Positions 1 to 64,000 of a stretch of 64,000 nt of DNA are shown one piece after another (position 1 is the first letter of the stretch; each line of letters begins with the position of its first letter). This DNA is from Phallus indusiatus (lineage: Eukaryota; Basidiomycota; Agaricomycetes; Phallales; Phallaceae). The notes below the pieces were generated by a model. It worked only from the letters and a program-made list of their open reading frames with translations. It ran no database searches and was not told where the DNA came from. The translations under genes were made by a program, and so were the position numbers. The DNA lies in contig JAQFWX010000007.1 of the NCBI GenBank assembly GCA_027605045.1, forward strand, positions 744,001-808,000, given 5' to 3'.

Positions 1-205
1 CCAAACCGAACCTAAGCGACGTGATGTCACAGGCATCACGCCGGGTACGAGCGCGCAACACGCGCGAGTAGAGAAAGTGAAATAGAGACAGAACAAGGGA
101 ACGGAGAGTGGAAGTAAAATATGGAAATGATAAATAAGATAGAAATGAAATGATGCCGATGATAATAAATAAGAAAATGAGAGACGGCGGTAGCGTACCC
201 TGACA
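1..205 (-). mobile_element. LTR family A, copy cut by window edge
   Basis: Ends in the inverse of the family A start TGTCAGGGTACGCTACCGC at 205. The body matches the LTRs of element A at 21418-21764 and 27787-28133, reversed. It is inserted in the 3' part of an unknown gene that reads from 678 towards the window start. The far end and target-site duplication lie outside the window. Confidence 0.85.
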
Positions 206-678
206 ACTTCTTGATAAGTGGGTAAAGGGTGCGTACGAGCTTCAGAAAAGTCTGGGGGAGGTGGCATGGCAGAAAAAGGGGCATCAACAAATAAGAACTG
301 TATGTAACCATAGAACCAATGACGAAAAACTAATCTCCATATGACTATTCCATCCCGTTGAGCAGTTAGGAACCTGACAAACTCATACGACTCGTGCATG
401 ACATTGATGTTGGTTCGTTCGTATAGAGTTAAGGCTCGTGGGTATCCTAGTTCTAAATCGTCATATGGAACAGTTACTTCCATCGCAGGGGGTGGTGTCG
501 TGGGGAGTATGGTATTAGGATCAATGTTGATTTCAGAAACGAGTGTATTGTAGACACGGATAATGGTGAGAAAGCCTGGATTTGGACCGGTTCGAAGAGA
601 AGAACAGAATGTAAAAGGGAAGAAGGGAAGTTGTAAATAAGGAGTAGGATTTTGTGAGTTTTTGTTATTGTACGACAT
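206..678 (-). pseudogene. Unknown protein, tandem paralog of 784-1440, truncated by an LTR
   Basis: The reading frame opens with ATG at 678 (MSYNNKNSQNPTPYLQ...) and stays open for about 157 codons to the LTR border at 205. It then runs on through the LTR to the window edge without a stop. The middle part (INIDPNTILP, LTLYERTNINV, TAQRDGI, FLFVDAP) aligns with the neighbouring gene (LNIDSETYLP, VYIEEKLDWF, ATQDGI, FLVLDVP), so the two are tandem duplicates. No known domain was recognised. The native C-terminus is lost or lies beyond the window. The in-frame LTR could give a fusion tail, but this is inference. Confidence 0.55.
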
Positions 679-783
679 AGTGGGATGACAAGATGAAGAG
701 AAGCGCTAAGGGAACTGTCCAAGAAAGAAGAAGAAAAGTAAGTGGATCTGATTGTTTTTGCCTCGTATGCTATCTTTATTGTT

Positions 784-1440
784 CTAGGTTCGTCCAAAAA
801 TGTTGGAACAAACTCGTCGGATCTTTCGGAAGGATCGCTTGGTAGGGGAAGAGGAGCTGGGAAGGGAAGGGGAGGATTGTATCAGAGAAGTTTGAGGTGA
901 AAGTGGAGAGAATCGTGATGGTGGGGTATCTTCTGGGATTAAATTCGCAGGTCTGTAAGGGCTGAGTCTTTGAGTATTCATGCCCTTCATGATTACCCAT
1001 CGACTTGGCACATCCAGTACTAAAAACGTGAATTCAATTCCATCTTGAGTCGCTAACCATATTCGATACAAGTCTCGTATAGCTGATTCTGGTGTCGAAT
1101 ACACATTAACAACTGTAAACCAGTCTAGTTTCTCCTCGATATAGACTTTCTCTCCGAACATGATCCCGGGGTGAACCAGATCTGAGCTTCTACACTGACG
1201 AATAATAAGAGGTGAAGGCTTCTTCGGCAAGTACGTTTCCGAGTCGATGTTGAGACTTGCATACTGGGAACTATAAGTATACAAAGTCGTATTGAGATCC
1301 AGATCGTATGTTCTGGGACTAGAAGGTGAAAAGCGAAATGGAGGTATAGAATCATTATCAGATGGGACTGGTGATCCAGTGGGGGAATTTGGGATTGGTA
1401 AGGATATTGATGAAGAGTAATGGAATGTGAACGTAGTCAT
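784..1440 (-). CDS. Unknown fungal protein, 218 aa
   Basis: A single open frame from ATG at 1440 (MTTFTFHYSSS) to a stop at 784. The frame is open further upstream but has no earlier ATG. The first 65 residues are rich in Ser and Pro. The central 100 residues match the disrupted neighbour at 206-678. The C-terminus is Ser/Pro-rich and ends basic (KRSFRKIRRVCSNIFGRT). No signal peptide, membrane segment or known domain was seen. The tandem paralogy is the best evidence that the frame is real. Function unknown. Confidence 0.55.
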   Translation of the reverse strand: MTTFTFHYSSSISLPIPNSPTGSPVPSDNDSIPPFRFSPSSPRTYDLDLNTTLYTYSSQYASLNIDSETYLPKKPSPLIIRQCRSSDLVHPGIMFGEKVYIEEKLDWFTVVNVYSTPESAIRDLYRIWLATQDGIEFTFLVLDVPSRWVIMKGMNTQRLSPYRPANLIPEDTPPSRFSPLSPQTSLIQSSPSLPSSSSPTKRSFRKIRRVCSNIFGRT

Positions 1441-2394
1441 TTTTATGGTTTTTGAAGTTTTTGAGGCTGTGATGTTGTCGATATGGGATTTCTGGATGAT
1501 TAGAACTCCGCTTTTGAACAAAAAAAAGAACCTTCCCTAATTAGGAAGATTTTGGTGTGCGACAACGACACTACTAGTAGGATGTCACCTAGCTCAAGTG
1601 CAATGGAGAGAGCGACGTGCAATAGTGCTGTACCTGGCGCCTTCTCTCAAGCTTTGGTCTCTGCCACAAAGTCGGCCTTCGCCTATCTCATTTGTACATA
1701 TTTGGATTCTTCCCAGTGTGACGTCCACCTGCTATTTATTATTGTGTATGAATCAATTAAATTATTATTGTCAGTGTGGGGGATATGTGTTCAACTACAG
1801 GCTATTATTATCTCCTCTTCGTGTTGCGTGACTTGTCGCTTCATCACACATCACCGCATCGTCTCTTACGTTGCTACTGAGAATTAGCTCGTCCCAATGC
1901 ATGCTGTCGACATGGAGGAAGCGCTCTTTGATTGATGATCAAAGCTCAAAACTCATGTGTTTGACAGGGGTGTCCTCAAAAACCGATCCTCTCAGATTTT
2001 GGCTGTCTGTCATTTTCTGAGTTATCTCATCCATCCACCTCATAAGAGTGTCGCTCGTGCGTATCTTTGAAAAGAATCTGTCTTCGCATTCTCCATCCAA
2101 TAACTCTAATCACTCTAATTCTTCGTCATAAGCTTGCAGGCCCCCATTGGTGTTGTCAAAGAGTGTTTGGAGCGAAGAGGAAAAGGGAAACTGTATTAGA
2201 ATAAAAAATAAAGAGATTTATATACAACAAAACTGTTAATCCGCTGAGTCTAAAAAACCTCCTTTGAAGGAAAAACTAACTCAGCGACATTCAAGTCATG
2301 TAATCATAATTAGTAAGTGCTAGCGTCTAACAATTGGAATCCTGTGAGAACAGTTTTCTCTCGAATTCACGTAGGATGGTCAACACCCATCGTG
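1441..2394. other. Intergenic, no gene seen
   Basis: No convincing coding frame. About 1645-1705 (CAAGCTTTGGTCTCTGCCACA and following bases) recurs inverted at about 3070-3118, so this stretch includes repeat debris. Confidence 0.5.
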
Positions 2395-3039
2395 TGTCAC
2401 GGTACGCTAGCACCTCTTCCAATTATTCGATTTCTTCGATTTCTTTCGGTTTCATTTCGTGTTATGATTTCCTTCATTTCCCGTGCTTTGCCATTTTCAT
2501 TAGTTCCATCGATTTCTCGATTTCTCGATTTCTTCAATGTCTTTTGATTTCTGTTTGTATCTCCTCGGATCCCATGGAGATCAGTTGGGCGCTTCGTATC
2601 CTGTACTTATACGCGTTTTCCCTAGAGGGGGATACCTAAGCTTGTTCTCTTAGGTTTTCCCTCCTCTAGGTGAGTAGTTAGTCGCTGCCCCGCAATAGAT
2701 CTTAGGTTTTCTGTAACGGTTGGGAAAGGGGTTAATAAGAGTCTATAGTAGCCCAGACTCTAGGGTTTAATTCCCCATTACTGGGGAATTGTAGTGTAGC
2801 TTTGTGCGGCGTCACAGCGTGACATTAAGCGCCCGTCACACTTGTAGAGCGGTGTGACATAGTAGTTAGTTAACTTTTTACTACCCACTACACTGCATTG
2901 TATTCCCTATTAGCCTAGATTGAGCAATAGACAGGAATTCTGTGCATTTGTGGGATCTTATTATAGCAGGTATTATTAGCCTGCTATAAAACTGTTACAT
3001 TTTCCCTCCTCTAGGTGTGTGCCCTGAGTCGCCCTAACA
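2395..3039 (+). mobile_element. Diverged LTR-A-like relic, interrupted by a solo LTR
   Basis: Starts TGTCACGGTACGCTAGCAC and ends GTCGCCCTAACA, like family A. It contains the family hallmark CCTAAGCTTGTTCTCTTAGG near 2637. A separate 288-bp solo LTR is inserted at 2712-2999. No matching target duplication was found, so the ends may be rearranged. Confidence 0.5.
2712..2999. mobile_element. Solo LTR, family E
   Basis: Runs TGTAACGG...CTGTTACA and is flanked by the 5-bp direct repeat TTTTC (2707-2711 and 3000-3004). A second, inverted copy is at 33085-33386 with its own duplication. The shared interior includes the dyad CACAGCGTGAC and GAGCAATAGACAGGAATTC. No coding capacity. Confidence 0.8.
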
Positions 3040-3361
3040 CCCTCACTCTAGGTACAGCTACTATATACATGAGTTAGGCGAAGGCTGACTTTGCGGCAGG
3101 GACCAAAGCTTGGTGTGGAACTGTATTTATAATGCAGTGTTACATGTACATACATCAATGGTAAGCAGCAGGCGGCGTTTCTCTATGCATTTTTCGTTGT
3201 CTTTCCGGTGGGTTTTTCAGCATTAATCTCACCAAGCTTTTTTTTGTATGTTACATTACTCATACTCCTGTTTAGTATTAGGAGGAGGAGGAAGAGGCTG
3301 AGAAGGTGCAGGAGCGGTAGTACTAGGGAGAGATAATGTCTGCGAGAGCTGAGGAGAGCTG
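3040..3361. other. Rearranged repeat fragments
   Basis: 3041-3075 matches an inverted piece of LTR A (CCCTCACTCTAGGTACAGC...TATATACATGA). About 3070-3118 is the inverse of about 1645-1705. The rest shows no gene. Confidence 0.4.
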
Positions 3362-3430
3362 TGTTAGGGCTACTCAGCTCACACTAGAGGGAGGGGATCC
3401 TAAGAGAATATATTGAGGAAAATACTAACT

Positions 3431-4297
3431 TGTCATGATCCGATTCATGACATCACTTCCGGTAACGTTACGTAATCCATATCCGATCATTTACCGTTTA
3501 TCTCCGTAATCTTATCTCGCTTATGTCACTCACGATATGACCTTCGTGTTCAGTCATCTCAATTTACCTCGCAACTCGAATAGAGACGTACCCGTCTCTC
3601 TTAACTCCTGGAACACCCGCGGAAAGCCCTTTCTAGAATATTCCACGCACGTTCCGGTTATGAGATCATAGATGACGAACGTAGGTCCATGTATGCACAG
3701 CACTTATCCCTGCATGCCTCATGGTCATCACATGAGACATCATACCCTGCATATATTGATATTACTTACGAATCTCACGACTTGTTTGTATTTCTCAAGT
3801 TCGGAATCTATTTCGAACTGAGCTAGAATTATTTATCTGACGTGTATATAAACCCTAGCATACACGTAGATAGTTCTTCAGACTTAATATCGAACGTAGT
3901 TCGATATCTCTATAAAAACTCTCTTTTCTCTACTCTCTTCATCATTGAACGTCGAGATCGTTCCTCGAGACTTGCAGCGACGGAAGCCATCCGTCGTTGC
4001 CGAGAGTTACATCTCAAAGCTTTCTTCATTATCGTTGAGCTTGATATCATTCAATACGAGATACAGCTCGCGACTCTCGAAGCTCGGAACGCACATATCC
4101 GTAACGTCCTTGACGAACTCGACGCTCGTGACGAACGTCAGGACAAATCCTAAAGAAGACTGTCGTGGCACAACCTCTTATAGGTTGAGGCCAAGTCCTG
4201 ACTATCGTCAACCAACGGTGACGGTTAACAGTGTTATATTCAGCGACTAAAGTATATTATAGTATCTATAACCGTTCCCGGATATCGGTACTTGACA
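3431..4297 (+). repeat. 5' LTR of element B
   Basis: 867 bp, TGTCATGATCCG...GGTACTTGACA. Has a TATA box at 3845-3852. A reversed, truncated copy of this LTR is at 17843-18522. Confidence 0.95.
3845..3890 (+). promoter_or_regulatory. TATA box and predicted transcript start / self-primer, element B
   Basis: TATATAAA at 3845-3852 is followed 35 nt later by AGACTTAATAT (3880-3890). This 11-mer is the exact reverse complement of 4300-4310, just after the LTR. In Tf1 the first 11 nt of the RNA prime reverse transcription in this way, so 3880 is the likely start of R. The start site itself is inferred from spacing. Confidence 0.7.
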
Positions 4298-4299
4298 GT

Positions 4300-4310
4300 A
4301 TATTAAGTCT
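4300..4310 (+). promoter_or_regulatory. Self-priming primer binding site, element B
   Basis: ATATTAAGTCT starts 2 nt (GT) after the LTR end and pairs perfectly over exactly 11 nt with AGACTTAATAT in the LTR. No tRNA-type TGG site is present here. Element A shows the same geometry. Confidence 0.7.
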
Positions 4311-4375
4311 CACCCGGCAGCTCTTCTTTTTATCGCACACTCTACGTCTCGGTTATATCTTTTCTTTCTTTCATC

Positions 4376-6339
4376 ATGTCTTCTACTCAACAATCTCACA
4401 CTCGAGTATATGCGCAGCGTTTAACCTCGCTGTCTCCAGCTACTCGCGAATCGGTTATTGAAGATCAACGTCGTGATAGGCAATCCCGGAATGAACGTCG
4501 ACAACTCAATCGAACTGCCCAGCTCAACCAACTCGCAGAAATCGTCAATCCCTCTGTGATAACCTCTCCTCTGCGCAGTTTGATGCCGACTCAGCGTCAA
4601 CGTTCGTTGTCTTACGAACGTGAAATGGGCGCAAGGTCTGGCGCACACGTTCCCGGTATAATTAATTTGCCTTACCCTATCGAATCGTTTGCTACTGATC
4701 TCAATATCCCTACGTACTATGGTCCGACTCGTTCTTCTTCCTTACCTCCCCCTCCTATTCGACCTCGCATCTCAGCGTCTCCTACTCCTACGGTGTTGGC
4801 TACACCTCCTCCTAGCGCCAACCCTGTCCAGAACCCTCCTCCTCCTGTTCGTCGTCAAACTTCTCAGATGCCCAAGATTGAAGAAGTTAAAGACGAAGAA
4901 CCTCCTCGTACTCCTTTGCCGCAAGCATCTGGTTCTGGCGGAAACGGTGGAGACCCTCCAGGTGATGGAGACCCGGACAATCATGACTCTGATGGTCCGC
5001 ATGATGCCTCTGTCCCTGGCATTCCCTCTGCAGGTCCCGGTGGTGGTGGTATTGGTGGTGGTGGTGATGGTGGACCCCCTGGTGGTGGACCTCCTGACGA
5101 CTTTGGAAACGACAACGACGACGAAGATGATTTCATTCCTGATCCGCGTCGTCGCAACACTATCTCCATGGACGAAATACGTGAAGTCTTTCGTAACATC
5201 GCCGCCCTCCTCTCCAGTCAACAGTCGATTCAGACTGCTCAACTCAACGTCTCTCGTTCCCGTGCTACCGTCAAGGAACCAGAAACGTTTGACGGAGCGG
5301 ACCCGGACAAAATTGCTAACTTTTTCACTCAATGTCATCTCGTCTTTCGTGCTCGTCCAGCTGACTTTAGTTTGGACTGGCAACGTATCTTCTATGCCCT
5401 CTCCTTTCTTCGCGGCACTGCTCTTAGTTTCTTTCAACCATTCCTTGAGTCTGGTGATGAAGATCTTCAAGACTACCCGTTCTTTACCAATTGGGAATCT
5501 TTCATCGAAACCCTCACTCAGGCCTTCGGCTCGTTCTCTCCTGAGGATGATGCTGAAAAGGCGTTAATGCGCCTGACGTTTTCCGACAGCATGAAAGCGT
5601 CCAATTTCTTTGTTCAGTTCACTAAGTATGCTACACGCACTAACTTCAACGCCAGTTCTCTCCGTCGGATTTTATGGGAGAAACTGCCTAGACGTCTTGT
5701 CGACCGCATATATAACTCGGATCGCGACACGTCTACTTATGCAGCGTTGAGGATAGCCGTTCAAGAGTTTGACGCACATTATTGGGAATATGAAGGTCGG
5801 AAAAGTCCCAACAGTCGTCATCGTCCTCTTCCGACAATCGTTCCCGTAACAACAATTCGTCGTCGAGCTCCAATTCAAACAACAACCATCGGAACTCACA
5901 AAACAATCGTCCGATACGTGGAAACATTTGGCATGGCACGAACTTTAGAAATTATAGGCCTGATCGGGCTCCCATTCCTAGTCGTTTCGGTAACAATAGT
6001 CGTACGTCTAACAACAATAACAACAACAATAGGAACTCTGGTTCGACTCCCTTGTCTGCTGCCGAACGACAACGTCGTCTTGATCAACAATTGTGCTTTA
6101 TCTGTGGTCAGCGTGGCCATATGTCTCGCGAATGCCCTAGAAACCGTCGAACTAATCCTCCAGCTACGACTGCTGCCAACCAACCTCGTGGTCGTCGAAC
6201 CTTCAACAACGGCGGAGGTCGGAACAGTAACAACACATCTCGAAGTGCACCTCCCGTCGTACGTACTCCTGTGGACTCTAAGTCCCAACCTACAGTCACT
6301 GACTCAGCTCAACCTGGGTCTAGTGCATCCAAGAACTAG
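4376..6339 (+). CDS. gag: Gag of element B, with one internal frame change
   Basis: Starts at ATG 4376 (MSSTQQSHTRVYAQ). The N-terminal third is Pro/Gly/Asp-rich and disordered. A retrotransposon Gag core follows at about residues 300-470 (ETFDGADPDKIANFFTQCH, FFVQFTKYATRTNF). At about 5800 the sensible frame moves by -1: downstream, the Asn/Ser-rich linker and the zinc knuckle CFICGQRGHMSRECP (6091-6135) are read in frame 1, ending at TAG 6337-6339. The change lies in or near CGGAAAAG at 5798-5805. It may be a 1-nt loss or a real -1 shift. Gag builds the particle and binds element RNA. Confidence 0.85.
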
Positions 6340-6413
6340 ATGTTAGTCGGGAAGGTTCAGTACGCGCCAACGTAGCCGTAGTCGGTGGTACTAGTAAAGT
6401 AGTTTTACGGTCT

Positions 6414-9400
6414 ATGCCTGTTTTCTCTGATTCTTTTATGATTTCCCTTTCTGTTCCTTTTTCTCCTTCTCCCTTCAAGTGCATGGTCGACTCGGGATCG
6501 ACGCACTGTTTTATAAATGAAAAAATAGTAGATAAATATGCCCTTCCATTTCAGACCATCGACCCTATTCCTTTATTTCTTATTGATGGGACTACAAACT
6601 CTTTTATCACTCGGAAGATAGTTTTAAATGTAACTTTTCCTAGTAGTGACACTTTATCGATTTCTTTTCTCGTTACGAAGTTGGAAGCTAATTGTGATTT
6701 CGTCTTAGGATACGACTGGCTCACCCGCTATAATCCGTCGATTAACTGGGTATTGGGCAGTATCAAATTCCCAGACAACATACGATTATCTTCTGACAAG
6801 GCCGAATCGTCCTTTTCCGCTACTCAATCAAACACACGAAATGCCTCAGCTATTCCAACCGCCACTTCTCGTCCTTCAGTATCTCTTGTTAACGCCGCAG
6901 CTTTTCTTCACGCAGCCAACTCTTCTGGCTCTGTTGTTTTTCGGTTAGCAGTCACCGATCCAAAAGTCAAGTCTTATTCCGCAGCTGTGGATCCCGACTT
7001 TAACGAGATGTCAATACCTGAAGACTACCGAGAAATTGCAGATGTATTTAGTGGTGTCAAAGCCGACACTCTGGCGCCACATCGATCATACGATTTGAAG
7101 ATTGAACTCGAAGATGGCAAAACTCCTCCTCTAGGACCCATCTATTCTCTTTCACCCCTTGAATTAGAATCTCTCCGAGAATTTATCGATGATAATTTGA
7201 AGACTGGTTTTATTCGCCATTCCAATTCTCCTCATGGCGCTCCAGTCCTTTTTGTCAAAAAGAAAGACGGCTCCTTACGTCTTTGTGTGGATTTTCGCGG
7301 ACTCAACAAAATTAGTAAAAAGGATAAGTATCCGTTACCACTTATCTCGGATTTACTAGACGCTCCTCGAAAAGCCCGCATATATACCAAGATCGATTTG
7401 AAGCACGCATATCACCTTGTGCGTATCGCGGAAGGTGATGAATGGAAGACAGCGTTCAGAACCCGTTATGGATCTTTTGAATGGCTTGTCATGCCATTTG
7501 GATTATCCAACGCTCCCGCTGCTTTCCAACGCTTCATGAACGATATTTTAGGCGACCTACTCGATCATTGCGTCGTCGTTTATCTCGATGATATCCTCAT
7601 TTACTCAGACGACATTTCCTCGCATAAACAACACGTCAAAGAAGTTCTCAAACGTCTCCGGCAACACAACCTATATGCGTCGCCGAAGAAATGCGAATTT
7701 CATAAGGATCGTGTAGAGTTTCTTGGATATGTTTTGGATTCATCTGGACTTGCGATGGATACCGGCAAAGTTAAACAGATTATTGACTGGCCTATTCCGC
7801 GCAAAGTTAAGGATATTCAATCATTTCTTGGATTTGCAAACTTCTATCGTCGTTTTATTGATCAATACTCGCATATAACCATACCTCTCACTCGACTTAC
7901 GCGTAAAGGTGCACCTTGGAACTGGACCGACGATTGCCAACGCGCATTCGACACTTTGAAAAAGTCTTTTACAACTGCACCAGTGCTAGCTCACTGGGTA
8001 CCAGACCGGCCTATTATAGTCGAGACGGACGCGTCTGACTATGCTCTCGCAGCTATATTATCTCAATACGATGCGACAAACGAATTACACCCAATCGCTT
8101 TTCATTCCCGTACATTTACACCTCCAGAACTCAATTACGATGTTCACGACAAAGAATTACTCGCGATATTTGAAGCTTTTCAAAAATGGCGTCATTACCT
8201 TGAAGGATCTACTTTTCCTGTTGACGTCTTCACAGATCACAAAAATCTCACTTATTTCTCTACAACAAAAACACTTACTCGCCGACAAGCGAGATGGTCC
8301 GAATTTTTATCTCAATTTAACCTTAATATTAATTTCCGTCCTGGTCGCTTGGGTACTAAACCTGACTCTCTCACTAGACGATGGGACGTCTACCTTAAAG
8401 AGGGGATAAGCGACTACGCCGACGTTAACCCGCAAAATTTGAAGCCGATTTTCACTTCAGAGCAATTAAAGGTGTCGTTAAATGCTACCATTCTTCACGC
8501 TCCTATTCTCCGTAGCGCTATTATCATGGACATTAACAAGCTTCATGACGACATTCTCACTGCGCTTCCTCATGATCCAGTCGCGCAACTTCATTTACAC
8601 GATCGTTCCAATCCTCGTTGGACTGTGGATGATCGCGGATTCCTTAGATGTGATGGTCGTATCTTCGTTCCGGCAGTTGAAGACCTCAGACTTCGTGTCC
8701 TTCAGTATAAACATGATCATCCCGTATCTGGACATTTCGGACAGACCAAGACCCTTGAACTTATACGTCGCGAATACGTCTGGCCAAACCTTCGTGATAT
8801 GGTTAAAGAGTTTTGTAGCTCTTGTATCGACTGTCCTCGTGGTAAATCACAACGGCATAAACCATACGGATTTCTTAAACAACTTCCCGTACCTATACGT
8901 CCTTGGGATTCGATCTCTATGGACTTTATCGAGCATTTACCTGCTTCCAGTGGTTATACTTCAATTCTTGTCGTTGTTGACCGGCTAACGAAATACGCTA
9001 TTTTCATTCCAACTCACGATACCATTTCATCGCAACAACTTGCCAGCCTCTTTGTTTTACATGTCTTTTCGAAGCATGGTGTCCCATCCCATGTAACGTC
9101 AGACAGAGGCTCAGAGTTTGTCTCTCATTTCTTCCGCTCTTTGGGCAAAGCCCTTAATATGAACCTTCATTTCACTTCTGGATATCACCCCGAAGGTGAT
9201 GGACAAACGGAAAGAACTAATCAAACATTGGAGCAATACATCCGCATATATTGCAACTACCAGCAAGACGATTGGTCCGATTTGCTTCCTCTTGCAGAAT
9301 TTGCATTCAACAACGCAGCTAGTGCTACTACGGGTATATCTCCATTCTTTGCTAACAAAGGATATCACCCTAGCCTCACGATACGCGACAACGTTGAACT

Positions 9401-10010
9401 AACATCTTCTCGAGCAGAGTCGTTTGTCAACAAGCTCGAAGAAATTCACGAAGAACTTAAGGAACAAATCAAACTAGCTCAAAAACGCTATCAAGGACCA
9501 GCAGACGAACGTCGTGCTAAACCACCTCCTTTCAATATAGGGACCAAAGCCTACGTTAAAGCCGAATTCTTCTCGACAACAAGACCCTCTAAAAAGCTCG
9601 CAGCAAAATACTTAGGCCCATTCGAAATCATCGCTAAGCCTAATGACGTTACTAGAACACTTAGATTGCCTAACGATTATCGTTCAGTTCATCCAGTGTT
9701 TCATTTGTCGATGCTCGAGCCGCATACAGAGAATACCATCCCTGGACGTGTTCAAGACCCTCCAGCTCCTGTCGAGATTGAAGGCGACCTCGAATATGAA
9801 ATAGAGTCGATACTTGATTCAAAAATAGATCGACGTCGTGCAGTACCGTTACTGTACTTGGTAAAATGGCTAGGTTATGACGGAACTGATGAAGAGTCTT
9901 CTTGGCTCATCGCTACAGAACTCGAAAATGCTAGCGAACTAGTCGAAGACTTTCACAGAAAATATCCGGATAAACCAGGTCCTAATTGGAATGTCATAAG
10001 CCGTACATAA
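6414..10010 (+). CDS. pol: Pol of element B: PR-RT-RH-IN-chromodomain
   Basis: 1198 aa from ATG 6414; the frame is open from 6324 and overlaps the gag end in the -1 frame, fitting Gag-Pol frameshift expression. Seen in order: aspartic protease DSGSTHCF (about residue 26); reverse transcriptase with YLDDILIYSDD (about 390); RNase H starting VETDASDYALAAILS (about 537); integrase zinc finger H...H...CSSCIDC (about 767-807); integrase core D (SMDFIEHLP), D (SDRGSEF), E (GQTERTNQTLEQ); C-terminal chromodomain (about 1127-1190, YLVKWLGYDGTDEESSW). Chromodomains guide chromovirus integration to marked chromatin. All catalytic motifs are intact, so Pol looks functional. Confidence 0.95.
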   Translation: MPVFSDSFMISLSVPFSPSPFKCMVDSGSTHCFINEKIVDKYALPFQTIDPIPLFLIDGTTNSFITRKIVLNVTFPSSDTLSISFLVTKLEANCDFVLGYDWLTRYNPSINWVLGSIKFPDNIRLSSDKAESSFSATQSNTRNASAIPTATSRPSVSLVNAAAFLHAANSSGSVVFRLAVTDPKVKSYSAAVDPDFNEMSIPEDYREIADVFSGVKADTLAPHRSYDLKIELEDGKTPPLGPIYSLSPLELESLREFIDDNLKTGFIRHSNSPHGAPVLFVKKKDGSLRLCVDFRGLNKISKKDKYPLPLISDLLDAPRKARIYTKIDLKHAYHLVRIAEGDEWKTAFRTRYGSFEWLVMPFGLSNAPAAFQRFMNDILGDLLDHCVVVYLDDILIYSDDISSHKQHVKEVLKRLRQHNLYASPKKCEFHKDRVEFLGYVLDSSGLAMDTGKVKQIIDWPIPRKVKDIQSFLGFANFYRRFIDQYSHITIPLTRLTRKGAPWNWTDDCQRAFDTLKKSFTTAPVLAHWVPDRPIIVETDASDYALAAILSQYDATNELHPIAFHSRTFTPPELNYDVHDKELLAIFEAFQKWRHYLEGSTFPVDVFTDHKNLTYFSTTKTLTRRQARWSEFLSQFNLNINFRPGRLGTKPDSLTRRWDVYLKEGISDYADVNPQNLKPIFTSEQLKVSLNATILHAPILRSAIIMDINKLHDDILTALPHDPVAQLHLHDRSNPRWTVDDRGFLRCDGRIFVPAVEDLRLRVLQYKHDHPVSGHFGQTKTLELIRREYVWPNLRDMVKEFCSSCIDCPRGKSQRHKPYGFLKQLPVPIRPWDSISMDFIEHLPASSGYTSILVVVDRLTKYAIFIPTHDTISSQQLASLFVLHVFSKHGVPSHVTSDRGSEFVSHFFRSLGKALNMNLHFTSGYHPEGDGQTERTNQTLEQYIRIYCNYQQDDWSDLLPLAEFAFNNAASATTGISPFFANKGYHPSLTIRDNVELTSSRAESFVNKLEEIHEELKEQIKLAQKRYQGPADERRAKPPPFNIGTKAYVKAEFFSTTRPSKKLAAKYLGPFEIIAKPNDVTRTLRLPNDYRSVHPVFHLSMLEPHTENTIPGRVQDPPAPVEIEGDLEYEIESILDSKIDRRRAVPLLYLVKWLGYDGTDEESSWLIATELENASELVEDFHRKYPDKPGPNWNVISRT

Positions 10011-10289
10011 TTGGTATGATACGTTATGGTATTGATTGTTTGCTCTCCAACGCTCGTTCTTTCACCGTTTTCATGATTTTAACTTCGTTTCTTTTCTTTC
10101 TCCCTCTTTCTCCCACGGAATATCTTTCCTTCATTATTTCTCACATTTTCCGTTACTTCGCATCAAAATTAAAAAGAAAACAAAAACTACATTATATTGT
10201 TACAGCCTTTTTTGGCTAAGTTCTTACGGTCATTTGATACACAAAAACTACTAGCTAGATTTGTCCATTTCTACTCTACTTTTGTCCGT

Positions 10290-11693
10290 TCATACTAGCG
10301 GACCTTCTTCCTCCCCCTCTTCTCCTTCGTCTCCGGAATCTTCCTTATCATCTTCCCCATCCTCTGCCCTTGCCTTACCCTTGCCCTTGTCAACGCTGGA
10401 TGCACCAGTGTTGACCCCTTCCGTACGCGCTGCTGCCTCCGCTTCTGCCCTCTCAAAAACGCGTTGGGCCGCTCTGATTTTCTCTTCCCTCAACCGCTCC
10501 TCTCTGTCCATAGCCTCGTGCTGTTGCCCTAAAGACAACAGCCTGGCGTCCCTCTCTACCGAAGGGGTGCCCCTGTAAATCGTTGGCGACTGGTATCGGG
10601 GTTGTGGTGTCGCCTGTCGAGAAGGCATATTCCTGGCTATAGTTGCGACCTCGAACGCCAAAGACGCCAAACCCTCGCGTTGGTCGCGCCCCGCGCGTTC
10701 GATCGCGTTGGCCACCAGAGTGAAGCCCGCCAGGATGGCTTGGGCAATCGGGCCTTCATCCTCGTCGCCGGAATCGTCCACTGTAGCCTTTGACGACGTC
10801 TTCCGCGCCTTGGATTTGTAAACCCGTTTGGGCTTGGGTTGGGTCGTCTGCTCCTTCTTCCTCTGCTCAGCCTTCGCCGCTTTTCGGATAACATTGTCGG
10901 GACAGGAGGTCTTGCCTTTCTTGCATTCGTAACAAACGGGGTCTTCTAGCGCGATCCCGACTTGATTGTGACAGGCCTTCTCCTTCCGAAAACAAGAATC
11001 GCACGGAGGGTGCCGTTCAGCACCCATTTTCGACGAAGCGGCGGCGGCGCTGTTTTGAGAAATCGAGGAAGGGCCCGACGTTTTTGTCTTTTTGGAAGGA
11101 GGCGGGAGCTCCTGGATATCGTCCTCATCGGAATCGTCGCCGTTCTCGTCGTCAGAAGGTTCCCGCGGACGTTTGGACGACGCTAGGGCCGATTTACCAA
11201 CGGACGAAACTGACTATTGACAGTCAGATCACGAGAAATCAAAAACCTAAAAAATACTCACCTTTGCTTTCTCAGGATTTTCCGCCCTGTATTTCTTCAT
11301 CATCTCAGCGCGAACGCGCTCTATTTCCCTCTGTTTTTCTTCCTCCTTTCTCTTCTTTTCCTCTTCCCTTCTCTTTTCCTCCTCCTCTCTCTTTCGCCTC
11401 TCCTCAGCCTCACGCGCCCGCCGCTCCTCCTCTTCTTTTTGTTTCCTTAGTTTTTCGGCCGCCAACGCAAGATATCTTGCCTCGTAATCCTTCTCGTATT
11501 TCGATTGGAATAGTTCCACGTAGTCGCGGTCGTCGTCAGCGTGGACTGGTCGAAACGTCGCCTGAACTTCGTCTTGATCAGGCAGAAGGAACAGACGCCC
11601 ATTTGCAAGGGCCCAGTCGACTCGTTGTTCTGGCGTTAAAGAAACGCCCTTGAGGATGTTAGCATCGGTGATAAAGTGGCGGGAGGACGACAT
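10290..11693 (-). CDS. Antisense Zn2Cys6 coiled-coil protein carried inside element B, 451 aa
   Basis: Two exons on the strand opposite to gag-pol: 11693-11262 (144 codons) and 11213-10290 (308 codons with stop). They are joined by a 48-nt phase-0 intron with donor GTGAGT, branch CTGAC and acceptor AATAG. The joined frame has no stop. Residues 1-75 are MSSSRHFITDANILKGVSLT... Residues about 78-140 form a very charged Glu/Lys/Arg coiled coil. Residues 215-248 are C-x2-C-x6-C-x12-C-x2-C-x6-C, the exact spacing of a fungal Zn(II)2Cys6 cluster (CDSCFRKEKAC first half, CYECKKGKTSC second half). A Lys-rich stretch, a second coiled coil (about 390-425) and an acidic tail follow. It converges with pol. 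It could be a nuclear DNA-binding regulator or a chaperone-like accessory factor. Function is inference. Confidence 0.8.
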
Positions 11694-11879
11694 GGATAGA
11701 ATATAGACAAAAGTCGTTAAAGAAAAGAGGTTTATGCTGGGTTGTGGTCAAAAGGAAAGAAGACCGCACTTTTTTCACCAAGTGCGTTTCAGGTTGACAC
11801 GATATGTCACAGTCACTTGTGACCGATAACTCGCGTCTCGCGTAACGCGTCACTTATCTAAATTTATCACGCGTCAACA

Positions 11880-11925
11880 CACGTGATCACAATATTTTTA
11901 TCCGTCACGTGTTTACACTCACGTG
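11880..11925. promoter_or_regulatory. Three CACGTG boxes upstream of the antisense gene
   Basis: CACGTG occurs at 11880-11885, 11906-11911 and 11920-11925, about 190-230 bp upstream of the antisense ATG and just before the 3' LTR. CACGTG is the classic bHLH (Pho4/Cbf1-type) site. A promoter role is inferred from position only. Confidence 0.4.
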
Positions 11926-11975
11926 ACCACTCGTTTAAACTCGGATATACGTAATGGACTCGGGGGCTCGTCCCT

Positions 11976-11988
11976 AAAGAGGGGATAC
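11976..11988 (+). promoter_or_regulatory. Polypurine tract, element B
   Basis: AAAGAGGGGATAC directly before the 3' LTR; the usual plus-strand primer position. Confidence 0.75.
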
Positions 11989-12853
11989 TGTCATGATCCG
12001 ATTCATGACATCACTTCCGGTAACGTTACGTAATCCATATCCGATCATTTACCGTTTATCTCCGTAATCTTATCTCGCTTATGTCACTCACGATATGACC
12101 TTCGCGTTCAGTCATCTCAATTTACCTCGCAACTCGAATAGAGACGTACCCGTCTCTCTTAACTCCTGGAACACCCGCGGAAAGCCCTTTCTAGAATATT
12201 CCACGCACGTTCCGGTTATGAGATCATAGATGACGAACGTAGGTCCATGTATGCACAGCACTTATCCCTGCATGCCTCATGGTCATCACATGAGACATCA
12301 TACCCTGCATATATTGATATTACTTACGAATCTCACGACTTGTTTGTATTTCTCAAGTTCGGAATCTATTTCGAACTGAGCTAGAATTATTTATCTGACG
12401 TGTATATAAACCCTAGCATACACGTAGATAGTTCTTCAGACTTAATATCGAACGTAGTTCGATATCTCTATAAAAACTCTCTTTTCTCTACTCTCTTCAT
12501 CATTGAACGTCGAGATCGTTCCGAGACTTGCAGCGACGGAAGCCATCCGTCGTTGCCGAGAGTTACATCTCAAAGCTTTCTTCATTATCGTTGAGCTTGA
12601 TATCATTCAATACGAGATACAGCTCGCGACTCTCGAAGCTCGGAACGCACATATCCGTAACGTCCTTGACGAACTCGACGCTCGTGACGAACGTCAGGAC
12701 AAATCCTAAAGAAGACTGTCGTGGCACAACCTCTTATAGGTTGAGGCCAAGTCCTGACTATCGTCAACCAACGGTGACGGTTAACAGTGTTATATTCAGC
12801 GACTAAAGTATATTATAGTATCTATAACCGTTCCCGGATATCGGTACTTGACA
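11989..12853 (+). repeat. 3' LTR of element B
   Basis: 865 bp, nearly identical to 3431-4297. The visible differences are a T/C change near 12103 and loss of two bases near 12520. Confidence 0.95.
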
Positions 12854-13190
12854 TAACTACTCACCTAGAGGGAGGGGATCCTAAGAGAACAAGCTTAGGG
12901 ACCCTCACTCTAGGGACAGCGACTATATACATGAAAAACGATAACGCGGCGTGCGGCCCTGACACAGCTAAGTGCTAGGCGCCCGAACCGAGCCTAAGCG
13001 ACGTGATGTCACGGGCATCACACCAGGTACGAGCGTGCAACGCGCGCGAGTAGAGAAAGTGAAATAGAGACAGAACAAACAAACGGAAGGTGGAAGTGAT
13101 GGACGGGAAATGTAAATGGAATAGAAATAAACATATGTCGACGATAATAAATAAGGAAAAATGAAGGGACGCGGTAGCGTACCCTGACAA

Positions 13191-13943
13191 GCTGGCCCAT
13201 TGCAGGTTAAAAAGTCTTGAGTTTGGGATTAGGAGTTGAAGTTTTCATCGTAATGTGTCGTGAATTTATGTCGCTCGGCATAGATCACTCGGTGTTTATA
13301 GACATTGACATCGGATATATTCCCAGAATGTAGGTATGTGCGACGGGCTTTACCAAAAAGCAGCGTTTCATGCGGCGATTTAATATTTTTTTTGACTGTA
13401 TAGGCTTTTCTTCTCCCATAACTCGCGTGTTTCTGGTGTTTCTCCACAAGAGGACAACGAAGAGATTTCATTCGCGCTCCAAGTAGTGAACAGGCACACA
13501 GTGCGACTACGCCTGTCGGCGCTGCATGCTTAGGTGCTAGATCGAACTTTCGTTTATTTACATGCGGTTTCAGCCTTAACCGAGCGATGGGAAGACAGAG
13601 GCATGTTTTCGTGTTCGCGCTCCTAAGGAAGTCGTGCAGTGTGTAGAAGCACTGCCAGTTTATTGATAAAACATTACAACAGGGAAAAACATCAAGGATT
13701 GTGTTGGCCCTTCAAGGACGAATTCATGCATGAGACGCAACCGCCGGATGGAAATTTTGATATGTCAATTTCAGATAAGTTGATGGATCTGTGAATGCTT
13801 CATGTCATGATAACCCCAAGATCTGTCACGGAAACAGTATCATTGGTTGGGTGTTGAGCTCGCGAGCAAACGATGTGTATTTCACGTGTCTAGACGAAGG
13901 AATAACAGTTTAATACCAGTTTAGCAGAATATCTTACATAGAG
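13191..13943. other. Intergenic, nothing recognised
   Basis: Only short frames with no recognisable product. Holds the presumed promoter of the gene at 13944. Confidence 0.4.
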
Positions 13944-15365
13944 ATGTCAAACGATGTATCTAGGGCTAAAACTATTGGTTTCAGTTTTGGCATATTCCAA
14001 GAGTCGTCTCAGCCATACAGGATCGCACTTGCCCCAAGACCGGGTCCCAAGTGTTATAGCTCTCGCTTCGTATACCAGGAGTTTGCTCAGCATCTAGGTC
14101 GCTCACTTCAGCCTAGAAGATTAACTGAAGGCACCACAGAAATTGGCATACCTCACTTTACAACTGTGTACGTAGGTGTGCTCAATACCAGGGCGTTTGG
14201 ATTAGTCCTGAAGAAACGAGAGGAATCAGTCTCATCTTTCTGTGGCGGAAAAGGACAGAAGGACCAACCAAACTCTGAGTACGGTAGTATAACGACAACT
14301 ACCCATGAAGAGAATACGGTGTCAGTCTTATCGAAAAGAATTGGCATGTCGAAAACACGACAAAATGATGAACTGAACATGCAACCAAAGAGCAACCATG
14401 AGTCTTTCAATGAGAACACATTAAATCCCGGTATGCATCGTCCAGAGGTAAAACTGCTCCATATAGAAGAACCGCGCGTACCAGGGAAAGACATATTTAA
14501 GCTGCAATATCGTCTAAATGACAATACTACTGCATTCTTTAGGGTGAAAGACACATTGAGGAAGATCTTGCATAAAAGAAACGCACCACCAAAGTGTCTG
14601 GATAAAGAGATGAATCTGACAAGCTTTACATCAGAGCCACGCGAAAAGAACCCAACAGAAGTGATACCTACGTTTGGGAAATCCAAGCGGAACCTTCAGC
14701 GGGAGGAGGATACTGCAATTTCCGTGATAATAAATAAGTCGTTGAGGAGGATTCTGTGTGCAGACACATTAGAAAGAATACCTATGTTCACAAAGTCAAG
14801 GCAAGGAGGAAGGGCGACGAAAGGATTACTCGCTTGCTGGATCCTCTTTATGCCTATTCTGCCCCTGTTTGCTCTCTTTATCAGCATCTATTATGGTCCT
14901 CCGCGAGCATCTCAGGAAGAATACCACAGGTTGGAAAGGTCTTGCAAAGGCAAAGATGAGTTAGCTTGTGGCTCGGCACTTCAGATTGAGCCCACCTTGC
15001 TGTACACCGTTCGACGCCTGATGTTATCTCGAGATCTTCACGAAGAGATGAAACGAAGCCTAATGAAAACCCATGTAAAGGAAAGTCATGTCTTTGAGTC
15101 CAGCGCTGTTCAATGCAAGACTTCCCAGCTAGCACATACCGGGAAATCAACCATTGGACTTGTTTACACTGCATCTAGTATCCTATCCGACACGAAAAGA
15201 CATTGTTCGGTAGAAAGTGTTGCACGGAAAAGGGCGATTGATGATTTAAAGAAGTTGGTGCTCAAGAAAGATGTGCTTGAGCAACATTCAGAGGAGTCAG
15301 ATAAGAGAAGTTACTCAACGCTAACAGAAAACTATTTCGCATTCCGAAACTTTGGCTCTAAGTGA
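13944..15365 (+). CDS. Unknown single-exon protein, 473 aa, one membrane segment
   Basis: A long open frame from ATG 13944 (MSNDVSRAKTIGFSFG) to TGA at 15363, with no intron needed. The sequence is basic and polar, with many Lys, Arg and Ser. There is one clear hydrophobic segment at about residues 294-318 (GLLACWILFMPILPLFALF), so a single-pass membrane protein is possible. No catalytic motif, repeat or known domain was recognised. Its length among short shadow frames argues that it is real. It may be a lineage-specific gene or the relic of a mobile element. It lies between transposon blocks. Confidence 0.55.
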   Translation: MSNDVSRAKTIGFSFGIFQESSQPYRIALAPRPGPKCYSSRFVYQEFAQHLGRSLQPRRLTEGTTEIGIPHFTTVYVGVLNTRAFGLVLKKREESVSSFCGGKGQKDQPNSEYGSITTTTHEENTVSVLSKRIGMSKTRQNDELNMQPKSNHESFNENTLNPGMHRPEVKLLHIEEPRVPGKDIFKLQYRLNDNTTAFFRVKDTLRKILHKRNAPPKCLDKEMNLTSFTSEPREKNPTEVIPTFGKSKRNLQREEDTAISVIINKSLRRILCADTLERIPMFTKSRQGGRATKGLLACWILFMPILPLFALFISIYYGPPRASQEEYHRLERSCKGKDELACGSALQIEPTLLYTVRRLMLSRDLHEEMKRSLMKTHVKESHVFESSAVQCKTSQLAHTGKSTIGLVYTASSILSDTKRHCSVESVARKRAIDDLKKLVLKKDVLEQHSEESDKRSYSTLTENYFAFRNFGSK

Positions 15366-15421
15366 GTGTCATGAAGCAAATATTTCAATTCGTTAGGAGG
15401 AACCAGAAATGAAATCCATGA

Positions 15422-15802
15422 CTAAGCTGGGAAACTTGCCAAGGACAATAAATGATTCATAATGTGGTGCTTTTGTGAGACTGTAAGGATGGCAAAATGA
15501 GAATACGATACTGTTGAATAATTATGGTCTCGTTTTTTTCGAGAAAAACTGTGGTTAGCTTCATGACTGATAGCAAATGAGTTGGCTTTATTGCCTGGCA
15601 TATTCAAATTGGTTTTATTGCCTGACATATTTAAATTGGCTTTTCTGCCGATAATATGAGGTTGTATATTATAGTGAGATATCACAAATCTGTTGAGAAA
15701 GTAAGCCCTAATTCTCATACAGATGAGACAAAAATTAAAAGACCAACCTGCGACGAGAGTTACAGTGGAAAGTCGAAATACTTTTTTTATGAAGTCATTC
15801 AT
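15422..15802 (-). CDS. Possible small protein, 126 aa, over a tandem repeat
   Basis: ATG at 15802 to a stop at 15422. The middle has three short repeats (ANLNMSGNK, TNLNMPGNK, ANSF) that follow from a 27-bp DNA repeat. A hydrophobic patch lies near residues 12-30. No homology recognised; it may be a chance frame. Confidence 0.25.
   Translation of the reverse strand: MNDFIKKVFRLSTVTLVAGWSFNFCLICMRIRAYFLNRFVISHYNIQPHIIGRKANLNMSGNKTNLNMPGNKANSFAISHEANHSFSRKKRDHNYSTVSYSHFAILTVSQKHHIMNHLLSLASFPA
15582..15649. repeat. 27-bp tandem repeat, 2.5 copies
   Basis: Units begin TTGGCTTTATTGCCTGGCAT, TTGGTTTTATTGCCTGACAT and TTGGCTTTTCTGCC, with a few substitutions. Confidence 0.75.
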
Positions 15803-16107
15803 GAATCATGATATCATAAATTGTTATGATGAAATAACATTATCTAATACAAGAAGATAAGTCACGTGATATACTTATATAATAAGCGGAACCTGTTCCT
15901 GAAAGGCTCACTTTCGAGCATTATAACACAAGAATTTGCAGATAAAATGCTGTCAAAAAAATTATTATAAATTCTTCATGAGGGAAACTCCTTACATCTA
16001 GAAAAAAAGATCTTGATTTGTTGTTTTAGGTCTACCCATTCTGACCGAAGGCATGTGATCCTGCAGCTTGGGCGCTTATCCCACTACACGAAAGAAATTT
16101 TACATAT

Positions 16108-16393
16108 TGTAACGGAACCAAAGACAAGCTTTGGTAATAAAACGACGACATGGTGTGCGGCCCTGACACAGCTAAGCGCCAGGTGCCCAAGCCGAACTTA
16201 AGTGATGTGATGTCACGGGCATCACACTGTGCATGAGCGCGCAACGCGCACGAGTAAAGAAGGTGAAATATAGACGAAGGGAATAAACAGAAGGTGGAAG
16301 TAATGTACGGGAAATATAAATGGGATAGAAATGAATATATACTGATGATAATAAATAAGGAAAAATGAGGGGATGCGGTAGCGTACCCTGACA
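16108..16393 (-). mobile_element. Diverged LTR family A copy
   Basis: Ends GATGCGGTAGCGTACCCTGACA at 16393 and contains GTGCGGCCCTGACACAGCTAAG, as in other reversed LTR A copies. The left part is short and altered (ACAAGCTTTGG remains of the self-primer region). No target duplication found. Confidence 0.7.
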
Positions 16394-16781
16394 GATAATG
16401 CGATGTAGGTGTTAAAAGTGGTTAAATCACCAGACAGTGGTTTGGCGATATTGATGTTCGCACTTTATAGTCAGTGAAGGCATACGTGTAACGTTTCGTT
16501 ACAGTTTACAATTAGCCCGGTTCTTACGGACTCACAACAAACAGTATAAAGCTGTATATTTGCAAGTGCAGGTAAGAAAGGCTGCCAGCGCCTTTACCGT
16601 TATGCGGTATTTACAGGTGTGACAGCACCTATGTACATTACATAATACTAGGTACTTGGGCGGATGACGATCGTCTGCATATAAATGTATATACGAATAC
16701 ATACTATGATTAATAGTAGTCCGCTGCTCATAGCGGAACTGTTACAATACGTACACAAACCATGATGCTTACTATCTCAAT
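16394..16781. other. Intergenic, nothing recognised
   Basis: Short frames only. Ends in ATCTCAAT, the target duplication of the MITE at 16782. Confidence 0.4.
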
Positions 16782-17656
16782 TAAGGCTGTTCACAGGTGC
16801 TTATGTAAGCCAAAATCGAAAATGTAGGAAAAAATAAAATATTTAGTACATTTTTTTCCTTTTTTGATTTGGAGCAAAATTAAGCTCTCTAGAAGCAAAA
16901 TAAAAAATTTGCACAAGTGCCTCCTCTGGTTCAAAAATAAAACCTGGGTACCTGCAGGTACCTGCAAAAAATTCAAGGTTGAAACCCACACCCTTGCATT
17001 TTCAAAGGGGTCCATACCTGCACCCTCGGGTTTTAAGTGAAATTAAACCTGCGGGTTTGGGTACCTGAACCCGCAGGTTTTGTGATGGGTACCCGGGTAT
17101 AGCTAGTGATGGGTTGGGTTCGGTCTGAAACCGCAAAAACTGGTTTGGTCTGGGTTTGGTCCGGTTTGAAACCGGTTTGGGAACCGAACCCAAACTGCGA
17201 TCCTCGAGAAACACGAACCAGTCTGAAACCGGTCTGACTGGGTCACTAAAGCCAAGGATTATTCACTGTTTGTGACATAAAAAATCAGTCTCAAACCTAT
17301 AACTTGAGGATTGTTTTGCTCACAATTCCTTTCAGGTTGTCATTTCTAGGCTTTTCAGTGACTGGGAATTTGTCTACGGCTCCATGTGGTAGACGGAGGA
17401 GCATGCTGGACTTGTGCCGGACATTACTCATCGTGATTGCTAAGCATTAGCACCCAACAAGTGCTACATTTCCTTCCTCTTTCTAAACCACTGTCAAACC
17501 GGTTTCGAACCGGTTTGGAACTGGTTTCGGACTGAACTGGGATTGAACCGAACCGAAACCACGATGAGCCCTCAAGTACAAACCAGTCTCAAACCGAACC
17601 AGACCAGACCAAACCCAACCCATCACTAGGTATAGCCATACCTGTGAACAGCCTTA
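16782..17656. mobile_element. hAT-type MITE (TAAGGCTGTTCACAGGT ends), carrying a second MITE
   Basis: Terminal inverted repeats TAAGGCTGTTCACAGGT / ACCTGTGAACAGCCTTA are flanked by the 8-bp duplication ATCTCAAT (16774-16781, 17657-17664). The 8-bp duplication and YARNG-type end fit hAT transposons. The subterminal region has GGTACCTGCAGGTACCTG-type arrays. The core has AGCTCTCTAGAAGC and TTTATTTTG-like stretches shared with the MITEs at 25642, 29462 and 33606. No transposase. Own length is about 340 bp without the nested element. Confidence 0.88.
17104..17628. mobile_element. hAT-type MITE (TAGTGATGGGTTGGGTT ends), nested
   Basis: TAGTGATGGGTTGGGTT...AACCCAACCCATCACTA with the 8-bp duplication GGTATAGC (17096-17103, 17629-17636). 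Subterminal arrays of GGTTTGGTCTGGTT and GAAACCGG types. 525 bp, no coding. Its core differs from the other MITEs here. It jumped into the MITE at 16782. Confidence 0.9.
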
Positions 17657-17842
17657 ATCTCAATGTTGAATGTCCTAGATCTAAGCTGAAAGAGTACAAA
17701 CCATCCTCAGTAACCGACTTTGAATCGTGGCAAACTTCTGCTCCAGAAATTAATCCAGACACAAACGTTGACTTGGCGGAGTGCACCATGAGTAAGAAGC
17801 AAAAGGAGGCTTACGAAAAGATTTGTTAGGAATATGCCACTA

Positions 17843-18522
17843 TGTCAAGTACCGATACCCGGGAACAGTAACAGATACTATAATGTATTTTAGTCGCTGA
17901 ATATAATACCAATAACCGTCACCGTTGATCGACGATAGTCAGGACTTGGCCTCAACCTATAAGAGGTTGTGCCACGACAGTCTTCTTCAGGATTTGTCCT
18001 GACGTTCGTCACGAGCGTCGAGTTCGTCAAGGACGTTTCTGATATGTGCGTTCCGAGCTTCGAGAGCCGCAAGCTGTATCTCGTACTGAATGATATCAAG
18101 CTCGACAATAATGAAGAAAGCTTCAATATGTAGCTCTCGGCAATGACAGATGGCTTCCGTCGCTGCAAGTCTCGATGAATGATCTCGACGTTCAATGATG
18201 AATAGAAGAGAGTTGTTATAGAGATATCGAACTACGTTCGATATTAAGTCTGAAGAACTATCTACGAGTATGCTAGGGTTTATATACACGTCAGATAATT
18301 AATTCTAGCTCAGTTCGAAATAGATTCCGAACTAGAGAAATGTAAACAAGTCGTGAGATTCGTAAGTTACATCAATATATGCAGGGTATGATGTCTCATG
18401 TGATGAACATGAGGTGTGCAGGGATAAGAGCTGTGCATACATGGACCTACATTCGTCATCTATGATCTCATAACCGGAATGTGCATGGAATATTCTAGAA
18501 AGGTCTTTCCGCGGGTGTTCCA
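17843..18522 (-). repeat. Truncated LTR of the element B family
   Basis: About 680 bp matching the 3' part of LTR B in reverse (TGTCAAGTACCGATA... at the left end). It stops exactly where an LTR A begins at 18523, and the missing 5' part of LTR B is not found beyond that LTR. It carries the TATA and self-primer region. Confidence 0.88.
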
Positions 18523-18870
18523 TGTCAGGGTACGCTACCGCCGTCTCTCATTTTTCTATTTATTATCATCGGCATCATTTCATTCCTATTTCATTTATTG
18601 TTTCCATATTTTACTTTTACTTTCCGTTCCCTTGTTCTGTCTCTATTTCACTTTCTCTACTCGCGCGCGTCGCACGCTCGTACCCGGCATGATGCCCGTG
18701 ACATCACATCGCTTAGGTTCAGCTTGGGCACCTGGCACTTAGCTGTACCTAGAGTGAGGGTCCCTAAGCTTGTTCTCTTAGGATCCCCTCCCTCTAGGTG
18801 AGTAGTATAGTTCTTCCAATATATTTACTTAGGATCCCCTCCCTCTAGTGTGAGCCGAGTAGCCCTAACA
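18523..18870 (+). mobile_element. LTR family A, 348 bp variant
   Basis: TGTCAGGGTACGCTACCGC...GAGTAGCCCTAACA. It lacks the roughly 52-bp segment holding TATATA that the element A LTRs have, but has a second GGATCCCCTCCCTCTAG unit. Flanks (TTCCA / GTAAG) do not match, so one side was rearranged. Confidence 0.85.
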
Positions 18871-19701
18871 GTAAGAATCTATTTGGGCTGAGATTAGAAA
18901 ATCTTAAATTAAACCAGAATCTGATGGATCCCTTACTGCGGAGGTTGATGATACCACCGCAAAGTTCAGGTGAACTATATGCCTTGTGAGCTTTCGGCAT
19001 GATTTTTCCTTTCCTTCTCTTGAAATTAATGCTGATAATATGTCAGAAACCTAAATAAAATTATGTTCATCCTCCCTTTGTGCATATATTCTAGTTGTGC
19101 CAGATAACGTACCGGCTCTTTCGCATCATCTTGATCACATGTCAATGGCGTAGGCTGTTCGCATCAGGATTTAATAGTAGGCGCAGTGATAAGTGATATA
19201 AAATTGAGTAACCAGCTTGGAGATATGAAAAACGCGAGAAGTCTGGTGTGATCCATTTAAAACCTCGAGAATGTCAGGGTACGTCCCAGGCTCACGGTCA
19301 TTCTAGTATATTAGCGTAGTATAGTATAACCTACTTAGATGCCTACGTGCTCTATGTCGGTCATACGGTACCCGGTATACCAGTCCGTACTTGTCCTCGC
19401 GTATTCTCCCGAACTCTCCCCGTTTCTCCGTTCGCTTCATTCTGTCATATCTCCCTCTTTCTCTACGTCATCCGTATGTCCTCGACTACCACTTTCCCTA
19501 TTGGTAGATAATGCACCTGATAGCTATTGGTTAGAGATAGCGTAATCATGTATATATACAACTGTGCGCGCATGTGTAGTTCCTTGCGCTATTATAGACT
19601 GGGTTACTGGGTTATAGTAGCAGTCTGATCCTTAAGTCTAATCGCTGAACGATCGTGCCCTAACAGAGAAGTTTAAATCGCTATAATAATTGGTTGACAT
19701 A
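18871..19701 (-). pseudogene. Cytochrome P450 pseudogene, distal part
   Basis: Reversed reading of 18941-18990 gives LTRHIVHLNFAVVSSTS, resembling the P450 I-helix region (typically NFAAIHTSS in this fungal group). About 19040-19130 gives a matching upstream stretch (DDAKEPVRYLAQLEY). Frame breaks and stops are present. It continues the gene whose 5' half is at 28258-29257. The two halves are separated by LTR D, and this half is further split by solo LTR C. The heme-binding end is not found, so the gene is dead. Confidence 0.5.
19272..19665. mobile_element. Solo LTR, family C
   Basis: TGTCAGGGTACGTCCCAGG...CGTGCCCTAACA, 394 bp, with 5-bp duplication GAGAA (19267-19271, 19666-19670). The ends resemble LTR A but the interior differs, so this is a related subfamily. 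No coding. Confidence 0.85.
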
Positions 19702-20329
19702 TGTCACGACCCTCGTGCCACCCGATCCTATTCCAGACCTCTCCAAGGTCCGGTGTCCAAATCTCGTCCATATCTGTCATGTCCACAAAGTCCGAATGTC
19801 AGTACTTGTCCAATAGTGCATAGTCCGTTATTCTGTCCACGTCTGGCAAGTCCGAGGTCTGGACTTCGTCCAGACTAGGACATTTCCTTATGGGGACATT
19901 CTGTCTGGAGCATTAGAAATCAAGTGCCAGATATGTTTCTGGTGCTGTGCAACTAGTCTCCTTTTAGTTATATCTCCTTTAGTTCTAGTAGTCTAGCTTT
20001 TTGTATTTAAAGCCCCCAGACTTTGTCTGGGGCTCCCCAGTCTGAATATCAAGTCATATTCAAGTCTATTTTAAGTCTAGCCCCAGTTAAACTCTTTATA
20101 ATCAAATCTTCTCTTATCTATCTTGTCTAAAGTCCACTCCCAGTACTTGTCCGGACCTTCCCGGACTACGTCTGGGCTGTCTCGGACTTCTAGTCTGAAA
20201 TTAAGGGATATCCAGGGTTGATTGAGTCAGCACAGCACATAAGCTGAAGCCAAGTCTGTCATGTATCTAGGGCACTTTTACCCAGCTCAGCAAAAACAAG
20301 TCAAAAGGCACAGCCACTAAATCCAAAAA

Positions 20330-20915
20330 CAGCATATAATGTTGAGGGAGCAAATGGGTTACACGGGGAATTGATCAGAAAAGGAAATTCGACAGTAGAC
20401 GAAGCGCGAACGATAGTTGAGGAAATGGGACGCATATCAGTCCGATTCGGAGCAGCTAGCCATACTAGGCTCTCGCGACATATATGCGGCAGCCACAAAC
20501 AATTTAAAAGCTGAGTGACCTTCAGCAGTAGTTAAAAAGTCATCGCTTTCCCCCTGTTTCATACAAAAATAACTACACCTTTTGAGCTCGCTTTCGAGCT
20601 TTTCTTAGTTTTTCGCCTTTTATCCCCTTACCCCAAAATCCTAGAGTCCGTTCTTTCTCGGGCTCTCATGTATATAAAAAGACAAACATTTGACTCACAA
20701 TAGCATCGCTTTTACAACCTCTTTTACTGCCCTTCTCGATCCTCACGATTTAAAGTCAAAAAGCTTGTTATATTCACTTCTACTCATTACACAACTCATT
20801 CTACTACACTGTTTTACCAACTCACTCACTCTGGTTCCCTTCCGATCCTATTCTCTCCTGATATCGCGCACATCAATAAACAACAAAAGCCCACATTATG
20901 TCAGTTTTTTACTAT
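20330..20915 (+). repeat. Diverged repeat shared with 58436-59030
   Basis: Shared blocks in the same order include GGAAATTCGA, TCAGTCCGA(T/C)TCGGAGCA, TTTCATACAAAAATAACT, AGAGTCCGTTCTTTC and ATTCTCTCCTGAT. It lies inside LTR D, so the second site is probably an old relative of that LTR. Confidence 0.6.
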
Positions 20916-21223
20916 TCTTTTTTGAGCTCTTGCTTGTATTTGTGTATTTCTATTTGTTTATTTTCTAGGAACAGTCATATGACTCAGTTCCAGGTACTTT
21001 TATTTTTCTGTCTCACTAATAATGTTTCACTATAATTTTTACTACTCCACCTTTACTAATTAATTTCCTTTCTAAGTAATTCCTTATCTTTTAATTACTA
21101 ATATTTTGCTTTATTTGTAGCAGCCCCAAAGTGTATAAATAGGGGCTGATTTCTCTTGTAAATATAAATCAGCCTTATCATCATCTATAGTAGTGCACCA
21201 AAGTGCTTACCAATTAAATTGGT

Positions 21224-21289
21224 CTTTCTCTTTTCTACTTCTTTCTCTTTTCTACTTCTTTCTCTTTTCTACTTCTTTCTCTTTTCTAT
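21224..21289. repeat. 17-bp tandem repeat, about 4 copies
   Basis: TTTCTCTTTTCTACTTC repeated about four times near the 3' end of LTR D. Confidence 0.85.
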
Positions 21290-21417
21290 CTCTACCTCAA
21301 GACTATCAGTAGCAGCTAGCTCAAGTCTTACAACAGCAGCAGCAAGCTATGTCTCACCCTCAATAACAAGACCTTTGTTGCTAGACTAGGTTCCCTCTAA
21401 ACAGCTCTCTTATTTGC

Positions 21418-21764
21418 TGTCAGGGTACGCTACCGCGCCCCCTCATTTTTCCTCATTTGTTATCATCGGTATATATTTCCCTCTACTTTAATTATATTTC
21501 CCATATATTATCTCCACCCTCCGTTTGCTCCCTCTGTCTCTATGCCACTTTCTCTACTCGCGCGCGTTGCGCGCTCGTACCCAGCGTGACGCCTACAGCG
21601 TCACGTCGCTTATGTTCGGTTTGGGCGTCTGGCACTTAGCTGTGTCAGGGCCGCACGCCGCGCTATCGTTTTTCATGTATATAGTCGCAGTCCCTAGAGT
21701 GAGGGTCCCTAAGCTTGTTCTCTTAGGATCCCCTCCCTCTAGTGTGAGCTGAGTAGCCCTAACA
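21418..21764 (+). repeat. 5' LTR of element A
   Basis: 347 bp, TGTCAGGGTACG...GCCCTAACA. Contains TATATAG and the self-primer 11-mer. Confidence 0.95.
21678..21721 (+). promoter_or_regulatory. TATA box and predicted transcript start / self-primer, element A
   Basis: TATATAG at 21678-21684, then 33 nt from its start AAGCTTGTTCT (21711-21721). This 11-mer is the exact reverse complement of 21767-21777. The predicted R/U5 is only about 54 nt. Confidence 0.7.
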
Positions 21765-21766
21765 GT

Positions 21767-21777
21767 AGAACAAGCTT
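21767..21777 (+). promoter_or_regulatory. Self-priming primer binding site, element A
   Basis: AGAACAAGCTT begins after a 2-nt GT spacer from the LTR end. Pairing with the LTR 11-mer stops at exactly 11 nt on both sides, as in element B. The site also lies in a small dyad GTAGAA...TTCTAC. Confidence 0.7.
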
Positions 21778-21928
21778 CTACTCGCAGACTGGCCGTTTCT
21801 ATCGACACTCGTTATCGAAAAATCGCGCTCGACACCGACTATCGCAGTGTCGCATTTTTCCTTTGAGTCCCGTCTATAACCGACCCCTCTGCTCCATCTT
21901 AAAAACCCCATTTTCCTTTCTCTCTCTC

Positions 21929-23239
21929 ATGGACTCTTCTCCTCCACCCTCTGCACCCCCACTCGTCACCCTCAACGATGTGGCGACTATTATTATGCGG
22001 CAGTTCGCGGAAATGGATGCCCGCATGGCCAGACAGGAATCCCAGGCCTCACAGATGATTGAGGTGCTGCAGAGCATCCGAGACGCGGCTAGAGCTGCTC
22101 CAACCCAAAACCCCCCTGTGGCCGACGCGTCCTCGTCTGGACAACCACCGGCTCTGGAGCATCAAGCCAGTTCACGCTCTTCCCGAAATACCCGACCTGC
22201 TGTACCTCCTTCGTTCGACGGAGATCGCTCCAAGGGTCGCGCCTTTTGGAACACTGTCGAGTTTTACATGAGTATATGCAGTCGTGATTTCGAGACTGAT
22301 GAACTCAAGATTGGCTGGGCGATGTCGTACATGAATGAAGGCCGCGCCCTCACCTTCAGCGAATCTATGCTGAAAAAATATCAAAGAGGAGAGAAGCCCT
22401 TTGCTGACTGGGACGCCTTTCGGGAAAGATTCAAGGCCGATTTCTTTCCACAATCCGAGCAAGAAGATGCCATCAACGCCCTCTACTCCAACCGCTATGT
22501 CCAGGGCAACAGGACTGTAGAGGAATATGTAGATGCCTTTCGCGCTCTCATTGAGCACGCTGGCTTCACGGAAGGACTCGCCATTAACACGTACTTTCGT
22601 AATGGTTTAGACCCGGCAATTGCGTCTCTGGTAGCGACAATGAAGGACCGACCCGCGCTTCACGACTATGAGGGCTGGATCCGACAGGCACGTATGTTTG
22701 ATATGGACAGGCGTGCCAACGAGGCCTTCACCGCTGCTCGCCGTCGACTCGTAGGCTCTGGAACAGCTCAGACAAATCCCGCAGCTACCTCCATTAACCG
22801 ATCCCGTCCTAACCCCTTCCCGTCGTACCAGGCCCTACAGATTCAGAGGAGGCCCCCTGTCCCTCCCTATTAGGCTCCTCCCTATCCACCTCCCAGGCCA
22901 GCATCTCAGATCATGCCTGCGCTACCTCCAAGACCTGCGGCTCCTGCTCCCACACCCCAGGTTAGGCATGATCCGATGGATGTTGACGCTGCCCGTCGAC
23001 GTGCTGGCCCGGAATCCACCAGGTGTCGTCGCTGTGGAGCAACAGGCCATTGGGCTCGCGAATGCCCTCGTGCATATGACATTCGGTATCTTCAGCCAGA
23101 TGAATTAGACGACAGTATCGCACACCTGCTAGCCCAGAAAGACGCGTTAGAAGCCCAGACGCGTGGCGACTCTGCTCTGACAGAGGGTGAGACTGTAGCT
23201 ACAGCAGAGGCAGAGGATTTTCAAAACGGCGACGAGTGA
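21929..23239 (+). pseudogene. gag: Gag of element A with an in-frame TAG
   Basis: ATG 21929 (MDSSPPPSAPPLVTL) to TGA 23237-23239, 436 codon positions. A coiled-coil-like N-terminus is followed by a Gag core (about residues 95-270: FDGDRSKGRAFWNTVEFYM, DWDAFRERFKADFFPQ, YVDAFRALIEHAGF), a Pro-rich linker, and the zinc knuckle CRRCGATGHWARECP. TAG at 22871-22873 (codon 315) interrupts the linker while the same frame continues intact, so it is probably a recent nonsense change (CAG to TAG is plausible). The zinc knuckle would be lost without read-through. Confidence 0.85.
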
Positions 23240-26200
23240 TAGATGCACCCTCGTTGCCGACATCTAATAGATTCGACATTTTGTACATAGATCGCGAACA
23301 AAATGACACTCCTGATTCGAATCTAACTACCCCTGCTGCATCCCCTGCTAAAACCAAAGAATCGCCTCCACCTGCCACACGTTCTGTTTCTACCCCATGT
23401 ATGCTGTCGCCTTCTCAACGTCGTGCATTGCCAAAGGAATACCGACTCGCAGCCACCGCCGATACGCAGAAGCTGGAGATCCCTGTAGAGCTGCAAAGTG
23501 TTGACACTGGAGCCCTGCTGCACAGCAAGGCCATGTTGGACACTGGAGCTAGCGGTATGTTCCTCGACCGCGACTTTGTCGACAAACATCGGCTTCCCTC
23601 TGTACGTCTTGCTAAACCCATTCCCGTGTTTAACGTCGACGGTACACCCAACCATGCTGGCTCTATCACCCACGTCGTCGACCTCGTTGTTCGCTTTCGA
23701 GATCACTCCGAACGCACCCTATTCGCTGTTACCTCACTCAAGTATCCCGTCTTGTTTGGATTACCGTGGTTCAAGGCTCACAATCCCGTCATAGACTACA
23801 CGACGGGTCAAGTGGAGTTCATGCGCTGTAGCCCCAGTTGTCGGTCTTGCGCTCCACGCTGGCCAGCGGGTAAGCTCTCTAAGCGTGCATTCCAACAGAT
23901 CCGGCGCGCACCTCTACCAGAGCTTGACGACACCGAGGGCGATGATCCTGACATACCAGATCTGGTTGACGTCGAGTCCGAGATTGAGGAAGGTGATCGA
24001 CTGTTCACGATATCAATGCTACCCGACGAGCCCGACACTCACCGCATATATGCCACCGAGACCATCTCCCAGCGACTGGCTCAGGCCCACGCCAACAACG
24101 CAGACGCACCAGCACCCAAAGGCTTTCGGGATATCGTGCCAGAGATGTTCCACGACTTTGCCGACATTTTCTCGAAGGAGTCGTTCGACTCGTTGCCGCA
24201 GTCGAAGAAGTGGGATCATCCGATAGAGCTTGTGCCAGGTTCTGAGCCTAAGTCTTGTAAGATCTACCCATTGTCACCTAACGAACAGGCCGAGTTAGAT
24301 GCGTTTCTGGAAGAAAACCTTGCATCTGGACGAATCCGACCGTCGAAGTCGCCCATGGTGTCCCCAGTATTCTTCATCAAGAAGAAAGATGGCTCTCTCC
24401 GTCTTATTCAAGACTATCGCGCATTGAATGCCATGACAATCAAAAATCGCTACCCGCTACCTCTGATCTCTGAGCTCATCAATAAGCTACAGGGTGCCCG
24501 GTACTTTACCAAACTGGACGTGCGCTGGGGCTACAACAATGTACGGATAAAGGAAGGAGATGAGTGGAAGGCTGCTTTCCGCACCAACCGCGGCCTTTTC
24601 GAGCCCTTGGTGATGTTCTTCGGTCTCACTAACAGTCCTGCCACCTTCCAGACGATGATGAACGAGATCTTTGAAGACATGATCTCGGAGGGTGTCGTTG
24701 CCGTCTACATCGACGACATCCTCATCTACACTCGAGATCGGGAACAGCATGATCAGATCACTCGACGCGTTCTCGAACGTCTTCGTGAGCACAAGCTTTA
24801 TCTCAAGGCAGAGAAATGTGAGTTTTGCCGGACCAAGATCGAGTACCTAGGCGTCGTCATTTCCGAGAACACCGTCGAGATGGATCCCGCGAAAGTCTCA
24901 GGTGTCAGAGACTGGCCTATCCCGAAGAACGTCACTGAGGTTCAGTCCTTCTTAGGTTTCGCCAACTTTTATCGTCGGTTTATCAAGGACTTTGCGCGTA
25001 TTGCCAATCCCATGTTCGGGCTAATCAAGAAAGATACACCCTTCGTCTGGTCCGACACTTGTCAGCACGCTTTCGATACTCTGAAGTCGTCGATCACCTC
25101 TGCCCCCATTCTCCTCATTCCCAACCCCGCTAATCCTTACCGGGTTGAAGCAGACAGCTCCGACTTCGCAACAGGCGCAGTTCTTTCACAGTTGTCGAAC
25201 GAGGATGGTAAATGGCACCCAGTTGCGTTCTTCTCGAAGGCCCTTAGCCCTGTCGAACGCAACTACGAGATCCACGACAAGGAGATGCTGGCTATCATAC
25301 GATCTTTGGAGGAATGGCGACACTTTCTCGAAGGCGCATCTCACCCTATCGACATATGGACTGATCACAAGAATCTCGAGTATTTCATGTCCGCGCGTAA
25401 CCTAAATCGTCGTCAAGCTAGATGGTCAGTATATCTCTCACGATTCGACTTCACCCTACAGCATATACCGGGTAAGTCGATGGGTAAACCTGATGGCCTA
25501 TCCCGTCGCCCAGATCATGGCTCGGGAAAGGACGACAATCGTGGCGTCACCTTAATCCGACCCGAAATGTTTGCAATCAATGCTCTGCAAACATTCCGTC
25601 TTAAAGGGGAGGAGGAGGACCTTTTACGCCAGATTCGCAAGTAGTGTGGCCGCGGTTCGGTTCGGTCCGGTTTTTTGACACTTTTTGCCGAACCGAAAAC
25701 CGAACCGATGGTTCGGTTCGGGAAATTTCGCTGAACCGAACCGTTTTACATTGGTTCGGTTCGGTTCGGTTTTTATTGATTCGGTTCAGTGGTTCGAACC
25801 GGTTCACAATAATACTCGAAATTTTCTAGATTTCAACGAATTTAGATGATTTTGGACAGTTTTTTTTGCTTATGTAACACGGGCGCCTATTTAAGCGCCC
25901 AACTTATCTTATAGATATTCGAAAAATATTTATGACATTTTTTTTTATTCCCATTTTGGGCAATTTTTGAGCTCTCTAGAGCCAAAATAAAAAAAAAATC
26001 ACGACAACATTCACCATTTTGACTCAGTTATATAGCAATATGTGACTCGGTTTCTGAACCGGTTCGAAATGGTTCCTATCGGTTCGGCAATTTTTCAAAA
26101 ATTTCCGAACCGCGAACCGAACCGTTTGAAAGACCGAACCGAACCGAACTGATAAATCGGTTCATTTCGGTCTTTTTTTCGGTTCGGTTCGGTTCGGTTC

Positions 26201-27774
26201 GGTCCGAAAACCGAACCGCGGCCACACTATTCGCAAGGCCAATCGGGAAGGCAAGGTCGAAGATAGTGTTTCCAAAGCCGTTGCAACACTTCGTGCACTG
26301 GGTGGTCGTTCAGCTCACTCGTCGGAATGGTTTGAAGACCAGGACCTCCTCTACTATCGCGGCAAGGTTTACGTGCCAAACGTCGACGAGTTGCGTCGGA
26401 AAATCCTTTCCAGACACCACGACACCAAACTCGGTGGTCACCCGGGTCGTTTCAAGACTCTTGAGCTCGTTTCGCGCACCTTCTGGTGGCCAGGTGTCTC
26501 TAGGTATGTCCAACGCTACGTAGAGGCCTGCGATATGTGTCTACGTACGAAATCGTCTCGTCATGCTCCCTATGGCCTTCTCCGACCCACAGAAGTGCCA
26601 AGTCGACCCTGGGAACACATCTCAGTCGACTTCATTGTGGAGCTACCAGAATCCAACGGTTTCGACGCAATCCTCTCTGTCGTCGACTCTCTCACCAAAC
26701 GGGTTCATTTCGTGCCGACATTTACGACACTTGACGCGACAGGTCTGGCCCGTCTGTACCTTCAACACGTCTGGAAGCTCCATGGTCTCCCCATGAAGGT
26801 GATCTCTGACAGGGGCCCCCAGTTCGCGTCCCGCTTCACGCAGGAGCTTTCTAGGCTCCTTGGCATACGGCTTGCACCCTCTACGGCATATCATCCTCAA
26901 ACCGATGGTCAGACAGAACGTGTCAACGCAGAAGTCGAACAGTACCTTCGACTTTTCACCTCCGAGCGACAGGACGACTGGGACCAGATACTGCCCTTGG
27001 CTGAGTTCGCATACAACAACCACGTACACTCAGCTACGCGCGACACCGTTTGAGCTCGACACTGGACGACATCCTCGTATGGGATTCGAACCGCTGGTTG
27101 CCGACTCAAAGATCGAATCTGTCAACGAGTTCAAGACGCGCATGGAGTCGACGATAGAGGAAGCCAAGGCCGCCATAGCCAGGTCGAAGGACGAGATGGC
27201 CAAGTACTACGATCGGAAACACATCCCGGCACCTGAATACAAGGTTGGCGACAAGGTATACCTCGATTCGAGCGACATTCGTACCACCAGGCCCTCCGCC
27301 AAGTTATCGCATCGGTACTTGGGGCCTTTTCCGATAGTCAGCAAGGTCGGATCACACGCATACAAGCTGCGTTTACCACTGTCGATGTCAAGGCTTCATC
27401 CAGTGTTCCATGTCGGGAAGTTGCGTCCAAAGGTTGAAGATACAATCCCGGGTCGTCGCGTCAAGGCTCCCCCTCCTCCAGAGGTCAGAGATGACGGTGA
27501 GCACTACGTCGTGGAACGGATTTTGGACAGTCGGGTGTTCCGGAGACGACTCGAATATAAGGTGCGTTGGGAAGGCTATGGTCCTGAGCATGATCAGTGG
27601 GAACCCGAGTCGAATATCGCAGCCCCGGATCTCATTAAGCAGTTCCACCGCGAACACCCGAGCGCGCCACGCTCGATAAATGGTCTTCTTTTCCATCGCC
27701 GCCCTCGGTTCGACTTTTCCAAGTTGCAAGCATCATTAGTCGAGGCTACAGGCGTCGGGACGCCGCCTCGTTGA
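23191..27774 (+). pseudogene. pol: Pol of element A, interrupted
   Basis: Open from 23191, overlapping gag by 49 nt in the -1 frame; the overlap contains TTTT and CAAAAC runs that could slip. Protease LDTGASGMFLD; reverse transcriptase YIDDILIYTRD; RNase H VEADSSDFATGAVLSQ and tether WTDHKNLEYF. At 25642 a MITE inserts and supplies a stop. After 26237 the integrase resumes: zinc finger HH...CDMC, DDE core (SVDFIVELP, SDRGPQF, QTERVNAEVEQ). A 1-nt shift near 27035-27050 gives TGA at 27051. The next frame carries the GPF-type integrase end and a chromodomain (YKVRWEGYGPEHDQWEPESN), stopping at 27774. Confidence 0.9.
25642..26229. mobile_element. hAT-type MITE (TAGTGTGGCCGCGG ends), copy 1
   Basis: 588 bp, TAGTGTGGCCGCGGTTCGG / inverse, with 8-bp duplication TTCGCAAG (25634-25641, 26230-26237). 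Subterminal arrays of TTCGG units. AT-rich core with hairpin GGGCGCCTATTTAAGCGCCC and GAGCTCTCTAGAGCC. It is nearly identical, inverted, to 33606-34183, so both moved recently. No transposase. Confidence 0.95.
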
Positions 27775-27786
27775 AGGGGGGGGTGG
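27774..27786 (+). promoter_or_regulatory. Polypurine tract, element A
   Basis: AAGGGGGGGGTGG-type purine run directly before the 3' LTR. Confidence 0.7.
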
Positions 27787-28133
27787 TGTCAGGGTACGCT
27801 ACCGCGCCCCCTCATTTTTCCTCATTTGTTATCATCGGTATATATTTCCCTCTACTTTAATTATATTTCCCATATATTATCTCCACCCTCCGTTTGCTCC
27901 CTCTGTCTCTATGCCACTTTCTCTACTCGCGCGCGTTGCGCGCTCGTACCCAGCGTGACGCCTACAGCGTCACGTCGCTTATGTTCAGTTTGGGCGTCTG
28001 GCACTTAGCTGTGTCAGGGCCGCACGCCGCGCTATCGTTTTTCATGTATATAGTCGCAGTCCCTAGAGTGAGGGTCCCTAAGCTTGTTCTCTTAGGATCC
28101 CCTCCCTCTAGTGTGAGCTGAGTAGCCCTAACA
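27787..28133 (+). repeat. 3' LTR of element A
   Basis: 347 bp; a single substitution from the 5' LTR was seen. Confidence 0.95.
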
Positions 28134-28257
28134 TTTGCAAGAGTACAAGGTGCCTATACCTCGAACCAGAGCAAATACATTACAAAGTCCCTTCTGTTCC
28201 GTAGTCTGGACTCCCCGGACTTCCGTCTAGACGCCCGGCACACGGCGCGTGACAACA

Positions 28258-29257
28258 TACCCTTGTATTCTCTCAGGCGTGCCACTTAATTTAAAACCAA
28301 TTATTGTCAAACTAAACGTGTACTTTGCTACAAGCCAAAGATATAGATTGTTGCGGCCTATGGGGCAGAAGTTACAAATTAATGTGAACTCGAGATCCTT
28401 TATGGTTGATATTTACATACAGAGTAATTTCCCCACAAAAATTCGGTTGCTCACTCGATTGACGCATTCCTCAGCAAGCTTCCCCACTTTCATGGTCACA
28501 GCGCTAGCTAGTATATCCCAGTCAGTGATTGTCTGAAAAAGTAAAGTGATATTCTACCGGATTCCCCAGTATCTTTGTTTTTTCCTAGCCATTTTTCGAA
28601 AGAGTATTGGATTTCGTCATATATATCCGGAAAGAAATCATCAAGCCTTTTGGTCAACCACGTATGTAGGAATGGTAAATGATAAGGATCTCCCAAGATT
28701 TCAGGATTGAGGGTGTATGTGAACTGCAATATCTTGACAGAAATTTTGAGCTTCTGACGACGACTCAGCGTAATTGAAATTCTACCTCGTCGATTGCTTC
28801 GAATGATGAGATTTGGTCGGAATGAGCACAGTACATGTCACGTATTTTGTTGGGACAGCTGACTACGACTATCCATCTGCTTGGACCGGGGAGTTGAAAA
28901 GACCTTCGTTAAGTTTCGTCTGTGAATTATTATAACTGCGCTCATATTTTAGACTGAGATGAGAATTACTTGGTAATATCCCTGACGGAGGTATTCTTGA
29001 GTTTTGAAAATGAACTTGAAAATCGCCATAATGGGGTGATCGGTATATGGTGTTGGTATCCTCGCCTATATGCACCTCTGAGAGAAGAATTTTGAATTTG
29101 CAATAATACTTACCAGTTCTGAGCCTGAGCTAAATCTGCGTTTGATGTTGTGTCTCGACAGGATCACAAGTAATGTCAACCCAAGCAGACACGAGGGAAA
29201 ATACAAGTGAGAACATTTGACTTGAAAAGGGATGAAAATGTCGACATTTAATCGCAT
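28258..29257 (-). pseudogene. Cytochrome P450 pseudogene, proximal part
   Basis: Minus-strand exons in order: ATG 29257 with a hydrophobic anchor (LYFPSCLLGLTLLVILSR); RWIVVVSCPNKIRDM and DQISSFEAIDE near 28800-28860; ILQFTYTLNPEILGDPYH to about 28560; TITDWDILASAVTMKVGK to RVSNRIFVG near 28440-28535; LCRNNLYL... near 28350. These match the N-terminal half of Agaricomycete ER-anchored monooxygenases (CYP5136/5144-like, recalled family pattern). A 1-nt loss before RWIVVV breaks the frame. LTR D at 28254 cuts the gene; more of it lies at 18871-19701. Confidence 0.65.
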
Positions 29258-29461
29258 TTTGGTGAGTAGAGATAAAACAATTGCGTCGGAAAGAGCTCTT
29301 ACAAAAATTTTAGGTGGAGCAAACGATAAGGAAGAAGACGCACAAACTTTGGATCAATTGCCGGAAACCCGGCGTAAGTTTTATGATTTCACGAAGTGTG
29401 AATTTTCCTGTCTACTTTGATCTGTCCCCTTCTTTCTTCTCAGCTAAACCTCATAAGTCTA

Positions 29462-29970
29462 TAAGGCTGTCCACGGGTATTGGATTACCCGGGTTACCCG
29501 AACGGGTTGACAGGTTTTTACCCGCGGGTCACGGGTACCTGCTTACGTAATTACCCGGGTCAATTTTACCCGCGGGTCCGGGTTTCACTTTAGACAACAA
29601 GCAGGTACCCGCGGGTATGCAATAACCTCGGTCCATGTCATATAAGTACAATTTTTGAGTGAATTTTGTCGTGATTTTTTTTTTATTTTGGCTCTAGAGA
29701 GCTCAAAATTTACTTAAAATGAAAATAAAAAAATATGTAATAAATATTTTTCGAATATCTACAAGATAAATCGGGCGCTTAAATAGGCGCCCGTGTTACA
29801 TAATCAAAAAAATCGTCTGAAATCGTCTAAACTAGAGAATTTTGAGACACTCTCTATGACCCGGGTACCCGCCACAGGTTACCCGTACCCGTCGGGTAAT
29901 TACCCGCGGATCCGGGTTCCACTTTGAGAGCAGGTCATTACCCGCGGGTAATTACCCGTGGACAGCCTTA
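29462..29970. mobile_element. hAT-type MITE (TAAGGCTGTCCACGGGTA ends)
   Basis: 509 bp with 8-bp duplication TAAGTCTA (29454-29461, 29971-29978). Subterminal arrays are ACCCGCGGGT/GGGTAATTACCC units. The core (TTTTGGCTCTAGAGAGCTC, GGGCGCTTAAATAGGCGCCC, ATATTTTTCGAATATCTA) is almost the same as in the TTCGG-type MITEs at 25642 and 33606. Confidence 0.93.
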
Positions 29971-29978
29971 TAAGTCTA

Positions 29979-32900
29979 AGTCATGAGAGAAGGTCGCAGT
30001 TAATACCCCTGGAGCGACATGTGGTGCATTGATGCTGAGTGTGCAATGATGGACATCTGGACACCATGATACACACCTAGACACCTTCATGATGCACATC
30101 TGGGCACATTCATGATTCACATCTGGATATCTTCATGATGCCACGTGTGGGATTGGTTTCCGTAAATTAGTGTTTACCGACATCTTTCTCATCCTTTATT
30201 GTTACTTGTAGTCAGACCGACCGACATATACCACACCTGCATTGGCCCTAGGCCTTGGTACTGCCGCCACCGATTATCGATTATCGATTTGTGTTTTCAT
30301 CTCCGGCGACCTCAGTTGGGAGACATCAAGACCGCCGAATCAGCGCCTCGGAGAAACCAGCAGTGGGGGGCTGATACTATGACATTGTAATAATCCGGAG
30401 ATTTTCCTATTTAGCGCTTGCTCTCCATATTTGCACATTCCTCCAGCTCACTTGAAGAAGCTGATAGAGGAATGGACTGGAAAAAGGTGCTGGCACTCGG
30501 GCATCATTCAAGCCATCGCATCGTTGATTCAATTGCTTTTTTTTAGCCGTGATATAGATAACAACGAGTCGACAGTAAAATAATAATGGCCCATCTTTGG
30601 ACACTTACAAAGACGTGCAGGTTGAGTCTTCTGCCATCTTCATCATCTCAATATGAATTTCATTAGTGTTAAGTTCGTATACCCCAGTTGCGTGCCCAGG
30701 GTCACCATGCAAAAGCAATCCTAATCGACAGCACTGTTGAGAACAGCCAGTTATGATAGCTTCAGTTTCTTAAAATGTAAGAGCAATAGCAATAGCTCAC
30801 AGAAACGGATGCTGTTCCAGCAATGATGCTATCAACATTTTTTAATATTGACTGAGAATAAACCTACTAATGACTCACACGGGACCAATGTAATTCAACT
30901 CACTCGAATGAGGAGCAAATGTCAACAGAAGAAAACCACTTAATGTGCCAACTGAACGGTTATTAGTATCGTTGCATAAGCAAGCAGAATGAAGTAAAAT
31001 ATTCATTCGTACTAAGAATACTAAAAGACTAAAGCATAAGTTTAAGCATATGTAAAAGAAATTGCAAAACTGACATGACATAACACATTACGCCATCCCG
31101 TATGATAAGAAGGTAAAGCGGTGCGAAGTTTGGTCGCACGGCCCACATGCTAGACAGTGATTCTTTCTCGCGACAGTGTCGAATGAATGCACGCCATGCA
31201 ATGACAATATCTACACCTATGTATTGACTTGAGGTTCTGACAACGCGCCAAGATAAGGTGTCCATAGAGACGTACAAATAACAGCAATGTATGGAAGCCT
31301 GTATGTGTATAGTCACCAGTTATTGCCATACGTTCGAGAAAAGTATTTGGGACACTGACATAACAAAACTTTTCGAAAGCCATATAGACTCGGAGACATC
31401 TCCATGACAAACGCCACCGACGGGAGTCGGAAGATAGGTGAGAAAAAGCCTAGGTAAAATTGACAGTGTAATTGCCAATTGTGACTTGTACAGTGTTAAC
31501 ATCAACCAGTATAGAAATACCAACAGAGGCCTCTTACAGCGACTTCAACTAATTGAACCAAAGTTTGACAAAACTTGAACGATGAGAGAGACTCGAGGAT
31601 TAAGATAAAAGAAAAGAGACAAACCAAAAACTAAACCCAATAATGTTGCGCGCACTAAGGATAAAATTGATCAGAGGAGGAAAAAGGGCTCTCCGAGCTG
31701 TAGGATCTTACGCAGTTTAGATGCATATAATCTGTCCAGCCTGATGGCCAAAAGACAACTGGCAGGCCAGACGGTGAGAATTATATTGACTCTGTTATAA
31801 TACAAATGCATATCGTCAAGACGAGATGTTTGTACTAAAGTTAAAACAGATGATATACGCACATGCCCATGTACCAGTTTGTAAAATTACAACTGTGAAC
31901 GTGTGAACCATGACTTTATCGACTTAGATGAAATCATGTTTAATAACGTACTACTAAAACAAATAAATTAGTCGAGAGAAAATCGGATGAGGATAAACTC
32001 ACAGTATTGCTTGGGGCAGGGGGAACTAATGGTCGTATATTACAGTCTACTAGCCACGAAAATTACTTGACGCTTACTTATTACCACACTATATTGCAGA
32101 TCGCTGAGCATTAGTGTAACCGAAAGATAAAACAGAGGTCTTACAGTGCCGGTATAAATGAAGTATACCTACAAACTATGAAACAAAACTTGAAAAGCGA
32201 GTAAGGACGCCTTCGAAAGAAAGATTTGCGTTAAGATGTGTTCAGGAGAAAGGGAACATTGTGATGGTTTACCTCCAAATATACTTCAACTGAACAAGAC
32301 GAAATCTCAAAAATGGGAAACAGATTGATTCATGAGAATATACCTCTTTGTCTAACGTATGTATTATTTCGAGTAAAATGAGAGTGAGGACACAACCTGC
32401 GCAAAAGACGTTATAAGATTTTTGTCAGTCGACATAAACAAGAAAACGTACAGGACACCGAACGAGCATTACGGAGATCCCGTACAAATGTGTCGATTTC
32501 TTGGAGACTACTCTGAACTGTGTTCATGCCAACTAGAATTTTATCAGGCTGGGCACTGGGGTGAGGATACTATTTATGCCGTGTTCTATGTTTATATGAA
32601 TTAGGTGGCTCTAACAAATGAGCAAAAACCTCAACTGCTTCCAGTTGTTGTCCGAGTTGCAAAGTCAGTCTGGGTATATGTATTCTTTAATTTGTTTGCA
32701 CATACTATGAGCGGGATCGGATTGTCGCTGTTGCGATGGATGACTGATCCCGAAAAAAATTGTGATATAATTAGTTAATCTTTAAGATACATTACTGGCA
32801 AATTAAACGCACCCTGAGTCCAGCTCTCGAAATATCTTCATCAGTTTAGTCAAGTTCAACAAAAAGTCTTTTTACATAGAATTTTCCTATACATTCAAAT

Positions 32901-33079
32901 GAGTATCATAATAGGGCGGGAAGCAAAGTCACTAGCTTGAGACTGTAGATTGGAAAAACGGATACCGAGGTATATGATTTTTGTTGAGCCTGGCCGAAAA
33001 CCGATAAGAGTGAGTTTGAAAAGAAGTTTGATGAAATATTGCAACTCGCTCCACCAGCGCATGCGCAAATGCCAGGTTA
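29979..33079. other. Three kilobases with no supported gene
   Basis: Many short minus-strand frames (30875-31523) are hydrophobic but could not be joined into a known protein. They may be relics of a membrane protein gene. A minisatellite lies at 30047-30141. Confidence 0.35.
30047..30141. repeat. Degenerate minisatellite, about 27 bp, 3-4 copies
   Basis: Units of the type CACATCTGGACACCTTCATGATG with substitutions. Confidence 0.6.
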
Positions 33080-33084
33080 GTGCC

Positions 33085-33386
33085 TGTAACAGTTTAAAAT
33101 CAGACCACAGGGGGTCTGATTAAGGGTTTTCTTATTTTCCCACAAGTGCACAGAATTCCTGTCTATTGCTCAATAAGGCTAATAGGGAATTACATGCAGT
33201 AGTAGTAGGAAAGATTCAGATTAACTAATGTAACTACTAGTCACACCGCTGTAAGGGTGTGACGGGCGCTTAAGCGTCACGCTGTGACGCGCAAATACTA
33301 CTGCTGCAGTGCCAAAGGCACTGCATGGGCACTAGGCCATTAATGGGCCCCAGGGGGGCCCATTCCTATATCCCAAATCCGTTACA
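33085..33386. mobile_element. Solo LTR, family E, second copy
   Basis: TGTAACAG...CCGTTACA, 302 bp, duplication GTGCC (33080-33084, 33387-33391). Inverted relative to 2712-2999. Several strong dyads (GGGGGGCCC near 33350, CGTCACGCTGTGACG). Confidence 0.82.
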
Positions 33387-33605
33387 GTGCCTGATGGCCT
33401 TCTTTTTAGCCACAACCTTGATAACAACGCGCGATTGAAGGAGATAATCATTTTATAGGAAAATCCCAAGCCAATTCATATAGACCTCGACAGATTCTCA
33501 CTGTAACCACACTAGGCACAGTTATTTTCGCTTTGGGATGTGAGAATAAACTATTTGACCAGTTACCACTGGCCGCAAAAGTCCATCTGTGTCCGGCGAT
33601 AAAAG

Positions 33606-34183
33606 TAGTGTGGCCGCGGTTCGGTTTTCGGACCGAACCGAACCGAAAAAAAGACCGAAATGAACCGATTTATCAGTTCGGTTCGGTTCGGTCTTTCAAA
33701 CGGTTCGGTTCGCGGTTCGGAAATTTTTGAAAAATTGCCGAACCGATAGGAACCATTTCGAACCGGTTCAGAAACCGAGTCACATATTGCTATATAACTG
33801 AGTCAAAATGGTGAATGTTGTCGTGATTTTTTTTTTATTTTGGCTCTAGAGAGCTCAAAAATTGCCCAAAATGGGAATAAAAAAAAATGTCATAAATATT
33901 TTTCGAATATCTATAAGATAAGTTGGGCGCTTAAATAGGCGCCCGTGTTACATAAGCAAAAAAAACTGTCCAAAATCATCTAAATTCGTTGAAATCTAGA
34001 AAATTTCGAGTATTATTGTGAACCGGTTCGAACCACTGAACCGAACCAATAAAAACCGAACCGAACCGAACCAATGTAAAACGGTTCGGTTCAGCGAAAT
34101 TTCCCGAACCGAACCATCGGTTCGGTTTTCGGTTCGGCAAAAAGTGTCAAAAAACCGGACCGAACCGAACCGCGGCCACACTA
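33606..34183. mobile_element. hAT-type MITE (TAGTGTGGCCGCGG ends), copy 2
   Basis: 578 bp with 8-bp duplication GATAAAAG (33598-33605, 34184-34191). Inverse of 25642-26229 with very few differences. Confidence 0.95.
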
Positions 34184-34191
34184 GATAAAAG

Positions 34192-34934
34192 GCTTTGGAG
34201 CTCGAGAAGAATCCGCATACGACACCGTACCTCGGAGCCATGACGCCTAAAATAGGGACAGTCTAACCGTGACGTTTAATTGTCTCGTCCTTGTTTAGTC
34301 ACTACTGTGGTGGGAGCCCAGAAAAGGTATGCAGCAGCAAACATCTGGGGCCAACGAAATAGCCAAACTAATATAACGCTCTTATGTACCATCGATTTCA
34401 GGTGTCATGGCTTTTCAAAGTCTTCATTGTTTTTGTGAATTGCGTACCAGTGTGGACTGCGTGGCAACTGCGTGGTGCGCTTCAAGTGCGCTTGAGGCGC
34501 TGTCACGCGTTACGGACTTACGGTTTGAACGTCTACCTGCCAAAACCTGCCGGAAGAAGTCCAGGCTCTTTGAGTGGGCTGATGATCGATTTCGTCCTCG
34601 TACGCACATGGCATCACTGTCTCCTCAAGTGGACTGAAGCGGAAGTACTGACGCTTTTTCAGCCGAGCGTACTGTAGGTTTGCTGTAGGTTGAAACTTCA
34701 GTAGGTTAAGTGAGTAGCTTATAATGCAACTAAACTTTTGGATAATCGCTACATTAATGCAATAGAGCCGGATTCATCGCCCGAGAGCCAGTAAGGTTCA
34801 AGTTGCCAATGGCAACGCTAGGCTCCAGAGTTCACGCGCACGTTCAGCCGCTGAAGGGACCCTTGTCAGCAAGCATTCCAACGGCGCGCATTATGCCATA
34901 ACATGTCATACCGCTTCTGACTCGACATTGACTT
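34192..34934. other. Intergenic, nothing recognised
   Basis: Short frames at 34384-34677 have no recognisable product. Confidence 0.35.
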
Positions 34935-36775
34935 GTGATCCGTATGAGTCGGTCACTCCTAGTCATGCATCATGACTCAGAACGCTCAAAGTTTTATAGC
35001 TATTCACGTACTGCGGATTCCTCAGACGGCACCGAGATTATGCTTGCGTGTTCTCTCGGCTTGCACAAAAGCCTTCTGTATCAATAAAGGTTTCGCTTCA
35101 TTTGTCATCTATATATCGTCCAATGTTATCAGTTCTTTCAATGGACTAGGTAATCGGCCGTGCTACAAAAACATTATTACAACGGGACTTGGTTTCCTAA
35201 TGCTTTCACACAAATTTATATAAATACTCATGAATGAGACAGCACCAGTCAGTTTCGAATAAGAAACAGCCCCCCTACACTCTTCCAAAATCCTCATGGC
35301 TCTCTTTGGTCAAACTCCAGTCCCCCCCACTTAACTTGGCCGTTATCGCGTTTTGTCACCTAATGCTGGTGTATATGTCTCCCCCCTACAACTGGGAGGA
35401 GCTAGCATTGGCGATAAATGGGCCAGGATGGGCCATATGAACAAAGAGTCGTCGTTCAAACTCCTCGACGCATATTATGATGCGGGAGGCAACATGATTG
35501 ACACCGCTTGTAATTATCAGGAGGGAACTTCTGAAGAATTCATCGGTGAATGGATGGAGAAACGAGGCATACGTGACCAATTCGTCATTGCTACCAAGTT
35601 TACTTCTCCTTTACGGTCAGATGATTCTGCGATAAAGGTCAATTTCTTGGGAAACAGTCATAAATCTCTTCATGTCGCAGTGGAGCAAAGTCTCAAAAGG
35701 TTGCGAACTACGTATATAGATATACTATATGTGCACTGTGAGTGTCATATAAGAAGCTTACTTCTTCTTTAACTGGAATTAAATTATATAGGGTGGACTT
35801 ATGATACTTCGGTTGAAGAGATCATGAATAATTTGCACAGTCTCGTCGTCGCCAGAAAGGTTCTTTACTTGGTACGATACTTCCTTGCTTCAATGTTGAT
35901 AATAATCTTGACAACCATCTCCAGGGAATCTCCGTATGATCCCCTCTTTCTCTTGCATGCAGTCGAAACTTATTGTGTTCTTTTCAGGATACGCCCGCCT
36001 GGGTAGTCGTAAAAGCTAACCAATGGGCCAGATTTCACGGAAAGACCCCCTTCTGCGTCTACCAGGGTCGCTGGAACATTTTGGAGCGAAGCTTCGAACG
36101 GGATATCATTCCTATGGCTCGCTCCGAAGGACTTGCACTTGCACCATTCGGGGTTTTAGCAGAAGGTCATTTCCGTACAGACGAGGAAGAGCAACGTCGT
36201 AAAGAAACTGGAGAAAAGGGCCGTGAAGTAACTGTATTTAAAAAAGGTTGGGAAAGGGATGAGAATGAACGTAAAGTGTCGAGAAAACTGGAGGAAATAG
36301 CCGCTGAAGTGGGAGCGAAAAGTATTACTGCTGTCGCTATTGCCTATGTTATGCATGTGAGTTCAGAGACTGAAACAAAATACTTTGTGCATGCATATTA
36401 AATTTTATATTCTTAGAAAGCGCCTTTTGTATTCCCTATCATTGGCGGACGGAAAGTAGAACATCTACAATCCAACATCGAAGCACTAGATGTCAAGTTA
36501 ACCCCCGAGCATATAAAGTCACTCGAGTCCATTGTTCCTTTCGACCTCGGATTTCCTCACAGTATCATCGTAAGCATCCCATTTCCCGTATCCCAAAAAG
36601 AATTCTTTTAAAGATTGTTGTTAATTACGCATTTTAGAACGATGGTTCTTCTACTCCCTCGTTCTTCAGGAACATCGCTGTCATTGACAAATGGCAAAAG
36701 ATTCCTACGCAGCCTGCTTTGACATTGTAAGGACGGACTGGAATTAGATCAACTCTTTCACGAATAATAAAGTCT
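34935..36775 (+). repeat. Segmental duplication, left copy (partner 49790-51612)
   Basis: A direct duplication of about 1.8 kb spans promoter (GACTCAGAAC...TTTTATAGCTATT), the whole aldo-keto reductase gene and about 45 bp after its stop. The copies are about 14.8 kb apart in the same orientation. Confidence 0.85.
35296..36730 (+). pseudogene. Aldo-keto reductase (aryl-alcohol dehydrogenase type), copy 1 with early stop
   Basis: Exons 35296-35737, 35792-35871, 35925-35933, 35988-36356, 36417-36569, 36638-36730 join in frame to 381 codons before the stop. NADPH-dependent carbonyl reductase family (AKR9-like, norsolorinic acid reductase/AAD). Catalytic tetrad visible: Asp and Tyr in [10 protein letters not shown], Lys in ATKFT, His in LYVHWW. 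The NADPH end has [15 protein letters not shown]. Codon 13 is TAA (35332-35334), where copy 2 has AAA, so full-length product is blocked. The first in-frame ATG after it would drop about 44 residues, including the first barrel strand. Exon 3 is only 9 nt (Gly-Ile-Ser). Confidence 0.85.
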
Positions 36776-38925
36776 AGTGTATCGGTTCAATGTTGCAAGC
36801 CATTTCTAAGCATCGAGCAGTGATCCTTATCAGTTAACGTTAATGAACATCAGCGTCGAGACAGAATATCAATAATGAAACTTGTAATTATGGCAATTTG
36901 TCATCAAGAGGAATTGTATCAAGAAAATAGCAACAGCGGTTCCAACAGGATGCTTGGCAATGTAAAGATTTAAATGGGGGTGTCTACATACATATGTATA
37001 TGCTGGTCTGACGGACCAAAAAAAAATGACCTCCGAACGGATCGGAAGAAACTCACAAAAAATGAACACGTATCTTTCACGGTATCCTAGAGAGGTCTGG
37101 AGTGGGAGCTTCAGACTAGCGCGCGTTTTCGAAAGTGGTTTGAAAATCGCGGACCCGGATTTCAACGAGCTCGTCATCATGATGTCGAGTGAAGCGGATT
37201 CATGTGGAACTGTAGCAGACATGGGAGAACAATGTTAAAGAAACATCAGACCAGGGACGGCCGGTGCTTTTCCATGTTGAAATTGATGATGCATAGGACG
37301 TGCAGACTCGGCACCAGATCCTGTACAGGGTACGATAAAACTTGTTTTTGCTTGGATATGCTGTGTCATCCCGGGATCCAGAAATAAATGGGCTATCCAT
37401 CACAAGTGCAATAAGTTTTGCCGCTGACAAGGATAGCATGCGATCGGAGCAGTGTGTCCCTAGCCTCACGGCCGTCGCTCTGCGCTTTGCAGAGAATAGG
37501 AAACGACGCTATTCACGACGTAATGAAGTGTTTCGCAAGAATTGCAGCTCTGTTGAGTAATGTCCTTTTATCTAGTCATTAGATCTCGTACGAAAATGTA
37601 GTCTTTTTCTTTGGTGTTGATAGAAGCATGTGCCATGTCAGTAATACAGAGTTGTCTATCGTTATGTAATCGGAGAGTTTTGGTGATACTGCTAAATTTC
37701 TCAGTGTTTTAATCAAAAATACCAAATACGGTTTAACCTACCAAAGAACCTATTCAATGTCAACGTAGTCGAGCTAATGGTGAAAATACAAATACAAACA
37801 GCAAAAAGCACGCGTGACATGCATGTGATGTTGAAACGTCGGATGATCTCCCTCACCCTGGACTAGCTGGAACCATTGTAGTACTCCGCGATGCATCATA
37901 TTGTGAGTGAGACTGAGCGTAGCTCCCTACACGTGCTTGCTTAGCGCTCGTCGGAGTCTATTTTTGCTCATCCTTTGTTCGCGTCCACTCTGTGGACACT
38001 CCTTTCTTTCGTCATGCCTTTGCTCCTTTCTTTCATTCGCCTTCCTTTCTTTCCCTCTTCCTTTATTTCTCATTTCTTTGTTTCGCTCTTTTGTTTATTT
38101 TGATTAGTCTATCTGTATTTAATCCCCCTCATTTTCTGATATAGATCATCGTTTTATCCTCCGGACTTCAGGCATAGGCCTTTTCTTGAGATTTCTCGGT
38201 CACCCCTTTTGCGCGATTTTATCGATTCGCTGACGTCTTTTGCTGTTAGCGCAGCACGCCGTCTTATAATATACGAAAAAAAACGCGCTTAAAACATACC
38301 ATTTTGCGATATTTCATGAATATTACACCATCTTCAAAGCCCGAACAATTCCAAATTCGGCCACTCGGCCAAAACCGAATCAAGAGTCGACACGCACAAA
38401 ACACCGACGGTCATAATGATATTTCTGCCTTAGTGTTAGCTGGTGTGCAACCCATCCGTACTTTATATGAGAATTCCATTACGATGCAGGGCAAGCCAAT
38501 GGTTTCAAAGAACATTTTACAACGATAGGTGTGGACCGAAATATTCGAGCCACGTCATCTTCAAATGTTTTATTTGGTCCGCCAGAAAAGCTGTGTATAA
38601 GTACATCTCTTCTCTAAATATCTTTATATGAAGTTAAACAAGAAGGGTGACTTTGACATTCTGCTTTAGAGATTATCATTAGCGTTTAAAATTACATATG
38701 TATATTCAAGCTGCCTTCCAAGCTTAGGGATAGTGTCAATATCGCACACGTATGCTGTGCACGATCATCGTTGTACCATCGTGTGTATTTATGCAATCCA
38801 CTTTGCAGAATGTAACGAAAAACAATGGTTTTTTTTTGTAAAATCACAATTCATCTGAACATCAGGATTTATATCAGAACTTATCGTTATGATCGTGAAC
38901 GTTCAATCAGCGAGCCACGGCATGA
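36776..38925. other. Intergenic, no supported gene
   Basis: Short frames on both strands (36869-37560) lack recognisable motifs. 37960-38100 is pyrimidine-rich on the plus strand. Confidence 0.35.
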
Positions 38926-38929
38926 GGCG

Positions 38930-39003
38930 CCGTAGCACAGCGGATAAATTTCTAAATCAAACTCTAGATCAAGGGTCTTCGGATCAAATCCCGCTGTGGC
39001 CTA
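38930..39003 (+). pseudogene. tRNA-like sequence, degenerate
   Basis: GGCGCCGTAGCACAGCGGAT resembles a tRNA 5' half with an A box, and GGATCAAATCCC a B box about 50 nt later, then GCTGTGGCCT. The acceptor stem has mismatches and the D and T stems are weak, so it is a tRNA (Arg-like) relic or the head of a tRNA-derived SINE. Confidence 0.35.
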
Positions 39004-39009
39004 TAAATG

Positions 39010-39901
39010 CGGGACATGCTTCGGCATAACAATCCTCATGCGCTTATTCGTTTTTTCTTTCTCAAACAAAAAAGCTAACGTCACAAAATTTAAATTTTCC
39101 TATTTTTTAATCATCATTTGAAAGGTATGAAATATTCACACAACTAAAAGCGGACACCTTCAAATGCTGTAATCTTTATTTAAGTGTACGTATAGTGTTT
39201 CAGGCGAAAAAAAAACAGTAAATAAATAATTAAATTAACTCAAGCTCCCCACAAACTGAAAGTTGAAGCATGAGAATCTCTTTTTACGGAGAAATATTGT
39301 TGATAATCGTTGAGAAAGTTATATACATATATGTATGCCGGTGATGAATTTTTCGCTGTCAAGTTTTCTCCTATCCCCATTTCCTTCACTCTCTAAGTAC
39401 TCATCTATATATGTCTATGGATGTTTTTCCATACCTTTCAATTGTCCTCGTTTTAAGTCGTGATGGCAGTAAATCTAGATAATGCCAGTTTTCAGCGAGG
39501 GAAAACCCCAAGTACCTTTTCAGATTTGTACATATTACAATGAGGTATATCAGCTCTCCCCGATATCCTCTTCTCCATGCCCGTTATGTCCCCCTCATGT
39601 TATTTAGTCACGGTTCCCTTAAGTTTACTGATAAGAAGGTTGGCGTCTTGCGTTTCACCACGTATTGCTCGCTATCATAAACTGTGAGAAATTTATTTAT
39701 ATATACATAAGCTGTAGTTCGTTCATTGATTAACAACGCCAAATATTCCTGAACATAAAGCTTCATCAGAAAAACATAAATAAGACTAGACAGTAGTAGT
39801 GGCTGAACCCGCCGTTAATATTTATGGTCCGATTCTCATTGCAACGCAGAGTAGATGATCTCATCGCCACGTATTATATTTAATAACAGGCACCCCTTTT
39901 G
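39010..39901. other. Intergenic, nothing recognised
   Basis: AT-rich; no coding frame of note. Holds the 3' flank of the gene at 39902. Confidence 0.35.
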
Positions 39902-40623
39902 TCAACGACCACCACTTCCGACGCGAGCACCACCAGCAGCGCCAGCTCTCAGGCTTGCGTCGCTACTAGTATGACTTTGAGCATGACTGCCACCCGGGCC
40001 GTTCATTGAAAAGTTTGCGCCTTCTTCGGACGTGTGTTCTAAGAAATGTAGCAACGATGGTTGATTCGGTACGTGCGGCGCGATGCTATCGATAAGCATA
40101 CTATTATGGGTATTAAATGAAGAGACGTTATGATTATGATGGCGACATAGCAATTGTTATGCAGTACTTACTCGCATTCATCTTGCAGACTTTTGAGCTT
40201 TGAGGAAGCATGTTTGAGAATAGCTCTGTTTTTGGTTTGTATCTGAAAGCATTATTTTCAGGCCGCAGTATAAAGTTGCCGAGTAGATCAACGTACTGCA
40301 GTCAGTTCTTCAAGCCGTTTCTGAAGATTGAGATATCTGTAAGACAAAGGTTCAGGTAGAGTTCAGGAGAAAGACTCGGAGAGGGAGCTTTCATTACTTT
40401 TCTCTAGTTGATAAGCCAAAATTGTTACTGAGCACGGGAAACGACGTTGTGTTGCCACCCGCAGCCTTTCCTTTCAAACTCGTACTCGTTGTCGACGTCA
40501 AGGACTTGCGTTTATTTAAATTTCCACTTGTGGCATGACCCTGTTCGAGAGCAAGAAAGAAAATGATCCGGTACTTTAATATGTGGTTGCAAGTTTAAGC
40601 ATACTACTTACCTCCGCGACCAT
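39902..40623 (-). CDS. Small coiled-coil protein, five exons, 154 aa
   Basis: Model: 40623-40612, 40540-40398, 40336-40297, 40242-40172, 40100-39902. Every junction has GT...AG and the sum is 465 nt, in frame. The first exon is only 12 nt (MVAE). Residues 5-52 are Ser/Thr/Lys-rich. Residues about 53-88 form a coiled coil (YLNLQKRLEELTAIQTK, ILKHASSKLKSLQDEC). The C-terminal 65 residues are Ser/Gly-rich and end GGARVGSGGR. No family recognised. Five consistent splice junctions make the gene likely, though the 5' end is less sure. Confidence 0.6.
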
Positions 40624-42036
40624 TTTTTACTGATCAGTGAATTGGTTTGAATTGACGAGAAATATTGTGAAAGCCGTGCGAACAGAGTCTGAGCAAGGTG
40701 CATAAACTTGAAGTAGCAGGGGATGTCGGCGACGGCGATATCGATGGCCTAGATGATATCACTACTACTGCAACCGTCCGTCGCGTGCGCAGACACCCTG
40801 CACAACGCACAACGAGGCACGGTCAAGTACTAGCCTATTTAAGAATGCTGGTAAGCTGTGGTTATGTACATAGTACATAATGATTATATTAATCATAGGG
40901 GTGAAGATAATATCACTCATCATTGATACCAATCGGGCAAGTATATACTTATCACCTGAATGTGACTATCATTCCGTTATTCAAATAATTGTTCACGTCC
41001 CTTGCGATGATCATGTCTTCACCCCCCATTTATGTAATTTGGCAGTATGGTGACAATAGGGCGGGTCTTGTTCTGGAAATTTGACTTGAACGACGAATTC
41101 CGAGGGCTCTAGAACACATAAACCGGTCCGGATTATTCCAATTCTTAAGTGTCGGCAATGATCAGATTGAATAAATATCAAAACAGGGTGCCCATTATTA
41201 TGATAATTGACAGGACACGCCAGAGGCGTCTTCTGTGACGCCGAATCTTAACCTGAGAAACGACCATGAAATCAAATTTGAAACAAATCCAGACAGTGCT
41301 CAGAATAATTACCAATTATCATAACAACCCCTGAGGGTAATTCCCCGAACTTGAATAAGCAAACAATAGATTTAAACCCACTTCATATGTAATATCATCT
41401 AGCAATAGCAAATCATTCACCTTGTTCGTCGATCCTACGATGTACACTTCTTCGTTTGGAATGTTTCAAATTCCTCCATGACGCGGAGATCGTGCCATCC
41501 GTATCAAATCCGTATTTGTAAAACAGAAAGACTAGCGTGCTCCGTGAACGTGGTGAAATATTGAACCACCACTTATTGAGGATGAGCGAAGAAGAGGAGA
41601 TACAGGAATAGCTGTTTTTCTGCCAGTCCAAACGTCGTCAGTCGCGGAGGACGCGAGGACGCGACAGCGGAGGAAAACGATCTTCTTAGGTAAGCCTGTT
41701 TCGGCTTCGGCAGTTGGACAGCTCTTCGCCTCTTCACAGGTCCAGCATAACCCGTCGCGACGAATGTTTCCTGATAATCCTCATATGTGTTTAAGACGGG
41801 TATCTAAGAAGCAAGCGATATCTTGAAACATTCGATAATTGCAAAACTGAGATCGCTCGAGGATGACAATCACTTGCGGGCACATTCTTCAATGGACCGG
41901 TACACCTGTTTTTTTTTTCCACGAACAACCCCGGTATGTCCACAGTCTACCCTGTGGCGTAGACATAGGTCTTATGGACACGCCAAATTGTTTAAAAGGA
42001 TGACGGTGGCTAGTGTGCACCAGTAAACTTTCGGCT
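40624..42036. other. Intergenic, no supported gene
   Basis: A minus-strand frame at 41413-41631 (WWFNISPRSRSTLVFLFYK) has no ATG and no recognised product. Otherwise nothing seen. Confidence 0.35.
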
Positions 42037-42905
42037 ATGGATGTGGAGCCATCACCCGCAATGCCTTCTTACTTTGACCAGGACGTTATATTTCATGAAG
42101 TTGAAAATAATGGCCCTAAATCCGGCCAATTTATTTCTCAAAACAATACTCTCGATTCGTCCTTTAAATCTCCTTCAGAAGATCCTAATTCGTTCTATGG
42201 CGTAACTGAAAAGGATGTGTTAACAAAGGACAAGGATTTGCTCTCCAGAAAAGACGACCTCAGCTGGGAAGGGATATACAATGAAATGGTAATCTTTTCA
42301 TGCTTACAGTTCTTAAACATCCTTATTCACGTGGCATACCAGTATGAACTTTCTCAATCACAAAACCGCCCCGAAGACTTTGACGTTGAAGATGCTGCTC
42401 TTCGGAAGTTCATGGAAGAATTCGAAGTTCTGGACAATTGTCCCAATGTTGGAAAGCTGCTATCAATTGCTGAAACGTTTACTTAAGTATCTCTCTAGGA
42501 ATCTTTTAAGGACAATGACGACGATTATATGAAATACTCCGAGCCAGCACAATCCAATCCCCAACCTGAGACTCCCTCCGCATCGTCCAGCAAAACAAAC
42601 CAACTACAAGCGCCTAACACCCCAATAGCCCCAGTACAGTCAATTTCTGTCAAATCAATAGAAGATGTATGTTTTTTTTTCATTTCCTACTATTTTGCTC
42701 ATTCTGGTTTACCCAGGTCCAAGCTCAACTGAACAGAGTATTATTGGCGGTAGGCCAAATTCCCACCCAACCCCAGTAAGTGATGTCTTTTGAAATCCAT
42801 ACTTCGTATCGCTTACATTATTGCAGCCTGAAACGTGCCTATTTCGAAACATGGAATAAGTATATAAGACCGGGGTATTTCAATAACAACGTATATCCCT
42901 ATTGA
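42037..42905 (+). CDS. Unknown protein, five exons, 220 aa; paralog of 44121-45011
   Basis: Exons 42037-42288, 42343-42447, 42499-42666, 42717-42775, 42827-42905; total 663 nt. Start MDVEPSPAMPSYFDQD. Exon 2 begins YELSQSQNRPEDFDVEDAAL, matching YARNKDCPDAFDVEEAGH in the paralog at the same splice site. Exon 4 VQAQLNRVLLAVGQIPTQPQ matches VQVQTRILNSMLLEAG. Donor of intron 2 (GTTGGA) is unusual; retention would give a stop at 42484. Acidic and disordered apart from a likely helical centre. No known domain. Probably a lineage-specific family. Confidence 0.6.
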
Positions 42906-44120
42906 AAAAGGATAGCTTCTGGCTGAGCTTACTACTATAATTAGTAGGGGTCGAAAGTAACCCAGCCTGTGCTAATACTTAAAATTTAAATATACTACCT
43001 TGCATTTATCTTCATAATATTGAGTTGTATCTCGTGTTGTGAATATCGTCTAAGTTTTAAGAGTCAAACGCTGAAGGCGCAGATAGCCGATGCAGCAGAC
43101 AGCATCGATAAAAAAGCACCGGTCTCACAAGCGCCTCATATATGGGCTGCCTTGTACACGCCTGATACTTGAGTGCACAGCGCCCAAGCCTTGGAAATGT
43201 GATACGGGTCATTGATAGGATGAAACTTTCATCGCGTTGTAAGGCCAACAAGGCTACCTCTTGCGCGAGTGCACATCATGCGCACATGCACAAGGCTCAT
43301 GGCATTCCAATTATTATCTTGTATACCAAATGCGACGTACAAATTGTAGTAACTTTCGTTGTAATACACATTTCTGAGTTTGACCTTATGCAGGTGACTA
43401 AGCCTGTGGGCTCCGGCCCCTTCCGCAAGGCTCCTCCTCGGGCCAATGAGCAGCGATGCCAGAGTGTCTGACGAGGCTGGAAGACCTTTCAAAGCCTGAG
43501 TACTTCCGCTTCCAGCCTATTGTAGCTTTCCGTGCACGTTCCTGGGGAACCCTTGACTGATTTAGAGGACGCGCTTTTCAACGTTGAGAAATTCAGCTCG
43601 ACTTTTAAGCGGTCCGACTTGCAATAATCCGATTTCCCTCACCGCTTGCATCTCGATGATAACGAATTGCACTATCGTTTGTATGCCGGTGGGCCTTCGT
43701 TTGAAAGAAGTCATTTCTCTTGAAAGCAATTTACATCTAATACCAATACAGGTGACCCGATGGTAGAATAATTTTCGTATATAGTCGGGCTTTCAGGCAT
43801 TTCTTTAAGTGCAGCAAAATACAGAAACTCTCTGAATCACATTATTTGACCAAGTCTAGTCGCTCTTCTACAATCTTACTACGCATGTCTGTGAACTGAA
43901 GTTCACGGACAAGCTCGGCCTACTACACTCGCCCGTCCACTCTGTTCCTTTAATCTGTCCGGGGCCTTTGCAGCTGTATAGATAGGCCCGACGTGTCCGG
44001 CAGCTGATGACTACCGGTCCTTTTACTCATATAAACCCCCTCATTTTCTTTTAAAAGGGTGGTGCGATTGCTCGTTCAAACCAGTTAATTTTCAACCTTT
44101 ACATCTCGACATTACTCCTG
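42906..44120. other. Intergenic with promoter of the next gene
   Basis: No gene seen. TATAAA at 44030-44035 is about 90 bp upstream of the ATG at 44121. Confidence 0.4.
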
Positions 44121-45011
44121 ATGTCCTCTCAGCCCACCCACGAACAACAAACCATTGGTGCTGACCATGTCTCCTCCACGTCGGAATATACCCACGTTAG
44201 GAACACCGAATGGAGCGAACAGTCTTCCACCAAAGTTGCAGCATCTGTCGGTGGACCTTCGGTGGTTACTGTCGAGGACGTGTTTGCAATGGGGTATGAT
44301 TCATATTGGGGGCCGGAGGATAGGGAAGAAGGCGCGATGGGCTACATCCCGACAGTAAGGCTATCCATTTTAAGCCGGTGACAACGCATAATATAAACTC
44401 CTTACGCTAGTATGCTCGAAACAAAGATTGCCCCGACGCGTTTGATGTCGAGGAGGCTGGACATCGGAAATTACAGGAGGAGCTTAGGGACTATGAACAA
44501 TTGTGCGAGGTGAGCGAAACAAAATCAATTGTTAAACGTATTATGTACTTACGTGGGCACTAGACGTATTATGCCGATTTTTTGAATCGCAACCCACAGC
44601 CCGACCATCCACCCGAGTCGTCGGACGATACAAACCGTCCACCCAAATTCTCATCATTTGAACAACGTTATTTAGAGATAAAACACAGAGTATGTATCTT
44701 TTGATTCCAATTCCCAATTCATGCTCAGCTATCTCTGACTTTCGTTCTGTCAGGTTCAGGTCCAGACTAGGATATTGAACAGCATGCTGCTAGAGGCAGG
44801 GATAATGCCACAACCGTCACAGGTATGTAATGTCTGTTGACATACACACTGCATCGTACTGAAATTGCTCTCCCAGGAACCTGAACCATCGATTTCTCCA
44901 AAGATAGAACCCGATCATATATTCAACCTCCCGCTAGCATGTCTGCTGTTGCGTAATCCGACAGAAAAGACGCAGACTGGAAATGTCGATGAAGATATAG
45001 CAATGATCTGA
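44121..45011 (+). CDS. Unknown protein, five exons, 220 aa; paralog of 42037-42905
   Basis: Exons 44121-44354, 44411-44509, 44564-44689, 44754-44822, 44877-45011; total 663 nt, all phase 0, normal GT...AG. Start MSSQPTHEQQTIGADHVSST. The conserved centre DAFDVEEAGHRKLQEEL and the FLNRNPQPDHPPE region are shared or similar in layout with the paralog upstream. C-terminus ends NVDEDIAMI. No signal peptide or membrane segment. Same exon number and same length as the paralog, in tandem and the same orientation. Function unknown. Confidence 0.65.
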
Positions 45012-45929
45012 ATCAGTTTCTATGCTCTAGCTGCGACTTTGACAGGCGTTTCGAGGTTAACGTATGTCGGTTCGACCGTGTAAATATCATAATTGGAAAG
45101 CACTAGACTCACCTTGATTGTAAGAGGATACAATATATACCGAATTTTTTTATACGAAACGTTTTGTTAAGAATTGAGAGCTGCAAGTTCGTTTTTCTCA
45201 GCTTGTCTAACAATGGGGTGAGGTGTAAAAGTTCGAACAAAAAAGGGACTCTTTATATCTAAAGCTTGTAATCGATGATCGATGAATTGAACTAAAATGG
45301 GGGTTTATATTTAACCCGGCTTTCCCTGGCCGTGGTGGCATGCTATAGCTAGTTATCTGTACATGACAGACGTCCCATGATTGTTTTCGTATTCTTCGGT
45401 ATATCATCTTCATTAAGTCCTATCTAATAGTACGGTTTGAATCATCTATATGCTGTTATATGACATTGTTCCTGTGTACTACGCTGTGTAAATTGTCGCG
45501 CTAGTGGTTAAAAAACAACATGAAGTTACGCAGAAGTGCAAAGACTGACATAGTTTTTTCTGATTTACACGTGCCGTTATACAGATTTTAGTTTCACCGT
45601 GATCGCGTTTGGCGACATCTTCACTGTATCGGTACCGTACTGAGCAATAAAGACGGAAACAAACACGACTCGTCAGAACCGAAACTACTGATAAACAGAA
45701 TGCTCTCAAACTAATTCACGTGTCTACGCAAGGTAGTCAAAAATCGTGATCACTATTGTGATATATGTAGTCTAATGATAGGAGCTCTGCTATACATATG
45801 TTAAGTTCGAATTGAAACTAAAGATTAGATTAATTAAACATGACTTGTATATGATAAAGTTTGAGTACATGATAAGCTATATTCAGAAGACCGGCGATGT
45901 TTATTGGTGCAAGTAAGCATTGCATTAGA
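45012..45929. other. Intergenic, nothing recognised
   Basis: Convergent 3' flanks of the genes at 44121 and 45930; short frames only. Confidence 0.4.
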
Positions 45930-46938
45930 CTAACTTTTTTTATTGGCCTCAGGTTTGGAGCTTCCTAGCTCATGGGGCTCCACAACGCGTTTCCACACTT
46001 GAGGCATGACTCGTGGATTCTTTGGTATGAGATCTCTTAGATTCTCCAAGGTTTGAAAGATCATCTGTCTGTTACCGCGATCAAACATTCCATAAGGTCC
46101 GCTACCCGACATGTAAGCCAATGGGTTGAATTCCAAAACTTCGGTCGGATTTTGAGGAACTTCATTGCGCGTACAGGCATCAGATAGATCCTGAGTAATC
46201 TTGACGACATAGAATACTGGATTTGTGCCTTTCATTATCATTGCTGGAAAGACCTACAAAGGGTACATCATATATTAATACAAATAGTTGTCGCTTTTAT
46301 CATAAGACGTTTACCATATACGGCAGTGGATCCAAGCCGTGACAACACCGAAGTTTATTATTCCATTGAAACGCGGCAATGCAGACCCCCATGAGCTCCG
46401 CAAACGGGACCAACAGTGTGTTCGGCCTTAGTCTATCTTGCACGACTAAGAAAAGGAAGTAAGACCACGCGTAATCGACGATGCAGACATCAACTTCGGT
46501 GGAAATGCGGCTGCCGTTCATTTTCATCGAGAACCCGTGCTGAACGAGAAGTTCCTGCTTTTCTTTAACACGAAATCCCATAGCTTCCAAGATAGCGTAG
46601 ATAAGAAGGTTGGCAGCACTGGGTGTGGTTTCCAACTCGAGTTCAGGGCGATGATGATCCACGAGCACGACGCGTTTGATTAGTCTGCTGATTTTGAGCA
46701 CTTGCTCACCTCCAGCAACAATGTCGTCGACGTCGTCTTCATCGAGAGTTTCTTTTAGTCTTTCGCAGTACTTCCATTTGAATTGTACGGGACGCTGCGT
46801 TGGACAAAGCTCCTCGAGGCTTGTAATACGTTTTCTGGTGATTCGCAAGCGGTTTAGCTCGTTGTTGCCCCAGTCTCGAGGACTTTTCGCGAACACGGCG
46901 AGGCTTTTTGGTTTTGGTTCGAGTGCATTGACAGACAT
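45930..46938 (-). CDS. Unknown conserved-looking protein, two exons, 315 aa
   Basis: Exon 1 46938-46315 (208 codons, MSVNALEPKPKSLAVFAK), 61-nt intron with GTAAAC...GTAG, exon 2 46253-45930 (108 codons with stop). Soluble and globular-looking: no signal peptide or clear membrane helix. Features: VVLVDHHRPELELETTPSAA, RISTEVDVCIVDYAWSYF, AAFQWNNKLRCCHGLDPLPY. The frame quality and intron suggest a real gene. The single DHH does not sit in a DHH-phosphatase context, so I do not assign that family. C-terminus is basic (KPEANKKS). Divergent from nothing close; 370 bp from the DUF6533 gene. Confidence 0.65.
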
Positions 46939-47312
46939 TGTTTGTGTGCAGAAGTGGTAGCGCCAATGTAGACAAGCTTTTGTAATTTTTTTTACGCGAC
47001 CGCGTCACACCGTTCCTTTATCGCTTACTGAGCATGCGCAAGGCCTTGAGCGGAGGGTTTTGATTGTCGGTGTTTAACGCCATGGAGACCGACGATTAAT
47101 CCTACCAAGGTATTGAGTAATGGTACAACATGTTTTTCAGGAATGCACTACGATACAAGGGAAAATGAGAGTATTCGGTATTTTGAAACTAAGTATACCA
47201 TGGATTTGAGATATCATATTCTCGAATTACTACCGAATGATTTAGGTTTAATATCAAACGCGTAGACTAAGATAACGTCGATGAGTGAATCCACGTTCCT
47301 TTGTTTTTATTC

Positions 47313-48518
47313 TCAAGCACTTACGCAAATACTAGAAGCAGCATAGGTCCATCTTATTTTGGTTCGGTTAGCAAATGGCGTCTTTCTTTGAAACTGGGTG
47401 AAGAAACCAAACTCACAAAGCACATGATAGGCCTATGGTAGAGTCAATATGCATGAAGATACCAGTCAACAAAAAAATAGCTATTATTCAACGTCTTCAG
47501 CTCCCCATGTTTTTGTCAAAAGTGATCGCCTCTCACAAAACAAAAACACAAACACCCATATTCCATCCCTCAAAAAAACTATGTAAAGCGGAGAATTAGG
47601 AATACCCGATTCCCTGGCCGAGACCTCCAACCAAATGAACCGTGCCACAATACAGGCGAAGGAGATACTTTGGAATATAAGCTCAAGAATTCCAAACCTT
47701 TGATGACTGTTAGTGTTAATGAAATAGCCGGTTAACTGGATACTCACACAACGAAGGACAAAAATCCGGGAGCCACTGTAACAACGCAGTGTCCGAAAGG
47801 TGGGGGGAAATTCTCCAGGGGTGCAACCCGATACTCAGGTAAACCCAAAGCCATAACGGCTAACACCGAAGCTTCGACCAAAACGAACAAGGACGAGAGA
47901 AACCAAAGTAAGGATCTCGAGCGTTCGTAAAATGCGTATACTAGATAATGATTGGTGCTTAAGTCAAATGTGAGGATAAGATAAAAAAGCGCACCTCTTT
48001 GTATAAGCAGCACGTTTGAACACGCTATAACTACTGCTCCGGCCAGAGAAACGAACCACATGATAGATTCCGAACACAGGACGAATTTTTGATAGGTTCC
48101 AAAGAAAACGAGAAGTATTATGCTTGGAGACATTAGGAAATTTTAGGTGAATCAGGAAAACCTTACCAATAAAATACAAGAGCGAGACACCGAACTGTAA
48201 AATATAAAATCTTGACAAGACAAAAATTGGATCTAGATTGCTTCAAAAGTGGATAACATTATGATCAAGGGAGATCAGATACCGTGGCCAGATAAACTCT
48301 ATCTACATCGATGCTTTGAACATTTGATGAGGGGCATAATAGTTGGTGAGACTTACCTCTTCATCAAAGGTCAACAATGTATCCCAGATAATGAGAGTTG
48401 CACTGCCGACTAGGAGATTTTGTCATTTGTTTATCTATTGAAATCAGGCTTCCTAACCAATATTGCATAGGACAGGGTAGGCAGGCCCAAGTTTTGGTAT
48501 AATTTGCTCTAACGACAT
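47313..48518 (-). CDS. DUF6533-type multi-pass membrane protein, nine exons, 264 aa
   Basis: Exons 48518-48458, 48409-48357, 48302-48283, 48232-48167, 48122-47995, 47940-47748, 47706-47537, 47480-47417, 47352-47313; sum 795 nt, in frame. N-terminus MSLEQIIPKLGPAYPVL. The family hallmark is residues about 22-45: TLIIWDTLLTFDEE then EFIW (usual TLDEEVEFIW). Then LVKILYFTVRCLAL, ACSNVLLIQR, VYAFYERSR, a long helix-rich stretch, VFLRDGIWVFVFLF and a final WTYAASSICVSA. About seven membrane segments. These proteins are abundant in mushroom genomes and of unknown function. No lesion seen. Intron positions match the paralog at 55735-56942. Confidence 0.8.
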
Positions 48519-49789
48519 AGCAATATTGAAGGATCCTCTTTTGATGCGGAAAGCCGATTTTGAACCGGTTCAACTAAGAGGACTTGATTTAGAGGAATAA
48601 GTATTCTCCAGAGTGTAGAATGTTTAAACACTGACGAATGATCCCCTTAGCTTGGCGTTCTTTGCACCTATGTAACTAAAACTACTGGCCAGTGCAGCGA
48701 GCGGATGTCTATCATCAAGAAAAAATCATCCCTCATTAAAGGAAAAACATACAATCGTCTCCGGGAAATCGACGATATTTCCAATTAACCAGAAGACGGG
48801 CCCCGGGGTGCAATAGAGATGTATACTGGTAACAACACGCCGGTACCGTCGATGCTTTCGAGAGCCGTCCCAGTCTGTGAACGTCTTTGAGCTCAAAGTC
48901 AACCGGTAGGCTCCCCAAACCTCAACCAGTGTTATAGAAAAGCGTTACGAGGGCTTGAACACTCCGCCGGTCACGATTACCGGAAAACTGTGGGGTGCAT
49001 CCCCGAGGAGTAAACGTGCCTCAACAATGGCGATGCGTGACCGGAACCAGGCTTACAGAAGATCTGTCTTTCCCGCACGATTATTAATGAAGCTGTGGTT
49101 GGGAAAAGACGCAATGAAATCGCCTACCAGAAATCTCTTCCAATTCCTCATCAAATTTTGAACTCTTATAGACAATAGCAATCCAATCTAATCTAATCGC
49201 AGGTGTGAAAGCTCTACGGATCGTTGTCAATGGTTGTTATCCGTGACGTTTCTAAACTGATCATAGAAAGTACAGTAATGAGTTAAGAAAGAGACACGAG
49301 GAGACATGACTGGCGGCGAAACCTTCAATTGCGAGACTATTACGCATGCGTATTCGACAAACTAATTCAAGCGCGCGTTGATCCGACGGTTAATCGCTAA
49401 TGCGGTAGCGATGAAGGCTCGTACAGTCAACTTCGGTGTCGTTCCTTCCAAATCAGCGAATCGTTGGATTTTCCGTGTATTTGTTTCTCTGATGTCATCA
49501 TAGTTACGAAGCGGTGATAGAATGCAGAAGTCAATTGGTCTCTCATCCGACTTCTCCGTCCCAACTTACGATGTAGGAAGATTCTTCTGACTCTTTCAAG
49601 ACATTTCAGTGAGTATTCGTACGTATAACATTATTTTCTCGTCTACAGTATTTCAGCCAAGGCAATATGTTTACAGGATAACTCACGCTCTACTTGTCGG
49701 GGTTGTGTTGATTGGCCGCTTAAAGGATTCGTGAACTCTTCAACGGTGCACATACCACACCAGTTGCTAATTATATATGTTAGCTTCTA
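48519..49789. other. Intergenic, no supported gene
   Basis: Short frames at 48736-49161 show no recognised product. Confidence 0.35.
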
Positions 49790-51612
49790 GCCTGTGTGAG
49801 TCAGTCATGACTCAGAACTGTCAGAGTTTTATAGCTATTTGCGTACTGCGGATCCCTCAGACGGCACCGAATTTATGCTTGCGTGTTCTCTCGGCTTCAA
49901 GTTGCATAGAAGCTTTTCGTATCAAAAAAGGTTTCGCTTCATTTGTCATTTAAATATTGTCCAATGTTATCATTTCCTTCAATGGACGGGGTAATCGGCC
50001 GCTACAAAAACATTACTACAACGGGACTTTGGCTTCCTAATGCTTTCATAGAAATTTATATAAATACTCGTGAAAGAGGCAGCAGCAGTCAGTTTCGAAC
50101 AGCAAATAGTTCCCCCCACTCTCTCTCAGAATTCTCATGGCTCTCTTTGGTCAAACTCCAGTCCCACCCACTAAACTTGGCCGTTATCGTGTTTTGTCAC
50201 CTAATGCTGGTGTATATGTCTCCCCCCTACAACTGGGAGGAGCTAGCATTGGCGATAAATGGGACAAAATAGGGATGGGTCATATGAACAAAGAGTCGTC
50301 GTTCAAACTCCTCGACGCATATTATGATGCGGGAGGCAACATGATTGACACCGCTTGTAATTATCAGGATGGTACTTCTGAAGAATTCATTGGTGAATGG
50401 ATGGAGAAACGAGGGATACGTGACCAAATGGTCATTGCCACCAAGTTTACTTCTCCCTCTCGGTCAGACGATTCTGCGATAAAGGTCAACTTCCTTGGGA
50501 ATGGTCATAAATCTCTTCATATCGCCGTTGAACAAAGTCTCAAGAGATTGCGGACTACGTATATCGATCTACTATACGTACACTGTGAGTATCTTATAAG
50601 AATCTCATTCATTTTCTGACGAATTGAATAACTTAGGGTGGACTTGGGATACTTCGGTTGAAGAGATCATGAATAACTTACACAGTCTGGTTGTCGCTAA
50701 GAAGGTTCTTTACTTAGTATGATAATACCTTACTTCGATGTTGATAATAATACTGACAACCATCTCCAGGGAATCTCCGTATGATAGCTCTTTCTCTTCC
50801 ATGCGGTTGAAACTCATTGCTTTTTTTTTTCAGGATACACCCGCCTGGGTAGTTGTGAAAGCTAATCAATGGGCTAAATTTCACGGAAAGACTCCCTTTT
50901 CCATTTACCAAGGTCGCTGGAACATCTTGGAACGAAGTTTTGAGCGAGATATCATTCCTATGGCTCGTTCCGAAGGACTTGCTCTTGCTCCATTTGGAGT
51001 TTTAGCGGAAGGTCGTTTCCGTACAGACGAGGAAGAGCAACGTCGGAGAGAAACCGGAGAAAAGGGCCGTGAGCTATCTTCATTTCGAAAAGGCTGGGAA
51101 AGGGATGAGAATGAACGTAAAGTGTCGAGAAAGCTGGAAGAAATAGCCGCTGAAGTGGGAGCGAAAAGTATTACCGCTGTCGCTATTGCCTATGTCATGC
51201 ATGTGAGTTCAGAGACTGAGACAAAATACCTTCAAGTTGTACATGCATCTTAATTTTATATTCTTAGAAAGCGCCATTTGTATTCCCTATCATCGGAGGC
51301 AGGAAAGTAGAACATCTACAGTCCAACATCGAAGCATTAGATGTCAAGTTAACCCCCGAGCATATAAAGTCACTCGAGTCCATTGTTCCTTTCGACCTCG
51401 GATTCCCTCACAGTACCATTGTAAGCATCTCACTGCCCTACAACATAAATGCTGTTTTTAATCACGCATCTTAGAACGATGGTTCATCTATTCCCTCGTT
51501 CTTCAGGAGCATTGCTGCCATTGACAAATGGGAAAAGATTCCCACACAGCCTGCTCTGACATTGTAAAGGTCATCTGGAATTAGACCAACTTTTCCACGA
51601 ATAATGAAGTCT
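49790..51612 (+). repeat. Segmental duplication, right copy (partner 34935-36775)
   Basis: Same order as the left copy, with scattered substitutions in promoter, exons and introns. Confidence 0.85.
50137..51567 (+). CDS. Aldo-keto reductase (aryl-alcohol dehydrogenase type), copy 2, 383 aa
   Basis: Exons 50137-50584, 50637-50716, 50770-50778, 50834-51202, 51268-51420, 51475-51567, all GT...AG and in frame. Start [25 protein letters not shown]-dependent oxidoreductase of the AKR9-like group, expected to reduce aromatic aldehydes or ketones in the cytosol. Tetrad: D and Y in [11 protein letters not shown] in ATKFTSPS, H in LLYVHWWTW. Cofactor tail [19 protein letters not shown]. The 9-nt exon 3 encodes Gly-Ile-Ser between VLYL and [12 protein letters not shown], completing the usual YLGISDTPAW motif. 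Length is normal for the family. No lesion, so this is the functional copy. Confidence 0.92.
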
Positions 51613-51978
51613 CGTATAACTGTTCCTTTATATATTCATATGCAATCGACCGCGATGAGACGAATCACATTGCATCGAGAGAACGACTCCATACAATCGA
51701 TTTTGTTTTATCCATACTGTACCGCTGATTGTGTAACCAATCATAAAAGTTAGTCTAAATATGATTTGCTTGTGTAGATTGTTATATTCGTACGTGCAGC
51801 CTAACTAAGGAGCACTTGACGGCGTGCATAGTTTTCCATAGGGAAACACGTCTTCTCTCGAGAGATCTTTGGATTTGATCCCGTGCCAAACCGTGCTCCT
51901 TTTTGGGAGAATTAGGAACTGTTCTGAGATTGCTTGTCGCACGCGGTCTAGGTTTGTGTTTGTTGTGTCTCTTTCTAT

Positions 51979-52440
51979 TTATTTTTTGTTTTTTATAATT
52001 ATTTTGTACACCATAGATTGCGTTGTCGTTTTTAAGAGTGTACCGGAGACGCTTAGGGTCGGGTCTTGCACTAGGTTAACTGCGTCGGGAAGATCTTTTT
52101 CTCGGCCTGTGTTTGCTAGTGCGCCAGCGCCCTCATTGCCCTCAACGCCGCTGTGACCTTTGACTTTAGTCAAAATGGTAGGTGCTGAGCGTTTCCTTAA
52201 GGCGGCAGCTAGAGGGATGAAAAGGTCATCGTTTTTAGATTTTTGCCAACCCAATGGTTCTCATTATTTTCCAGGTTTGTGGCTAGTTGGTCCATTAAAT
52301 ATTGGGAGTCTGATAGGATTTCTAACAGTACATCCATGGCAGTTTGTTGTACAATGTGCAAGACCGCCATAATTTCGCCAGCGTTGTTGGTGTACCATGT
52401 GTTTGGCAACTCAATGGCAGCTTGAGGGCAGTGTTTAGGG
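51979..52440 (-). pseudogene. RNase H-like domain fragment
   Basis: Minus strand: AAIELPNTWYTNNAGEIMAV, LEILSDSQYLMDQLATNL, then after a 1-nt shift near 52250 DLFIPLAAALRKRSAPTI and VKGHSGVEGNEGAGALAN. Glu of GEI, Asp of SDSQ and His of KGHSG are present, but the last Asp (usually GADALA) is Gly. Typical RNase H modules in mushroom retroelement-derived genes look like this. The N-terminal strand (D of the first motif) is missing. Non-functional relic. Confidence 0.7.
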
Positions 52441-52647
52441 GATTATTCTAGCTGTACCATATGCTGGCGCCCACTGTTGCATTGAATTGATCGCAATCTT
52501 TTGTTCCTCATTTCTAGAAAACCCTCCGGTTCTGTAATCGATCAAACATCGCGTCTTGGCTTCAGGTTCCCATACTGTAAAGAAAATTAGATCTCACCAC
52601 ACCAGTTAATTGAATAGTTGTGTTATATGAGCGGCTGGCGTACGGTT

Positions 52648-52662
52648 CTCAGCTGAGCTGAG
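52648..52662. promoter_or_regulatory. Conserved upstream palindrome CTCAGCTGAGCTGAG
   Basis: Lies 85 bp before the ATG at 52747 and is kept at 61133-61147, 82 bp before the homologous ATG at 61229. Flanks are diverged. CAGCTG is an E-box-type core. Role inferred. Confidence 0.35.
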
Positions 52663-52746
52663 TCGAATGAAGGTGCCACACGCTTCCACCCTTCACTAGT
52701 TATATTATTACTTTCTACGTCTCTCTCTCTCTCGCCGTAACTTGCT

Positions 52747-53325
52747 ATGGATTCCATGACTCCACAAGAGCTACAGGCGGTTCAAGCACTTCCTTCCTTT
52801 CTACCAATATCGTTCAATATCGGTAAGGAAATATACTTTTATTTTCATAAACATACGAAGAATAAAAGTGTTATTAACAGCTGCTTCCACAACTGTTATT
52901 ATCTGGAATGCTTTCTTGACCCTTGACGAGGAGGTAAGTGTCTCACTCCCCAAGCAAGATATTGCGATTTGAATCTTGCGTGCTAGGTGGAATTTATCTG
53001 GTCGTGCGTAGTCCTTACAAACCTAAAATCATATTGTTAGAAAAGTATTAGATCCAACCTGAGTTTTGTCAAAGTCTTATATTTGGTAGTTCGGTATCTT
53101 GCCCTTCCACTTTTCGGGTGGGTTTTGGTCAACTGGTTTGAGAGTGCATTCTAGACATATTACAGTGTCATCGCCCTCGGTTTCTTCATGGGTGTAAACA
53201 ACAACCTGTGCACAGCAGTTATATGGTTCGTTCCGATAAGTGGTACTATCGTCACAGCGTGTTCAAACACTAGATGCGCCCCGGGTCGGAGCCGCAGGAC
53301 CCCTTTGCATCCGTTAGGAGTGTGA
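52747..53325 (+). CDS. DUF6533-type membrane protein, truncated, five exons, 123 aa
   Basis: Exons 52747-52822, 52881-52933, 52987-53003, 53052-53117, 53166-53325; 372 nt, in frame. MDSMTPQELQAVQALPSFL, then TTVIIWNAFLTLDEE-VEFIW, SFVKVLYLVVRYLALPLFG, NLCTAVIWFVPISGTIVTAC. After CSNT the sequence leaves the family (RCAPGRSRRTPLHPLGV) and stops, losing roughly half of the protein. The 3' part has been replaced by unrelated DNA. Near-identical 5' layout to 61229, including promoter, shows a duplication. Either a truncated pseudogene or a short membrane protein. Confidence 0.6.
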
Positions 53326-54779
53326 TCACAGCTTAGTCAACACCATTCTGTTTACCAATTAGATACCAAGGGCAGGATGTTTATTGTTACACCCAGATCT
53401 AATTACAGATTTCACATCTCTACACGAGCTTTCTTACTAGGGGAACCTGAGACTCATCATCGGATTCGAGAGGACCCTCTAAAAAGTTCCTCCTCTTCAT
53501 AGTAGGGTTAACCATAGCAACGACATTGACAACCTTTGCACTTATTGAAAGTACGATATCCTTTTAAAGAAGTGTGACACGAGGTCGAAGCGAACTTGCA
53601 CGAGTGCTCCTTTCGTCAAGTGCGGTACAACTTTCGGATTGTATAAAACTTTTGCTTGTACAAGGGAAAAAGTTGCATGGCGTAACTACTACATGTAAGA
53701 TTATCAACACGATCACAATATCAAGCAACATACTCTTTTTACAATGCCCTTGTATGCTAATCTTTGATTGTCAGTCATTCCGAATACAGAGGGTGCAACA
53801 TCGCAATAAGGATCTTCGATGGCCTGAACGGGTTTGTCTATGTAACCGGTGTCAGGATCTGCAACAGCGTTACTCTGGATATTTGTGTCAGATGGCCGTA
53901 AATGATAATCAATGATTTTACCCTCTTTTGAAAGACAGGAAACGTAAATCTCAAGCCGATTATGTTTCTCCCTCTCTCTCTCAAGTTTGAACAGGTGAGA
54001 CAACGGAGAGTCACCAGCTTTCTTTTCGAAGTACTTTATGTTGGAGTCAACGATTGGGTCACTTCAGATTAGATAGTAGAATTACATAACGGACTGTACA
54101 GCAAATCTGCGACATACGCTGTGGTTGTTGTTCCGGCAAAATTCCCGCGTGTTTTGAGTACAGCTTGAGAAACTGTGGCCATCACGCATCATCAGTCCGC
54201 AAGTTCGTGGGTTTGTTGCGTTGCCTTATCCTTCAACGGCGCAATCTGTGGTGCTAAGGGTTTGGTTCAGTTGCCACAAGCGTAGCAGTGCCAAAGCAAG
54301 TGCCTAAACAACCGGACCAATCTGAAGACACTTAGCGTTTAGTCAGCAGAAAAATCCCTCGCCAGGACAACCGCTCCGCGATCGGCTTTGGCCGTGTTCG
54401 TCGTAAAAAACGGAGCGAATCCAGATCTGAGGGAAGAGACGAAATATGATCACTACTGTCTGCATAGACTGCCGGAGAAACAAATTGCGTTCCTTTTTGT
54501 AGCATCGTATAGGATCGAAAAATTCCTCCGTGCACTCTTCTTACTGTTATATATGTGGTTTGCGTAACGACAGCCTCGCTGTGTAAATACAACGAGCTTA
54601 CTTAGTCGCAATTCAAGTCCAAAGCCATACGAGTCCATGAGACCAATTATTTTGCGAAGGAGCGGGCACCAGAATGCTGGGTCTTCTTCGCTAGATGACT
54701 CAGACCCAAGATTAAACGGGTAGACTGTATATGAGGGTGCAATGAGAAGAGATGGAGAGTATATTTTCTGTCATAATTC
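53326..54779. other. Intergenic, no supported gene
   Basis: A minus-strand frame at 53713-54003 (LEIYVSCLSKEGKIIDYHL) looks protein-like but has no ATG and no recognised family. Nothing else seen. Confidence 0.3.
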
Positions 54780-54784
54780 CACTC

Positions 54785-55592
54785 ACGCAAATACCAGAAA
54801 GAGCGAACGCCCATCTGATTTCATGCGATCAATGAACAGAATATTTATGTAAATAATATAAATCTGCTAGAACCTACAAATTCAATGACAGGCCTGCCAC
54901 ATTTTGTTCACGCTGCAGAACAGCAGTAGATAATAAGAACTTATATATAATATTGTAAAAGGTGAGACAAGAGCAAAGAAATGCGCTTACAAAATGAAAC
55001 GAGAAATGCCTATGACCCATCTCTCAGGAACACATTGTACAACCGTAAATTCGGAAGCCCAATTTTCCATGCCACATATTGCAGCTTGGCGAATCTCGCG
55101 ATGATGCAGAAGAACGCGATAATTTCAAATGCAAGCTTGCAGAACCTTTCGGAAAACACTGGGCGTGAGTAAAACTGTCTACTGTTAGTTCAAATTCACC
55201 CACACACACCACGCATAGGCACCTATCGGAGTGAATCTTTCAATAACGCAACGTCCAATAGTTCCGATATTGATGAAAGAAATTTATCCTTTGTAATCTC
55301 GATCCTGGGTAAATCCAAAATCACAATCGCCATTACCAGAACTTCAATTAATACGAATATCAAAGAGAGAGTCCAGAACATGGGTTTTAAACGTTCGTAA
55401 AACGCGTACACTAAAATGATGACTGTTGAAAATCACTTCAATTTGAATGGGAGTAAAAAGTGTCTCGCTGCGTGAACAATATATTTGAGCATGCGCATGC
55501 TGTGATAATAGAAACGCCGACATAAACTTCAATTGCTCAAAACGAAAGAATAATTGGTTCATAGACAACCTTGCTGAGTTGGCAAGACCCAC
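54785..55592 (-). pseudogene. DUF6533-type gene, broken
   Basis: Recognisable exons on the minus strand: VGVSIITACACSNILFTQR (about 55460-55530), VYAFYERLKPMFWTLSLIFV (55411 on), ERFCKLAFEIIAFFCIIARF and LRLYNVFLRDGS (55160-55030), final WAFALSGIC (about 54790-54815). The RDGTW motif is RDGS followed by TAG, a stop breaks the frame upstream of VGVSII, and the N-terminal TLDEE exons are missing. Confidence 0.7.
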
Positions 55593-55734
55593 GAATCGCT
55601 ATTTGCACCTGCCGCCTAAGTAACCACGATCAGACTTGACAATTCTTGATGAAAACCGCCGTCCCACGAAAGAACATTAGAGTATTGGGTTCCTTTTGCT
55701 GCATGATGTAGGTTCAGTATCAGACGGGTACACT

Positions 55735-56942
55735 TTAGGTGAACGATATTAGTAAACAGTGAAATTCACAATGCTTTGTACAACTTACACAAATGCTAGA
55801 AAGAGCATATGCCCATCTAAATTCGCTTGATCAGGGCCCAGAGAAGTACGATGACTAAATCAATTTCACTGAAAACCTACAAAGAAATTGACAGGGCTTC
55901 CGGTATGCTTTGTGCACGGAGCAGGATAGCGGAAAACAGGTAGAACACTGATTTAAATTTTGAAAGAGATAGGTGCAAAGAGTCTGGATTGTACTCACAA
56001 AACAAAATCAAGAATGTCCACGTTCCATCTCTCAAGAAAACCTTATATAGCCCTGAGTACGAAAGATCAGTTTCCCACTCTGTGGAAAGTTTAACGGATC
56101 TCGTAACAATGCAAACGAAAGCAACGACTTCGAACGCAATTTCGCAAAACCTTTCAGGGCACTTGAGGTGAATCAAATTTGACTCTTAGTCTCCCCACAC
56201 TCCCCAACCATAGGACGATATAGGAGGATATTCTTTGAAGCAATATCCAAATAGTTCTGGTATTGGTGAAGGAAGGATATTCTTTTCTGCGCGAAAATCC
56301 TGTAGTTCCAAAATCGCAACCACTATCACCAACGATTCGCTCAAAACAAATCCCGAGTAGAAGATCCAAAGTATACATTTCGAACAACCGTAAAATGCGT
56401 ACACTAAAATTCACGTTCCGCTAAGATATTTGCAGCAAAAAAATAACATACATACCTCGTTGTACTAGCAATATTTTTGAACATGCTGTGATCGTAGATC
56501 CATTAATAACCAGAAATTTTATAAATTCCGTGCATGGATTGGCCCCTAGATGCCCAAAGAAACTGAGGGTAGCTCCACTTAAACAAACAAATAAGAGACA
56601 CTCAAAACAACTGAGAAGAACATACCAAAACAGTAAAAGTGCAAGATACCGGACCACAAAATACAACCCCTTTGCGAAAGTAAGATTAGATCTGACACAT
56701 TTTGAGGATATAATTGTCATGTCCAAGAAAAACTACACACGACCAGATGAACCTGACCTAGGTAACAAAGCATTTAGATCACCAATAACCTGGATGAGGA
56801 ATGAGACACGTACTTCCTCGTCAAGGGTTGAGAAAATATTCCAGATGATGAGAGTCGTAGTAACAACTAAATTGAATTCGATTTGAAAAAATCGTGGCAG
56901 CTGCTCCACTATCTGCGGCACTTGTTGTATGGAGAAATGCAT
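55735..56942 (-). CDS. DUF6533-type multi-pass membrane protein, eight exons, 282 aa
   Basis: Exons 56942-56814, 56757-56741, 56691-56626, 56577-56456, 56403-56201, 56161-55999, 55947-55881, 55816-55735; 849 nt, in frame. MHFSIQQVPQIVEQLPRFFQ, LIIWNIFSTLDEE, VRFIW, LYFVVRYLALLLFW, GSTITACSKILLVQR, VYAFYGCSKCILWIFYSGF, ERFCEIAFEVVAFVCIVTR, VFLRDGTWTFLILF, final WAYALSSICVS. Exon sizes 17, 66 and 122 nt are the same as in the paralogs. The intron after SYGWG uses donor GTGTGG and is only 39 nt. The first coding exon fuses the two exons of the other copies, so one intron was lost or not gained. No lesion seen. Confidence 0.8.
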
Positions 56943-58435
56943 AGTATCTTATGCAAAGGTTAGGGATTATGAATAAAAATGAGTTCGACTGAGTAAGGTT
57001 GGGGTATTATTGAAAGCATCATGCACTTGGTTTATGTAGTAGTTTTCACTGAAATTAGCTTGTCATGGTTACAACCTTCCGGTTCGGTTCAAAACCGATT
57101 CGGACTTGACGATCATCGCAGTTCGAGTCCAATTTGATGACCAATCAGAAAGATAATGAAATTGATGAGTCCGTCAGGGAAGCAGTAGGTTACTGGGTGA
57201 AACTCAGGGTTTTCGATAGACGGGTGCCTCGGGTTCAAAGCTCAAAGCCTCAAGTCGTCACAGTCTACATCATAAAAGGCAACGAACAGATCAAATCCGG
57301 AGGATATTTCCGAATCGGCTACCTTTCCGTATCACAGAATCATAATGAAGAGCTGCACTAGAACAAAAATCAGTCACGACGGGGACAACTTGGCACTCCC
57401 TTACTATACTTAAAGATGCTGGTATTCTTGTCTTGATCGGAATGGGTACAACTTCCTCTCATCACAGGATTGTCGGCATGACTCCATCGAAGTACACTGA
57501 TGAGGGCGCGGCATTCCTTGAGCGTTTTTCCACTGTCCGATACCTAACGGACTGAGTAAATATTTGAATGGCCATGCACCATTTCCTACTATATAGAGTT
57601 CGACGCTACGAACTCCAACACACTGTACTAAACAGGCACCGCCATCCGAGCAGAGTTCCGAGCAGAGTATCTACCAAATAAAACTCCAAGAAATCGCCAA
57701 CTGGGACGAGGGTGCAACGGTCGGATGGGTCTAGACATTACGTAATAGACTTGAGCTTTTCGATAGCACAGTGCCGCAACGCGACACGCATTCAGCTGAG
57801 CAGGAAGTGCCGTCGCGGCTGCATCGTCTGTTGACCCTCTTTCTCTGCCCCGTGCGGCCAACATCTCGTGTCTCATCGATTCACCATCCTCTCTCGAAAC
57901 TTCCTTTCTTCCGCACATCCCAAAAAGATGGATGTTTTAGGACGTGCCTTTAAGACTGAGGCAAATGCAGTAGGAACAACTGGGTCAAAGCAAAAGGTGG
58001 CAGCACTTCCTCGCCCGTCCTGTAGCGACATCCAGACCCATCCTAGTCAACTTTATTTCACTTCCTAACTTTGGCAATCTCAACTCAGCTCTCAACTCAG
58101 CTCAATTCTCAGCTCAACTCTCAACTTGGTCCTCTGAGGATCTACAAGCAGCAGCCTGGTAGCAGTAGCCTAGGAGCAATAACCTAGCGGTGGTAGCCTA
58201 GTGGCAGGAACGGTTGTGAATTCCTGTCCACATTGCATAACTCAACGGCCAGTTTGAGTGGAGGAGCACAAATAGGACGGAGGATCAACTGCATGGCTCG
58301 GTGGGGTGGTGGTCGGTGACCACGGTCGCAGTTGTGGGTGAATATTTCGTCTCCACGATCATGTGCCCCATCCTGTGAACCATCTTGTGCCCCATCTTGT
58401 GTTCCATATATTGTTCTTCCTCTCCTTCATTTAAC
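56943..58435. other. Intergenic with small open frames
   Basis: A 74-aa frame at 57137-57361 and a 46-aa frame from ATG 57928 (MDVLGRAFKTEANAVGTTG) have no recognised family. 58079-58207 has short tandem repeats (CTCAACTCAGCT, then GTAGCCTAG/AGCAGC units). Confidence 0.35.
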
Positions 58436-59030
58436 AGTGTTGAGAGAGAAAACGGTATAAACGGAGATTTAACCAAGAAAGGAAATTCGAAGGCAAACGG
58501 ATCGTAGCTGATAATTGAAAAAACATGACGCAACATCAGTCCGACTCGGAGCAACTAGCCACAGGCCTCTTGACACATATGTGCAGCCTCTAAAACAGCG
58601 CCAACACACCATTTATAAAAGCTGAGCGTCCCTCAGCAACAGTTTAGAGAGCTTTGACTTCCCCAAGTTGTTTCATACAAAAATAACTTTGCCTTCCATG
58701 AATTCCGTTGCACAGTGAGCTCGCATGTGGATTTTTCTTCAAAGTTTTCTCTTATTCTGCTTACCCATCAAACCCAGAGTCCGTTCTTTCCTCCCTGTAC
58801 ATAAAAAACAAGTCGTTTTGACTCACGAATATCACTGTTTTACGCCTCATTCTTGTGACTATCACGAGCTAAATCTAACAAAAATCAGCATTTCTCTCCT
58901 AGGTACTATTCATTATTGCACGAATCCATTTTTATCCCACTATTACACTGACGACACCTACACTGGTTTCCTTCCTATCCCGTTCTCTCCTGATCTCGCG
59001 CGCATCAAAGTTATTATTTGGGTTTTGTGA
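58436..59030 (+). repeat. Diverged repeat shared with 20330-20915
   Basis: Same blocks in the same order as in LTR D. Probably an old LTR of that group; ends not defined. Confidence 0.55.
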
Positions 59031-59102
59031 TACGTACAAATGAAGTACGGGAGGATTGCCTGTTCTTACGGCGAGGCTGTGGAAAAATCACGTTAAATAC
59101 TG

Positions 59103-59152
59103 ACTTCTTCATCAAAGATCAACAAGTATCCCAGATAATGAGTATTGGCAAC
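59103..59152 (-). pseudogene. DUF6533 exon remnant
   Basis: The inverse of CTTCATCAAAGATCAACAAG... matches exon 2 of the gene at 47313-48518 (LIIWDT...FDEE), with a 1-nt loss. No other exon was clearly found next to it. Confidence 0.5.
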
Positions 59153-60613
59153 TACGAGGATTTATCACTTTCCGACCGCAAAGATAGAAATTGCTAGATT
59201 GAGAATTGGCGGGGTAGATAAGCGGGAGCCCTTGTATGAGTTGCGACTGGGACATGGTGTTCAAAATTCTTCTTTCTAGGACTTAAGCCTAGATGTGTCG
59301 TGATATATACTGTAAAAACAAAACACTAACCTCATTCGGGAGTCGGCTTCACATAATCCGCTTGATTTTTGTTGAGAAATTACTGATCACTCCTCAGTTG
59401 CCATTTCGAAAAGAAGTGCTTTGTTGGAAATTCAATGACAGGCAAGAAAGACCTGTATTCACAACAATCCCATTAGGTAGCACCGCCTAGAATTTCTTGG
59501 AAAAGCTGAATTTGAAAAGTTCTTTTGCGCAGCGTGTTCATATCGGTGCCGGGGACATTTATAGAGGTCGGCGTGTTGATGAAGTTGGCATCCACTACAA
59601 TAATCCATCAATATGGCTTTTTGATTTTCTTCATTTCTCAGCACTTTTACCGAGATTCGTAAGCTGCGGTTTTGAATAATCTATTACGGCCTACCAAAAA
59701 ACAACAGAATAGCGAAAACATTGACGAATTCAAAATTGTGGCAACAGGTTGGAAGACTGCTGTGCTGTGCAGTATGTATCGATTTACGGCGCATATCGTT
59801 GTGCAAGGTATAATGTTCTCAACTGAGATGATCAAGAAGGAACGTGACACGGACTCTTGTATAGCTGTTATTAGTACAGGATCAAATCAAAATCATTTCA
59901 AACAAAAGATCACAAGTTTCAGATGACTATGAGAATATAACGCTGGCTTACACTGACACCAAGTATAGACAACGTGGTTGACCGATACTTAACACAGTTC
60001 AGCAGGCGGATGGAAACTTCTGCTTCAGAATCACGACAACCACAAGTTTGGAGTGTATCAAGCAGCGCCCTAAAAATACGAAGGAAAATTTACACTGTAT
60101 CCCTCTCTTGAAATTTAGGTAACTTACCAAGTTGATTAATCCATGAAATCATGAACCCGCGGGCGAAGGCTACTGGGTGAAGCTATGAAGGGTTACTAGA
60201 GTACTTGGTACTGGCATAGTATACCGACGGCGTTACTGACGCTTAGTCAATCACGTCACCTCTTCAACTACCACATACAACACATGCCGAAACGATGTTG
60301 TAAGGGCGTAATATCCAACAAATACATTTTCTGATCAATCCGTCTCATATTTGTTGTCCATATTTATTTCCTCTGGACTCTTTCGGGGTACACTGGACAG
60401 TCGGCGGTCTTGTTACTTGGGATGCCAACGCGCCCTCTAAAGAACAAGACGATTGGACATGAATTTACGTTCTTATCCTATTCTTGTGCGTCAGCTTGTT
60501 TGCATTCGTATATATGTAAGATCCGAGCTCTAATATTCTCACCAGGCTTTGACATCCCTTACGCCTACAGTCCTCTACATCGACGTCGCGTTTAACGAAT
60601 TGTACACCACGTT

Positions 60614-60844
60614 ATGCTTGATCGCTTCCCTTACGAGGTCTTCCAACAAATTATAAGACATTCTTTGGATATATATGGCACATATTTTACGCTCTACAAC
60701 TCGGATGGATCAAATCCGTTACCCCTAATCATTCCAATAAAAAGGAGTTATGTTATACAATGGGTGGGACCCTCCGTGAGATGGAGCTGCAACAGACGAG
60801 GTACAACGAGTTATGTACCGCTACGTCTTCGCTCTTGGCTATAA
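60614..60844 (+). pseudogene. Possible F-box-like fragment
   Basis: ATG 60614 gives MLDRFPYEVFQQIIRHSLDI, reminiscent of the start of fungal F-box proteins (L-P-x-E-hh-xx-Ih). The frame ends after 76 residues and the rest is not recognised. Weak call. Confidence 0.25.
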
Positions 60845-61132
60845 TGAGAGTACGGTATACAACGGCGGTGAAGTGTGGTCTCCTCTCTGTTGAGATGTAT
60901 GAAGCATCCTGAGGTCGGGTGAGGTGGTATTCACTTCCCAATATACGCTTTTCCTTTCGCCATGTTAATACCCCTGATTTGCAATCTTTTGCTCCACACT
61001 ACTGGACTATTCTCTGGTTCTTTTCTTGATCAGACATCACGTCTTTGCCTTCAAGTTGCCACTCCACAACGAAAACTAGATCTCACCGCACTATCAATTG
61101 AATAATTTTAACGTGTAAGCTGGAGTATGGTT

Positions 61133-61147
61133 CTCAGCTGAGCTGAG
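61133..61147. promoter_or_regulatory. Conserved upstream palindrome CTCAGCTGAGCTGAG
   Basis: Same palindrome as 52648-52662, at nearly the same distance from the homologous start codon. Confidence 0.35.
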
Positions 61148-61228
61148 TTCATAGGTGCCGCGCGCTTTACTGACGCCCTTCCCTAGTTATATACTTATGA
61201 CTTTCTACATCTCTCGAGTCAACCCAAT

Positions 61229-62488
61229 ATGAATTCTCTGACGCCACAACTTGAAGTACAGTCACAGGCCGTTCAAGCACTTCCTCCCTTTCTACCAGAC
61301 TCATTCAATATCGGTAAGGAAGTATACTTTTATTTTCATATATATACGAAGAACAATCAATTTGTGTTAGCTGCTACCACAACTGTCATTATCTGGAATG
61401 CTTCTTGACCCTTGATGAGGAAGTAAGTGCCTCATTCCCTAGGCGAGATATTATGATTTGAATATTGCGTACTAGGTGGAGTTTATCTGGTCGTGCGTAG
61501 TCCTTGCAAACCTAAAACCATGCCGTTAGAAAGTAGTATAACTAGATCCAACATCACCTTCGTCAAAATCTTATATTTCATGGTTCGGTATCTCGCCGTT
61601 CTACTTTTTTGGTAAATTTCGGCTGGCTGGTTTGAAACTGGGTCTGACATTTTACAGCGGTGCCACTTTCGGTCTCTTCGTGGATATAATCACCAACCTG
61701 TGCACAGCAGTTATATGGTTCGTTCCAATAAGTCGCTTTATCGTCATAGCGTGTTCAAACATCCTCCTCCTATTACGAGGTACGTCCTTTTTTTCTCTCT
61801 AGAGTGACCGAACAGATAATTATTTTTAGTTTACGCGTTTTACGGACGTTCAAAATACATATTCTGGACTCTTTTTTCAGGATACGTGTTGGGTAAATTT
61901 TTGACAATGGGGTTCCTGATTTCAGGCCTACCCAGTTTTCGGGCAGTCAAGGATAACTTTCCTTCGCCAATACCTGAATTGTTTGGAGGTTGCATTTTTA
62001 AATCATATCCTCGGGTATTTGGCGATGTGTGGTAAGTATAGATAAAAATTAGACTCTGATAATTACTTACATCCAGTACTCTGGAAGGTTCCTCAACCTT
62101 ACATTTGAAGCTATCGCCTTCATTTGCATCGTAACGAAATTTGCTCAAGTGCAATTCGCAGCATGGAAAACTGGACTTTCCAGTTCACAGCTACACAACG
62201 TTTTCTTGAGAGATGGAACATGCGCGTTTTTCATTCTGTTTTGTAAGCGCGTTCACAGCTGTTTACTTATTGCAGTACTTTTTTTATTCACTGGTATTCT
62301 CCTGCAGGTTCACGATCCGGCAGGCCTGTCAACTGCTTTGTAAGTCTTAGAAAAAATGCGCCAGTTATGTCCTTCAATTCTTTTGATCAAATGAGATTAG
62401 ATGGGCGTATGGCCTTTCCAGCACTTGTGTAAGTCACATAACGAAAGAAATGTCGGTTCGCTACTCATTCACGCCTATTAATATATAG
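61229..62488 (+). pseudogene. DUF6533-type membrane protein, nine exons, one 1-nt lesion
   Basis: Exons 61229-61313, 61371-61422, 61476-61492, 61546-61611, 61658-61779, 61830-62026, 62077-62242, 62276-62339, 62401-62488. All splice sites match the paralogs (17-, 66-, 122- and 64-nt exons; donor GTGTGG after exon 6). Motifs: TTVIIWNA...LTLDEE-VEFIW, FVKILYFMVRYLAV, IACSNILLLLR, VYAFYGRSKYIFW, VFLRDGTCAFFILF, WAYGLSSTCVS. Exon 2 is 52 nt instead of 53 because one T is missing near 61401, giving an early stop. Without that gap the protein would have the normal length of about 285 aa. Recent pseudogene or sequence error. Confidence 0.75.
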
Positions 62489-63722
62489 TCTACCCGTTTG
62501 ATATTGAACCTACACCACGCAGCGAAGAAAACCCAATACTCTTGTGATCCTTCGCCACAAGTAACTGTGTCAATAGAGGTTAGGGTTCAGTAGCAGTGGG
62601 GCAGAAGATGGTGGATTTGGTGTTGGACTGGCAAGAAACAGGCTTTAGCAGTTTTTTCTGAGATCATCAAACCACCAGCGACACTTTGTATATATTGATT
62701 GTTGTATAAGTATATATTTGGCTACCTTGAACAACAGTGTTTTTAATGAGATTGAAAATTTAGTCATCCACTAGACATTATCGATTTTTGCTCCAGTCAC
62801 TATCACAAACGAGTCGCTCAAAACACATCCTGAGTAGAAGGTCCGCTCACATGCATATGCCGAACGGCCGGTCATTTCCGTGTTACCCCGTTACCTGCAC
62901 AAGAACAAACGACCCGTGGACATCACACCAACACCAAAAACAAAAAGCAATCTCATCCATCATCGGAAGAAGCTCAATGCTATAAAAGGCGACACTTCAC
63001 TTTAAGTAGTGAATGTAGATGGCGTTCGAAGAAGCGTAAAAATGTAAGTTGAAATCATCACCAACAACATTCACTCAGGCCTGATCCACAGCAGAAGATA
63101 ACGGGAGAAGAGGGTTTTGTGCATTTGATACCTGGAGTGCATTAGAATTCCCCATACGTTACCTTCTCATCAAACAAGAAAATTGAGGGTAGATGGCCCT
63201 ACATAGTCTAGCAACACATATACAATGCGAATGCAAAGAAGCAGACAAAGCATGCGATGAAAGATTTCACAAATAAATTGCGGAGTGGCAGAGGGACAAT
63301 TTTCTCTTCTGAAGTTCGAGAGTGTTGCTTCTATAATTGAAGAACATGTACAAAGAGGTCAGAAGATTTTGGGTTCAGGTGGAGTCGATCGTGTCTCTTT
63401 TATTTTTCTTACTTTGCTCAGCAGACGTCTCGATAATTGCTCATGAATTTATTCAGTGCAACTAAATGAATCTCTCCTTATACAATACATTTTAACTTTA
63501 CCTTGCCTTGAACACGATTCTCTGGTCCTTTTTTTGTCGACGTCATCGTCTCTTCCCAGCTTCGATATATTTTTCATGTGACCCCCAACTTCCACCAACT
63601 CCATTGCTCAAGTGTACCGTCATTTGACCTAGCGGACCGAGGAGTTGAAAGAAATCGACAAGCAATGAATATAAGTACACTTGTCCCAGACGTCTCTCTC
63701 AAAAATTGCAACACTGCATAAA
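62489..63722. other. Intergenic, small relic and esterase promoter
   Basis: Only the remnant at 62790-62850 is recognised. TATAAG near 63669 is a candidate TATA box about 54 bp before the ATG at 63723. Confidence 0.4.
62790..62850 (-). pseudogene. DUF6533 exon remnant
   Basis: ACGAGTCGCTCAAAACACAT and the following GAGTAGAAGGTCC match the inverse of exon 5 of the gene at 55735-56942 (near 56330-56380). Isolated fragment. Confidence 0.5.
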
Positions 63723-64000
63723 ATGGGAGCCCGAAAATTATGCGCTCTAGCAGTCACCTGTCTAGCACTTTGCTGGTCCACAATCGGATCGACCAGCTCA
63801 AGTCGTACCACATTCATCCCTCCAGGTCCTCAAGTAGACTTGGGTTATGTTACATTAGTCGGCAATGCAACTACACCTACAGGCGAACCTAACGGAACAG
63901 TCCACTTCTTCGGGGGTGTACCATTTGCTCAAGCTCCGCTAGGCTCTCTGCGTTTCAAAGCACCTCAACAATTGAATGAAGCTCCTCCTAGTGATCCATC
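63723..64000 (+). CDS. Secreted carboxylesterase/lipase (type B), 5' part
   Basis: ATG 63723 gives MGARKLCALAVTCLALCWST, a typical signal peptide, followed by a short linker. Then come the family start DLGYVTLVGNAT and the hallmark FFGGVPFAQAPLGSLRFKAP (residues about 61-80), characteristic of alpha/beta-hydrolase type B carboxylesterases. The catalytic Ser (GESAGG) and the Glu and His lie beyond the window. 92 codons are visible with no intron yet. Expected to hydrolyse esters outside the cell. The frame runs open to the window end. Confidence 0.9.
   Translation, partial: MGARKLCALAVTCLALCWSTIGSTSSSRTTFIPPGPQVDLGYVTLVGNATTPTGEPNGTVHFFGGVPFAQAPLGSLRFKAPQQLNEAPPSDP

Follow-up and report, generated by a model that had tools for sequence, protein, structure and literature searches.

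In the fungus Phallus indusiatus, a Ty3 retrotransposon, here called element B, carries an intron-containing antisense gene whose divergence between copies greatly exceeds that of the remaining element, and the same contrast was observed in three Ty3 families of this genome. The best explanation, to which I give a probability of roughly 0.6, is that the gene encodes a nuclear DNA-binding regulator of element transcription or silencing that is selected for variety. A first-pass annotation had described the gene in the window (the whole stretch of 64,000 nucleotides that was analysed, C173:744001-808000). The hypervariability and the presence of the gene in sister families go beyond that annotation, and the hypervariability is the strongest feature of the locus.

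The antisense gene and its host element

The features of the locus, in window coordinates, are as follows.

3426-3430 and 12854-12858: TSD of element B, 5 bp, TAACT on both sides
3431..12853, plus strand: element B, a Ty3 chromodomain LTR retrotransposon carrying the antisense gene
3431..4297, plus strand: 5′ LTR of element B
4376..6346, plus strand: gag-like ORF, 656 aa
6414..10010, plus strand: pol, 1198 aa, with protease, RT, RNase H, integrase and chromodomain
11693-10290, minus strand: antisense gene, two exons, between pol and the 3′ LTR of element B
11262..11693, minus strand: exon 1, 432 nt, 144 aa, with an N-terminal module (RVDWALANGR...YEKDY) and a K/E-rich coil
11214..11261, minus strand: intron, 48 nt, phase 0, GTGAGT...CTGAC...TAG
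10290..11213, minus strand: exon 2, 924 nt including the stop codon, with NLS-like basic runs, a Zn2Cys6-like domain, two predicted long helices and an acidic tail
10902..11003, minus strand: zinc-cluster-like motif, C-x2-C-x6-C-x12-C-x2-C-x6-C
11694..11988, minus strand: stretch from the ATG to the 3′ LTR, 295 nt, with three CACGTG; candidate antisense promoter
11989..12853, plus strand: 3′ LTR of element B
about 21415-21742 and 27784-28111: LTRs of element A

Element B reads as a recently inserted Ty3 chromovirus. Its two LTRs differ at one of 865 compared sites, plus two gap columns, and its pol matches RVP_2, RVT_1, RT_RNaseH, Integrase_H2C2, rve, SH3_Tf2-1 and Chromo above the Pfam cut-offs. 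The gag-like ORF matches DUF4939, Ty3_capsid and Retrotrans_gag, all below the cut-off. The length of this ORF is off by one base relative to six of the nine other copies in which the whole stretch was matched, and its C-terminal reading is unusual. The gag may therefore be frameshifted in the window copy, though pol and the antisense gene are open. A short repeat flanks element B (3362-3430 and 12854-13189). Since the 3′ part of this repeat matches the LTR of element A (21415-21742) at about 86% in inverted orientation, element B probably landed in a solo LTR of element A's family. Pieces of the same repeat were also seen in or beside the B copies L009, L015, L017, L018, L019 and L020. In element A, just 9 nt separate the last pol ORF from the 3′ LTR, which leaves no gene there, as the first-pass annotation had stated.

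The two-exon structure antisense to the element, the phase-0 join and the 451-aa product with its six-cysteine spacing (motif CDSCFRKEKACHNQVGIALEDPVCYECKKGKTSC) were all recovered as that annotation had given them. Among introns of 40-79 nt with the GT inside the first 700 nt, the 48-nt intron is the sole in-phase GT..AG choice that yields more than 400 aa. An intron in this orientation would survive retrotransposition because the genomic element RNA is the other strand. Two coiled coils and an acidic tail had been claimed as well; the K/E-rich stretch of exon 1 and the acidic tail were read from the sequence, while after the motif, where the second coil had been placed, two long helices were predicted (exon 2 residues 154-195 and 219-266). 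Upstream of the antisense ATG lie three CACGTG sites (11880, 11906 and 11920), which make the 295-nt stretch a candidate promoter. All 11 B copies counted (the window and 10 others, with L013 and L019 left out) have three CACGTG there, and the divergence of the stretch declines towards the LTR. A sense ORF overlapping the gene (11084-11653) was rejected as a conserved gene; it is open in four of 11 copies (the window, L012, L015 and L018) and has one to four stop codons in the other seven.

Zn2Cys6 motifs have the spacing C-x2-C-x6-C-x(5-12)-C-x2-C-x(6-8)-C, and the cysteine spacing of PF00172 is found in the antisense product. The middle spacing is x9, x11 or x12 in element copies and x13 in two stand-alone genes, L021 and L022. 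Over 13 diverse sequences, only the six cysteines and one glutamine are invariant, and likewise in two alignments of 19 sequences. None of the eight gene proteins scanned reached the gathering cut-off of Pfam Zn_clus; five gave matches below it (E 0.39-4.6), and the window's own 451-aa protein gave no Zn_clus match. With the modelled domain, whose model is of middling confidence (pLDDT 61.7), five of six Foldseek matches were Zn2Cys6 proteins, at weak E-values (best 0.5); the weak fold matches comprise the Pho7, Gal4, Ppr1, Hap1, Leu3 and Put3 domains. Judged from the invariant cysteines and the fold comparison, though not from the Pfam cut-off, the product is a probable zinc-cluster DNA-binding protein, and the Zn2Cys6 assignment of the first-pass annotation is backed to that extent. 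In spacing and in weak fold matches it resembles the fungal Zn(II)2Cys6 TFs (PF00172). It differs from them in lying below the Pfam cut-off, in being encoded by a retrotransposon and in its Pfam matches, among which there is no fungal TF regulatory domain. The Pfam search of the 451-aa protein up to E 1 gave no match to Transposase_28 (PF04195) or bZIP, and querying the PDB with the sequence of the zinc stretch by itself returned nothing relevant.

Copies, selection and sister families

Is the gene a stable part of the element, as had been suggested? The own genome (67.2 Mb, 206 contigs) was searched by DNA, and at least 15 matches at no fewer than 13 places were found. Behind full-length pol-end matches at 97% identity or more, the gene is present in 12 of 12 cases (these counts are lower bounds), and of three matches that cover the pol end in part, at 98% identity or more, only the one at C173:1897445 has it. 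The six-cysteine motif occurs in all 13 copies found (the window and L009-L020). Eleven copies entered the spliced alignment, L019 and L020 being left out for replaced or inserted sequence, and nine of them have an intact spliced frame; L009 and L013 are frameshifted. The intron measures 48 nt in four copies, 49 nt in one, 50 nt in two and 51 nt in four. In the nine intact copies, exon phase 0 is kept although the intron length changes modulo 3, an indirect sign of splicing.

Over the 36 pairs of intact copies, dN/dS (NG86, own script) is 0.12-0.29, with dS 0.205-1.70 and dN 0.027-0.31, and the differences at codon positions 1, 2 and 3 are 18.8%, 16.3% and 41.3%. In the nine intact copies, both exons are free of internal stops when read in the gene frame. 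Each of the other five frames is interrupted at least once per exon, the exception being a single sense frame of exon 1, in L011 and L018. By its sequence, the minus-strand ORF is protein-coding, and it looks maintained by purifying selection. The first-pass annotation had named the frame and the six cysteines in other copies as the thing to look at, and both the check and the stable association bear it out.

These data bear on two other readings. It is very improbable that the antisense transcript itself matters, as dsRNA or siRNA, with the frame incidental. PMC7264820 does consider that antisense transcription of LTR elements might act through dsRNA, but dsRNA would not need a frame, an intron phase and cysteines that are kept despite strongly diverged synonymous sites, and the dN/dS range disfavours such a role. 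It is just as hard to credit that the gene is a passenger, taken from the host in a single chance event and slowly decaying. Stand-alone relatives of similar architecture, described below, would fit such a capture, yet the gene occurs in three families and behind every full-length pol-end match of the element B family, and a dN/dS well under 1 indicates purifying selection rather than decay.

A second group of pol ends, at 70-71% identity, was found at nine places in the genome. In all nine sister copies fetched (L027-L035), an antisense six-cysteine motif lies downstream of pol, with a middle spacing of x9 in seven (C type) and x11 in two (D type); L054 is an additional D-type copy, and C130:206619 is listed as an additional C-type copy. 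Spliced frames are intact in five of the nine, namely L027, L028 and L033 with a 51-nt intron and L032 and L035 with a 46-nt intron, and in the remaining four the gene is truncated or interrupted. L029, L030 and L031 are nearly identical and share an early end of exon 2. Thus, a version without the full C-terminus has spread, and an element does not require the C-terminus in cis to do so, a point against the explanation preferred here. Between L027 and the window, the pol proteins are 74% identical (residues 99-1192), as against 22-23% for the exon 2 proteins. Two sister Ty3 families therefore bear the same architecture at the same place, and, as far as sequences tell, one clade of fungal Ty3 chromoviruses has this as a genuine accessory gene.

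A hypervariable island of mosaic variants

In the 21 pairs of B copies with both genes readable, dS is 0.047-0.095 for pol and 0.205-1.425 for the antisense gene. The divergence was profiled per 100 nt for six copies against the window (rows to 12750; L013 and L014 are nearly the same). It averages 0-5% through gag and pol, rises directly after the pol stop codon (10010), averages 8-36% inside the gene and is back to 2-8% before the LTR, parts of which reach 7-9%; the flanks of the island are gradual. A similar peak over the gene was found in the two sister families. In the C family, divergence is 0-2% at the pol end, up to 33% in the gene and 0-4% downstream of it; the corresponding values in the D family are 2.4%, 13-18% and 0-3%. 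For exon 2 against the pol end, dS is 0.51-0.72 versus 0.016-0.023 in three C pairs and 0.42 versus 0.085 in one D pair.

The own LTR pairs of six B copies measured have zero or one differing site (in four of the copies, part of the LTR was compared), and the 3′ LTRs of other B copies differ from that of the window by about 3-5%, L009 excepted. Since the own LTRs are nearly identical, the divergent gene versions sit in recent insertions and would already have been present in the donor elements instead of arising after insertion. The variants are not uniformly divergent along their length. Between L014 and L018 the difference is 39% in the N module and 9% in the C module, and between the window copy and L011 it is 35% and 7%; L014 and L011 differ by 38% in the N module, 6% in the Zn module and 25% in the C module. 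Incompatibility between neighbouring informative sites is lower than after shuffling (none of 1000 shuffles was as low). The plain reading of these sequences is recombination between copies, the gene variants being mosaics of modules. Distances in pol and in the gene correlate (Mantel r 0.72, p 0.004, 7 copies), which indicates that the exchange is incomplete and that part of the gene divergence follows the element's own history.

The contrast in dS suggests diversifying selection on the gene, although a sweep of the backbone through recombination could give the same contrast. In that case, a successful backbone of gag, pol and LTRs would recently have spread by template switching onto the gene versions of old, divergent lineages, and the diversity would call for no special selection. 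Such switching is usual in LTR elements, the gene shows evident recombination, and the six copies measured are recent insertions. However, the peak covers the same gene in each of three families, and their pol ends differ by 20-30% at the DNA level, so three sweeps would be needed, and the gene is still under purifying selection. I consider this account of the diversity doubtful, though worth weighing against selection for variety.

If the protein acted on its own element, gene variants and LTR variants might be expected to change together. LTR segments were compared with the gene modules in eight copies, and one of 12 segments (12694-12794) co-varied with the Zn module (r 0.71, uncorrected for 48 tests). 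A self-specific operator in the LTR was rejected as a candidate for lack of a convincing co-varying segment among the 12. Thus, the simplest self-operator model is weakened, while host targets or protein partners remain. The result fits targets outside the element, and with them a protein directed mainly at the host or at integration, as a tether for the integration complex or a factor at host promoters, its variants corresponding to target niches. A Zn2Cys6-like domain with NLS-like runs and the related stand-alone genes in the host genome are in keeping with such a role. On the other hand, a chromodomain is a targeting module in fungal Ty3 elements, and pol already has one. I regard a mainly host-directed or integration-directed protein as unlikely, and prefer a regulator of the element itself.

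Relatives, known systems and proposed function

Related genes also exist outside the element. The stand-alone loci L021-L026 have the zinc motif and a related N module with no pol of the element B type within 10 kb; at L051, L052 and L053, which have the same motif and a related module, such a pol is absent within 5 kb. L021/L022, L024/L025 and L052/L053 are duplicates. L024 and L025 are 99.9% identical over 8.5 kb, spanning the zinc gene and part of an ORF for a DUF6535 protein (L024:7301-9871, minus strand). Weak matches were also seen at C45:434203 and C125:383090 of the same genome. In a midpoint-rooted tree of 22 sequences, the C type groups with L051 (support 96) and the B type with L021/L022, apart from the rest (support 70). 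Element genes and stand-alone genes thus interleave, which would fit either repeated escape into host loci or repeated capture, and the stand-alone genes could have been domesticated from element copies or could represent the source family. Because place, strand and intron phase are shared by three families, I favour the view that the gene is old in the element and escaped from it later.

No homologue of the 451-aa protein (7988 candidates sharing most words scored) or of its residues 205-350 (347 candidates) was found among 5.8 billion proteins, in a search that needs shared 5-residue words and in which other splice models alter the protein length, so that absence elsewhere is not implied. 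The pol had 7869 matches in the same protein set, and the fungal-named relatives among the 120 matches listed are Agaricomycetes (Pisolithus, Leucocoprinus, Trametes and Lentinula). A pol-alignment scan of viral contigs confirmed none of 80 stretches. Genome contigs gave 15 pol loci (best segments 33-59% identity), none with the zinc motif in six frames; at least six of these loci stop where the pol match does, or close to it. Chromovirus-like pol was seen in bacterial MAG records (L036-L050, for example in Trichormus and Synechococcales bins), probably as eukaryotic contamination.

The element B gene is an antisense ORF between pol and the 3′ LTR, occurs in most copies of its family and shows coding conservation, as expected of an aORF-3R. 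Plant examples are gene23 of Grande, RIRE2, Retand with TRP28, and PvRetro13 (PMC7264820, PMC11963269). According to these papers, they have the same place and orientation in most copies, some are nuclear or predicted to bind DNA, a regulatory role is suspected, and the function of antisense accessory genes in LTR retrotransposons is described as unknown. In contrast to them, the present gene is fungal, has a zinc-cluster-like domain and a conserved intron, and matches neither TRP28 nor any other Pfam family above cut-off. It is also far more diverged than pol, whereas the conservation of plant aORF-3R genes is described as similar to that of other element proteins (PMC7264820).

The first-pass annotation knew of no Zn2Cys6 gene of this kind in fungi. 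An antisense gene in a fungal Ty3 element is in fact on record, since Boty of Botrytis and Sclerotinia carries the extra antisense gene brtn between pol and the 3′ LTR (Zhao 2011, as cited in PMC7264820 and PMC8365987); its hosts are ascomycetes, and the comparison is by description only. The word antisense is absent from the main text of a survey of fungal LTR elements (PMC3248453). No zinc-cluster or hypervariable antisense retrotransposon gene was found described in the titles and abstract starts of the open-licence literature. What appears new is therefore a Zn2Cys6-like antisense gene with a hypervariable island, antisense accessory genes as such being known from plants and Boty.

Two systems outside this group suggest how the protein may be used. 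HBZ of HTLV-1 is described as a regulator encoded on the minus strand of a retroelement, with an antisense transcript that starts in the 3′ LTR; it is a bZIP protein, and the likeness is one of working, with no sequence relation claimed. VANDALs are DNA transposons. The VANC protein of Arabidopsis VANDAL elements is reported as a sequence-specific anti-silencing protein encoded by the element and diversified between related elements (PMC5735166). Its targets vary between related elements as tandem repeats (PMC5735166), unlike element B with its lack of clear LTR co-variation.

For the preferred regulator of element transcription or silencing, I propose the following course. The minus strand would be transcribed from a promoter between the ATG and the 3′ LTR, and the host spliceosome would remove the short intron. 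The protein would enter the nucleus and bind DNA as Zn2Cys6 factors do, its helices probably making it a dimer, and would regulate the transcription or silencing of the element in the manner of HBZ or VANC. The divergent, recombining variants in recent insertions would then reflect selection for new specificities, most simply as a way for the element to evade repression imposed by the host or by copies already resident. More tentatively, and as a possibility I would sooner doubt than accept, the gene may be a polymorphic specificity locus in which recent insertions with a near-uniform gag-pol bear old, module-shuffled alleles, kept diverse by negative frequency-dependent selection through such evasion, with the gene family passing between the element and stand-alone host genes.

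The finding ties an antisense accessory gene to a probable DNA-binding fold, with many divergent variants in one genome and in sharp contrast to the backbone. Since the variants sit on a nearly constant element, their function can be tested by comparing them. Retrotransposons may thus possess, as viruses and self-recognition loci do, a gene under selection to differ.
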